Shown one piece after another: positions 1-45,468 of a DNA stretch of 45,468 nt. A model generated the notes under the pieces. That model made no database searches, was not told the origin of the DNA, and saw only the letters and a list, made by a program, of their open reading frames with translations. The number at the start of each line of letters is the position of its first letter. Positions within the stretch are counted from its first letter, which is position 1. Origin of the DNA: Chitinophagaceae bacterium. Its GTDB lineage: Bacteria; Bacteroidota; Bacteroidia; Chitinophagales; Chitinophagaceae. The stretch is taken from positions 1-45,468 of the forward strand of contig CANGFK010000003.1 of the NCBI GenBank assembly GCA_947452925.1. The letters run 5' to 3'. Both the position numbers and the translations under genes were made by a program.

Positions 1-248
1 AAAATAAATACTGTCAACAATGCCCACCATTTTCTTCCAAACATCGGTGGACGTAAGTCGAATCTTAAAATCAAGAAACGCAATAACTGTGTAAATAGAA
101 ACCCGAAAGTGATGCCTATTGCCAGCCTGCCATACATTACTCCCGTAAAGCTTTGGTTGGAAGTGAAACTATACAACAAAATGGATATCCCATAAGCCAT
201 CCATCCACCCACCTGACAACACCAATATACTAGCGACTTATTTTTCAT
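1..248 (-). CDS. Partial CDS (runs off the left edge): N-terminal membrane region, possibly a LytS/YehU-type sensor histidine kinase
   Basis: Reverse-strand ATG at 246-248 gives MKNKSLVYWCCQVGGWMAYGISILLYSFTSNQSFTGVMYGRLAIGITFGFLFTQLLRFLILRFDLRPPMFGRKWW..., open to the window edge; W..Q..GWxxY plus TM helices is typical of that family. Confidence 0.45.
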   Translation of the reverse strand, partial: MKNKSLVYWCCQVGGWMAYGISILLYSFTSNQSFTGVMYGRLAIGITFGFLFTQLLRFLILRFDLRPPMFGRKWWALLTVFI

Positions 249-458
249 GTTTGCGCAAAATTAAATGGATAGAATTGCTAATGAATTAAATTATTTATCA
301 ATGGTAAATATCAAGTCTATGAGGCAAATTTCAACTATGATTTATCTTTTCCTGATAAATCAAGATGATGAAGATGCTTGAATTTTTCTATTAGGAAGAA
401 GTAAAATCAATAAGGCAAAAACAATGTCTATGAATAATAGAGGAATGTTGGAAGTGCT

Positions 459-794
459 TCAATAAGTTAAGCAATACCCTCAATACGGAAGCTAGAATTG
501 CTTTGAATTAATCTAAAACGGACTTTTATTAAGCAATAACTGCTTTGAATTAACTCAAAACTGACAGCAGTAACGTCATAATTCACGTCAACCCTGTCAG
601 GGTTCACATGAATTATAGGATTTCTGACTTCTTTTATGTCATCTCTGATGTCAACCCTGACAGGGTTGACATCAGAGATGACATAATTCCCTTCAATTAT
701 TGAAAAAAGCAAGGGAGAAATGGAATAACTGCTAGCAGAGATGCAATTTCTCACGTGAACCCTGACAGGGTTGACGCGAGAAATTGCATCTCTC
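459..794. repeat. Intergenic 21-bp-register palindromic array (array A, about 16 units)
   Basis: 21-bp slices align (CTTTGAATTAATCTAAAACGG / ACTTTTATTAAGCAATAACTG / CTTTGAATTAACTCAAAACTG ...). The core AACCCTG(A/T)CAGGGTT starts at 590, 653 and 758 (spacing 63 and 105, both multiples of 21). Confidence 0.8.
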
Positions 795-886
795 AAGCCA
801 AAATAAGGTTCTTCGTAAGCAGAAATTGGCTTTAAATTAATTATTCTGATGGTAAGGAAAGCCAGATTAAAGACGGCAACTCGATT

Positions 887-2572
887 TTACTTTTCAATCC
901 TGAACCAATCATAATCAGCATAGCCCGTTTCATAAGTTTTGCCGTGTCTGATGGCGAAAATGCCCACTTTAGAACCTACCCATTTACCCTTTTTAGCCTC
1001 AAATGGTTCCCCAACTGGTTTAAAGGTTTTACCATCTTCACTATAACTGAAAGTACACAAAGCATTGCCGTATTCGCTGTTTTCTGCAATGTTATATGTT
1101 TTGTATTCAGGCGATTTAGGGTCAATATTTCTCACAGTTACTTTAAAATAAAGTGTTGTATTATTTACCAGAATCTCTTCTCCTTTTTGTTCAGGCTTAC
1201 CATGTTCTGCATCAATACATTTTGTTTGAGAAACCACCAAACCCTTCGGCGTTTTCTTAAGAGATAGGTAGGAATAATCTATACCCGTAACAATCAGACC
1301 GGTTTCCTCGTCATCAGTCCTTGGCGTAAAAGTGAATTTGGTGACAGCAGAAAAATTAGGTGCAGGGAACTTTTGGGTTAATAGGTTTGGAACCGTCCAC
1401 AGGTTGATGCTATTGTCCGGAACGGGTACATTAAACAACCTTATAAATCCATAGCTACTACCCGCAGGAAAACAGAAATTACTTTGTGGGTTGGCATCCC
1501 ATTGCCACTGAAGCCCCAAACTATTATCATTAAACTCATCCGATTCCTGAGGCGTTTCTATGGGATAGGTCTTGCCCACATTTGGTTTTTTGTAGGTCAG
1601 CACAGGTTCTCCAATGCCGTTGCCATCTTTGTCAACACCCATCATTGGCCAATCGTTCACCCATTTCACAGGTTCTAGATGAGCAATACGTCCATAAGCA
1701 TCCTTATCCTGAAAGTGAAGAAACCAACTTTCGCCTGTTTGTGTTTCTACCCATCCACCTTGGTGAGGACCATTGGTAACAGAAGAACCTTGTTCCAAAA
1801 CAACTTTTTGTTCATAAGAGCCATAAATATTTTTGCTACGCATCACCAATTCCCATCCTTTTCCAACACCGCCGGCAGGCGCCATTATATAGTAATAACC
1901 ATTGCGTTTATACATTTTTGGACCTTCGATAGTTGGATTTTTATCGTGACCATCAAATACCAGAACACCATCATCCAAAAGTGTAGTTCCGTCGGCACTC
2001 ATCCTGTTTAATATCAAGGAGCTTTTTATTCCAGCCCTGCTTCCAGCCATCCCATTTATAAGGTATGCTTTGCCATCTTCATCCCAAAAAGGACAAGGGT
2101 CTATCCATCCTTTTGCTTTTTTAACTAGTAAAGGGGCGCTCCAAGGCCCCGCAGGATTCTTAGCTTTCACCATATAAATACCCAAATCGGGATCGGGATA
2201 ATAAATATAAAACTCTCCATCATGAAAACGGATAGCAGGCGCCCAAACGCCACCACCATGTTGCACACTATCATAGCGCTCAAAAGGAGGCTGTTTGGTA
2301 AATACATTGCCAATGAGTTTCCAGTTTATCAAATCTTTCGAATGAAGAATGGGCAAAGCAGGAACATAGTTAAAGCTAGAAGCGGTAAGGTAATAATCAT
2401 CACCAACGCGTATCAAATCGGGGTCGGAATAGTCGGCGTGCAATACAGGGTTTTTGTACGTTCCATCACCATTGTCAGCCACCCAAACTTTGGACACATA
2501 ATGAGTAGCAGTTTGTGCGGTAACTACTGTGACTGCTGAAAGAAAAAGTAGAAAAGAGAATAATTTTTTCAT
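887..2572 (-). CDS. Glycoside hydrolase family 43 (beta-xylosidase/arabinofuranosidase-like), secreted
   Basis: Signal peptide MKKLFSFLLFLSAVTVVTAQ; NPVLHADYSDPDLIRVGDDYYLTASSFNYVPALPILHSKDLINW is a GH43 N-terminal signature; C-terminal concanavalin-like region. Confidence 0.9.
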   Translation of the reverse strand: MKKLFSFLLFLSAVTVVTAQTATHYVSKVWVADNGDGTYKNPVLHADYSDPDLIRVGDDYYLTASSFNYVPALPILHSKDLINWKLIGNVFTKQPPFERYDSVQHGGGVWAPAIRFHDGEFYIYYPDPDLGIYMVKAKNPAGPWSAPLLVKKAKGWIDPCPFWDEDGKAYLINGMAGSRAGIKSSLILNRMSADGTTLLDDGVLVFDGHDKNPTIEGPKMYKRNGYYYIMAPAGGVGKGWELVMRSKNIYGSYEQKVVLEQGSSVTNGPHQGGWVETQTGESWFLHFQDKDAYGRIAHLEPVKWVNDWPMMGVDKDGNGIGEPVLTYKKPNVGKTYPIETPQESDEFNDNSLGLQWQWDANPQSNFCFPAGSSYGFIRLFNVPVPDNSINLWTVPNLLTQKFPAPNFSAVTKFTFTPRTDDEETGLIVTGIDYSYLSLKKTPKGLVVSQTKCIDAEHGKPEQKGEEILVNNTTLYFKVTVRNIDPKSPEYKTYNIAENSEYGNALCTFSYSEDGKTFKPVGEPFEAKKGKWVGSKVGIFAIRHGKTYETGYADYDWFRIEK

Positions 2573-2932
2573 TGAATCGTTTATAAATTTTATTCGGCAA
2601 ATAAAGAGATTTATTGATTAGTATGATGCAGTATAGTTTAATGCTATAAAAATATTCAGTTTGATGAACGCTTAAATAGATAATAGAAAGGTGCTAAAAG
2701 GAAAGAAATCAGCATGAATATTCAACCAAACTTTAAGTTGTTAGTTAAACCACTACGGGGAATTGTAGGTTAAATGCGACACTTAAAATTAAAATAGGCT
2801 TCAAAGGTTTTATCCATTTATTTTGCAATGATAAGAATACCCCACAGTGAGCATTTTTTTAGATTCAACATTTCAATTTTTTAGCATTGTTGATAACAAT
2901 AAGGTTGTCGGCTTTACCACATTGACATTTAG

Positions 2933-4396
2933 ATGAGTAGCACGATCAGGCAAAAGACAGCAAATGGTTTATTTTGGAGCTTCGCAGACAATCTGATAAA
3001 ACAGTGTGCCCAATTTGTTGTAGGTATCATTTTGGCGAGACTTTTATCACCGCATGAGTTTGGCTTGGTTGGAATGCTTTCATTTTTCATTGTTATCTCA
3101 CAGACATTTATTGACAGCGGTTTTAGTGGGGCATTAATCAGAAAAACAGATTGTACCCCAATAGATTATTCTACAGTCTTTTTCTTCAACCTTGGAATCA
3201 GCGTATTTCTGTACCTCATTCTCTTTCTTTCTTCAGGAATTATCAGTAATTTTTTCAAAGAGCCACAACTAGAAAAATTATTGCAGGTGTTGGGGCTCGG
3301 TCTTATCATCAATGCCATGTCCACCATCCAACAAACTATTCTTACGAAGCGAATAGATTTCAAACTTCAAGCTAAAATTTCTCTTATATCCTCTTTTTCT
3401 TCAGGCGGAATTGGGATTGCAATGGCCTATTATGGTTGTGGGGTCTGGAGTTTGGTTGGTCGTACATTATCAGGATTTCTTATCACAAGTATTCTTTTGT
3501 GGGTTCTGAATAACTGGAAGCCTATTTTGGCGTTCAGTAAAGCTTCTTTTATGGAACTATTTGGGTTTGGAAGTAAAATGCTCGCAAGCAGGTTGATTGA
3601 TGCTATCTACCAGAATATTTACTACCTGATAATTGGTAAGTTTTTTTCTGTAGAGGAATTAGGCTTTTACACCCGTGCAGACCAGTTTAAAGCTTTGCCG
3701 TCTCAGGAAATTACTTCAGTTATTCAGTCAGTTACTTATCCTGTTATGGCAAGCCTTCAAGGCGATCCTGTTCAATTTAAAAATGCTTTTCAGAAGTTAG
3801 TAAAAAGCAGTATGTTTATCACGTTCTTACTGATGCTAGGAATGGCTGCGGTAGCAAAACCGATGGTTCTTAGTTTACTAGGGATGAGGTGGATTAAAGT
3901 GGTTGATTATTTGCAATTATTGTGCTTTGTGGCGGTGTTTTATCCAATTCATGTTCTTAATCTAAACTTGTTGAGCATAAAAGGCAGGTCAGATCTTTAC
4001 TTGAGATTGGAGATAATAAAAAAAATATTAGCTATCCCAACAATTATTATAGGAGTTTTAATCAGTATAAAGGCGATGATTTTGGGAATGCTCATAACTT
4101 CGTTTGTCGCGTTTTTTTTTAATAGTTTTTGGTCGGGAAAATTAATTGGCTACAGCTCAATACAGCAATTGAAAGACATCATTCCTGGATTTCTTTTGGC
4201 AGTATCAATCAATGGAAGTGTTTATGTAATTGGTCTGATATTGCATTTCCCTCCGACTGGGATGTTAATAGGTGAAATAATTCTTGGTCTTGCATTGGCT
4301 TTCGGTATTTGCGAAGCAATAAAATTTTCAGATTATGTTTTTATAAAAGGTCTGATTCTAGAGAAAATACAGAAAAAGAGTAGTGAAAATAGTTAA
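2933..4396 (+). CDS. Polysaccharide/lipopolysaccharide flippase (MOP superfamily, Wzx-like)
   Basis: 487 aa multi-TM protein starting TANGLFWSFADNLIKQCAQFVVGIILARLLSPHEFGLVGM, typical of the family. Confidence 0.88.
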   Translation: MSSTIRQKTANGLFWSFADNLIKQCAQFVVGIILARLLSPHEFGLVGMLSFFIVISQTFIDSGFSGALIRKTDCTPIDYSTVFFFNLGISVFLYLILFLSSGIISNFFKEPQLEKLLQVLGLGLIINAMSTIQQTILTKRIDFKLQAKISLISSFSSGGIGIAMAYYGCGVWSLVGRTLSGFLITSILLWVLNNWKPILAFSKASFMELFGFGSKMLASRLIDAIYQNIYYLIIGKFFSVEELGFYTRADQFKALPSQEITSVIQSVTYPVMASLQGDPVQFKNAFQKLVKSSMFITFLLMLGMAAVAKPMVLSLLGMRWIKVVDYLQLLCFVAVFYPIHVLNLNLLSIKGRSDLYLRLEIIKKILAIPTIIIGVLISIKAMILGMLITSFVAFFFNSFWSGKLIGYSSIQQLKDIIPGFLLAVSINGSVYVIGLILHFPPTGMLIGEIILGLALAFGICEAIKFSDYVFIKGLILEKIQKKSSENS

Positions 4397-4406
4397 TAGG
4401 AATAAA

Positions 4407-5534
4407 ATGAGAGATACCCCAATTTATGTTACACGTCCGAGTTTACCACCATTGAGTGAGTTTATAACCTATCTGGAGACAATATGGGAAGAAAAATGGA
4501 TAACCAATAATGGCTCATTCCATCAGTTGTTTGAAAAGGAACTGGCTAAATATCTTGGCGTTGAGTACATTTCTGTTTTCTCCAATGGTACATTAGCGCT
4601 TATAACTGCTTTGAGGGCGTTAAATATTACTGGAGAAGTCATTACTACCCCTTTCAGTTTTGTTGCAACAACCCACTCTTTGTGGTGGAATGGTATCACG
4701 CCTGTTTTTGCAGATATTGAACCCGGGTACATGAATATTGATCCAAAGAAAATAGAAGAGGCTATTACTCCAAAAACTACTGCCATAATGGGGGTGCACG
4801 TTTACGGAAATCCTTGTGATGTTGAGGCCATTCAGAAAGTAGCTGACAAGCATAATCTGAAGGTAATTTATGATGCGGCACACGCCTTTGGGGTAAAAAA
4901 GAATGGGGAATCAATTCTCAACTTTGGCGACTTGTCTGTTCTTAGTTTTCATGCCACCAAAACCTTCAATACTATTGAAGGAGGTGCAATTGTTTGTCAC
5001 TCTGCTGAGATGAAACACCACATAGACAACCTTAAGAACTTTGGATTCAGAAATGAAATCACGGTTGAGGAACCTGGTATTAATGCAAAAATGAATGAAG
5101 TTCAGGCTGCTTATGGGGTACTTCAACTAAAATATGTTGATGGGTATATTGCTGAAAGGAAGCGAGTTACTGAATCTTACAGAACTAAACTTGAGGGCAC
5201 GCCCGGAATAAAGTTTTTATATGATATGGATGAAGTCACTCATGCTTATTCTTACTTCCCAATATGTGTTGATCCTGAGGTATATGGAATGAAAAGAGAT
5301 GAAATATACGAACTCATGAAACTAGACGGGGTGAAAACCAGGCGCTATTTCTATCCATTAATCAGTCATTTCAATCCCTATAACAGTTTGCCGTCTGCGG
5401 CAAAAGAGTCCTTGCCGGTAGCAGAAGTGGTTTCTGAACAAATACTTTGTTTGCCTATATATCCGGAACTTTCTGAAGAAGAAATAGTGTATATAACCAA
5501 CTTGATTATTACAAATGCAAAGGGAAGAAAGTAA
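4407..5534 (+). CDS. DegT/DnrJ/EryC1/StrS family sugar aminotransferase
   Basis: FSNGTLALITALRALNITGEVITTPFSFVATTHSLWW and DAAHAFG motifs. Start taken at MRDTPIYVTRPSLPP; the ORF track starts at 4383. Confidence 0.9.
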   Translation: MRDTPIYVTRPSLPPLSEFITYLETIWEEKWITNNGSFHQLFEKELAKYLGVEYISVFSNGTLALITALRALNITGEVITTPFSFVATTHSLWWNGITPVFADIEPGYMNIDPKKIEEAITPKTTAIMGVHVYGNPCDVEAIQKVADKHNLKVIYDAAHAFGVKKNGESILNFGDLSVLSFHATKTFNTIEGGAIVCHSAEMKHHIDNLKNFGFRNEITVEEPGINAKMNEVQAAYGVLQLKYVDGYIAERKRVTESYRTKLEGTPGIKFLYDMDEVTHAYSYFPICVDPEVYGMKRDEIYELMKLDGVKTRRYFYPLISHFNPYNSLPSAAKESLPVAEVVSEQILCLPIYPELSEEEIVYITNLIITNAKGRK

Positions 5535-6273
5535 ATCTGATATAAAATTGGGAATCATGCAACCCTACTTTTTTCCTTACATTGGATATTTTCAACTAAT
5601 TAAGGCTGTAGACACCTTTATACTTTACGATCAGGTTCAATACATCAAGAAAGGATGGATAAACAGAAATAGAATAATTGAGGTAAATAGAGCAGACAGG
5701 ATAATATCTGTTCCGGTAAAGCACATTGCAGTAACGCAACTCATTGCAGAAACAGAAATAGATAATTGTGTTAAATGGCAGCATCAGATGATTAAAATTA
5801 TTGAGTTTAATTATAAACGCAGCCCTTTCTTTGATGAGATATTTACTTTTATCAAGAGCATATTAAGCATCCCTTATCAGAAAATTAGTCAGTTAAATTC
5901 TTACTCTATACAAGCAATCGCCTCTTTTTTGGATATTAAAACAAAGATTATCACAGAAGATGATAGATTGAATTCAGTAGAAATTGACTTATCTGGAATT
6001 GAATCCGATGAAAATAGAAAAACAAGACGTGTACTAAGTATCTGTGAAAGATTTGATGCTCAAGCATACATCAATCCGATAGGAGGCGTTGAGCTTTACG
6101 ATAAAACTAATTTTAAAGTTGGTGGTATCGATCTTTTATTTGTAAAAACAAAAGAATACCACTATCAACAATTTAGTGAAGCATTCATTCCACATCTTTC
6201 CATTATTGATGTATTGTTTTGTTGTGGATTGGAAAAAACAAAAGAGTTATTGAATAATTACGAATTAATTTAA
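5515..6273 (+). CDS. WbqC-like family protein
   Basis: MQPYFFPYIGYFQLIKAVDTFILYDQVQYIKKGWINRNRI is the WbqC N-terminal signature. Overlaps the preceding CDS; alternative start at 5557. Confidence 0.9.
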   Translation: MQREESKSDIKLGIMQPYFFPYIGYFQLIKAVDTFILYDQVQYIKKGWINRNRIIEVNRADRIISVPVKHIAVTQLIAETEIDNCVKWQHQMIKIIEFNYKRSPFFDEIFTFIKSILSIPYQKISQLNSYSIQAIASFLDIKTKIITEDDRLNSVEIDLSGIESDENRKTRRVLSICERFDAQAYINPIGGVELYDKTNFKVGGIDLLFVKTKEYHYQQFSEAFIPHLSIIDVLFCCGLEKTKELLNNYELI

Positions 6274-6277
6274 GAAT

Positions 6278-7477
6278 ATGAACTTAGTAAAAGGGTTTAA
6301 CACCATTGCAGATATTCAGGTAGATAGGTTCAGACCTTATTGCCACGAGAAGCCGATAGTAATGAGTCATGATAGTTACTATCGTACAAAGCAACTAGGG
6401 GCAGTGCTTTACAAAGCTGTTCAGTATTTTATGAATAATTATTCCTCATTTAGTCATCTAATGCCTTTGGCTGATGATGATTTACGTGTTTTAGAGATTT
6501 GCAGCAAGTATTCACTAAATGTTGGAACCTACCGAACAGATTTTTTGGTTGACCAAGACAATGAGATGAAGATCATCGAAATGACTACTCGCCAACCCTT
6601 AAATGGCTATTTTATCTCGGGGTTTACCAATAGAATAGGTCAGGAGGTGGCTAAAAAATTAGGGTTAGAAAATATTATTGATGACTACCATAGGTTTCTA
6701 GAATATTTTGCAAACAAATTTGTTCCCACCGGAAAAATTTGTATCATTAAGGGTAATGAACGTTTGGGGGACTTTAAAATATATACATCCATTTTTGAAG
6801 CTGCTGACATGGATTGCCATATTATTGAGTTAGACGATCTTCCTAATAAGATGCATCTTCTTGCAGGAGCTACGGTAGTTGAAGAATTGAATCATGCAGA
6901 AATAAAACAATTGCCAGATTCAATTATTGATGAGTTAACATCTATTAAAATACATAACGATTTCAGAAACCTTTTTCTTATTCATGATAAACGTTTCTTC
7001 TACATTCTAACAAACCCCGATTTTATAGAGCGTGCATTAACAGAAGAGGAAGCCAATATTTTGAACTCTTTCACTATTCCTAGTTATGTGTATCCTCTGC
7101 ATAAGGAGTACTTTACAGATGCTTACAGCAACAAGGATAAGTACATAATCAAGCATATTCTTTATGGAAAAAGTGAAGCAGTTTATGCTGGATGTGTAAC
7201 AAAAGAAGAGGATTGGAAAAAAATTTTTGACACTGAGAATTTACAGCACATGGTGTTGCAACCCATGCTGGATCAAAAAAAATATATTGGAAAGATTGGG
7301 AATGAGGAGCGAAATGATTTTACTGCAGGAACCTATCTTTATTTTAATGAGGAATACTTTGGTCCAGGGATATATCGGGCATCTTCTTTTGTGGTTACCA
7401 ACCAGGGTGATGATAGAAAGATGGCTCAACTGGTTGCAACGGTGGACAAGGAAGATGACAGGGTGCATCATTTGTAG
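6278..7477 (+). CDS. Putative ATP-grasp (circularly permuted-like) ligase in the polysaccharide cluster
   Basis: HNDFRNLFLIHDKRFFYILTNPDF, KYIIKHILYGKSEAVYAG, HMVLQPMLDQ and AGTYLYFNEEYFGPGIYRASSFVVTNQG resemble the N-x-R/K and terminal metal-binding motifs of cp-ATP-grasp proteins. Confidence 0.55.
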   Translation: MNLVKGFNTIADIQVDRFRPYCHEKPIVMSHDSYYRTKQLGAVLYKAVQYFMNNYSSFSHLMPLADDDLRVLEICSKYSLNVGTYRTDFLVDQDNEMKIIEMTTRQPLNGYFISGFTNRIGQEVAKKLGLENIIDDYHRFLEYFANKFVPTGKICIIKGNERLGDFKIYTSIFEAADMDCHIIELDDLPNKMHLLAGATVVEELNHAEIKQLPDSIIDELTSIKIHNDFRNLFLIHDKRFFYILTNPDFIERALTEEEANILNSFTIPSYVYPLHKEYFTDAYSNKDKYIIKHILYGKSEAVYAGCVTKEEDWKKIFDTENLQHMVLQPMLDQKKYIGKIGNEERNDFTAGTYLYFNEEYFGPGIYRASSFVVTNQGDDRKMAQLVATVDKEDDRVHHL

Positions 7478-7479
7478 CT

Positions 7480-7584
7480 CCTATATGTTATGCTTTGCGC
7501 TTTGAATGCTAATATTTGAGTCATGAATATTAGCATTTGAGCCATGAATGTTATCCTTCTAGCATTGAATATTGACAATTAGTT
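7480..7584. repeat. Intergenic 21-bp-register array (array B, about 5 units)
   Basis: Consecutive 21-mers TTTGAATGCTAATATTTGAGT / CATGAATATTAGCATTTGAGC / CATGAATGTTATCCTTCTAGC / ATTGAATATTGACAATTAGTT, preceded by CCTATATGTTATGCTTTGCGC. Confidence 0.7.
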
Positions 7585-7654
7585 GCAGAAATACAATAAG
7601 CAATTCGGATTACTTGCAATAATAAAATACAATTTAAGTTATATCAGTTCTAAT

Positions 7655-8665
7655 ATGTCATCATTAACAGATTCGGAAAATGTACATTTAGTGAGCATTT
7701 GCTGTATTACTTTCAACCACGAGAAGTATATTGGCAAAACACTTGAAGGTTTTTTAATGCAAAAGACCAATTTTCCCTTCGAGATATTAATTCATGATGA
7801 TGCCTCTACCGATGCAACAGCCAATGTAATCAGAGAATATGAAGCTAAATATCCGCATATAATCAAACCAATTTATCAGACAGAGAATCAGTTTTCTAAA
7901 GGCATACGAAGTATGTATGGGGTGTTTAATTTTCCTAGGGCTTCAGGCAAATACATCGCCATGTGTGAGGGAGATGATTATTGGATTGATGAGAATAAAC
8001 TCCAATCACAGGCTGACTTTCTGGAGCAAAATGAAGATTACGGATTGATTCATTCCGACCTTAATGAATATAATACGGTTACTCAAAAACTAAAGATTGC
8101 TATCTGGAGGAAGGGGGGGCAAAACAAGTCTCAAGGAGATATCTATCTACAGATGCTGCAGGGGGGACTTATTTCTATTTATATGTGCACGACCCTTTTT
8201 AGAACCAAATTTGTAAAGAATAATCCTGACTATGCAGACATGGTGAAACAAAATTTTATGTTCGGAGATGTTCCATTAGCGCTTCATATTGGTAGACAAT
8301 CAAAAATTGCTTATCAAGATAAACCTACCGCAGTTAGAAACATGCTTAATTTTTCTGCCACCAATGGGCGCTCCTTTGAATACAGAATGAAATTTGAAGA
8401 GGCAAAAATGAAAATATTGAATTATTTTTATACACTAGATTCTAGAGGATTGGATAAAGGGATTGTGGAAAAAAATCATACTCTTGATAAACTGAATGTT
8501 TGTTTTGAATATAAAAAGAAAGATGATTTTCTGGGGTTATATAACAGACTTGCACGAGGTCAAAAAAAATTGAAAATCAGAATTAAGTATTTGGGTATTC
8601 AGAACTCTTTATTCAGATTATTTTCACGTATACTTCTGAAAGTAATTGCACTTTTGGGATTATAG
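7655..8665 (+). CDS. Glycosyltransferase family 2
   Basis: VSICCITFNHEKYIGKTLEGFLMQKTNFPFEILIHDDASTDAT plus CEGDDYW. Start placed at MSSLTDSEN; the ORF track starts at 7583. Confidence 0.88.
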   Translation: MSSLTDSENVHLVSICCITFNHEKYIGKTLEGFLMQKTNFPFEILIHDDASTDATANVIREYEAKYPHIIKPIYQTENQFSKGIRSMYGVFNFPRASGKYIAMCEGDDYWIDENKLQSQADFLEQNEDYGLIHSDLNEYNTVTQKLKIAIWRKGGQNKSQGDIYLQMLQGGLISIYMCTTLFRTKFVKNNPDYADMVKQNFMFGDVPLALHIGRQSKIAYQDKPTAVRNMLNFSATNGRSFEYRMKFEEAKMKILNYFYTLDSRGLDKGIVEKNHTLDKLNVCFEYKKKDDFLGLYNRLARGQKKLKIRIKYLGIQNSLFRLFSRILLKVIALLGL

Positions 8666-8769
8666 TCTTGTTTTTTTACATTTGATTAAAGCTGCTCAAT
8701 GGTATTTTCAGTGAAGTGTGAGGGCATTTTTTTGGTTTTTATATCAGGATAGGCAAATAACCTAATTTA

Positions 8770-9513
8770 TCAAGCAATAGATTTCGTAATTACGAATCTT
8801 TCTTTTAATATATTTATGATGAATTTTGGATTCCCTATCATATACCTATTAAACATTCTTACAGGTTCTTTAATGAGTCGATAAAGCCATTCTAGTCCAT
8901 ATTTCATCATCCATTTTGGTGCCCTCTTTAATGTGCCAGAGTAAAAATCAAATGCTGCACCTATACAGCAGATATGCCCTGTATTAAGTACTTCAAAATT
9001 TTTATATGCCCATTTTTCTTGTTTGGGTGCGGTCATACCTACAAAGAGAACGTCTGGGGTAAACTCATTGATCTTTTCGATCATGATATTATTTTCCTCT
9101 TTTGTGAAAGTGTCTGCGAAAGGGGGAGAATAGGAAGCGACTTTTACATTTGGATATTGGATGCTTATTTTCTCTTTGATTCCTTGAAGTGTACTTTCCG
9201 AACTGCCTAAAAAGAAGCATTTCCCTCCAGTTTTTTCTAGTTTATTTAGCTCGAAGTACAGAATGTCCATCCCAGTAATCCTCTTCAGATTAACTCTTTT
9301 TAGCCAGTTAAGTGCCCAAACAATCCCAATTCCATCGGGCAATAAAACAGCATTTTCATGTATCATAGCCTCTCTGAATTCAATGTCAGTTTTAGACACA
9401 TTAAAGGAATGAGCATTAATAGCATAGATTAATGATTTCTCATCGCTTATGGTGCTGAGAGGCTGATTGAAAAAAGTGTAGTTTGTTAACAAAGAGTCTT
9501 CTTTTTTTAGCAT
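8770..9513 (-). CDS. WecG/TagA/CpsF family glycosyltransferase
   Basis: LLPDGIGIVWALNWL, GSSESTLQGIKEKI and VLFVGMTAPKQEKW are family hallmarks. Confidence 0.92.
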   Translation of the reverse strand: MLKKEDSLLTNYTFFNQPLSTISDEKSLIYAINAHSFNVSKTDIEFREAMIHENAVLLPDGIGIVWALNWLKRVNLKRITGMDILYFELNKLEKTGGKCFFLGSSESTLQGIKEKISIQYPNVKVASYSPPFADTFTKEENNIMIEKINEFTPDVLFVGMTAPKQEKWAYKNFEVLNTGHICCIGAAFDFYSGTLKRAPKWMMKYGLEWLYRLIKEPVRMFNRYMIGNPKFIINILKERFVITKSIA

Positions 9514-9731
9514 TTCAAATTGAACGAAAAGTAATTTTTAATAATGGGGTGACTCTAAGTGTTAAAAAAGAGTTTACTATATTTTTCAAATGCAATGCAG
9601 CGTTTTCGCAAAAGTATGGTATTTTAAATACAAGTACTTACAAATCATCCCTTTTTTTGTTAATTCCCTTTTTTTTAAAGAAACTGTGCTATTAATTGCT
9701 GCTTACGTTATTGTCCTGAATTCTAACCTGT

Positions 9732-11852
9732 TTATTCTTTACCAAAAGCCTTGAAGTTAATCGGATACCAAGAACTATCTTTTATCATATCAAGTGGTAT
9801 TTCTTTTTTAAAAGCAAATTGCTTATTCAAAAAATTTTCAAAATATTCCTTATCCGGAACAACCCAAATATTCTGAACTTTCATTGTCTCAGATGGTCTA
9901 GGCAGACTCTTTACCATGAATCCAATAGAATTATTTATAGAGTTCTTTCTGATATCTGTACCTGTACTATCAAAAAAAGATTTTAAGTAGGGGTAATGTT
10001 TTAGAAAAACTGGAGCTCGGATATCCACAACTTTTGTTAGTTGGGCAAGTACTTCTTTGTTGTGATACATCAGATCTTGCCAGTTTTCTTTTGGCCAGAC
10101 GCCTCCCGAAACCATAAAAGGACAGTCAATAAATAAATTGTTATTTATTTCATTATTGCACCCTCCATTGATGTGTATCGGACCAAAAATATATTGCCCA
10201 CTACTGCAAGCTTTATAAAAAACATTGTCATGAACACGAATACCACCACTACCATCATCCATATAAACCGATGCTACGGCATTACCAGATGAACCTATAT
10301 TCTCAAAATAGTTGTTTTCTATGAGGGTTCCTGTTGCGGACGGGTTTTTTCCTGTATAAATGGCACCTATATCACTAAATCCTGTTGCAACATTTGCGAT
10401 AAAATTGTTTTTTATCAGGTGGTCATTTCCAGTATATACAATTGCCTGAACTGCTTCATTGCTGATATTGCAATTTGACACCTCATTTCCAACTCCAGAA
10501 ATGGTTACAGCTGGGTAATAAGTTATTCCCCACCTGGAGAAGTGAGAGAATGTACAATTTGTAACGACATTTCCAGCTGGAATCAATTTTTGTCTGTCTC
10601 CCCCAGAAAGTAGTATGCCACCTAAGCCGATGTAGTTAAAAGTGCAGTTGGAGATTTTGCAATGCAAGTTCTTTTTCTTTGTAAGAGACTGATACACGAG
10701 CGGTTCCCATTGAGCCAAACTTGGGTCTCCCAAACTAATTGCTACTGTCCCTAAATGATGAAAGTTGCATTGCTCAATTGTAGTATTCTCTGTTCCTTCA
10801 GCATAAATGGCCAATCCCCTGCTGTAGGCAAAATCAATCCCTATCAGTTGCAAATTCTTTGTATTCATCAACACTACAAATGGTTGCTCCAATGTCTGAA
10901 ACCTACAAGTGAATGGTTGCTTTTTTTTATCGGGCCACCAGTATAAATGCATTGTTTTCTCATCTAAATAGTACTCATTTACTGAGTCTAATTCTTCTAG
11001 AATATGATAAGTATAATATCCTCTGAAACTAATTTTTCTCCTTGAATCTTTTTCCTCGACCGTGCCATAAACTCCGTCTCCTGCATTCTGTTTGCATCTC
11101 CACCATTTTTCTTTTGTATTGATGGAATCTATCATTAAATTATCTGGGTAATACCCAGTATTAAAAAGCCCATGTATCCAAATGTTGTTTTTCACCGACC
11201 AACGCTCTGCTCTAGAATCATTGTACCTGAAAATTGCAGGTCTGGTTGGATGATCCGATCCATTTGGAGTGCCATGCTGTAACACTTGCCCTATCTGTGT
11301 TTTACCAGTATTGGGCCAACGGGACACAATTTGAATCTCATCATTAACCAAAAAATCTGAGGGTGGGATGTTGTCAAATCTTGGATAGCCAAACGAGTTT
11401 GGATTGCTATTGAAGTTGATGCCAGCAGCAGCAATATCAGCTTCGTAAACATTTGACCTAGCCGCCGAGGTAAGTCGTAGTAATATTTGGGAGTCTTTTA
11501 CAGGATGAAAAAAAGATGCAGCTAATAGAGACGCACCGCTAAAAACAACCTTTTCATTCTGGTAATTTTGTATGATAAATACTTTTCCCAAAGTGTTCTT
11601 TGACGTCAATACAATTGATTTAGTAAAAAAGTATTCACCTCCCTTAAAATATACTAAGATTGTATCTGCCTTATCATTTTCTATTTGTTTTAAAACAGCA
11701 TCAATCGTAGCAAAAGGGTGCGCCTCCGTTCCATCAGTTGCATCATTTCCTTGTATGGCAATAAAATAGTTTCGCGCTAATGCAAATGCCTGAACCTGGA
11801 AAAGCATCAAATGGAAAATAACCAGAATAAAGGAAACTTGTAATTTCTTCAA
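9732..11852 (-). CDS. Secreted right-handed parallel beta-helix repeat protein
   Basis: Signal peptide; YFIAIQGNDATDGTEAHPFATIDAVL N-terminus; repeated N-rich beta-helix rungs (IENNYFENIGSSGNAVASVYMDDGSGGIRVHDNVFYKA). Confidence 0.85.
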   Translation of the reverse strand: MKKLQVSFILVIFHLMLFQVQAFALARNYFIAIQGNDATDGTEAHPFATIDAVLKQIENDKADTILVYFKGGEYFFTKSIVLTSKNTLGKVFIIQNYQNEKVVFSGASLLAASFFHPVKDSQILLRLTSAARSNVYEADIAAAGINFNSNPNSFGYPRFDNIPPSDFLVNDEIQIVSRWPNTGKTQIGQVLQHGTPNGSDHPTRPAIFRYNDSRAERWSVKNNIWIHGLFNTGYYPDNLMIDSINTKEKWWRCKQNAGDGVYGTVEEKDSRRKISFRGYYTYHILEELDSVNEYYLDEKTMHLYWWPDKKKQPFTCRFQTLEQPFVVLMNTKNLQLIGIDFAYSRGLAIYAEGTENTTIEQCNFHHLGTVAISLGDPSLAQWEPLVYQSLTKKKNLHCKISNCTFNYIGLGGILLSGGDRQKLIPAGNVVTNCTFSHFSRWGITYYPAVTISGVGNEVSNCNISNEAVQAIVYTGNDHLIKNNFIANVATGFSDIGAIYTGKNPSATGTLIENNYFENIGSSGNAVASVYMDDGSGGIRVHDNVFYKACSSGQYIFGPIHINGGCNNEINNNLFIDCPFMVSGGVWPKENWQDLMYHNKEVLAQLTKVVDIRAPVFLKHYPYLKSFFDSTGTDIRKNSINNSIGFMVKSLPRPSETMKVQNIWVVPDKEYFENFLNKQFAFKKEIPLDMIKDSSWYPINFKAFGKE

Positions 11853-11993
11853 TTGATAAGATATTATTTAAATAAATGTCTAGCGACAAAACCGGTACTT
11901 TATAAAAAACGACAAAGGAGAGTTTCTTTTAAATAGATACCACTTTTTTGATAATCGTTGCCATTGCTTATCCAAATTCTTTGAACGCTATTT

Positions 11994-13106
11994 TTACATT
12001 TTGTTTACTTCTTCAAAAACATCCATTACTTGTTTTGCACAATTATTCCAAGTATATCTGCTTAATGTTTCAATGCCTTCCCGAATCAAATTATTGTATA
12101 GGGATCTGTCTGAAAGAACTTTTTCAATTGCTCTCCCAATTTGAAATACATCCCTGCAATCTACATAATAAGCAGATGTGTCCATAACTTCACGTAGAAC
12201 AGGTATGTCAGAAACAACACTCGCAACCCCATAATTCATTGCTTCCAAAGGTGGAAAGCCAAATCCTTCAACAAAAGGCAGGAATAGGAGTAGTGAAGCA
12301 TTTGATAATAAATTATTAAACTCCGAATCAGGCAGAAAATGACAAGAACTGATGCATTGGTCTTCGATATCATACTTGCTTAAGTCGTTACTGCCAATGC
12401 CGCAAATAACCAGAGGCAAGGGATCTGTGGCTATCTTTCTATATTCTTTGTATCCATTTACGATACCATCCAAATTTTTGTGTGGCAGTTTTGACGTGAT
12501 TGCTAAAAGGTATGGTGGAGTTCTCTCAACTTTTTTTTCTTCTTTTTGTGTAGAGGAAATGCCATTATAAATGACAGCTATGTTCAAATTTGGATTAGCA
12601 TACCTTAAAATTGTTTCCTTGGAAAAGGTGGATATTGTAATCACTTTATTGGCTACTTCCACAGATTTTTTTAAAGATGCAGGAACTACTCTACTTTCAA
12701 GTTTTCCAAAGTAGTTTGGGTAGAATTCTGCATAATAAAATGGAATCATATCATGCACAGTCACAACAATAAAAGGCTTTTTACTCCTTCTAAAGAGATT
12801 GGGGGAGAAGCCCTTTGGGGAATAATAAATGTCTGCTTTTTCTTCTTTTGCACTATCAATAGCCTTAAAAAGTCTCCAGAATAGTCTTTGAGAGAAACTT
12901 GGATATTTCTTAGAAATAATTTTGACACTGATTCCATAAATTTTTTGCAGAACATCGCAGTTTTCTTCGGAACAAGCGACTGTTATAATAGCATTTTTAT
13001 TTTTTTGTTTTGCAAGAGCATTTAGAAGGTGGATTGCATAATTGTAAATGCCTATGCTTTTACCCTTACCCAATGCAATCTCATAAAAATCAAAAAATAT
13101 ATTCAT
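11994..13106 (-). CDS. Glycosyltransferase family 4 (GT-B)
   Basis: VTVHDMIPFYYAEFYPNYFG, LLFLPFVEGFGFPPLEAMNYGVASVVSDIPVLREV. Confidence 0.9.
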   Translation of the reverse strand: MNIFFDFYEIALGKGKSIGIYNYAIHLLNALAKQKNKNAIITVACSEENCDVLQKIYGISVKIISKKYPSFSQRLFWRLFKAIDSAKEEKADIYYSPKGFSPNLFRRSKKPFIVVTVHDMIPFYYAEFYPNYFGKLESRVVPASLKKSVEVANKVITISTFSKETILRYANPNLNIAVIYNGISSTQKEEKKVERTPPYLLAITSKLPHKNLDGIVNGYKEYRKIATDPLPLVICGIGSNDLSKYDIEDQCISSCHFLPDSEFNNLLSNASLLLFLPFVEGFGFPPLEAMNYGVASVVSDIPVLREVMDTSAYYVDCRDVFQIGRAIEKVLSDRSLYNNLIREGIETLSRYTWNNCAKQVMDVFEEVNKM

Positions 13107-13485
13107 TGTTGCAAGTTGAGTTAGCTATTCCGCTCTGTTACTTCCTTGTTTACTAGCCTCTTATAAAAGTACTAGCAAGGATTGTTTTGTCGTAAGGGGT
13201 ACTAATTAGGCTGCTAAGTAAAAGTAATTTATTTTAACAGGGCTTATAAAGTTGACCAAGAGAGTAAAAATTAGCCTAACCTGTTTTAAAGGGCTATTTT
13301 ATGTTATTTATTCATTGGTATAAAGATCTATAGTAGTGGAAATCAAACTTGCTGAAAATGCAGCACATGGCTGATGTTTTCAGACTTTCAGCACCGCCTT
13401 GACTTGCTTTGAGGTTAAAGCCTCCAATCTTAAATGTCATTACAACTAAATAAGCAATATACCTATTACAAATTTAGATGTACTC

Positions 13486-14595
13486 TTAGCTAAAGTATAG
13501 CTCATGATATGAATCAAGCATTTTTATCAAGGAAAACCGTGATCGGGCAAAATCAAAAGCTTGGTTTTGTAGTTCAGTTTCATTGAAAGATTCATTTACA
13601 ATCTGGTCAAATAAACTCAGGGCTTCTGTTGTTGGATTGTTGATGTCAAAAAGAAGCGGCCAGTTGTTAGGTAGTGTCTCCTCAAGTCCAGCGACATTAG
13701 ATGCAATTACAGGCAGTTTGGATAGAGATGACTCTATAGTAATTAAGGGAAGACCTTCGAAACGAGAGGGCATTAACAGAAAGTCGAAAGGGTAAAGTTT
13801 AGCGCTCATTTGCGGTACTTCACCATAAATCAGCACATTGGATAACTTATTCGCAAGCGCATCAATTAGATGTTTGTCTTCTCCATCTCCTACAATATGG
13901 AAAAGGAATTGATCGGGATGCTTTGAGGTAACACTACCAATGATTGATACAAGAATATCTATACCTTTTTGGTAAACTAGACGTCCACAAAAAGCAACAT
14001 TAATTTTATTTGGGTTTATTTTAAACTTATGAGGTAATTTCTGTGGTGGCAAGCAACCATTGTATATCACGGCATTTTTAGTGGATACTTCAAGATTGTT
14101 GTTTTTTCGAAGTTCCTTATAAGCTTCTAAAGCGGCATTGGATACTGCAGCGATCTTGTCTTGTACAAACATTTGCTCAACAAACCGCCCAATTAAATTG
14201 TGTGTGTACCAAAGCTTTGTATTGTGAATGGTTCTCACAATTTTGGCTTTCTTCCCAATATCCCTATTTAACCTCAGTGCAACAGATAAAACAAAGTCTG
14301 GAAGGTCGGTGTGAGCATGTATTATATCTGGTTTTTTCTTGGCTATATAATAAATCAAAACAAAAGGTGCAACCATTAAGCTTACCCTTTTTTGGAAAGA
14401 ACCTAGACTGTAGTATCTAATTCCGGTTTCTTTTAATTTTTTTTTTATGTTGACTGTATAGGTGCCGCTTGTCTTGTATATCTCAATTATCTCACATTCA
14501 GCTTGACTATTTTTACTAAATCCCTCCGCAAGGCTGATAGCCACATTCTCCGATCCTCCTGCATGAATAGTTGTAACTAGATGAAATATTTTCAT
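13486..14595 (-). CDS. Glycosyltransferase family 4 (GT-B)
   Basis: MKIFHLVTTIHAGGSENVAISLAEGF, VAFCGRLVYQKGIDIL, LLMPSRFEGLPLITIESSLSKLPVIAS. Confidence 0.9.
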   Translation of the reverse strand: MKIFHLVTTIHAGGSENVAISLAEGFSKNSQAECEIIEIYKTSGTYTVNIKKKLKETGIRYYSLGSFQKRVSLMVAPFVLIYYIAKKKPDIIHAHTDLPDFVLSVALRLNRDIGKKAKIVRTIHNTKLWYTHNLIGRFVEQMFVQDKIAAVSNAALEAYKELRKNNNLEVSTKNAVIYNGCLPPQKLPHKFKINPNKINVAFCGRLVYQKGIDILVSIIGSVTSKHPDQFLFHIVGDGEDKHLIDALANKLSNVLIYGEVPQMSAKLYPFDFLLMPSRFEGLPLITIESSLSKLPVIASNVAGLEETLPNNWPLLFDINNPTTEALSLFDQIVNESFNETELQNQAFDFARSRFSLIKMLDSYHELYFS

Positions 14596-14936
14596 TAATC
14601 AGCTTCTTTAATTAATTCTAAATGTGGTTGTAAAAATAGGCGTAACTCCCTCAAATAGTCAAAATTTTGTTACTGTTTAATAGATAAATCAAATTGGAGG
14701 TGCCGTCTATGAATGGCTTGAAGTGAAATTGATGACTACTTTTCTAAGCAAAATTTATTGATACTCCCCCAATATATTAACTAGAATTCATGGGATTTAA
14801 GGATTTTGGGATAGATAGAACTTTTATAATCCTTATGTACTTTGTCAAATTGATTTAAGCATTCATCACAACCCATCACTAATAGTTATTTTTGCCGCAT
14901 CAACAACTTTCCCTTTTAGGTAGTTGTTCTACTGCT

Positions 14937-16802
14937 ATGGCTTACAAAAACTTAGAAGACTGTTTACTGGATTTAGAAAAGAATAATCACCTTGTTCGCA
15001 TAAAAGAGGAAGTGGATCCTTATCTGGAGATGGCTGCCATACACCTTCGGGTTTATGAGGCTAAAGGGCCTGCAATACTGTTTGAGAATGTAAAAAGATC
15101 GCCACTAAGCAACTATAAAGGCACACCTTTCCGTGCTGCATCTAACATATTTGGCACGTTGGAAAGAAGCAAATTTATCTTTAGGGATACGTTTGAACTG
15201 GTTCAGCGAATGATAGAACTAAAGGGCAACCCTATGGAAGCATTAAGGCATCCATTTGATAATATACAAGTAGGACTAGCAGCATTAAAGGCTTTACCGC
15301 TAAAGAATCCTTCTTCCAAACCTGTCTTGTATGAAGAAATAAATATTACTGATTTACCTCTTATTCATCATTGGCCAATGGATGGTGGTGCGTTTGTGAC
15401 ACTGCCACAAGTGTATACCGAAGATATAGACGCACCGGGCATTATGCAAGCCAACTTGGGCATGTATAGAGTTCAATTGACAGGTAATGATTATGAATTG
15501 AATAAGGAGATTGGATTACATTATCAGTTGCACAGGGGTATCGGGATTCATCAAACTAAAGCAAATAAAAGAGGATTATCACTGAAGGTGAGTTGCTTTG
15601 TGGGAGGCCCGCCTGCACATTCCTTAGCTGCTGTGATGCCTTTGCCCGAAGGAATCAGTGAGATGACTTTTGCAGGTGCATTGGGAGGAAGGCGTTTTAG
15701 ATATACGTATCAGGATGGTTTTGCCATCAGTACCGATGCCGATTTCGTGATAACAGGAGAAGTTTATCCCAATGAAAATAAACCAGAAGGTCCGTTTGGC
15801 GATCACCTTGGTTATTACTCTTTGCAACACCCTTTTCCATTGATGCGGGTGCATAAAGTGTATGCGAAAAAGAATGCCATCTGGTCTTTTACCGTTGTAG
15901 GAAGGCCTCCACAAGAAGACACAAGCTTTGGAGAATTGATTCACGAGTTGGCGGGTGGTGCCATTTCGCAAGAGATTCCAGGCGTAAAAGAAGTACATGC
16001 CGTAGATGCGGCAGGGGTGCATCCCTTATTGTTGGCAATAGGTAGCGAAAGATATACGCCGTATATGCCTACCAAACAACCGGCAGAACTACTCACTATT
16101 GCCAATCATATATTAGGAAAAGGGCAATTGAGCTTGGCTAAGTTCTTATTTATTACTGCCGATGATACCAACCAATTGACCACGCACAACATAAGCACCT
16201 ATCTGGAATATGTGTTTGCAAGAATAGATCTAACTCGTGATATTCATTTTCATACCAAGACTACCATCGACACACTCGATTACAGCGGCACAGGACTGAA
16301 CACCGGAAGTAAGGTTGTTTTTGCGGCCTACGGCGATAAGAAAAGGGAGTTGTGTAAGGAAGTGCCTGCTGGTTTTAAAGACTTACAGCAGTTTGAAAAC
16401 CCACAATTGGTGATGCCGGGCGTAATTGCTTTACAAACAAAAGCATTTACTACTTATGAAGCAGCCCAACAAGAAATGATAGTATTGAATGAGCAAGTTA
16501 TTGGTAGAAATGGAAAAATAGAAAGTGTGGTGCAAGTAATTATTTGTGATGACAGCAGCTTTATGGCAGAGAAACTGAACAACTACTTATGGGCTACTTA
16601 CACCCGTTGCAATCCATCACACGATATTTATGGAATTGATTCTTTCATTAGTTTCAAGCATTGGGGATGCAATGGCCCGATGGTTATTGATGCCCGCATG
16701 AAACCACACAATGCACCACCTGTAGAAAAAGTTCCTGAGATAGAACGCAGGATAGATAGGCTTTTTGATAAAGGGGGAAGTTTATATGGGGTATTAAAAT
16801 AA
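14937..16802 (+). CDS. UbiD family decarboxylase
   Basis: MAYKNLEDCLLDLEKNNHLVRIKEEVDPYLEMAAIHLRVYEAKGPAILFENVK and ENKPEGPFGDHLGYYS. The track start at 14892 is a TTG; 14937 ATG is preferred. Confidence 0.9.
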   Translation: MAYKNLEDCLLDLEKNNHLVRIKEEVDPYLEMAAIHLRVYEAKGPAILFENVKRSPLSNYKGTPFRAASNIFGTLERSKFIFRDTFELVQRMIELKGNPMEALRHPFDNIQVGLAALKALPLKNPSSKPVLYEEINITDLPLIHHWPMDGGAFVTLPQVYTEDIDAPGIMQANLGMYRVQLTGNDYELNKEIGLHYQLHRGIGIHQTKANKRGLSLKVSCFVGGPPAHSLAAVMPLPEGISEMTFAGALGGRRFRYTYQDGFAISTDADFVITGEVYPNENKPEGPFGDHLGYYSLQHPFPLMRVHKVYAKKNAIWSFTVVGRPPQEDTSFGELIHELAGGAISQEIPGVKEVHAVDAAGVHPLLLAIGSERYTPYMPTKQPAELLTIANHILGKGQLSLAKFLFITADDTNQLTTHNISTYLEYVFARIDLTRDIHFHTKTTIDTLDYSGTGLNTGSKVVFAAYGDKKRELCKEVPAGFKDLQQFENPQLVMPGVIALQTKAFTTYEAAQQEMIVLNEQVIGRNGKIESVVQVIICDDSSFMAEKLNNYLWATYTRCNPSHDIYGIDSFISFKHWGCNGPMVIDARMKPHNAPPVEKVPEIERRIDRLFDKGGSLYGVLK

Positions 16803-16808
16803 AAAGAT

Positions 16809-16946
16809 TTACCACATAGACACAGTAGGCACATAGTGTATTTTTAGTAAACATAGAAGTGAGTATTTCTATTTCCAATCTTATGTGAACTAAAAGCAAA
16901 GCGTTTTCCCTTTCTTTTCTATGTGCCTACTGTGTCTATGTGGTAA
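16809..16946. repeat. CACATAG-type interspersed repeat with 28-bp perfect terminal inverted repeats (copy 1)
   Basis: TTACCACATAGACACAGTAGGCACATAG at 16809-16836 and its exact reverse complement at 16919-16946. Confidence 0.85.
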
Positions 16947-17068
16947 TTTTATTACTAACCTTTCGGAGCACATTATAACCTCAGGTAATCAATTATTACA
17001 AATAGAATTCCTTTTTTGCTCTAAAAGTCATAAGCTTTGCAGGCTAGACAATTCGCAACAATAACAAC

Positions 17069-18043
17069 ATGACTGAAAAAGGAGCACAGCAAGAGGGTAA
17101 ACATTTTTTAGATCGTACCATTACCACTCGGGAACTCATCTTCTTGCTTGCGTTTGTATTTTGCTTGTCGCCACTCATCTCTCCACCTATTGCCTTACTG
17201 ATGGGGCTGATTATTGCGCAATTTATTGGGCATCCTTATCTGCACCTCAATCATAAAACAACCCACATTCTGCTACAAGTATCCGTTGTAGGATTAGGTT
17301 TTGGAATGAATGTATCCACTGCCATGAAGGCTGGCAAACAAGGCATTCTCTTCACCATTATTTCTATTGTGGGTACATTGATAATTGGAATTCTGATGGG
17401 TAAATACTTGAAGATAGAAAAGAAGACATCCTATCTTATTTCTTCTGGTACAGCTATCTGTGGAGGTAGTGCCATTGCCGCCATCTCACCCATAGTAAAG
17501 GCAGAAGAGAAGCAGATATCCGTTGCTTTGGGTGTTATTTTTATTCTGAATTCAATTGCCTTGGTTTTATTTCCTGTTGTAGGGCATTGGCTCAACATGT
17601 CTCAAACACAGTTTGGCATGTGGTGCGCATTGGCCATACACGATACTAGTTCAGTTGTAGGAGCAGCGAGTAAATATGTACCTCATGCCTTGGAAGTAGC
17701 CACCACTGTGAAGCTTGCAAGGGCATTATGGATTATCCCTATTGCTTTCATTTCAACATTTATATTTAAAGCACCAAAAGGGAAGATAAAGATTCCTTAT
17801 TTCATTGGGCTATTCATACTTGCCATGATAGCAAACACCTACTTGCCTATTGTACAAGAGTATGGTAAGTACTTAGTGTATATTGCCAAATCTGGATTAA
17901 CACTAACCTTGTTTTTAATCGGCTGTGGATTGTCCAAAAAGGTATTGCAATCGGTAGGAATTAAACCATTGATACAAGGAGTTGCGCTTTGGCTAATTAT
18001 ATCATTAGCTTCTTTGTGGGTGATAATGAGTGTTAATATGTAA
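17069..18043 (+). CDS. YeiH family putative sulfate exporter (UPF0324)
   Basis: FVFCLSPLISPPIALLMGLIIAQFIGHP, TAICGGSAIAAISPIVKAEEKQISVALG, WCALAIHDTSSVVGAASKY. Confidence 0.9.
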   Translation: MTEKGAQQEGKHFLDRTITTRELIFLLAFVFCLSPLISPPIALLMGLIIAQFIGHPYLHLNHKTTHILLQVSVVGLGFGMNVSTAMKAGKQGILFTIISIVGTLIIGILMGKYLKIEKKTSYLISSGTAICGGSAIAAISPIVKAEEKQISVALGVIFILNSIALVLFPVVGHWLNMSQTQFGMWCALAIHDTSSVVGAASKYVPHALEVATTVKLARALWIIPIAFISTFIFKAPKGKIKIPYFIGLFILAMIANTYLPIVQEYGKYLVYIAKSGLTLTLFLIGCGLSKKVLQSVGIKPLIQGVALWLIISLASLWVIMSVNM

Positions 18044-18047
18044 ACTT

Positions 18048-18192
18048 TTACCACATAGACACAGTAGGCACAAAGTATTAAAGTTAGTTTAGATGAGTTC
18101 ACGTAGAATAGAGATTAGACAACTAGTCTATTTGAACTTAAAATGAAATGTTTTCCTACTCTACCCTATGTTCCTATCTTCCTATTTGTTAA
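18048..18192. repeat. CACATAG-type interspersed repeat, degenerate right end (copy 2)
   Basis: TTACCACATAGACACAGTAGGCACAAAG at 18048-18075 and CTATGTTCCTATCTTCCTATTTGTTAA at 18166-18192; interior resembles copy 1 (GTGAACTAAAAGCAAAGCGTTTTCC vs TGAACTTAAAATGAAATGTTTTCC). Confidence 0.75.
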
Positions 18193-18197
18193 GAAAC

Positions 18198-19163
18198 TTA
18201 TTTCTTCACTTCGGTAGTATACAACACCTCGCCCTTATCATTGATGTATTGAAGCAATAAAGACTTAGCTGTAAGCGAAGCCGCCACAAAGCCATAATCC
18301 TGTACGGCAAACTTGGAGAATTCTGCACTTGATACACCCGTTGCTTCTGCCCCAGAACCAGAGATGACTTGTACAAAATGATAACCCGCAGGCTGATCAA
18401 ATTCTAGGTGATGCTCATGACCACAGAAGTAAGCATCTACTTTATACTTCTCAAATAAGGGCCCGAAAGAGTATAACATATCACCAGTTTTCTCTTTTCT
18501 TCCACCAGCACTAAACAATGGATGATGCCCAACTACAAACTTCCAATTGGCAGTACTCTTTTGCAAACCTGCTTCTAACCATTTCTTTTGTGCTGCAGTA
18601 TCAACCCCTTTCACGTGTTCACCATAATCTTCACTACCGTAATAATTAGACTGAAAAGGACTGGTATCAATAATGAAAAACTCAGCAGTAGTACCATCTT
18701 TTAGTTTCTTAATTACGCTGTAATAACGAGCAGGCATGTGCCATCTAGCGCTAATCTTACTATAAGCAACTTCTGCATCTGGATTGGTTTTATAATCATG
18801 GTTGCCCAATGCCACATACCAATCATCAAATAATGGATGTTGTTTATACACATCCTCAAAAGAGGATTTCCAGCTAGGATCAAACTCACTCGCCACACCG
18901 CTTGGGTAAAAGTTATCACCTACAATCAGGTTGAAGGTTGCTTTTGTACAGACAGTAGCATTACTCATTTGTTCCGCTACCTTACGTTGATGCGGTTCAC
19001 CGTGTCGTCCCCAATCGCCCATAATCAGGAAGTTAAGCGACTTAGAAACTGTTTTAATATTCTTTATCAAGCAAGCAGGTGCATCTAATGGTGCTTCTTT
19101 TTCTTGGGCATCAACTGCCAAAAAATTACAAGCCATCAAAGCTGAAATCAGTATTCTTCTCAT
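18198..19163 (-). CDS. Metallophosphoesterase (purple/tartrate-resistant acid phosphatase-like)
   Basis: LIMGDWGRHGEP, VGDNFYPSG, ALGNHDYKTN, VGHHPLFSAG, FCGHEHHLE. Confidence 0.9.
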   Translation of the reverse strand: MRRILISALMACNFLAVDAQEKEAPLDAPACLIKNIKTVSKSLNFLIMGDWGRHGEPHQRKVAEQMSNATVCTKATFNLIVGDNFYPSGVASEFDPSWKSSFEDVYKQHPLFDDWYVALGNHDYKTNPDAEVAYSKISARWHMPARYYSVIKKLKDGTTAEFFIIDTSPFQSNYYGSEDYGEHVKGVDTAAQKKWLEAGLQKSTANWKFVVGHHPLFSAGGRKEKTGDMLYSFGPLFEKYKVDAYFCGHEHHLEFDQPAGYHFVQVISGSGAEATGVSSAEFSKFAVQDYGFVAASLTAKSLLLQYINDKGEVLYTTEVKK

Positions 19164-19291
19164 GTTATTTATTTATATGTTGGGCGTCGAAGATTGGTAA
19201 ATTACAAACTCCATTTGTGTTTTATATATTATTCTTTGGTTAATTTTTAAATTATGATTGAATGATTAGAATGAGTAAAATGATTCTACAA

Positions 19292-19326
19292 ACTAACCAC
19301 TAATAACTAATCACTAACAACTAATG
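19292..19326. repeat. Heptamer tandem array (array F, 5 x 7 bp)
   Basis: ACTAACC ACTAATA ACTAATC ACTAACA ACTAATG, running into the miaE stop codon. Confidence 0.75.
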
Positions 19327-19935
19327 AATTCTATCTCCCCTCACTTCTAGTTTCACAATCATAGCAGCCTCATAGTCTAGCCATTCTTTCCATCGGGTAC
19401 GCACTTTTTCCTTTTCAAAGTATGTTTCTGATAGGTCAATAAACAAAGTATAATGTCCTGCTTCACTCTCCATAAACCGACGATAAAACTTACGCAAATA
19501 AGCATCGTTCAATCCTTCACTCAATCTTTTAAAGCGCTCGCAACTACGCGCTTCTACCAATGCCATCGTTAAAAGTTGATCTAGCATACGTTCTTCTTCT
19601 CTTCCACCCTTCTTTTGGAAAGCAATCAGTTGGTTCACATATTCATCACGACGCTGCTTGCCAAGGGAAAGGTTTCGTTTCTTGAGTTCATTCAAAACCA
19701 ATCTAAAATGGCCCCATTCTTCAGTAACAATGGGAGATAAATCAAATACCAATCTTTCTCTGTCCGAGTAACGCTGTATCAATGATATGCAAGTGAGTGC
19801 AGCTTTCTGTTCGCAGTAGGCATGGTCGGTCAGTATTGCTTGAATATCCATGGCAGCTAAGTCTACCCAACGTGGATCGGTAGGCAATTGAAGCCCTAAA
19901 ATATTCTTTGTGTCTTCGGAAAAGTCGTAAGCCAT
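19321..19935 (-). CDS. miaE: tRNA-(ms2io6A)-hydroxylase-like protein (MiaE family)
   Basis: EDTKNILGLQLPTDPRWVDLA, YCEQKAALTCISLIQRY, ARSCERFKRL, ESEAGHYTLF di-iron helices. Start placed at MAYDFSED (track start 19989). Confidence 0.85.
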   Translation of the reverse strand: MAYDFSEDTKNILGLQLPTDPRWVDLAAMDIQAILTDHAYCEQKAALTCISLIQRYSDRERLVFDLSPIVTEEWGHFRLVLNELKKRNLSLGKQRRDEYVNQLIAFQKKGGREEERMLDQLLTMALVEARSCERFKRLSEGLNDAYLRKFYRRFMESEAGHYTLFIDLSETYFEKEKVRTRWKEWLDYEAAMIVKLEVRGDRIH

Positions 19936-19944
19936 AAGTTCATT

Positions 19945-19972
19945 ATTGATAATTACCAATTGATAATTGAAT
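19945..19972. repeat. Short heptamer array upstream of miaE
   Basis: ATTGATA ATTACCA ATTGATA ATTGAAT. Confidence 0.5.
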
Positions 19973-20061
19973 GTCAAAACTAACAGCAATTATTTAATTC
20001 GGGTTGAAAGCAATAACAAAATCTCGCTCAAATCAGCTTTCACTCATTCACTTCAGCCTTT

Positions 20062-20292
20062 TCATCACCTGAATCAGGCAATAATCCACTTGAGTGACAG
20101 ATAAATTCACGTGAGTCACGTTTCGACTCACCTGAGTGAGAACCCGACTCACGTGAATTTATCTTTCCCCCACCTGAGTGAAAGTCTGACCCAACTGAGT
20201 GGAAACGTGACTCACGTGAATTTATTCTTCACTCAGGTGAGTCGAAACCTGACTCAGGTGGGTGGAACCCCGACTCAAGTGAGGAAATGACC
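20062..20292. repeat. Intergenic 21-bp array (array C, 11 units): GACTCANNTGAGTG plus 7-bp linker
   Basis: CANNTG cores start at 20066, 20087, 20108, 20129, 20150, 20171, 20192, 20213, 20234, 20255 and 20276, exactly 21 bp apart. Confidence 0.92.
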
Positions 20293-20415
20293 TGTAAAGA
20301 ACGAATTGTTATTAATGAAGAGAAACAAGTATTTGACAAAGATGAAAAAGTTGTTCAAGCGCATTTTCCCTGTTGCCAACTCATTTAATCGGTTGTATAG
20401 ATTAGTTTTGACGCT

Positions 20416-21528
20416 ATGTATAACGATGATTTTTTACAAAGCAAGTTATTAGAACGAAAAGAACAGAATGCTTTTAGAACTTTACGGCTGCCTGATGATA
20501 AGATTGATTTTTGCAGTAACGACTATCTCGGCATTGCCCGTTTAGGCGAAACTCTTTCCGATGCTTACTTACAACTTATAACTTACAACTCACAACCGTC
20601 TTCCGGTTCCACAGGCTCTCGCCTTCTTGCAGGAAACTATGCTTTGATTGAAGAAACAGAAAAACAAATAGCTAGCTTCCATCAAGCCGAAGCAGGACTA
20701 ATATTCAATTCTGGCTACGATGCAAACCTCGGATTACTGAGTTGTGTTCCTCAAAGAGGCGATACAATCATATACGATTTCCTTAGCCATGCCTCTATCA
20801 GAGATGGAATCAGATTATCTCAAGCGCAATCTTATGCTTTTCTCCACAATGATTTGAATGATTTGGAACGTAGATTGAAGGGTGCTACAGGAAACATTTT
20901 TGTGGTTACAGAATCGGTGTTTAGTATGGATGGCGATTATTGTCCTTTGTCCGAGATAGTTACCCTTTGCAGACAATATAACGCACATTTAATTCTTGAT
21001 GAAGCACACGCTACAGGCGTTGTTGGAAAAGGGGGAGAAGGATTGGCTCAACAGCTTCAGTTGCAAGACGACCTATTTGCGCGGGTACATACTTTCGGAA
21101 AAGCTTGTGGATGTCATGGTGCAGTTGTGTTGGGCAGTAATTCGTTAAGAGATTACCTCATCAATTTTGCACGTAGTTTCATCTATTCAACGGCCTTGCC
21201 TCCTGCTGCCATTAATGTTATAGCCAATAGTTACGCTTTATTTCCCAAGATGCACAAAGAGCGTGAACACCTCAATACATTAATTAATTATTTTCAATCA
21301 GCCACTATTGCTTATCCCAAACTTATTTCCACTACGCCCATTCAAGTGGTGGTAGTTGCAGGCAATACTGAAGTGAAACGGGTAGCAGATCTGTTGCAAA
21401 ATAATAGTCTGGATATTCGCCCCATACTCTATCCCACAGTTCCAAAAGGTAGTGAAAGGCTGAGGATTGTATTGCATAGTTTTAATACGCTGGAAGAAGT
21501 AAAGCTTTTGGTTGGTCTGCTAGCTTGA
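20416..21528 (+). CDS. bioF: 8-amino-7-oxononanoate synthase-like PLP enzyme (BioF family)
   Basis: DFCSNDYLGIARL, SSGSTGSRLLAGNYALIEETEKQIA, LILDEAHATGVVGKGGEGL, HTFGKACGCHGAVV. Confidence 0.82.
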   Translation: MYNDDFLQSKLLERKEQNAFRTLRLPDDKIDFCSNDYLGIARLGETLSDAYLQLITYNSQPSSGSTGSRLLAGNYALIEETEKQIASFHQAEAGLIFNSGYDANLGLLSCVPQRGDTIIYDFLSHASIRDGIRLSQAQSYAFLHNDLNDLERRLKGATGNIFVVTESVFSMDGDYCPLSEIVTLCRQYNAHLILDEAHATGVVGKGGEGLAQQLQLQDDLFARVHTFGKACGCHGAVVLGSNSLRDYLINFARSFIYSTALPPAAINVIANSYALFPKMHKEREHLNTLINYFQSATIAYPKLISTTPIQVVVVAGNTEVKRVADLLQNNSLDIRPILYPTVPKGSERLRIVLHSFNTLEEVKLLVGLLA

Positions 21529-21543
21529 GAAATGTAAATAAAC

Positions 21544-21578
21544 AAAAGAGGCTATTGCATGGTGCAATAGCCTCTTTT
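21544..21578. terminator. Bidirectional intrinsic terminator between convergent genes
   Basis: AAAAGAGGCTATTGCA-TGG-TGCAATAGCCTCTTTT, 16-bp perfect stem with A/T flanks. Confidence 0.9.
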
Positions 21579-21594
21579 CAGTTAAGTCTATTTC

Positions 21595-22827
21595 TTATTC
21601 CAGCGTCTTCAACGACTTTCTTATAATCTCCACGCACTCCAGAATTTGTTCTTTAGTGATAAGCAACGGTGGTGCAAAACGGATTTTATCTCCATGTGTT
21701 GGCTTTGCCAAAAGACCATTGTCGCGCAAGGCCAAACATAAATCCCAAGATGCATCCGGGTTCTCATGTTGTATCACTATCGCGTTTAATAAACCCTTTC
21801 CACGAACGATTCTAATCAATGGAGACTGTAGTTTCACTAGCTCTTCTCTCAATAAAATCCCCATTGCTTCAGCGTTTTCAGCCATCTTTTCATCTTTCAA
21901 TACTTTCAATGAAGCAATTGCTACGGCGCAAGCCAAGGGATTACCGCCATAAGTACTGCCGTGTTCTCCTGGCTTGATGGTAAGCATTATTTCGTCATTG
22001 GCAAGAATTGCTGCAACAGGCATGGTGCCGCCGCTCAATGCTTTACCGAGAATCAAGATGTCTGGCTTTACGTTTTCGTGGTCGCAAGCCAATACTTTAC
22101 CCGTTCTGCAGAGGCCTGTTTGTATTTCATCTGCAATGAAAAGGACATTGTATTTCGTGCACAGTTCGCGTACTTTGGTCAGGTAACCTTCGTCAGGAAT
22201 CACTACGCCTGCTTCTCCTTGAATGGGTTCTACCATAAATGCGGCTACATTAGAATCTTTCAATGCTTCTTCCAAAGCCACTGTGTCGTTGTAAGGCACG
22301 AGTGCAAACCCAGGCATGAATGGTCCGAAGTCTTTGTAACTGCTTGGGTCGGTAGATGAAGAAATTGCTGCTAGGGTACGTCCCCAGAAGTTGCCCTCTG
22401 CAAATATTACTTTAGCCTGATTCTCTGCTACCCCTTTGTGTTTGTATGCCCAGCGTCTTGCTAGTTTTATGGCAGTTTCGCCTCCCTCTACGCCCGTATT
22501 CATGGGTAGTACTTTGTCGAAACCAAAGAATTCGGTAATGTATTTTTCGTATTCGCCCAATATGTTGTTGTGAAAGGCACGGGAAGTAAGTGTTAAAGTC
22601 TGCGCTTGCTTAGTGAGTGCCTCAATGATTTTTGGATGGCAATGTCCCTGATTAACGGCAGAATAACCACTCAAAAAGTCATAGTATTGCTTACCATCAA
22701 CGTCAGTAAGGTAAACGCCTTTGCCTTCGGAAAGTACTACAGGCAATGGATGGTAGTTGTGAGCGCCAAATTTGTCTTCTAGTTCCAGATAATAATTGCT
22801 CTTGTCGGAGAGTGTATGTGTGTTCAT
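21595..22827 (-). CDS. rocD: Ornithine--oxo-acid transaminase
   Basis: [94 protein letters not shown]. Confidence 0.93.
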
Positions 22828-23145
22828 TGTTATAAATGTTAATGCACGCCTATGGTCATAGCTGATGGCTGATGAACCAATAGTGTTTTAATAATAAATA
22901 ATTGTCCTGAAAAAATTGTGTAAACAGGTGCTGAAAGACAGCTGGGAATAAGTAGGAATTACAACCCAATGGGATGATCGAGAAAGTCTAAATTTGAAAG
23001 AAGGAATACCATAACACCTGAATTGGGGCGCAAGATAAAGAATTTACAGTGATTAATTAAAAGTACAATACTTGGCATTCCGATCAATAATGAAAAATAA
23101 ATATTTCGATGCCAGTTTTCTATAATTTTTAATACAAGCATATTC

Positions 23146-23370
23146 TTATGGGATACACATGAATTAACATTAATTCATGCACACCCTTATAGGATACACG
23201 TGAATTAACATTAATTCATGTACACCCTTAAAGGATACACGTGTATGACTGCCAATATGTACATATCCTATAAGGATGCACGTGTGTGACTGCCAATATG
23301 TACACACCCTTATAGGATACACATGAATGAACATTAATTCATGTGTATCCTATAAGATTACTCGTGTATT
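23146..23370. repeat. Intergenic 41-bp tandem array (array D, about 5.5 units) with two alternating core types
   Basis: Units start at 23146, 23187, 23228, 23269, 23310 and 23351. Units 1, 2 and 5 share GAAT(T/G)AACATTAATTCATG; units 3 and 4 share TGACTGCCAATATGTACA. Confidence 0.92.
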
Positions 23371-23485
23371 AAACCTATTTAGGGCATTGCCAGCCACAAA
23401 CTGCCTCTTTTAGCAACTATTTCTACGGGGTTTATTAATTTGTTGAGGTTTGATGGAGAAATTGTATGGATATTTGTAGAACACT

Positions 23486-23589
23486 CGCCGTTGTTGTGTC
23501 TTCTTGACCAACAACTATACAGGGGAAATATAATTAATTAAATAATCGTTCTATTGCTTGTTGTTGGTGAGGAAGATACAATAACGGCG
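23486..23589 (+). repeat. Long inverted repeat / candidate RNA hairpin (30-nt arms, 44-nt loop)
   Basis: CGCCGTTGTTGTGTCTTCTTGACCAACAAC (23486-23515) pairs with GTTGTTGGTGAGGAAGATACAATAACGGCG (23560-23589): 29/30 positions pair if G.U is allowed. Confidence 0.75.
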
Positions 23590-23716
23590 GTGGAAGATCA
23601 AGAAAGGGGAAAAGAGAAACTTATATTTGCTTGAGAATATTTAATTAAAATCTCCATTGATTTATGCTGATGTTAATAACAGCAACGACAAAAGAAACAA
23701 TACTTAAATTAACTTT

Positions 23717-24883
23717 ATGCTTAAAACCCTTCTTACTTTCTTGATTTTATTGTCTCTAATCAAAATTTCATACGCACAAAATAAATCTGATAAAATTGTT
23801 TTTGTAGTTGACTCAATATACGTGCAGAATGACCCTGAAGAAGGAGATAATATCAATCAAACAGATGTTTCGGATTTAAAAGTGATAAAAAATAAAGACT
23901 CACTAAAAGCTTTAGGACTAGAAAAATTTGACGGTGTAACCTATATTTTCACAAAAGCTTACAGAGAAAGAAGCGAGCAGCAAAAACAAATTCCATCCAC
24001 AAAACAAATGATCAAAAACAATGGTGTGTTTGAGCTTAATGGAAATACTTACAATGGTAAATTCATTGATTATTACTACAGTGGGAAAAAGAAATCAGAA
24101 GGTACACTTAAAAATGGAGTGATAGATGGAGATATTATCATGTATTATCAAAACGGTAAAATTAAAATTAAAAGACATTACCATCCTGGCGGAGTTAAAG
24201 ACGGAAAAGAGGTATTGTACTTTGAGGATGGAACACCAATGCAACAAGGGGCATATGTAAATGGAAAAGAGGATGGGGTTTGGGAATCATATTTTCCTAA
24301 TGGGCAAATTAAAATGAGAACTAATTACAAGAACGGAGAACTTGTTGATACTGGTGCAATCTATTACTCGACAGGCAAGTTAAAACAAAAGGTACTAATG
24401 AAAAAGGGAAAAGCAGTTTCTGATCCGATACACGAAAAAATAGATAACCTCATAGCAAAAAGCAAGGATAGCAATGAAGAAGGAGATATGAAATCTGCAA
24501 TAAAGTATTGTTCTAAGGCAATAGAATTAGACAGTTCATATGCAGATGCTTATTTTTACATAGGGACAATGAAGTTGAATGATTTGAAATTTGATGATGC
24601 GATTACAGATTTTAATAAAGCCTTAGAATTAGAGCCCTTTATGGATAGAGCCTTGGCTAACAGGGCTGTTGCAAGAGTTAGAAAGTATCAATTTAGTAAT
24701 AGCAGAACAATATCTAAAAATAGTCAAGTTACTGTTTTAGCATCTAAAGACAAAGTTCCATTACCTGAAGAAGAACGGGAAAAGATATGTAGCGATTTAC
24801 AAAAGGTGGTTTCGTTAGGTATCAAATTAGGATTGATTCAAGAAATGATAAAAGATTATTGTACTGGGAATAGTAATAATTGA
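23717..24883 (+). CDS. YwqK-like/MORN-type repeat protein with C-terminal TPRs
   Basis: Signal peptide; repeats such as NGKIKIKRHYHPGGVKDGKEVLYFEDGTPMQQGAYVNGKEDGVWESYFPNGQIKMRTNYKNGEL; TPR AIKYCSKAIELDSSYADAYFYIGTMKLND. Confidence 0.8.
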   Translation: MLKTLLTFLILLSLIKISYAQNKSDKIVFVVDSIYVQNDPEEGDNINQTDVSDLKVIKNKDSLKALGLEKFDGVTYIFTKAYRERSEQQKQIPSTKQMIKNNGVFELNGNTYNGKFIDYYYSGKKKSEGTLKNGVIDGDIIMYYQNGKIKIKRHYHPGGVKDGKEVLYFEDGTPMQQGAYVNGKEDGVWESYFPNGQIKMRTNYKNGELVDTGAIYYSTGKLKQKVLMKKGKAVSDPIHEKIDNLIAKSKDSNEEGDMKSAIKYCSKAIELDSSYADAYFYIGTMKLNDLKFDDAITDFNKALELEPFMDRALANRAVARVRKYQFSNSRTISKNSQVTVLASKDKVPLPEEEREKICSDLQKVVSLGIKLGLIQEMIKDYCTGNSNN

Positions 24884-25047
24884 TTGAACTACCCTGCTCT
24901 CAGCTATTTCGCGTCAAACTTGCTACAATCTACAATGGCTAGTGCGTTTCGCGCGTTCATTCGCTAAGGTTATATCTACCTTATGTATGTCTTGGCCTAG
25001 TTCATGAATCTACAGATGCAAGATACATATCACCTACCCAAAATAAA

Positions 25048-25083
25048 AAAGCCCCTCATCAGTGTTACCTAATGAGGGGCTTT
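25048..25083 (-). terminator. Intrinsic terminator downstream of atpC
   Basis: AAAGCCCCTCAT ... ATGAGGGGCTTT stem; the minus-strand transcript ends in a U tract. Confidence 0.85.
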
Positions 25084-25101
25084 GTATAAAAGAGTAATAG
25101 C

Positions 25102-25356
25102 TTATTCTACAATTATAGCGCCTTCTACCAATACCGTTGCTTTGTTGTTAAGTACTTCTACAAAACCACTTTGAATGGTATAATTCTCGAAAGTAGATTT
25201 ATCTTTCAGAATCTTAAGGTTGCCCTTAGACAAAGCACTGACCAAGGGCGCATGCTTTTCTAATACTTCAAACAAACCATCGATTCCAGGAAGCTGTACA
25301 CCATATACAGACCCACTGAATATCTTTTTATCAGGTGTTAATATTTCTAACGTCAT
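25102..25356 (-). CDS. atpC: F1F0 ATP synthase epsilon subunit
   Basis: MTLEILTPDKKIFSGSVYGVQLPGIDGLFEVLEKHAPLVSALSKGNLKI; start placed at the internal Met. Confidence 0.93.
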   Translation of the reverse strand: MTLEILTPDKKIFSGSVYGVQLPGIDGLFEVLEKHAPLVSALSKGNLKILKDKSTFENYTIQSGFVEVLNNKATVLVEGAIIVE

Positions 25357-25388
25357 AATCTTATTACTTAAAATTAGCAACTAGCTAA

Positions 25389-25409
25389 TCCCCCTTTAGG
25401 GGACAAGGG
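25389..25409. repeat. CCCTTTAGGG-type dispersed repeat between atpD and atpC
   Basis: TCCCCCTTTAGGGGACAAGGG, related to the repeat in ftsW/murG (41075-41093, 41179-41197). Confidence 0.6.
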
Positions 25410-26930
<1,521 letters not shown>

Positions 26931-27079
26931 CTAAAATTTGTTAAGATGAAATTGATTTGAAGCCTTCATCAATGGGCTTTTTTTTAATTCGGCTGCAAAA
27001 GTAAGGGTATGTGGTTAATAAGCAAATTGAAAATAAATCTAAATTGATATTTTAAAACAATCCTGCAACTTCGCAGCCT

Positions 27080-27775
27080 ATGGCACTCATATTAAGTATT
27101 GACTCTGCATTGGAAACTGCTACTATTTGTCTTTCAAAAGATGGTGTAATCATAGGGGCAGAAACAAATAATGATCCTAAGAGTCATGGAGCTTTCTTGC
27201 AGCCTGCAATCAGTAGGTTGTTTTCTGCTAACAATTTAAATATTACCTTAATTGATGCCGTTGCGGTTGTTAATGGTCCCGGTAGTTATACGGGTCTGCG
27301 CGTAGGACTAGCTTCCGCAAAAGGATTGTGTTATGCGTTAGATAAGCCATTAATCACAATAAATACCTTAGAGGTTTTGGCACTTTCTGCTATCAACTTA
27401 TTGAAAGAGAATAATTCAATAGGTGACAACTATCTATTTTGCCCTTTGATAGATGCCAGACGGATGGAGGTGTTTACTGCTGTCTATGATGTAAACCTCA
27501 AAGAAATAGTATCCCCCAAAGCACTTATACTAGATACCAATTCCTTTGCAAATGAATTAGAAGCCAATAAAATAGTTTTCTCCGGTAATGGGCACACTAA
27601 ATTTAAAGAGGTTCTCTCTCATCCCAACGCCATTTTTGTGGAGACAATAAATAATACAGAAGCGATTATATCAATTGCAGAAAATTTATTAATTGAGAAA
27701 AAATTCTCAAATCTTGCGTATAGTGTGCCTTTTTACGTAAAAGATGTGTTTTTTGCAGAGAAGAGTAAAATTTAA
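27080..27775 (+). CDS. tsaB: tRNA threonylcarbamoyladenosine biosynthesis protein TsaB
   Basis: ILSIDSALETATICLSKDG, VVNGPGSYTGLRVGLASAKGLCYALDKPLI. Confidence 0.93.
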   Translation: MALILSIDSALETATICLSKDGVIIGAETNNDPKSHGAFLQPAISRLFSANNLNITLIDAVAVVNGPGSYTGLRVGLASAKGLCYALDKPLITINTLEVLALSAINLLKENNSIGDNYLFCPLIDARRMEVFTAVYDVNLKEIVSPKALILDTNSFANELEANKIVFSGNGHTKFKEVLSHPNAIFVETINNTEAIISIAENLLIEKKFSNLAYSVPFYVKDVFFAEKSKI

Positions 27776-27871
27776 GCCGTATAATTGCTTATTTTAAATA
27801 ATTATTCTACTCATTTATTTAAATATTATATTTTTATTCGATTATAACTAATTAACAAGCAAGCAAAAATT

Positions 27872-28207
27872 ATGGCACAATCAAATTCTACATTATCATT
27901 ATCCAACGGGGATGTCGCGATTAAGGTAGATCTTATTCAGCTGAAAAAAAGTGCAGCCATCCTTAGGGCACTGAATCATAAATTGAGGCAGCAGATTATC
28001 AGGCTTCTCAATGAATCGAAGAAAATGACGGTAACTGAAATCTATGTAAAACTTCGGTTAGAGCAATCCGTAGCATCGCAACATCTGGCAATATTGCGAA
28101 TAGCACAGTTGGTTACTACTAAGCGGGATGGTAAATTCATCTTTTATTCTGTTAATTATGAAAGAATAGATGAGATAAATAAATTTATTATTGATTTAGT
28201 TGGATAG
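27872..28207 (+). CDS. ArsR/SmtB-family winged-helix regulator
   Basis: LRALNHKLRQQIIRLLNESKKMTVTEIYVKLRLEQSVASQHLAILRIAQLVTTKRDGKFIFYSVN. Confidence 0.9.
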   Translation: MAQSNSTLSLSNGDVAIKVDLIQLKKSAAILRALNHKLRQQIIRLLNESKKMTVTEIYVKLRLEQSVASQHLAILRIAQLVTTKRDGKFIFYSVNYERIDEINKFIIDLVG

Positions 28208-28210
28208 TTT

Positions 28211-29623
28211 ATGTTTATCAAACAGTTGTATACTAATTGTCTCAGCGAGTATGCTTACTACATAGAAAGTAATGGAGAAGCCGCTATTGTTGATCCATTG
28301 AGAGATGTGGACGTTTATCTGAACCTTGCTAAAGAAAGAGGTGCAAGTATTAAATATATTCTCGAAACACACTTTCATGCGGACTTTGTGAGTGGACATC
28401 TTGATTTGGCATCTGCCACAGGCGCTACAATAATATATGGTCCGGATACTAAAACTAAATTCAAAGTACACGTTGCCAAAGATGGAGAAGTGTTCAAGCT
28501 TGGAGGCAGTAGCATAGAATTGGTTCACACACCCGGACACACACTAGAAAGTAGTTGCTATCTTCTGAAAGATGAATCAGGAAAAGCACAAGCTATTTTT
28601 ACAGGAGATACCTTATTTATAGGTGATGTTGGTCGTCCCGATCTTGCTCAGAATGCTGATATTACCATGAGCGAGCTTGCTGGTATCCTGTATCAGAGTA
28701 TCCAGTCAAAAATTATTACCCTCAGTGATGACGTAGTTGTATATCCTGGTCATGGAGCTGGAAGTAGTTGCGGTAAGAACCTGAGTAAAGAAAGAGCAAG
28801 TACTATTGGTCAGGAGAAAGAGACAAATTATGCACTCCAATCGCAAACGAAAGAAGCGTTCATAAAAGCAGTTACAACAGGATTAGCAACACCACCAAAA
28901 TATTTTCCATTGAATGCACAGATAAATAAAGAAGGATACGAAAGTTTGAATGCTATTTTAGAAAAGGGGATGCAGCAATTGTCTGTAGATGCCTTCAAGC
29001 AAAAAGCAAAAGAGGATAATGCCATAATATTAGATACACGACCTGCTTCTAGTTTTGTGGAAGGTTTTATTCCTAGTTCAATATTTATTGGGCTTGAAGG
29101 CCGTTTTGCAGAATGGGCTGCCAATTTGATATCATTCGATAAAACTATTTTGTTGGTTACAGAAACTGGCAAAGAACAGGAAACTATTACTAGATTAGCA
29201 AGGGTTGGTTTTGACAAGATGGGTGGGTATCTGGATGGAGGTTATGAAGATTGGAAAAATGCTGGTGAACAAATAGATATGCTGATTGATGTAGAGGCTG
29301 ATGAGTTGGCGATGGACATTTCATTTGATGATAATCTGGTTGTATTGGATGTGAGAAAGGAGTTGGAATATGATAATGGTCATTTGCAACAGTCAATGAA
29401 CATTCCTCTAGATGAATTGATTGATCCAGGAACACTTGCCGATTTTGATGAACATCACAATATATATGTTAATTGTGGGGGAGGTTACAGGAGTGTTATC
29501 GCCTGTTCTATTTTAAAACAACAAGGGATTCATAATCTGAGAAATGTTGTTGGTGGATGGGACGCTATCAGTAAGCTGAGTGATAAATTTAGTATTGCAA
29601 AGACGGAAGCTACTTTTTCATAG
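28211..29623 (+). CDS. MBL-fold hydrolase fused to two rhodanese domains (persulfide dioxygenase-like)
   Basis: ETHFHADFVSGHLDLA, GDTLFIGDVGRPDLA, VYPGHGAGSSCG; rhodanese IILDTRPASSFVEGFIPSS and VVLDVRKELEYDNGHLQQSMNIP...YVNCGGGYRS. Confidence 0.92.
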   Translation: MFIKQLYTNCLSEYAYYIESNGEAAIVDPLRDVDVYLNLAKERGASIKYILETHFHADFVSGHLDLASATGATIIYGPDTKTKFKVHVAKDGEVFKLGGSSIELVHTPGHTLESSCYLLKDESGKAQAIFTGDTLFIGDVGRPDLAQNADITMSELAGILYQSIQSKIITLSDDVVVYPGHGAGSSCGKNLSKERASTIGQEKETNYALQSQTKEAFIKAVTTGLATPPKYFPLNAQINKEGYESLNAILEKGMQQLSVDAFKQKAKEDNAIILDTRPASSFVEGFIPSSIFIGLEGRFAEWAANLISFDKTILLVTETGKEQETITRLARVGFDKMGGYLDGGYEDWKNAGEQIDMLIDVEADELAMDISFDDNLVVLDVRKELEYDNGHLQQSMNIPLDELIDPGTLADFDEHHNIYVNCGGGYRSVIACSILKQQGIHNLRNVVGGWDAISKLSDKFSIAKTEATFS

Positions 29624-29638
29624 ATTCAAAAGGGTAGT

Positions 29639-29696
29639 AATAGATAAAATAAAAGAGGGTTGAACAATTGTTCAACCCTCTTTTATTTTATCTATT
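29639..29696. terminator. 58-bp perfect palindrome, probable bidirectional terminator
   Basis: AATAGATAAAATAAAAGAGGGTTGAACAA|TTGTTCAACCCTCTTTTATTTTATCTATT between convergent genes. Confidence 0.85.
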
Positions 29697-29702
29697 CTGA
29701 AA

Positions 29703-30623
29703 CTATTTAAGAAGTTCACAGGGTTTCAAGCCTGTATGTTTTTTAAATGCCGCCGAAAAATGTGATATTGAAGAGTATCCCAATGCTTCAGATACATCCG
29801 TTACGCTTAATCCTTTTTCGTAAAGGAGATATTTACCATGTTCCATTCTTTGTTGTTGAAAGAAGTCGAAGATAGTTGTCCCAAACAGTTCCCTAAAACC
29901 TTGCTTTACATAGCATTCATTCATAGCTACTTTTCTGCTCAGTTCTCTAATAGTTATTGGATTGCCAATATGCTCTAATAAGATCTCCCTAGCTTTATAT
30001 ATACCCTCTCTGCTGCGTTCATCATTTAGAAACTTGCAAGTAAATCCTTCTTGCTTCTCTTCAATCAAACAATCAAGGCTATATAATAGAAGTTCTTGAA
30101 TCTTTGCATTAATAAAAATATTCTCTAAAGCACCCGTATAACTATGATTAAGTATAGCATCTAGTACGTTCCTTTTTTTGCCACATATAGGAAAGGTCTT
30201 AGTGAATGCCTCTGTATGTTTAAAGGCAAGAACTTCGTCTTTCTTATTCTTAAGTTTTGTATTATTTGTGAACTGACTAAGGAATGTGTTTGAAAAATGG
30301 AAATTAAATGTATCAACTGTCATTTGCTTGCCATTACAATCTGTAGGCTGGTTTTTGCAACTAGCGCAACTTTTTTCATAACAATATCTATTGCCTGTGA
30401 TACAAAAGCGCAATTCTATATAGTTATTTTCTGGGTTCTTTATATCATAATGGTAACGCATCATTCCTGATTCATCTGAAACCCATTCATGTTGAGCAAA
30501 ATATCTGTTGATATTGTAGTTAATTGAGCCTGGAATCTGCTGTTCTTTATGGTAAACGACATCCATACTTGGTTCTATACCTGCGCGATGTGCTAATTGT
30601 AAGATATCTCTAAACTGGGGCAT
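29703..30623 (-). CDS. AraC-family transcriptional regulator
   Basis: C-terminal AraC HTH: ITIRELSRKVAMNECYVKQGFRELFGTTIFDFFQQQRMEHGKYLL...SVTDVSEALGYSSISHFSAAFKKHTGLKPCELLK. Confidence 0.93.
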   Translation of the reverse strand: MPQFRDILQLAHRAGIEPSMDVVYHKEQQIPGSINYNINRYFAQHEWVSDESGMMRYHYDIKNPENNYIELRFCITGNRYCYEKSCASCKNQPTDCNGKQMTVDTFNFHFSNTFLSQFTNNTKLKNKKDEVLAFKHTEAFTKTFPICGKKRNVLDAILNHSYTGALENIFINAKIQELLLYSLDCLIEEKQEGFTCKFLNDERSREGIYKAREILLEHIGNPITIRELSRKVAMNECYVKQGFRELFGTTIFDFFQQQRMEHGKYLLYEKGLSVTDVSEALGYSSISHFSAAFKKHTGLKPCELLK

Positions 30624-30824
30624 TTTGAAAATGTTTGTATATGCAAATATAAACTTGCAAAAACGTATTTGAAATTAAATACAATTTTTATTGCCAAAAA
30701 ATGACAATACTGGAGGTCTATTTAAGTTCTGTGAGTGAATTCTTATTTTGAAAGGCTCTTTTGAAAAGATAAACTCAATCTATTTATTTCAATTTTCCTT
30801 TCTTTTTCTTAATAACTACCTGCT

Positions 30825-30945
30825 TTACCCACAGTTTTCCACACTTGTCCACAGGTTATGCACTGAAAATTAGTGTCTGAAATTTGCAAAATCTCTTCAA
30901 ACGCAATACAGTATTGAGTTTAACCTCTAAAATCCCTGTGGATAA
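30825..30945. promoter_or_regulatory. Cluster of DnaA-box-like 9-mers (possible DnaA regulatory region or oriC)
   Basis: TTACCCACA (30825), TTTTCCACA (30835), TTGTCCACA (30845), TTATGCACT (30856) on + strand; TGTGGATAA (30937) on - strand. Confidence 0.5.
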
Positions 30946-30973
30946 ATAGAAAATGCCAAAATGATGTTTGTTT

Positions 30974-31006
30974 GTGGGAAAAAGTGTTATTTTGTGTCAT
31001 TAAGTG
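30974..31006 (+). promoter_or_regulatory. Candidate MraZ operator: four GTG repeats at exact 10-bp spacing
   Basis: GTGGGAAAAA GTGTTATTTT GTGTCATTAA GTGGTAATAA, GTG at 30974, 30984, 30994, 31004, about 27 bp upstream of the mraZ ATG. Confidence 0.7.
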
Positions 31007-31032
31007 GTAATAATCAACTTTAATTAACACAA

Positions 31033-31482
31033 ATGGCATTTTTTCACGGTGAATATGAGGCAACAATAGATGCGAAGGGTCGCTTCTTGCTGCCTGGTGC
31101 CCTGAAAAAGCAGTTTGAAGAAGGTGAAAATAAGTTTATGCTTGCCCGTGGATTCGAAAAGTGCGTTACCCTTTACCCAATGAAAACATGGGAAAGCATC
31201 ATGGAGAAATTTAAGAAGCTAAACCAGTTCGATAATAAAGTAAGAGAATTTACCCGTTTGTTTTTGGGTGGTGCCACCGAAATAGAATTGGACAGTGCAG
31301 GAAGAATGTTGATGCCTGCTACCTTAAAAGAATATGCATCCATCGCCAAAGATGTAACCATTAACGCAGTGATTGACCGTTTTGAAATATGGGATTCAAC
31401 CAAATATAAACGATTGTTTGAGGAAGTTTCGCCTAAAGAATTCAGCGATCTGGCCAATGAAGTGATGTCGGGAATTCAATAA
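31033..31482 (+). CDS. mraZ: Division/cell wall cluster transcriptional repressor MraZ
   Basis: MAFFHGEYEATIDAKGRFLLPGALKKQF ... EIELDSAGRMLMPATLKEYA; head of the dcw operon. Confidence 0.95.
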   Translation: MAFFHGEYEATIDAKGRFLLPGALKKQFEEGENKFMLARGFEKCVTLYPMKTWESIMEKFKKLNQFDNKVREFTRLFLGGATEIELDSAGRMLMPATLKEYASIAKDVTINAVIDRFEIWDSTKYKRLFEEVSPKEFSDLANEVMSGIQ

Positions 31483-31527
31483 AAAATTTGAAAGGGTTTA
31501 TTGTCTGATTGAATAAAGAATAAAATA

Positions 31528-32466
31528 ATGGCAGAGAATGATTCAATAGATAATACAAGCGACACCGTGTATCATGTTCCGGTTTTGTTTAATGAGGTGT
31601 TGGAGGGACTAGATATAAAGAAGGAAGGAGTGTATGTGGATTGTACGTTTGGTGGTGGCGGACATAGCCGAGGGATTATTGACAGTTTGAGTGAAAAGGG
31701 TAAACTGGTAGCTTTTGATCAGGATGCAGATGCGGTTAAAAACATACCAAAGGATGAACGGGTATTGTTTGTGCCGCAGAACTTCAGATACATTCAACGC
31801 TTTTTGAGGTTATATAAAATAGGTCAGGTAGATGGGGTGCTGGCAGATCTTGGCGTGAGTAGCCACCAGTTTGATGAAGGCGACCGGGGGTTTTCGATAC
31901 GGTTTGATGGCCCGCTGGATATGCGGATGGATCAAAGGGAAACACTGACAGCAGCAAGCATCATTGCCAATTATAGCGAGGGGAAACTGCATTTGTTGTT
32001 CGAGCAGTTTGGAGAGGTGAGTAACTCTAAAACACTGGCAAAGCATATTGTAGACGCCAGAAAACAGACACAAGTACAAACCATCCTTCAGTTTAAAGCG
32101 ATGATTGCACCGGTGGTAAAAGGGAATCCTAATAAATACCTAGCCCAGGTGTTTCAGGCATTACGGATTGAGGTAAACGGCGAGATGGAAGTGCTGAAAG
32201 AGATGTTGTTGCAACTGAATGAAGTAGTAAAAGTGGGCGGACGAGTGGCAATCATCACCTTTCATTCCTTGGAGGACAGACTAGTGAAGCAGTTCTTTAA
32301 AAATGGAAGTTTCGAAGAAGAAATAGACGACAATCCTTTCATTCAAACGATAAAAGAACAGAAGTGGCGCTTGATTAATAAGAAACCAATCACAGCAACG
32401 GACAAAGAATTGAAGGTGAATAAGCGGAGTAGAAGCGCAAAGCTGAGAGTAGCGGAGAAGTTATGA
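31528..32466 (+). CDS. rsmH: 16S rRNA (cytosine1402-N4)-methyltransferase
   Basis: YHVPVLFNEVLEGLDIKKEGVYVDCTFGGGGHSRGII, DGVLADLGVSSHQFDEGDRGFS, VAIITFHSLEDRLVKQFF. Confidence 0.97.
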   Translation: MAENDSIDNTSDTVYHVPVLFNEVLEGLDIKKEGVYVDCTFGGGGHSRGIIDSLSEKGKLVAFDQDADAVKNIPKDERVLFVPQNFRYIQRFLRLYKIGQVDGVLADLGVSSHQFDEGDRGFSIRFDGPLDMRMDQRETLTAASIIANYSEGKLHLLFEQFGEVSNSKTLAKHIVDARKQTQVQTILQFKAMIAPVVKGNPNKYLAQVFQALRIEVNGEMEVLKEMLLQLNEVVKVGGRVAIITFHSLEDRLVKQFFKNGSFEEEIDDNPFIQTIKEQKWRLINKKPITATDKELKVNKRSRSAKLRVAEKL

Positions 32467-32495
32467 GTGAAAGATTGTAAGTGAAAAGATAAAAA

Positions 32496-32843
32496 ATGGC
32501 AGAGCAAGTAGAAAATATTAAAAAGAAAGGTACCAAGGGAAAGCGGCTAAAGGGTGTCGGGGACTTTTTGTCGGAAGGAAGCTGGATTACTAAAAACCTG
32601 AATTTCTTCTTGTTCTTGGCTTTAGTAGCGGTTGTTTATATAGCTAACGGACACATGGCAGATAAAACAATCCGAAATATCAATAAGACCCAACAGGAAA
32701 TAAAGGATTTGCAATACGAATATAAAACGGTGAAAAGCGAGGTAATGTATAAAAGCGAGGAAGCTCAAGTGGAGAAAGCTGCAGCACCCTTAGGGTTGAA
32801 GATTACGAAAGACGTACCGCAACGGTTGCAATTGGAGAAGTGA
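32496..32843 (+). CDS. ftsL: FtsL-like cell division protein
   Basis: Small single-TM protein with a coiled coil, between rsmH and ftsI. Confidence 0.75.
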   Translation: MAEQVENIKKKGTKGKRLKGVGDFLSEGSWITKNLNFFLFLALVAVVYIANGHMADKTIRNINKTQQEIKDLQYEYKTVKSEVMYKSEEAQVEKAAAPLGLKITKDVPQRLQLEK

Positions 32844-32852
32844 GGAGAGTAA

Positions 32853-32936
32853 TAAGTTGTACGTTATACGTTATTGAAAAACGAATGTAAACCTTACAAC
32901 ATATATCATACAATGTACAACTTAAAACGTACTACT
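32853..32936. repeat. Heptamer array with inverted halves (array G, 12 x 7 bp)
   Basis: TAAGTTG TACGTTA TACGTTA TTGAAAA ACGAATG TAAACCT TACAACA TATATCA TACAATG TACAACT TAAAACG TACTACT. Confidence 0.65.
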
Positions 32937-32944
32937 AGAAAACA

Positions 32945-35080
32945 ATGGAAGTAAAAAAGGACATATTATGGAGGGTTTATCTCAGCTACATCTTTGTTGT
33001 AGTGATATGTCTTTTCATTTTTGGTAAAGCCGTTTACATACAGCAGTTTCAGGGGCATTATTGGAGGAGTATGAGTGATAGTCTTCACCAGAAGATTGAA
33101 AATGTAGAAGCCGAAAGGGGAACCATTTATAGTGAAGATGGTAAAATGCTTAGTACAAGTATTCCACAATTTGATATTTATATAGACTTTGCTGCTGATG
33201 GATTGAGAGAAAAAAGTGGGGTACGTTTCAGGGAAAATCTGGATAGCTTGAGCCTTTGCTTAGCAAATCTTTTCCAAGACAACACTGCAAATGAATACAA
33301 GAAGATGTTGTTGTATGGCTTTAAAACTAGAGACCGAGCATTTTTGTTTCGTAAGAATGTAAACTATCGCCAGTATCAGGAATTAAAGACATTTCCTTTG
33401 ATAAAATTGGGAAGAAACAAGAGTGGTTTTGTATTTACCAATCGGACTATCCGCCTGAATCCATACAAACTATTTGCTTACAGAACCATTGGTTTGGATA
33501 GAGATTCGGGTAAAGGTCAGAAAGTTGGGTTAGAACAAACTTATGATACTTTATTAAAGGGAACTAGTGGCAAAAGGTTGGTGAGATATATTGCTGGTGG
33601 TGTAAGTGTTCCTGTTGATGATTATCAGATTGAGCCAGAGAACGGGAAAGACATCGTAACTACCCTTGATGTGTTTATTCAGGAAGTAACGGAGAATGCT
33701 TTGATGAAGATGATGGTTAATAATGAGGCAGAACATGGTTGTGCCATCGTAATTGAAACTAAGTCTGGGAAAGTAAAAGCAATTGCTAATCTTGGTAAGT
33801 ACTTGACTAAGAAAGACGGAAGGGATACAAGCTTCTATACCGAAGATTTTAACTATGCAATCAGTCCCTCCGAGCCTGGTTCAACTTTTAAGTTAGCTAC
33901 CATGATGAGCTTACTGGAAGATAAAAAAATTACCCTGGAAAGTCAGGTGAATTTGAATGGAGGCATCTGGCAAATAAACGGACAAACCGTTTTTGATTCT
34001 GAAAAGCATGGTCGTATGTTAGTTTCAGCGAAGCAAGCTTTTGAGCTTAGTAGTAATGTGGGACTGGCAAAAATGGCTTGGACGGGTTACAGTAGCAACC
34101 CGACACAGTTCATAAAACGTCTTCATCAAATGCACATGGATACCCTCACAGGGCTAGATATTACGGGTGAGCGTTGGCCAATTATTCATAAACCAGGTAC
34201 TAAATATTGGAATGCAAACACATTACCTTGGATGGCTTTTGGCTATAACATTGAGGTAACTCCCCTGCAAACGGCAACATTTTACAATGCGGTGGCAAAT
34301 GATGGTAAAATGATGCGTCCTTATTTATTAAGTGCAGTTAAAGACGAAGGAGAGGTGATAGATGCTCGTGAACCTTATGCAGCCATCGATAAAATATGTA
34401 GCGACCAAACTATTAAGGATCTACATGCTTGCTTGGAGGGCGTTTGTACAGAAGGAACTGCGGCCCAATTATTTAAAAACAACCCTTATAAAGTGGCTGG
34501 TAAGACAGGTACTGCCTTAGTTGCGAACGGTAGTCACGGTTATGCAGATGGAATTTACCAAAGCTCTTTTGCTGGCTACTTTCCTGCCGACAATCCCCAG
34601 TACACCTGTGTTGTTGTAATCAAAAATAAGCCTCATGCCCTACATTTCTATGGTGCAGAAGTAGCTGGTCCTGTTTTCAAAGAGATAGCCGATAGGTTAT
34701 ACACTACTTATGTGCGTCAAAATAATTATCAGCCTAAACTAGTTAAGCCTGATAGTAGCTTATTTAGTTATGTAGGATTGAAACAAGAAATAAAGAAGAT
34801 AGCAAGCACCATTCAGCTTCCTTTTAAAGATAATGATGGAAAAGAAGATGTGATGGTGAGTATGGACGGGAATAGAAATCAGGTTTCTTTTTCTGAAAGA
34901 ATGATAGGTAATTCATCTATGCCCTCCCTTAGAGGAATGGGTTTGAAGGATGCGGTGGTTTTATGCGAGGGAATGGGTTTGAAGGTGAAGGTTAAGGGGC
35001 GTGGCAGGGTAAATAATCAATCAATAGCGGCAGGTCAATTTATTGCTCACGGACAAGAACTAACAGTTGAACTAAACTAA
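32945..35080 (+). CDS. ftsI: Penicillin-binding protein (FtsI/PBP2-type transpeptidase, C-terminal PASTA-like)
   Basis: AERGTIYSEDGKMLSTS, PSEPGSTFKLATMMSLL, VAGKTGTA, C-terminal MPSLRGMGLKDAVVLCEGMGLKVKVKGRGRV. Confidence 0.93.
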   Translation: MEVKKDILWRVYLSYIFVVVICLFIFGKAVYIQQFQGHYWRSMSDSLHQKIENVEAERGTIYSEDGKMLSTSIPQFDIYIDFAADGLREKSGVRFRENLDSLSLCLANLFQDNTANEYKKMLLYGFKTRDRAFLFRKNVNYRQYQELKTFPLIKLGRNKSGFVFTNRTIRLNPYKLFAYRTIGLDRDSGKGQKVGLEQTYDTLLKGTSGKRLVRYIAGGVSVPVDDYQIEPENGKDIVTTLDVFIQEVTENALMKMMVNNEAEHGCAIVIETKSGKVKAIANLGKYLTKKDGRDTSFYTEDFNYAISPSEPGSTFKLATMMSLLEDKKITLESQVNLNGGIWQINGQTVFDSEKHGRMLVSAKQAFELSSNVGLAKMAWTGYSSNPTQFIKRLHQMHMDTLTGLDITGERWPIIHKPGTKYWNANTLPWMAFGYNIEVTPLQTATFYNAVANDGKMMRPYLLSAVKDEGEVIDAREPYAAIDKICSDQTIKDLHACLEGVCTEGTAAQLFKNNPYKVAGKTGTALVANGSHGYADGIYQSSFAGYFPADNPQYTCVVVIKNKPHALHFYGAEVAGPVFKEIADRLYTTYVRQNNYQPKLVKPDSSLFSYVGLKQEIKKIASTIQLPFKDNDGKEDVMVSMDGNRNQVSFSERMIGNSSMPSLRGMGLKDAVVLCEGMGLKVKVKGRGRVNNQSIAAGQFIAHGQELTVELN

Positions 35081-35081
35081 T

Positions 35082-36545
35082 ATGCAAACACTACAAAACA
35101 TATTATACAAAGTGCGTTTGCAGCAGGTGGTGGGAAACACAGCTATTGAAGTGTCGTCCATTGCCATAGATAGTCGTAAGGTAGAAAAAAGTTCGGTATT
35201 TGTTGCCATCAATGGGGTGCAAAGCAATGGTCATTTGTTCATAGATAAGGCAATTGAGGCAGGTGCAGTGGCTATTGTTTGCGAAACAATTCCTTCCATT
35301 ATCCAAGAAAATATTACTTATATCGAAGTAAAAGATTCTAGCGAGGCTATTGCTATGATGGCACATCAATTTTATGGTGAGCCTTCTAAGAAGGTAAAAT
35401 TAGTAGGTGTTACGGGTACAAATGGCAAGACTACCATCGCTACGTTGCTCTTTAAATTGTTCAATCAGTTGGGTTATAGTTGTGGATTAATCAGTACGGT
35501 GCAAAATCAGATTGGAACAACTATTATTCCTGCTACACATACCACCCCCGATGCGGTTAGTTTAAATAAGTTGTTGGCTCAGATGGTAAATGAGGGTTGT
35601 ACCCACATTTTCATGGAATGTAGCAGCCACGCCATCCATCAAAAAAGGATTGCTGGGTTGCAGTTTACGGGGGCTTTGTTCAGTAATATCACACATGATC
35701 ACCTGGATTATCATAAAACCTTCGATGAATATATTAAGGTGAAGAAGAAGTTCTTTGACGATTTGCCTTCCACCGCTTTCGCCATCACCAATGCCGATGA
35801 TAAACGCGGGATGGTGATGTTGCAGAACACGAATGCCAAGAAGTACGCTTATAGTCTCAAGACACTTGCCGATTTCAAAGGTAAAATCTTGGATAATGCG
35901 CTCACCGGTTTGCAAATGATTGTAAATGAGACCGAGGTTCACTTTAGATTAATTGGTGAATTCAATGCCTATAACCTACTAGCAGTCTATGGTGCAGCTA
36001 TTTGTTTGGGAGAGGACAAGTACCAGGTTCTAACTGCCTTAAGTATGCTTACTGGTGCCGAGGGAAGGTTTGATTATATCGTTAGTAACCGCCAAATCAT
36101 TGGGATTATTGATTATGCCCACACGCCTGACGCTTTGGAGAATGTGTTGAGCACCATCAAGAAGTTGAGAAAGGGTTATGAGCAGATAATTACGGTAGTG
36201 GGTTGTGGTGGCGACAGGGACAAGACCAAAAGACCCATTATGGCACAGACTGCTTGCAACCTGAGCGACAAGGTGATTCTTACAAGCGATAACCCTAGAA
36301 GCGAAGAGATTAGTGATATTTTGAAAGATATGGAAACAGGGTTGGATAGTGCGGCTAAAAGAAAATACATCTCCATTTCTGATCGAAAAGAGGCGATTAA
36401 AACAGCGGTTAGTCTGGCTAAAGAAGAAGACATCATCCTGGTTGCAGGAAAGGGGCATGAGAAATACCAAGACATCAAGGGAACTAAATATCCATTTGAT
36501 GACAAGGCGGTATTGTTGGAAGTTTTAGAAATGTTGGGAAAGTAG
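35082..36545 (+). CDS. murE: UDP-N-acetylmuramoyl-tripeptide synthetase
   Basis: VGVTGTNGKTTIATLLFKLF, THTTPDAVSLNKLLAQM, MECSSHAIHQKRIAGL, DYAHTPDALENVL, TSDNPRSEE. Confidence 0.95.
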   Translation: MQTLQNILYKVRLQQVVGNTAIEVSSIAIDSRKVEKSSVFVAINGVQSNGHLFIDKAIEAGAVAIVCETIPSIIQENITYIEVKDSSEAIAMMAHQFYGEPSKKVKLVGVTGTNGKTTIATLLFKLFNQLGYSCGLISTVQNQIGTTIIPATHTTPDAVSLNKLLAQMVNEGCTHIFMECSSHAIHQKRIAGLQFTGALFSNITHDHLDYHKTFDEYIKVKKKFFDDLPSTAFAITNADDKRGMVMLQNTNAKKYAYSLKTLADFKGKILDNALTGLQMIVNETEVHFRLIGEFNAYNLLAVYGAAICLGEDKYQVLTALSMLTGAEGRFDYIVSNRQIIGIIDYAHTPDALENVLSTIKKLRKGYEQIITVVGCGGDRDKTKRPIMAQTACNLSDKVILTSDNPRSEEISDILKDMETGLDSAAKRKYISISDRKEAIKTAVSLAKEEDIILVAGKGHEKYQDIKGTKYPFDDKAVLLEVLEMLGK

Positions 36546-36549
36546 AACA

Positions 36550-36654
36550 GTTATGAGTTATGAATTATAAGTTATGAGTTTAAAGCAAAGAACTCATTCT
36601 TAATTCTTAAAAACTCATAATTCATAACTTATAACTCATAACTTATAATTAAAA
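36550..36654. repeat. Heptamer array with inverted halves (array H, 15 x 7 bp)
   Basis: GTTATGA GTTATGA ATTATAA GTTATGA GTTTAAA GCAAAGA ACTCATT CTTAATT CTTAAAA ACTCATA ATTCATA ACTTATA ACTCATA ACTTATA ATTAAAA. Confidence 0.85.
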
Positions 36655-36656
36655 AG

Positions 36657-37970
36657 ATGGTTTATTACTTTTTTTATTGGTTACATCAACAATCGCACAT
36701 TTCTGGTGCGGGGATGTTTCAATATATCACGTTCAGGGCGGCGTTGGCAATCATTTTTTCGCTAATAATCACCACAGTTTTCGGTAAAAAGGTGATTCTG
36801 CTTCTTCAAAAGAAGCAAATAGGGGAAAGTGTACGTGAACTTGGTTTGGCTGGTGAGAACCTTAAAAAAGGAACCCCCACCATGGGTGGTATCATCATTT
36901 TGATGGGCATACTAATCCCCACTTTATTGTTTGCAAACCTGCACAAAACCTATATCCGGTTAATGATTTTAACCACTGTATGGCTTGGTGTGATTGGGTT
37001 TATCGATGATTATTTGAAGATATCCGCTAGAAAAAAAGCTTTAGCCAATGGCGGAACATACAAGAAGAAAGATAGCGATGGATTGGCTGGTAACTTCAAA
37101 ATATTTGGTCAGGTAGGGCTAGGAATCATCATAGGAAGCACTTTATACTTTGCTAAAAGTGTGGAAGTACAACGTGAAATCTATACTCCTCAGCATGTAA
37201 TTGCAGATTCTGTCCTTCAAAAAGGGGAGAAGTTCGTTGGCGATACTATAAGGATTTATGATGGAAAAGCACACCACTTTGCACGTGTTAGAACGCCCAT
37301 TACCACCATTCCTTTTGTAAAGAATCACGAATTCAATTATAGTAAATTGATCAGTTGGATGGGTCCTGAAGCAGAAAAGTTCACTTGGCTTATCTACATT
37401 CTAGCTGTCACCTTTATTATCACAGCGGTATCTAATGGTGCCAATCTTACAGATGGATTAGATGGTCTTGCAGCTGGTGTAAGTGCCTTGATAGGTATTT
37501 GTTTGGGCGTTTTTGTCTACGTAAGTAGCAATATCCGTTTTGCCGAATACCTCAATATTATGTACATCCCCAACTCGGCCGAATTAAGCGTATTCATTGG
37601 GGCTTTTGTAGGGTCTTGCATCGGGTTTTTGTGGTACAACGCTTTCCCAGCACAGGTTTTCATGGGCGATACAGGTAGTTTGGCTTTGGGAGGAATCATT
37701 GCTTCTCTCGCAATCATCGTTCGTAAAGAATTGTTGATACCTATCTTCTGTGCCATCTTTCTGGTAGAAAATTTAAGTGTAATTATTCAGGTTAGTTACT
37801 TCAAATACACCAAGAAAAAGTATGGTGAGGGACGAAGAATCTTCTTGATGAGTCCATTGCATCATCATTATCAAAAAAAGGGTTTCCATGAAAGTAAAAT
37901 AGCAGTTAGGTTTTGGATTGTGACGCTGATTTGTGTGGTGTTTTCAATTATTACACTGAAAATCAGGTAG
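36657..37970 (+). CDS. mraY: Phospho-N-acetylmuramoyl-pentapeptide transferase
   Basis: [78 protein letters not shown]. Confidence 0.97.
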
Positions 37971-37980
37971 GAAAGGGGCA

Positions 37981-38190
37981 TTTAAATCATCAGGAAAATG
38001 ATTTTAATGAACAGGAAAACAGTTTTAATGATGATTAAAATGATTTTAATGAACAGGAAAATAAATTTAATGATGATTAAAATAACTTTAATGTAGAGTA
38101 AAATCATTTTACTCATGATTAATACGAATTTACTCATGATTAAAACGAATTTAATCATAAGTAAAACGAATATAATGATGATTAAAATAG
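37981..38190. repeat. Intergenic 21-bp array inside the dcw operon (array E, exactly 10 units)
   Basis: Ten consecutive 21-mers of consensus WTTTAATSATGATTAAAAYGA (palindromic TTAATCATGATTAA plus 7-bp linker), filling most of the mraY-murD gap. Confidence 0.95.
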
Positions 38191-38290
38191 GGTTTCTTAG
38201 TATAGAAGTAGCAATTGAAATCCCTCCAAGTAGAAAATAAAAGTTGACACAGAGGATCTAAGGGACAAAAAGGAGCATAAAGAAAGAAAA

Positions 38291-39700
38291 ATGGAAGAGA
38301 AAGTAATACATATTGAAAATGAGCTTAGCGCTGCTTCGAGCCTTAATGGCGTAGTGGTAAAAAGCCATCATTTGATTGTATTAGGTGGTGGAGAAAGTGG
38401 CGTAGGTGCAGCATTATTGGGTAAGAAGAATGGTTATAGCGTTTTTTTGAGTGATGGTGGTGTATTAAAGGAAGGATATAAAAGGGAATTGCTAGAAAAT
38501 GGGATTGATTTTGAAGAAGGTGGTCACACAGAAGCAACCGTTTTGTCGGCGGATGAGGTAGTGAAAAGCCCTGGGATACCCGAAAAGAATGAACTGGTAA
38601 AAAAGATAAGGGCTAAGGGGATAAAGGTGATTAGCGAGATAGAACTGGCGTACCGTTTTAAGGGAGATGCGACCATTATCGCCATCACGGGGAGCAATGG
38701 CAAGAGCACTACAACGAGTTTGATATACCATATCTGCAAAAAGGCAGGGTTGGATTGTGCCTTGGTTGGAAACATTGGTTATTCGTTTGCAAAACAGGTT
38801 GCAGAAGACCCAAAAGCGTTGTATGTGGCAGAAATAAGTTCTTTTCAGTTGGATGACATCGATCAATTCAGACCCAATGTGGCGTTGTTGCTCAACATCA
38901 CCGAAGATCATCTGGATAGATATGAGTATAAGTTCGAAAATTACATCAACAGTAAGTTCAGAATAATAGAAAACATGACGGTAGACGATACTTTCATTTA
39001 CTGTGATGACGATGAAGTAATAAAAAGTAAACTAGATACACTCACAATAAATACAAACAAGCTCCCATTCTCGATGAAGCACGAAGTAAAAAAAGGCGGT
39101 CACATGACAGGAGATCAAATCCTCCTACGCATTCAAGAAGAACGCGTAAGTATGAGCATTTATGATTTCGCAATTAAAGGTAAACACAACATCTACAACA
39201 CTATGGCAGCGGGTATTGCAGCATGTACAATCGGTATCAGAAAAGAGATGATACGCGAATCTGTTGGTGACTTCCAAGGGTTGGAACACCGTGCAGAACA
39301 CGTTGCAACCATACGTGGAGTGGAGTTTATCAACGACAGTAAGGCTACCAATGTAAACAGTACCTGGTATGCTTTGGAAAGTCAGGATCGACAAGTGGTG
39401 TTGATTTTGGGCGGTCAAGACAAGGGGAATGATTACAGTATCCTCGACGAATTGGTGAAGGAAAAAGTGAAAGCAATTGTGTGTATTGGGAAAGATAGCA
39501 GCAAGATTGTGAAGCATTTTAAGGATATCGTACCTGCTATCCGTGAAACGAGTGATATTGAAACCTGTGTACGTGCGTGTTTTAAGATGGCAACGAAGGG
39601 AGACGTTGTCTTGTTGAGTCCCGCTTGTGCAAGTTTCGATTTATTCAAAAACTACGAAGAAAGAGGAAGACTATTTAAGGCAGCAGTAAGAGAGCTTTAG
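38291..39700 (+). CDS. murD: UDP-N-acetylmuramoylalanine--D-glutamate ligase
   Basis: LIVLGGGESGVGAALLGKKNGYSVFLSD, SPGIPEKNELV, AITGSNGKSTTTSLIYHI, NDSKATNVNSTWYALE, LSPACASFDLFKNYEERG. Confidence 0.96.
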   Translation: MEEKVIHIENELSAASSLNGVVVKSHHLIVLGGGESGVGAALLGKKNGYSVFLSDGGVLKEGYKRELLENGIDFEEGGHTEATVLSADEVVKSPGIPEKNELVKKIRAKGIKVISEIELAYRFKGDATIIAITGSNGKSTTTSLIYHICKKAGLDCALVGNIGYSFAKQVAEDPKALYVAEISSFQLDDIDQFRPNVALLLNITEDHLDRYEYKFENYINSKFRIIENMTVDDTFIYCDDDEVIKSKLDTLTINTNKLPFSMKHEVKKGGHMTGDQILLRIQEERVSMSIYDFAIKGKHNIYNTMAAGIAACTIGIRKEMIRESVGDFQGLEHRAEHVATIRGVEFINDSKATNVNSTWYALESQDRQVVLILGGQDKGNDYSILDELVKEKVKAIVCIGKDSSKIVKHFKDIVPAIRETSDIETCVRACFKMATKGDVVLLSPACASFDLFKNYEERGRLFKAAVREL

Positions 39701-39704
39701 AGCA

Positions 39705-39774
39705 AATTGATAATGGATAATTGACAATTAATACCCGCAAACTGTCAATTATCAATTATTAATTATCAATTAAA
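39705..39774. repeat. Heptamer array with inverted halves (array I, 10 x 7 bp)
   Basis: ATTGATA ATGGATA ATTGACA ATTAATA CCCGCAA ACTGTCA ATTATCA ATTATTA ATTATCA ATTAAAT; begins 4 bp after the murD stop and ends 5 bp before the ftsW start. Confidence 0.85.
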
Positions 39775-39779
39775 TAATT

Positions 39780-41099
39780 ATGACAGATACTTTATTCTCA
39801 CAGATGCCCACCATACAGGGGATGCGCAGCCAACTGGCACTGCGGACGCGTGGAGACAAGTTTATCTGGGCAATTGTGGTGTTGTTGGCGTTGATATCTG
39901 TGATGGTGGTGTATAGTGCCACGGGTTCGCTTGCCTACAAGATGAATAAAGGAAATACAGAGATTTACCTTTTCAAGCAACTGGCATTTATGATGCTAGG
40001 CTTGTTTGGTATCTATTTTTTACACCGGGTTAACTATAGTATTTATAGCAAAGTAGCGTCGATATTATTTCTTGCAGCTATCCCCTTGTTGATTTATACC
40101 TTGTTTTTTGGAGCTAAAATAAATGAAGGGAGCAGGTGGATACGTTTACCAATAATCAATATGACGGTGCAGACGAGTGACTTCGCAAGACTCGCTTTGT
40201 TCATGTATGTATCGAGGGTTTTGAGTAGAAAACAAGAGGTTATAAAGAAGTTTAAAGAAGGATTTTTGCCCATCATCGTGCCTGTAGCGGTCATTTGTGT
40301 GTTGATTGCGCCTGCAAACCTCTCTACTGCATTACTAACAGGGGCTACTTCATTGTTGCTGATGTTTATTGGACGCGTAAGCTTCAAACATATTTTATTA
40401 GCCATTGGCGTTGCGGCAATACCAATTGGGTTATTGATTTCAGTGGCAGTTTTAACACATAAAAACAAGCCTGACACAGAATTGGTGGGGGAAAATGTGA
40501 AGGAAGAGAAGTCGAAGGGACTAATGGTGAGGGCTGGTACATGGATAAAGAGGGTGCAAGACTTTATATATGCAAAAAATGAGGATGTGCCGTATCAGGT
40601 GCAACAATCAAAGATAGCTATTGCAAATGGAGGAGTCTTAGTAGGACTTGGTCCTGGCAATAGCAGACAAAGAAACTTCTTACCACACTGTTATTCCGAC
40701 TTTATATATGCCATCATCATTGAGGAATATGGTTTGTTGGGAGGGGCATTTATAATGATTGTCTACTTAGTTTTCTTGTTCAGGGGTATACGTATTTTTA
40801 GGAAATGTCCTTATGCTTTTGGGGCTTTTTTAGCGTTGGGACTCAGTTTTACATTAGTAATTCAAGCCCTGGCAAACATGGCAGTGTCGGTAAATATTGT
40901 ACCAGTAACGGGTGTAACGCTGCCCTTGGTGAGTATGGGGGGTAGTTCGTTTCTGTTTACGTGTATGTCCATCGGGATTATATTAAGCGTAGCGAGAAAC
41001 GTAGAAATAACAGAAGGAAAGGTGGAACCGGAGAGTGTTTTGGGAGAGAACCCCTCCGCCCCTGAAGGAGGAATCCTTCCGTCCCTAAAGGGAAACTAG
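39780..41099 (+). CDS. ftsW: FtsW/RodA/SpoVE-type SEDS glycosyltransferase
   Basis: VVYSATGSLAYKM, ISVMVVYSATG, IAIANGGVLVGLGPGNSRQRNFLPHCYSDFIYAIIIEEYGLLGG, GVTLPLVSMGGSSF. Confidence 0.95.
   Translation: MTDTLFSQMPTIQGMRSQLALRTRGDKFIWAIVVLLALISVMVVYSATGSLAYKMNKGNTEIYLFKQLAFMMLGLFGIYFLHRVNYSIYSKVASILFLAAIPLLIYTLFFGAKINEGSRWIRLPIINMTVQTSDFARLALFMYVSRVLSRKQEVIKKFKEGFLPIIVPVAVICVLIAPANLSTALLTGATSLLLMFIGRVSFKHILLAIGVAAIPIGLLISVAVLTHKNKPDTELVGENVKEEKSKGLMVRAGTWIKRVQDFIYAKNEDVPYQVQQSKIAIANGGVLVGLGPGNSRQRNFLPHCYSDFIYAIIIEEYGLLGGAFIMIVYLVFLFRGIRIFRKCPYAFGAFLALGLSFTLVIQALANMAVSVNIVPVTGVTLPLVSMGGSSFLFTCMSIGIILSVARNVEITEGKVEPESVLGENPSAPEGGILPSLKGN
41075..41093. repeat. CCCTTTAGGG-type repeat inside the ftsW 3' end (arm 1)
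   Basis: CCTTCCGTCCCTAAAGGGA; exact reverse complement at 41179-41197. Confidence 0.85.
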
Positions 41100-41135
41100 G
41101 TCGATGATTAGGAGAAAGAGACGTAAACTTTAAGA

Positions 41136-42284
41136 TTGAAAATGCAAGAAGATAAAAATAGTTCGGGTGTTTCAAGTCTCCCTTTAGGGACGGAAGGGTT
41201 ACGTGTAGTTATTGCAGGTGGTGGAACGGGTGGACATATTTTTCCGGCAATAGCAATTGCCAATGCGATTAAAAAGATAAATCCTTTAGTAGAAATGCTG
41301 TTTATCGGGGCAAAAGGAAAGATGGAAATGGAAAAAGTACCGCAAGCGGGATACGAGATTAAAGGATTGACGATAGCGGGTTTTAATAGGAGTTCTTTGA
41401 TTAAAAATATGGGTCTTCCTTTCAAATTGATTAAAAGCTTTTGGGAGGTTAGGAACATTTTCAAAGCTTATCAACCAACAGTAGTGATTGGTGTGGGCGG
41501 CTATTCCACTTTTCCTGTGTTGAAATACGCACAAAGCAAGGGAATTGCCACTTTCATTCATGAAAGCAACTCTTTCGCTGGAAAAAGCAATGTGTTGCTG
41601 GGAAAGAAAGCCACTAAAATATTCGTTGCTTCCGATGGAATGGAACAGTTCTTTCCTAAAAGTAAGCTACTTATTACGGGTAATCCGGTGAGAAGTGTTA
41701 TTGCTGATTCATCCATTAAAAAAGAGGAGGCAATTGCTTTTTTTGGATTGAAACAAGATAAGCAAACGGTATTGATTGTTGGGGGAAGCTTGGGTGCAAA
41801 GAGTATGAATGAGGCATTGGTTGGTTCATTGGAAAAGATAGAAAAGGCTGGTTTGCAAATAATCTGGCAAACAGGGAAGACCAACGCAGATAAGTACAAA
41901 CAAGCTGCAAATGGGAAGGATTTTATCTGGATAAATGAATTTATCACCCGAATGGAGATGGCTTATGCTGCTGCGGATATGGTAATTAGTCGTTCCGGAG
42001 CGATGGCGGTTACTGAATTGTGTGTGGTGGGCAAACCTTCCATCTTTGTTCCGTACCCCTTTGCGGCCGAAGATCATCAAACGGCAAATGCAATGGCTTT
42101 AGTAGAAAAGAAGGCTGCTTTGTTGGTAAAAGATAGTGAGGTGAATGATAAACTGGTAGATACATTAATTGCTTTATCAACAAATGAAGCATTGAAAAGT
42201 GAGTTGAAGACAAACATCAGTTCATTAGCAATCACAAATGCGGATGAAGTGATTGCAAGGGAGATTTTAGGTATTGAAGATTGA
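41136..42284 (+). CDS. murG: UDP-N-acetylglucosamine--undecaprenyl-PP-MurNAc-pentapeptide transferase
   Basis: RVVIAGGGTGGHIFPAIAIANAI, GVGGYSTFPVLKYAQSKGI, HESNSFAGKSNVLLGKKA, VISRSGAMAVTELCVVGKPSIFVPYPFAAEDHQTANA. Start may be at 41142. Confidence 0.96.
   Translation: MKMQEDKNSSGVSSLPLGTEGLRVVIAGGGTGGHIFPAIAIANAIKKINPLVEMLFIGAKGKMEMEKVPQAGYEIKGLTIAGFNRSSLIKNMGLPFKLIKSFWEVRNIFKAYQPTVVIGVGGYSTFPVLKYAQSKGIATFIHESNSFAGKSNVLLGKKATKIFVASDGMEQFFPKSKLLITGNPVRSVIADSSIKKEEAIAFFGLKQDKQTVLIVGGSLGAKSMNEALVGSLEKIEKAGLQIIWQTGKTNADKYKQAANGKDFIWINEFITRMEMAYAAADMVISRSGAMAVTELCVVGKPSIFVPYPFAAEDHQTANAMALVEKKAALLVKDSEVNDKLVDTLIALSTNEALKSELKTNISSLAITNADEVIAREILGIED
41179..41197. repeat. CCCTTTAGGG-type repeat inside the murG 5' end (arm 2)
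   Basis: TCCCTTTAGGGACGGAAGG, exact reverse complement of 41075-41093. Confidence 0.85.
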
Positions 42285-42294
42285 ATATGATTGA

Positions 42295-42357
42295 TAGAAG
42301 GCGAAGCTTTTACGGCGGAAGTTTAAGCTTTTGCGATAAAATAAGAAGCGGTTGGAG
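42295..42357. repeat. Short 21-bp-register array (array J, about 3 units)
   Basis: ATAGAAGGCGAAGCTTTTACG / GCGGAAGTTTAAGCTTTTGCG / ATAAAATAAGAAGCGGTTGGA; AAGCTT recurs at 42304 and 42325. Confidence 0.5.
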
Positions 42358-42395
42358 TCAATAAGACAAAGGGTTTTAAAGGAATAAATGAAAAT

Positions 42396-43790
42396 ATGAA
42401 CGATAGTAATAAAAATATCAGCTACTTACTAAACTCCCCTTCATGGGATGGGGGTACCATCTATTTCATCGGCATCGGTGGAATAGGGATGAGTGCGTTG
42501 GCGAGGTATTTTCATTCCAAAAATTATAAAGTAAGTGGTTATGATAGGACATCCACCGAGCTTACGAGGACTTTGGAGGCGAGTGGGATAGCTATTCATT
42601 ACGAAGAGAACTTGGATTTAGCTCCTAAAGATGCAAAAGTGATTGTGTATACTCCTGCTATTCCTGTAAATCATGCCGAGTTGGTTTATTATCAGAAAAA
42701 TGGCTATAAGGTGGTAAAGCGTAGTGACATTTTGCAATGGATTACCGAAAGTTCTTTCAATATATGTGTGGCTGGTACGCATGGCAAAACGACTACTACC
42801 ACCATGACGGGGCATATTCTCAGACATAGCGGTTATGGTTGTAACGCCTTTTTGGGTGGTATTGCTGCAAACTATCAAACTAACTTCTGGAGCGATATCA
42901 ACAACGTAGTGGTGGTAGAAGCGGATGAGTATGACAGAAGTTTTTTGAAGTTGACTCCTGATGTCGCCATTATTACAGCAATGGATGCGGACCATTTGGA
43001 CATCTATGGAACACCCGAGGAGTTTGGTAATGCCTTTATTCAGTTTTCTGAAAAGATAAAAGCGGGTGGGTTGTTAATCAGCAAATATGGACTGAGCAGA
43101 ACGGCTGAATTTACTGTTAGCAATCACCTCTCCTATAGTTATAATGACAACAGGGCTTCAGTTTATGCAAAGGACATCAAGGTAGTCAATGGTTCTTACT
43201 TGTTTGATGTGGTGTTTAAGGGAGAAACGATCAGTGACATCACTTTGAACATGGGTGGTTTGCACAACATAGAAAATGCAGTTGCGGCCATTGGGGTAGC
43301 GAAGTATTTGAACATTTCTGATGAAAAGATTAAGGCAGCTGTGGCAGATTTCAAAGGAGTAAAGAGAAGGTTTGAATACATTGTTAAGACAGAAAAGCAA
43401 GTATTGATAGATGATTATGCGCATCATCCCGAAGAATTGAGGGCTTTGATAAGTGGTATCAGGAGTTTGTACGGAACAGAGAAGTTGACCCTGATTTTTC
43501 AACCGCATCTCTATTCTAGGACAAATGATCAGGCAGCAGAATTTGGGGTTAGTCTGAGTATGGTAGATGAGGTGATTTTGTTACCCATTTATCCTGCAAG
43601 AGAATTACCTATTCCCGGTGTGACAAGCGAGATGTTGTTGGATAAAATGACAATTGCCAACAAAAAGGTGTTGGGCAAAAAGGAAATGGTAGAGTGGGTG
43701 AAAGCAAATAAACCGGGTTTGATAGTGATGGCAGGTGCAGGAGATATAGATGTGTTGGTGGGGGAAGTGAAGCAAGTGATTAGTGGTTAG
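42396..43790 (+). CDS. murC: UDP-N-acetylmuramate--L-alanine ligase
   Basis: IYFIGIGGIGMSALARYFHSKNYKVSGYDRTSTELTRTLEASGI, CVAGTHGKTTTTTMTGHIL, VEADEYDRSFLKLTPDVAIITAMDADHLDIYG, DDYAHHPEELRALI. Confidence 0.96.
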   Translation: MNDSNKNISYLLNSPSWDGGTIYFIGIGGIGMSALARYFHSKNYKVSGYDRTSTELTRTLEASGIAIHYEENLDLAPKDAKVIVYTPAIPVNHAELVYYQKNGYKVVKRSDILQWITESSFNICVAGTHGKTTTTTMTGHILRHSGYGCNAFLGGIAANYQTNFWSDINNVVVVEADEYDRSFLKLTPDVAIITAMDADHLDIYGTPEEFGNAFIQFSEKIKAGGLLISKYGLSRTAEFTVSNHLSYSYNDNRASVYAKDIKVVNGSYLFDVVFKGETISDITLNMGGLHNIENAVAAIGVAKYLNISDEKIKAAVADFKGVKRRFEYIVKTEKQVLIDDYAHHPEELRALISGIRSLYGTEKLTLIFQPHLYSRTNDQAAEFGVSLSMVDEVILLPIYPARELPIPGVTSEMLLDKMTIANKKVLGKKEMVEWVKANKPGLIVMAGAGDIDVLVGEVKQVISG

Positions 43791-43811
43791 TTATTAGTTG
43801 TTAGTGGGTTG
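43777..43811. repeat. Heptamer array overlapping murC stop and ftsQ start (array K, 5 x 7 bp)
   Basis: TGATTAG TGGTTAG TTATTAG TTGTTAG TGGGTTG. Confidence 0.7.
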
Positions 43812-44840
43812 AGGAATCATTTTATCATTCAAATTATTAAATCATACTTTAAGTTGAACTGGAAGAAAACGATAGTACAGGTTTTATGGCTGCTTTTAGG
43901 AGTAGGTGCTATTGTATTGTTCGGTGCGGCGATGATTCAGAAGAATCACAAGGTTCTTGCTGACATAAAAGTAGAGATTACTGGCGCGGATGAGCATCTG
44001 TTTATTGATGAAAAAGATGTTAAGGACTTGATTAATGAGCATTCAAATTTAGTGAATAAGAAGGTGAATCAGATTGATTTGAAAGCGATTGAAACTGAAC
44101 TGGAAAAGACACCTTGGGTGAAGAATGCAGAACTGTTTTTTGATAATAACCAGGTATTACAAGTGAGGATTGAAGAAAGACAACCTGTTGGTAGAGTTTT
44201 TACAGCAACAAGTAGTTCTTTTTATGTGGATAGCAGTGGAGTTAGATTGCCTTTGAGTGATAAGCTGAGTGCTAGAGTACCGATGTTCACCAATTTCCCA
44301 AGCGACAAGGAAGTGATGGCTTCATCGGACAGTGAATTGCTGAAAGGGGTGGTTGATATTGGCAAGTTCATTACCGCTGATAGCTTTTGGAGGGCACAGA
44401 TAGAGCAAGTTTACATTACCCCTCAAGGAACATTTGAGTTGACGCCAACTGTTGGCAATCAGACAATCGTTTTTGGTGATGGCGAAGACGTAGAAAGGAA
44501 GTTCAATAACCTCTATACTTTTTATAAGAAAGCGTGGTTGCAAAATGGGATAAACACTTACTCAAAACTGGATGTTCGTTTCGAGAATCAGGTGGTAGGA
44601 GTAAAGAGAGGAGCCGAAATAAGTGTTGCAGATACTGCAAAAGCAAATGCTGCTATTCAGGCATTGATGATTGGCAAGGCAACAATGTCAACAAAAGCAA
44701 CTATGCCAGCGAAAGATTCTAGTAGTACATCGAAAGAGAAAGGGAAAAATAATTTGAAAAGTAGTTTAACTCAAAATAATAAAAAGAGAAGTAATCCGTT
44801 CTCTATAGTGAAGAAGTCTAGCCCGCTAAAAAATAATTAG
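43809..44840 (+). CDS. ftsQ: FtsQ-like cell division protein (POTRA)
   Basis: N-terminal TM; IKVEITGADEHLFIDEKDVKDLI, IDLKAIETELEKTPWVKNAELFFDNNQVLQVRIEERQPVGRVF. TTG start at 43809 is the best candidate seen. Confidence 0.88.
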   Translation: MRNHFIIQIIKSYFKLNWKKTIVQVLWLLLGVGAIVLFGAAMIQKNHKVLADIKVEITGADEHLFIDEKDVKDLINEHSNLVNKKVNQIDLKAIETELEKTPWVKNAELFFDNNQVLQVRIEERQPVGRVFTATSSSFYVDSSGVRLPLSDKLSARVPMFTNFPSDKEVMASSDSELLKGVVDIGKFITADSFWRAQIEQVYITPQGTFELTPTVGNQTIVFGDGEDVERKFNNLYTFYKKAWLQNGINTYSKLDVRFENQVVGVKRGAEISVADTAKANAAIQALMIGKATMSTKATMPAKDSSSTSKEKGKNNLKSSLTQNNKKRSNPFSIVKKSSPLKNN

Positions 44841-44865
44841 ATTGACATTGTATAAAAATAAGATT

Positions 44866-45468
44866 ATGAATAACAACGAGTCGCCAATAATTGTAGGATT
44901 GGATATTGGAACAACAAAGATTGCCGTAATAGCAGGACGTAAAAATGAGTTTGGCAAACTGGAAATCCTAGGTTTTGGACGCTCGGAAAGTAATGGGGTT
45001 CAGCATGGAAAAGTGTTGAATATAGACCATACAATCAAGGCAATTCATCAGGCTATAAAGAACTGTGCTGACAATACACCAGAATTGGAAATCAATGAAG
45101 TTTATGTTGGTATTGCAGGGCATCATATAAAAAGTATTCAAACTCGTGGCGATTTAGTGAGACAAGATCCTGAGTTGGAGATTCAGCGTCATGAGATTGA
45201 GATGCTTATCAGCAATCAAAAGAAAACTTTTATTCCTGCAGGTGATGAAATTATTGAGGTAATCCCACAAGATTACACAGTAGATAATATCACCAACATC
45301 AAAGACCCTATCGGATATAATGGCGTTAAGGTGGGAGCAAACTTCCACATCATTACTGGTGACAGAAATGCGATTAAAAACATTAAACGCGCTATCGATA
45401 AGAGTTCTTTGAGTACCAAAGATTTAGTGTTGCAACCGCTTGCAAGTGCGAGTGCTGTAATGTCTGAA
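44866..45468 (+). CDS. ftsA: Cell division protein FtsA, partial (runs off the right edge)
   Basis: ATG at 44866, open for 201 codons: MNNNESPIIVGLDIGTTKIAVIAGRKNEFGKLEILGFGRSESNGVQHGKVLNIDHTIKAIHQAI...VYVGIAGHHIKS. Confidence 0.95.
   Translation, partial: MNNNESPIIVGLDIGTTKIAVIAGRKNEFGKLEILGFGRSESNGVQHGKVLNIDHTIKAIHQAIKNCADNTPELEINEVYVGIAGHHIKSIQTRGDLVRQDPELEIQRHEIEMLISNQKKTFIPAGDEIIEVIPQDYTVDNITNIKDPIGYNGVKVGANFHIITGDRNAIKNIKRAIDKSSLSTKDLVLQPLASASAVMSE

Follow-up and report, generated by a model that had tools for sequence, protein, structure and literature searches.

We find that, in an uncultured Chitinophagaceae bacterium, the gap separating two genes holds a tandem array, array A, which we read, with a probability of a little over one half, as an old and partly decayed intergenic array of 21-bp dyad-symmetric units that would be maintained by fold-back templating together with copy-number changes of 21 or 42 bp. 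The abundance of 21-base arrays in this genus and the matching arms of the hairpins in related species suggest that copying at the DNA level keeps the hairpins matched. The window, the whole stretch of DNA analysed (45,468 nucleotides), is the entire contig C3, which is why array A lies near a contig end. The features of the locus are as follows.

464–800 (approximate bounds), no strand: array A, a single indel-free register of about 16 units, each of 21 bp
485–568, no strand: two 42-bp direct repeats (AAGCTAGAATTGCTTTGAATTAA type), left part of the array A register
578–616, minus strand: hairpin copy 1, core 590–604, inverted relative to copy 3, conserved in sequence
634–686, no strand: hairpin copy 2, core 653–667, a perfect 53-nt palindrome centred at 660
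737–793, plus strand: hairpin copy 3, core 758–772, 168 bp from copy 1
887–2572, minus strand: GH43 glycosidase gene (Pfam PF04616 and PF17851), 3′ end towards array A

Each unit of array A spans two helical turns, with dyads every 10.5 bp, and comprises a 15-bp slot and a 6-bp linker (21-bp rows counted from 590). The core AACCCTG(A/T)CAGGGTT has a T at its centre in copy 1 and an A in copies 2 and 3, and its three positions are, to the base, those given in the original prediction. Within the window, 0.01 matches to the 13-mer of the core are expected by chance with one mismatch allowed, and the genome search proposed at the time returned no copy in the 3.37-Mb assembly beyond these three. 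The palindrome of copy 2 was recovered exactly as described. Copies 1 and 3 indeed contain two non-pairing positions each. In copy 1 these are C.C, adjoining the core, and, three pairs farther from it, C.A; in copy 3 they are G.G and A.C. The 15-bp core that had been proposed as the shared element is exact as a sequence but too short as a unit; residues 586–607 are the reverse complement of 755–776 across 22 bp, and the shared unit is therefore longer than 15 bp. The cores are spaced by 63 and 105 bp, and the 21-bp register claimed for them holds across the whole of 464–800, where the mean match at lags 21–105 is 0.479 compared with 0.263 after shuffling (z=18.5). The register extends outside the three palindromes (0.436 against 0.273 shuffled; z=7.7). 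Two things go beyond the original prediction: the linkers and adjacent slots of the array form the arms of each hairpin, and array A belongs to a class of arrays found across the genus. Folding of the 53- and 57-nt hairpins gives energies 11–12 s.d. below those of shuffled sequences; the fold of copy 1 is weaker than these two (z of −3.7 on the plus strand and −6.7 on the minus strand).

A DNA search for the array A region covered the 13 genomes of the genus (the window's own genome is G000). Matches were found in G006 (84% identity over 61 bp) and G010 (75% over 64 bp). Each of these genomes has two mutually inverted cores exactly 168 bp apart, equivalent to copies 1 and 3 of the window. There is no indel between the outer cores, yet the intervening sequence is only 48–56% identical. 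When the sequences are slid against each other, the top match is at shift 0 and the next-best shifts are nearly all 21, 42 or 63. Moreover, every palindrome detected in the three genomes has its centre a whole number of 10.5-bp steps away from core 1 (0, 5, 6, 11 and 16 steps). Copy 1 is 32/39 identical to G006 and 30/39 to G010, and over about 40 bp its sequence is kept in the three species, the C.C and C.A positions included. The arms of copy 3 are specific to each species and are paired within each. The row occupied by copy 2 is without a core in G006 and G010; in a further species, G001, a core is present at this same row (row 3). Comparison of the two arms of copy 2 with the orthologous sequences did not reveal which had been the template. 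Homology between the window and its relatives runs about 45 bp past the left core and weakly on the right side.

The genes adjoining the array differ between species. In the window the neighbour is GH43, whereas in G006 and G010 the array is flanked by a gene not assigned to a family and by one that, on our reading of its sequence, looks like a putative flippase; the fragment of the latter that was tested had no Pfam match. The unassigned gene has no close ortholog in the window's own assembly. It has a 58% relative in G001, and upstream of that relative lie five hairpin copies with cores at rows 0, 3, 5, 7 and 9, indel-free and spaced by 63, 42, 42 and 42 bp, alternating with TTTT...AAAA slots. 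A second G001 array with the same unit type, found on another contig with the 12-hairpin model described below, has cores at rows −6, −4, −2, 0 and 3. Hence, arrays of this type occur in three genomic contexts across four species, with two loci in G001. The weak model matches that were inspected (G000 C409, G007 C1 and G001 C53) each consist of a lone hairpin outside any 21-bp register. Among 200 relatives the exact core is rare outside the window genome and is not accompanied there by long matching arms; the core with its flanks had no match in a viral collection. Relatives retrieved with the GH43 gene are Chitinophagaceae and other Bacteroidota metagenome-assembled genomes, and their sequence downstream of GH43 is different, so that synteny there is of no help. 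Two loci in G001 (L209:1180–1400 and L269:850–1110) have 42-bp two-slot arrays, in which an AACCGA..CGGTT slot alternates with a TTTT..AAAA slot.

The original prediction had proposed covariation or hairpin-templated correction from arms that differ between copies and pair within each copy, a view that orthologous arms varying without preserved pairing would contradict. Pairing within each copy extends to three further species, an outcome that supports the prediction. Alignments were ungapped and centred on the core, without fitting to structure. Two controls were used, a shuffle that ignores relatedness and a slid structure that retains it. Among seven hairpins from G000, G006 and G010, 10 of 18 pairs have two-sided changes compared with 4.8 after shuffling, and none of 500 shuffles was as high. 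With the addition of five G001 hairpins, to give 12, 86.3% of cells are paired (66.3% shuffled) and 39 are two-sided compensatory cells (15.8 shuffled), a count reached in 0/500 shuffles. The covariation score of this set is 0.486 against 0.158 shuffled (0/500 as high), and slid structures reach at most 0.172. Since covariation exceeds both the shuffled and the slid controls, pairing is preserved as the arms change.

Several observations lean towards copying of DNA as the process responsible, as judged from the sequences compared. Every array has at least one core loop inverted relative to its others. All three G000 cores have TGACA, whereas both G006 copies and copy 3 of G010 have TGAGC; copy 3 of G000 also has the GACG flank of copy 1. 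The common TGACA and GACG flank in G000 indicate that copies are homogenized within a genome. In the hairpins of the relatives, non-Watson–Crick pairs on the gene strand comprise 5 G.T and 11 A.C, and there is thus no RNA-type excess of G-U on this strand. Finally, copy number differs between the arrays compared in steps of 21 or 42 bp. The inversion of loops, the homogenization of cores and the absence of excess G-U together favour fold-back templating at the DNA level, with the steps in copy number pointing the same way. Template switching is known to create hairpins and to maintain or repair them (PMC8794818). In array A, a single strand would fold back at the core during replication and each arm would be re-copied from its partner by template switching; this would make the arms of a copy match, flip the loops and spread one core among the copies, while the length of the array would rise and fall in steps of 21 or 42 bp. 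An additional constraint on helical phase, structural or protein-mediated, may act on the DNA, as the constancy of the 21-bp register suggests. Conservation of copy 1, including its unpaired positions, is not explained by correction alone and hints at selection, as for a binding site.

This last point bears on the main rival to templating, helically phased protein binding, in which array A would comprise sites for a dimeric or polymerizing DNA-binding protein, their dyads a whole number of turns apart on one face of the helix and with looping over the 168 bp between the outer sites. Exact retention of this distance (16 turns) in three species despite about 50% divergence accords with such sites, as do the conserved sequence of copy 1, dyads at multiples of 10.5 bp and a peak of dyad spacing at 10.25–10.5 bp in the intergenic DNA of the window genome. 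Long, variable, pairing arms are not needed by a protein site, however, and the G001 core occupies different rows. The units of other arrays of the class are unrelated to one another, and hence no single sequence-specific protein fits them all. We regard protein sites as unlikely, and the hairpins as somewhat less probable still as RNA structures held by selection on pairing, within the 3′ region of the GH43 transcript or the leader of the next gene. Strong compensatory changes and very stable folds are what an RNA would give, and the few non-pairs of transition type in the window's hairpins would be G-U on the minus strand. Against this, the relatives lack a gene-strand G-U excess, the array adjoins different genes in different species and an RNA would have no evident need of a helical 21-bp register. 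In a scan of array A with Rfam no family passed its curated cut-off; the weak matches were to microRNA models and far below it, as expected for perfect hairpins.

Movement by a transposase, as a MITE or a REPIN-like inverted pair, is also improbable, slightly more so than an RNA. The cores do form an inverted pair, the several genomic positions characteristic of MITEs are seen in the three contexts, including two within G001, and the window genome encodes Y1_Tnp proteins: three PF01797 matches exceed the cut-off (one with an internal TAG) and are candidates for RAYT genes, with which REP/REPIN systems are associated. The many dispersed palindromes of REP/REPIN are absent, with one locus in G000 and one pair each in G006 and G010. 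Copy number varies within the array, and homology continues past the inverted pair, about 45 bp on the left and weakly on the right, so that the cores are not element ends and no terminal inverted repeats of a MITE are seen. No genome with an empty version of the window locus was found. The dyad-symmetric tandem units of variable number do agree with a generic palindromic minisatellite. That array A is ordinary sequence, either coding heptad repeats or transcription terminators, is very improbable. A 109-codon open frame does run along the minus strand (467–796), without Pfam relatives, but all six frames contain stops in G006 and G010 and changes have no consistent codon periodicity, on which grounds a coding origin was rejected. 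No Rho-independent terminator, with a run of T after a GC-rich hairpin, was found in 240–900.

Array A has a wider setting: the window genome contains 19 arrays with a unit within 1 bp of 21n in 224 kb sampled (8.5 per 100 kb); densities for the class come from sampled stretches of draft assemblies with crude gene calls. Density is similar in most sampled species of the genus, with none seen in the sampled stretches of G012 and G004. In 40 stretches from other genera within the family and order, about 657 kb in all, seven arrays were found (about 1 per 100 kb), some of them coding. By the crude gene call, arrays of the class are mostly intergenic, and most loci have their own sequence. Of 147 tandem-repeat rows with a period of at least 15, 109 are within 1 bp of 21k where 21 are expected, a description and not a test because rows of one array can overlap. 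Intergenic autocorrelation has z of 12.7, 16.4, 9.2 and 13.3 at lags 21, 42, 63 and 84; the window genome has peaks at 21, 42, 63, 84, 105 and 126, and the genus at the first four of these. The signal in the genus persists, weaker, when the arrays are masked; other genera did not show it. Units are palindromic more often than expected, at p≤0.05 in 11 of 49 arrays (binomial 2e-5). Within the window, four further arrays illustrate the class.

7503–7550, no strand: 21-bp array of 2.3 units, G006 having about 9 at the orthologous site
20125–20283, no strand: 21/63-bp array with CTCAGGTGAGT palindromes between divergent genes, missing at the orthologous place in the other species compared
23129–23330, no strand: array with a 41-bp unit, palindromic (p=0.002)
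37979–38187, no strand: 21-bp array (TTTAATCATGATTAAA) between mraY and murD in a peptidoglycan gene cluster

The gap between mraY and murD (relatives L221–L227) has repeats in six species, the window's included, and none in five. Its palindromic units mostly differ from one species to another (AAT/ATT, GTT/AAC, CTT/AAG and CGT/ACG), and covariation at the level of the unit is 0.134 compared with 0.075 shuffled. This is modest and a slide of +1 comes close (0.123), making the locus a supporting case only. In 25 other arrays of the class there was no excess of pairing within over between units (summed z of −0.14). Correction is therefore supported for the AACC...GGTT family and not for the class. 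Close species differ in both array length and sequence. We tentatively propose, as a possibility for which the odds are against, that much of the intergenic DNA of this genus is formed and re-formed as dyad-symmetric arrays whose period is fixed at two helical turns, every locus having a sequence of its own while fold-back templating and a 21-bp step preserve pairing and register; this would be an undescribed class of self-correcting intergenic DNA.

Open-licence literature yielded nothing direct on 21-bp palindromic arrays in Bacteroidota. The 23-bp BrickBuilt MITE and the 41-bp 464/PgRS minisatellites of Porphyromonas gingivalis are likewise intergenic tandem arrays in this phylum; their units are close to two or four turns of the helix in length and their copy number varies at fixed sites (PMC4596501). 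Whereas those are one sequence family recurring across many loci, within a MITE that has a leader and a tail, the 21-bp arrays have their own unit at most loci, no element ends were found and the units are often palindromic. REP/BIME sequences, and REPINs with their RAYT transposases, share with array A short imperfect palindromes in inverted pairs between genes (PMC3116915, PMC3733652); array A differs in that it is not dispersed, its core being at one locus in three genomes, and in its tandem 21-bp register. Heptanucleotide repeats are abundant in intergenic DNA (PMC4692102, PMC4679880), and 7-/14-bp arrays occur in the window genome too. In the window genome's intergenic DNA, however, the signal is at lags 21, 42, 63 and 84, with 7, 14, 28 and 35 flat, and units of 41, 62 and 65 bp are not multiples of 7. 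An origin from heptamers is rejected for the window genome, with no signal at lags 7 and 14 and array A peaking at 21k. Template-switched hairpins share with array A multi-base compensatory changes of the sort expected when one arm is copied off the other; they were described for RNA genes (PMC8794818), whereas array A is a non-coding tandem array with helical phase.

Compensatory changes are commonly taken to prove that an RNA is functional. In array A they occur in non-coding DNA with no G-U signature and in helical phase, so that the array lends itself naturally to testing hairpin-templated copying in bacteria. The sharpness of the 21-bp step across unrelated arrays of a single genus also raises the question of what enzyme or constraint gauges a length of two helical turns.

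Other repeats were noted in passing. A 62-bp array of 5.2 copies with CTCTCC..GGAGAG units, 62 bp being about six helical turns, lies near a GH43 gene in G006 (L032:5917–6238). Short 7-/14-bp tandem repeats of AGTTATG, AACTCAT and AGTGGTT types are present in the window at 19291–19325, 36549–36580, 36612–36650, 39705–39781 and 43775–43807, several beginning a few bases from a stop codon, and such repeats are common across the genus. In the window's own genome, a 235-bp direct repeat in two copies occupies a contig end (L045:1–481). Finally, a 58-nt perfect palindrome with 29-bp arms (29639–29696) is located between genes at 28211–29623 (plus strand) and 29703–30623 (minus strand) and is probably a bidirectional terminator of this convergent pair.

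Follow-up and report, generated by a model that had tools for sequence, protein, structure and literature searches.

Array D and its neighbours

The stretch of DNA analysed here (the window) is 45,468 nucleotides long and belongs to a Chitinophagaceae bacterium (genome G000). The tandem repeat under study, array D (23147..23355), is flanked by two genes that lie outside the system described below: a minus-strand gene on the left (21595..22827), probably coding for ornithine-oxo-acid aminotransferase (rocD; we take it to be this gene from its sequence rather than from a family search), and a plus-strand gene for a MORN/TPR-repeat protein on the right (23717..24883).

Array D consists of five 41-bp units starting at 23147, 23188, 23229, 23270 and 23311. 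They are contiguous and arranged head-to-tail, with anchors at 23151, 23192, 23233, 23274 and 23315 and every step exactly 41 bp; TRF run on the window also returns a period of 41 at this position. The window has nine TRF rows with a score of at least 70, three of them at array D (scores 147-165), compared with two such rows altogether in 40 second-order Markov copies of the window, and a chance origin of array D was rejected on this basis.

Units 1, 2 and 5 carry core A (GAATTAACATTAATTC, with the variant GAATGAACATTAATTC in unit 5) and units 3 and 4 carry core B (TATGACTGCCAATA, with the variant TGTGACTGCCAATA in unit 4), giving the core order AABBA; in pairwise resemblance, unit 1 goes with unit 2 and unit 3 with unit 4. 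This is the arrangement that an earlier note on this DNA had described, and the cores indeed swap at a fixed 41-bp phase. Other details needed correction. The flanks, said to be conserved in all units, are less constant than that: units 1 and 5 have CACATG where the others read CACGTG, and the ends of unit 3 (CATATCCT) and unit 5 (GTGTATCCT) deviate. Perfect CACGTG and perfect TGTACA are each present in three of the five units, and the alternating 20/21-bp spacing of these hexamer palindromes holds for the B units (CACGTG at 23238, TGTACA at 23258, CACGTG at 23279, TGTACA at 23299) but not for the A unit that has both hexamers, where it is 22/19 (23197, 23219, 23238). The description of the units as palindromic fits the A units, with perfect 17-bp palindrome arms read from the sequence of unit 5, but is poor for the B units. 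A period of 41 bp corresponds to whole helical turns (4 x 10.25) while being off the multiples of 7 and 3, and the suspicion of a helical rather than a coding or heptamer rule was right in our judgement. Taken as a whole, the earlier observation is confirmed in part and its interpretation supported in part; the larger repeat around the array, the linked gene family and a 41/42 period common to arrays of unrelated sequence, all described below, are additions to it.

The window has further repeats. An intergenic array at 20125-20282 (period 21/63, CACSTGAGTG-like palindromes each 21 bp) is of the same helical-period class, and another intergenic array at 37980-38187 has period 21/42/63 and TTTAATGATGATTAAA-like units. 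Heptamer/14-mer arrays (AGTTATG, AACTCAT, CACTAAC) are found at 36549-36650 of the window and at L206:18459-18575.

Array D is the middle of a dispersed repeat with gene-bearing copies

Array D forms the middle of a dispersed repeat of ~560 bp (23055..23615), in which it is bordered by a left end and a right end. An element in a congener (G010:C130) matches this repeat with 87% identity over 563 bp and with 92% over the array alone. The left end (23055..23106), with matches also in genomes G003, G005, G006 and G010, corresponds to the distal part of the 5' leader of a ~320-aa gene in the gene-bearing copies. The right end (23424..23610) is a conserved stretch that includes an imperfect palindrome of ~110 bp (about 23482-23610). 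This palindrome is itself dispersed in the genus: together with the right-end neighbourhood it has 9 match rows in G000, 37 in G001 and 17 in G003, numbers in which the two strands of the palindrome may count twice. The array is enclosed by an outermost inverted repeat, with a left arm at 23128..23139 (plus strand) that pairs with a right arm at 23363..23373 (minus strand), as read from fold and sequence; the ends differ among copies and no target-site duplication was seen. The orthologous rocD upstream regions of five other genomes match the window up to about 23044 only and lack the element. At the orthologous site upstream of rocD in G006 (L057, G006:C41) there is an unrelated 42-bp array of 4.9 copies.

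Relatives of the element were identified at six positions in congeners (G010:C130 and G001:C190, C290, C321, C230 and C140) and at one in its own genome (G000:C212). The core order AABBA of the window recurs at G010:C130, G001:C290 and G001:C321, the order is AAABBA at G001:C190 and G001:C230, and alternating cores are present at G000:C212 (BABABA), G001:C226 and G002:C263, where the flanks differ. The pattern search for core order missed or doubled some units, and the orders of C130, C290, C190, C321 and C230 were also read from the sequences. Both core types thus occur in other arrays; across copies the core order is mostly kept while unit number and pattern vary, an intermediate outcome for the refuting condition that the earlier note had set (unit order and number identical across divergent strains).

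Cores A and B keep their 41-bp centre spacing even in arrays with other flanks; they can thus replace each other in phase and are more conserved than the flanks. As the arrays that share these cores differ in their flanks, the cores are not explained by plain duplication of a single array. An ordinary local duplication of one unit, with no further meaning, agrees with the resemblance of the units in pairs, but the same array, with its core order, is found again at other places and in other species, and arrays of other sequence have this period too. These recurrences already contradict this explanation, and we regard it as barely tenable.

The element at G010:C130 carries the ~320-aa gene, and array D is thus homologous to a gene-linked array. 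In the gene-bearing copies, the left end runs via a conserved leader into the start of the gene, which is oriented away from the array. Array D has the head-to-tail, contiguous units and the period of 41 or 42 that are typical of the gene-linked system. No homologue or remnant of the family gene was found within positions 21000-26000 of the window and array D is therefore called an orphan copy.

The linked gene encodes a family of basic proteins of ~320 amino acids

Eleven genomes of the genus have between 3 and 20 matches to the family each; the congeners G004 and G008 have no members. The family is sporadic in other genera of the Chitinophagaceae, and the contigs that match it are Chitinophagaceae MAGs. 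Save for the first few, family members were collected by protein search and not by their array. A plasmid- or phage-borne family was rejected: tblastn searches found no match on plasmids with a close member and none in phages with a distant member, and viral contigs had none either.

With a median pI of 9.0 the proteins are basic, and dN/dS values of 0.13-0.22 show purifying selection on the gene. Attempts to identify the protein gave nothing convincing: there is no significant match to Pfam, NCBIfam, PHROGs or PDB sequences. AlphaFold models of two members from different clades (pLDDT 83 and 88, pTM 0.47 and 0.53) agree in predicting an all-helical N-terminal part of ~215 residues, with helices that reach ~60 residues, and a C-terminal beta-sandwich; a recognisable DNA-binding fold is present in neither model. 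Foldseek returned weak jelly-roll/cupin similarities only for the beta-sandwich and no convincing match covering the helical region.

The family members at G010:C80 (L128) and G010:C130 (L077) differ in their N-terminal parts while their C-terminal ~90 residues are nearly identical, a mosaic that points to recombination between family copies. 7/14-mers akin to the AGTTATG-type arrays come after the stop codons of several family genes.

Gene-linked arrays keep their period and replace their sequence

Family gene and array are linked: an array of the 41/42-bp class lies upstream of 45 of the 52 family genes tested, a set with one truncated duplicate, and downstream of 2 of 53. The distinct full-length genes number 47, span several genera and go down to ~20% protein identity. 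For 46 of them the best lag in the range 15-70 is 41 or 42, and 45 have a lag match of at least 60%, with a period of exactly 41 in 20 cases and 42 in 25. Likewise, TRF reports a period of 41 or 42 (or 82/84/123/126) upstream of nearly all members, even where these belong to other genera or have 20-25% identity, and arrays of 31 or 52 bp were not found at any family gene. The choice between 41 and 42 follows the protein tree: it requires five changes, compared with ~15 in shuffles, and 0 of 500 shuffles had a number as low.

The letters of the units turn over: unit sequences are unrelated between most family genes. Array DNA matches in none of 730 protein pairs with less than 40% identity and in 3 of 24 pairs with 70-80% identity; for pairs above 80%, a bin that includes one duplicate pair, the count is 8 of 21. 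Two close paralogues of one genome, G081 (L144 with period 41, L153 with period 42), have unrelated array sequences. Dyad symmetry of the whole unit (p<0.05) is present in 21 of 45 arrays, with about two expected, and about half of the gene-linked arrays are without clear dyads. The distance between array and start codon ranges from 27 to 677 bp.

Coding repeats were rejected: a 41-bp period breaks the frame and only 2 of 20 arrays with this period are open throughout in any frame; for the 42-bp arrays the number is 16 of 25, which six frames and a 14-codon unit allow by chance.

The array could also be transcribed and act as a string of RNA hairpins. The region of array D does fold strongly in comparison with dinucleotide shuffles (z -9.6 as DNA, -8.9 as RNA), and about 40% of the gene-linked arrays have a z below -2. 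However, most gene-linked arrays fold little better than their shuffles (median z about -1.5), and hairpins as a universal feature were rejected; the Rfam covariance models have zero matches in the window, and a string of hairpins would work without a strict period of 41-42. We consider an RNA function very unlikely. No tRNA genes were found in the window.

Gene and array can share a block at different places

In two cases, gene and array form a block that is common to different places. The loci G003:C1 and G005:C28 share 1.7 kb at 92.7% identity in unrelated flanks; G000:C172 and G006:C126 share 3.2 kb at 96.7%, while the rocD region of these two genomes is only ~78% identical. These blocks are what would be expected from the main rival to a functional reading of the array, namely that array D is the relic of a recombining or mobile cassette, in which gene, leader, array and right end move jointly, the array is passive, its inherited period being maintained through unequal exchange, and orphans are copies that have lost the gene. 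The mosaic paralogues, with the C-terminus of G010:C130 in G010:C80, fit this too, as does the orphan G002:C263, beside whose array the last ~58 codons (3' end) of the gene survive as a remnant. Against it, such a remnant is absent from 11 of the 12 gene-less array regions tested, the window included, and neither transposase similarity nor target-site duplication was seen. Moreover, passive inheritance leaves unexplained why the 41/42 period persists after total change of the units, among proteins of ~20% identity, and the 21-bp arrays, which are the most frequent class in G000, are in no case linked to the gene in our set. A passive cassette would need unequal exchange alone to hold the period, and we regard it as less likely than not. 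A cassette does not exclude binding of a protein: a functional array may ride in it.

Arrays of related period are numerous in genomes with the family

In a 391-kb sample of G000, chosen by contig number with arrays disregarded, there are 25 arrays with periods of 21, 41, 42, 63, 82, 84 or 123. Over all samples (about 50-400 kb for most genomes, smaller for some congeners; focal loci were masked in genomes with the family if selected for arrays), genomes with the family have 38 arrays in 893 kb and genomes without it have one in 782 kb. The 38 are distributed over G000 (25), G033 (7), G216 (1), G081 (0) and eight other congeners (5 in 205 kb); the two family genes of G081 are accompanied by no unlinked array in 79 kb. 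The congeners without the family, G004 and G008, have no array in 121 kb. With small samples, non-independent genomes and uneven density, this is an association only.

Two of the gene-less arrays of G000 resemble gene-linked arrays, with identities of 83% and 87% along ~240 bp. One array, L202:3230-3792 (G000:C14), has 13.4 copies of 42 bp, making it the longest 41/42-bp array in the G000 sample; it is 83% like the gene-linked array of G000:C33.

Numerous arrays of unrelated sequence in ordinary intergenic regions, all of the same period classes, could also be a mutational by-product: a replication or repair process would duplicate stretches of 21 or 42 bp in tandem, the arrays would be functionless and the gene would be nearby for another reason. 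Consistent with this, the orientation of genes around unlinked arrays shows no bias beyond that of long intergenic regions generally, and the 42-bp array at the rocD upstream site of G006 is unrelated to array D. What a by-product does not explain is the presence of an array at nearly every family gene and nearly always upstream, the clade-specific choice between 41 and 42, and the fact that cores A and B are conserved and stay in phase. We regard it as improbable.

A proposed role for array D as a set of phased docking sites

That the period stays at 41-42 bp while the letters change, and that the family genes have no arrays of 31 or 52 bp, is most easily explained by a four-turn protein footprint on double-stranded DNA. 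The explanation that we prefer, tentatively and with slightly less than even confidence, is that array D represents a gene-less version of the array found upstream of the ~320-aa family genes and provides phased docking sites on double-stranded DNA for a protein oligomer, probably with an autoregulatory role. The linked protein itself is the candidate binder.

In this mechanism, the array would serve as a double-stranded DNA scaffold with sites at intervals of four helical turns (of two turns in 21-bp arrays at other places); an oligomer of the family protein, with one footprint of ~41-42 bp, would assemble on one face of the DNA. An array beside its own gene would act mainly in autoregulation, while arrays elsewhere would be orphan sites. 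The protein would hold the spacing and leave the unit sequence to drift, and units could be homogenised by unequal exchange within the array and by recombination between paralogues. Cores A and B would be two site variants for one slot. The wide range of distances between array and start codon means that the regulatory role need not be uniform. In favour of docking are the linkage of gene and array, the period that follows the protein tree while array DNA turns over, the fixed spacing of the cores, the excess of dyads, the basic and selectively constrained protein, the array density of genomes with the family and the two gene-less arrays that match gene-linked ones. Several observations speak against it: the models show no recognisable DNA-binding fold, about half of the gene-linked arrays are without clear dyads, G081 has no unlinked array in its sample, and similar proteins with unrelated arrays, even of other periods, are not what strict sequence recognition predicts. 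A wider version, a family of paralogues that reads array geometry (four-turn, elsewhere two-turn spacing) more than sequence, each copy with a freely drifting array and with many orphan arrays on the chromosome, is conceivable, but we would call it rather unlikely as it stands.

As a rule, repeat arrays are recognised through their sequence. In the present arrays it is the length of the repeat that is conserved and that tracks the protein tree. Should the protein read spacing, nature would offer an example of DNA recognition by geometry, replicated dozens of times. An uncharacterised gene family gains a testable partner, and the arrays account for a considerable part of the long intergenic regions of the genomes studied.

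Comparison with known systems

The association between this gene family and its arrays is apparently undescribed so far: no published account was found in open-licence PMC papers. Some known systems share single features with it. Like MITEs, the element is a dispersed non-coding repeat of ~560 bp with an imperfect outer inverted repeat; unlike in MITEs, the homology of its gene-bearing copies continues through a conserved leader and the complete gene. The ends are variable and no target-site duplication was found. CRISPR arrays are also regular repeats adjoining a gene, but the units here are contiguous, both cores recur, there are no unique spacers and the linked genes scanned include no Cas-like protein. 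REP/BIME elements are likewise short intergenic palindromes in many copies; the arrays differ from them in their strict tandem 41-bp order, in a sequence that varies by locus and in that no RAYT transposase was seen. Of the tags GTAG and CGTC, which the title of PMC3733652 names, neither is present in 23140-23360, nor is its complement, as checked by eye.

Closer in architecture are systems with a DNA-binding protein. The centromeres of plasmids (parC/ParR, parS/ParB) are phased arrays beside the gene of their own binder, which acts with an NTPase partner. The arrays described here share the position beside the gene of the proposed binder and the whole-turn spacing, but there are many of them per genome, the folds of ParR and ParB are unmatched and a conserved NTPase partner was not seen beside the family gene among the neighbours scanned. 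The neighbours of 27 arrays of G000 have no family in common. Iterons of plasmid origins are ~17-22 bp long and their gene encodes the Rep initiator, which binds the tandem iterons and regulates its own expression. Here, the units have 41-42 bp, the many copies are chromosomal and plasmid records have no match; the linked family has no match to a Rep model, and the neighbours of array D, rocD-like and MORN/TPR, include no replication initiator. What the arrays have in common with iterons is the tandem repetition with near-integral helical spacing, the position upstream of a single gene and the proposed binding by that gene's own product.
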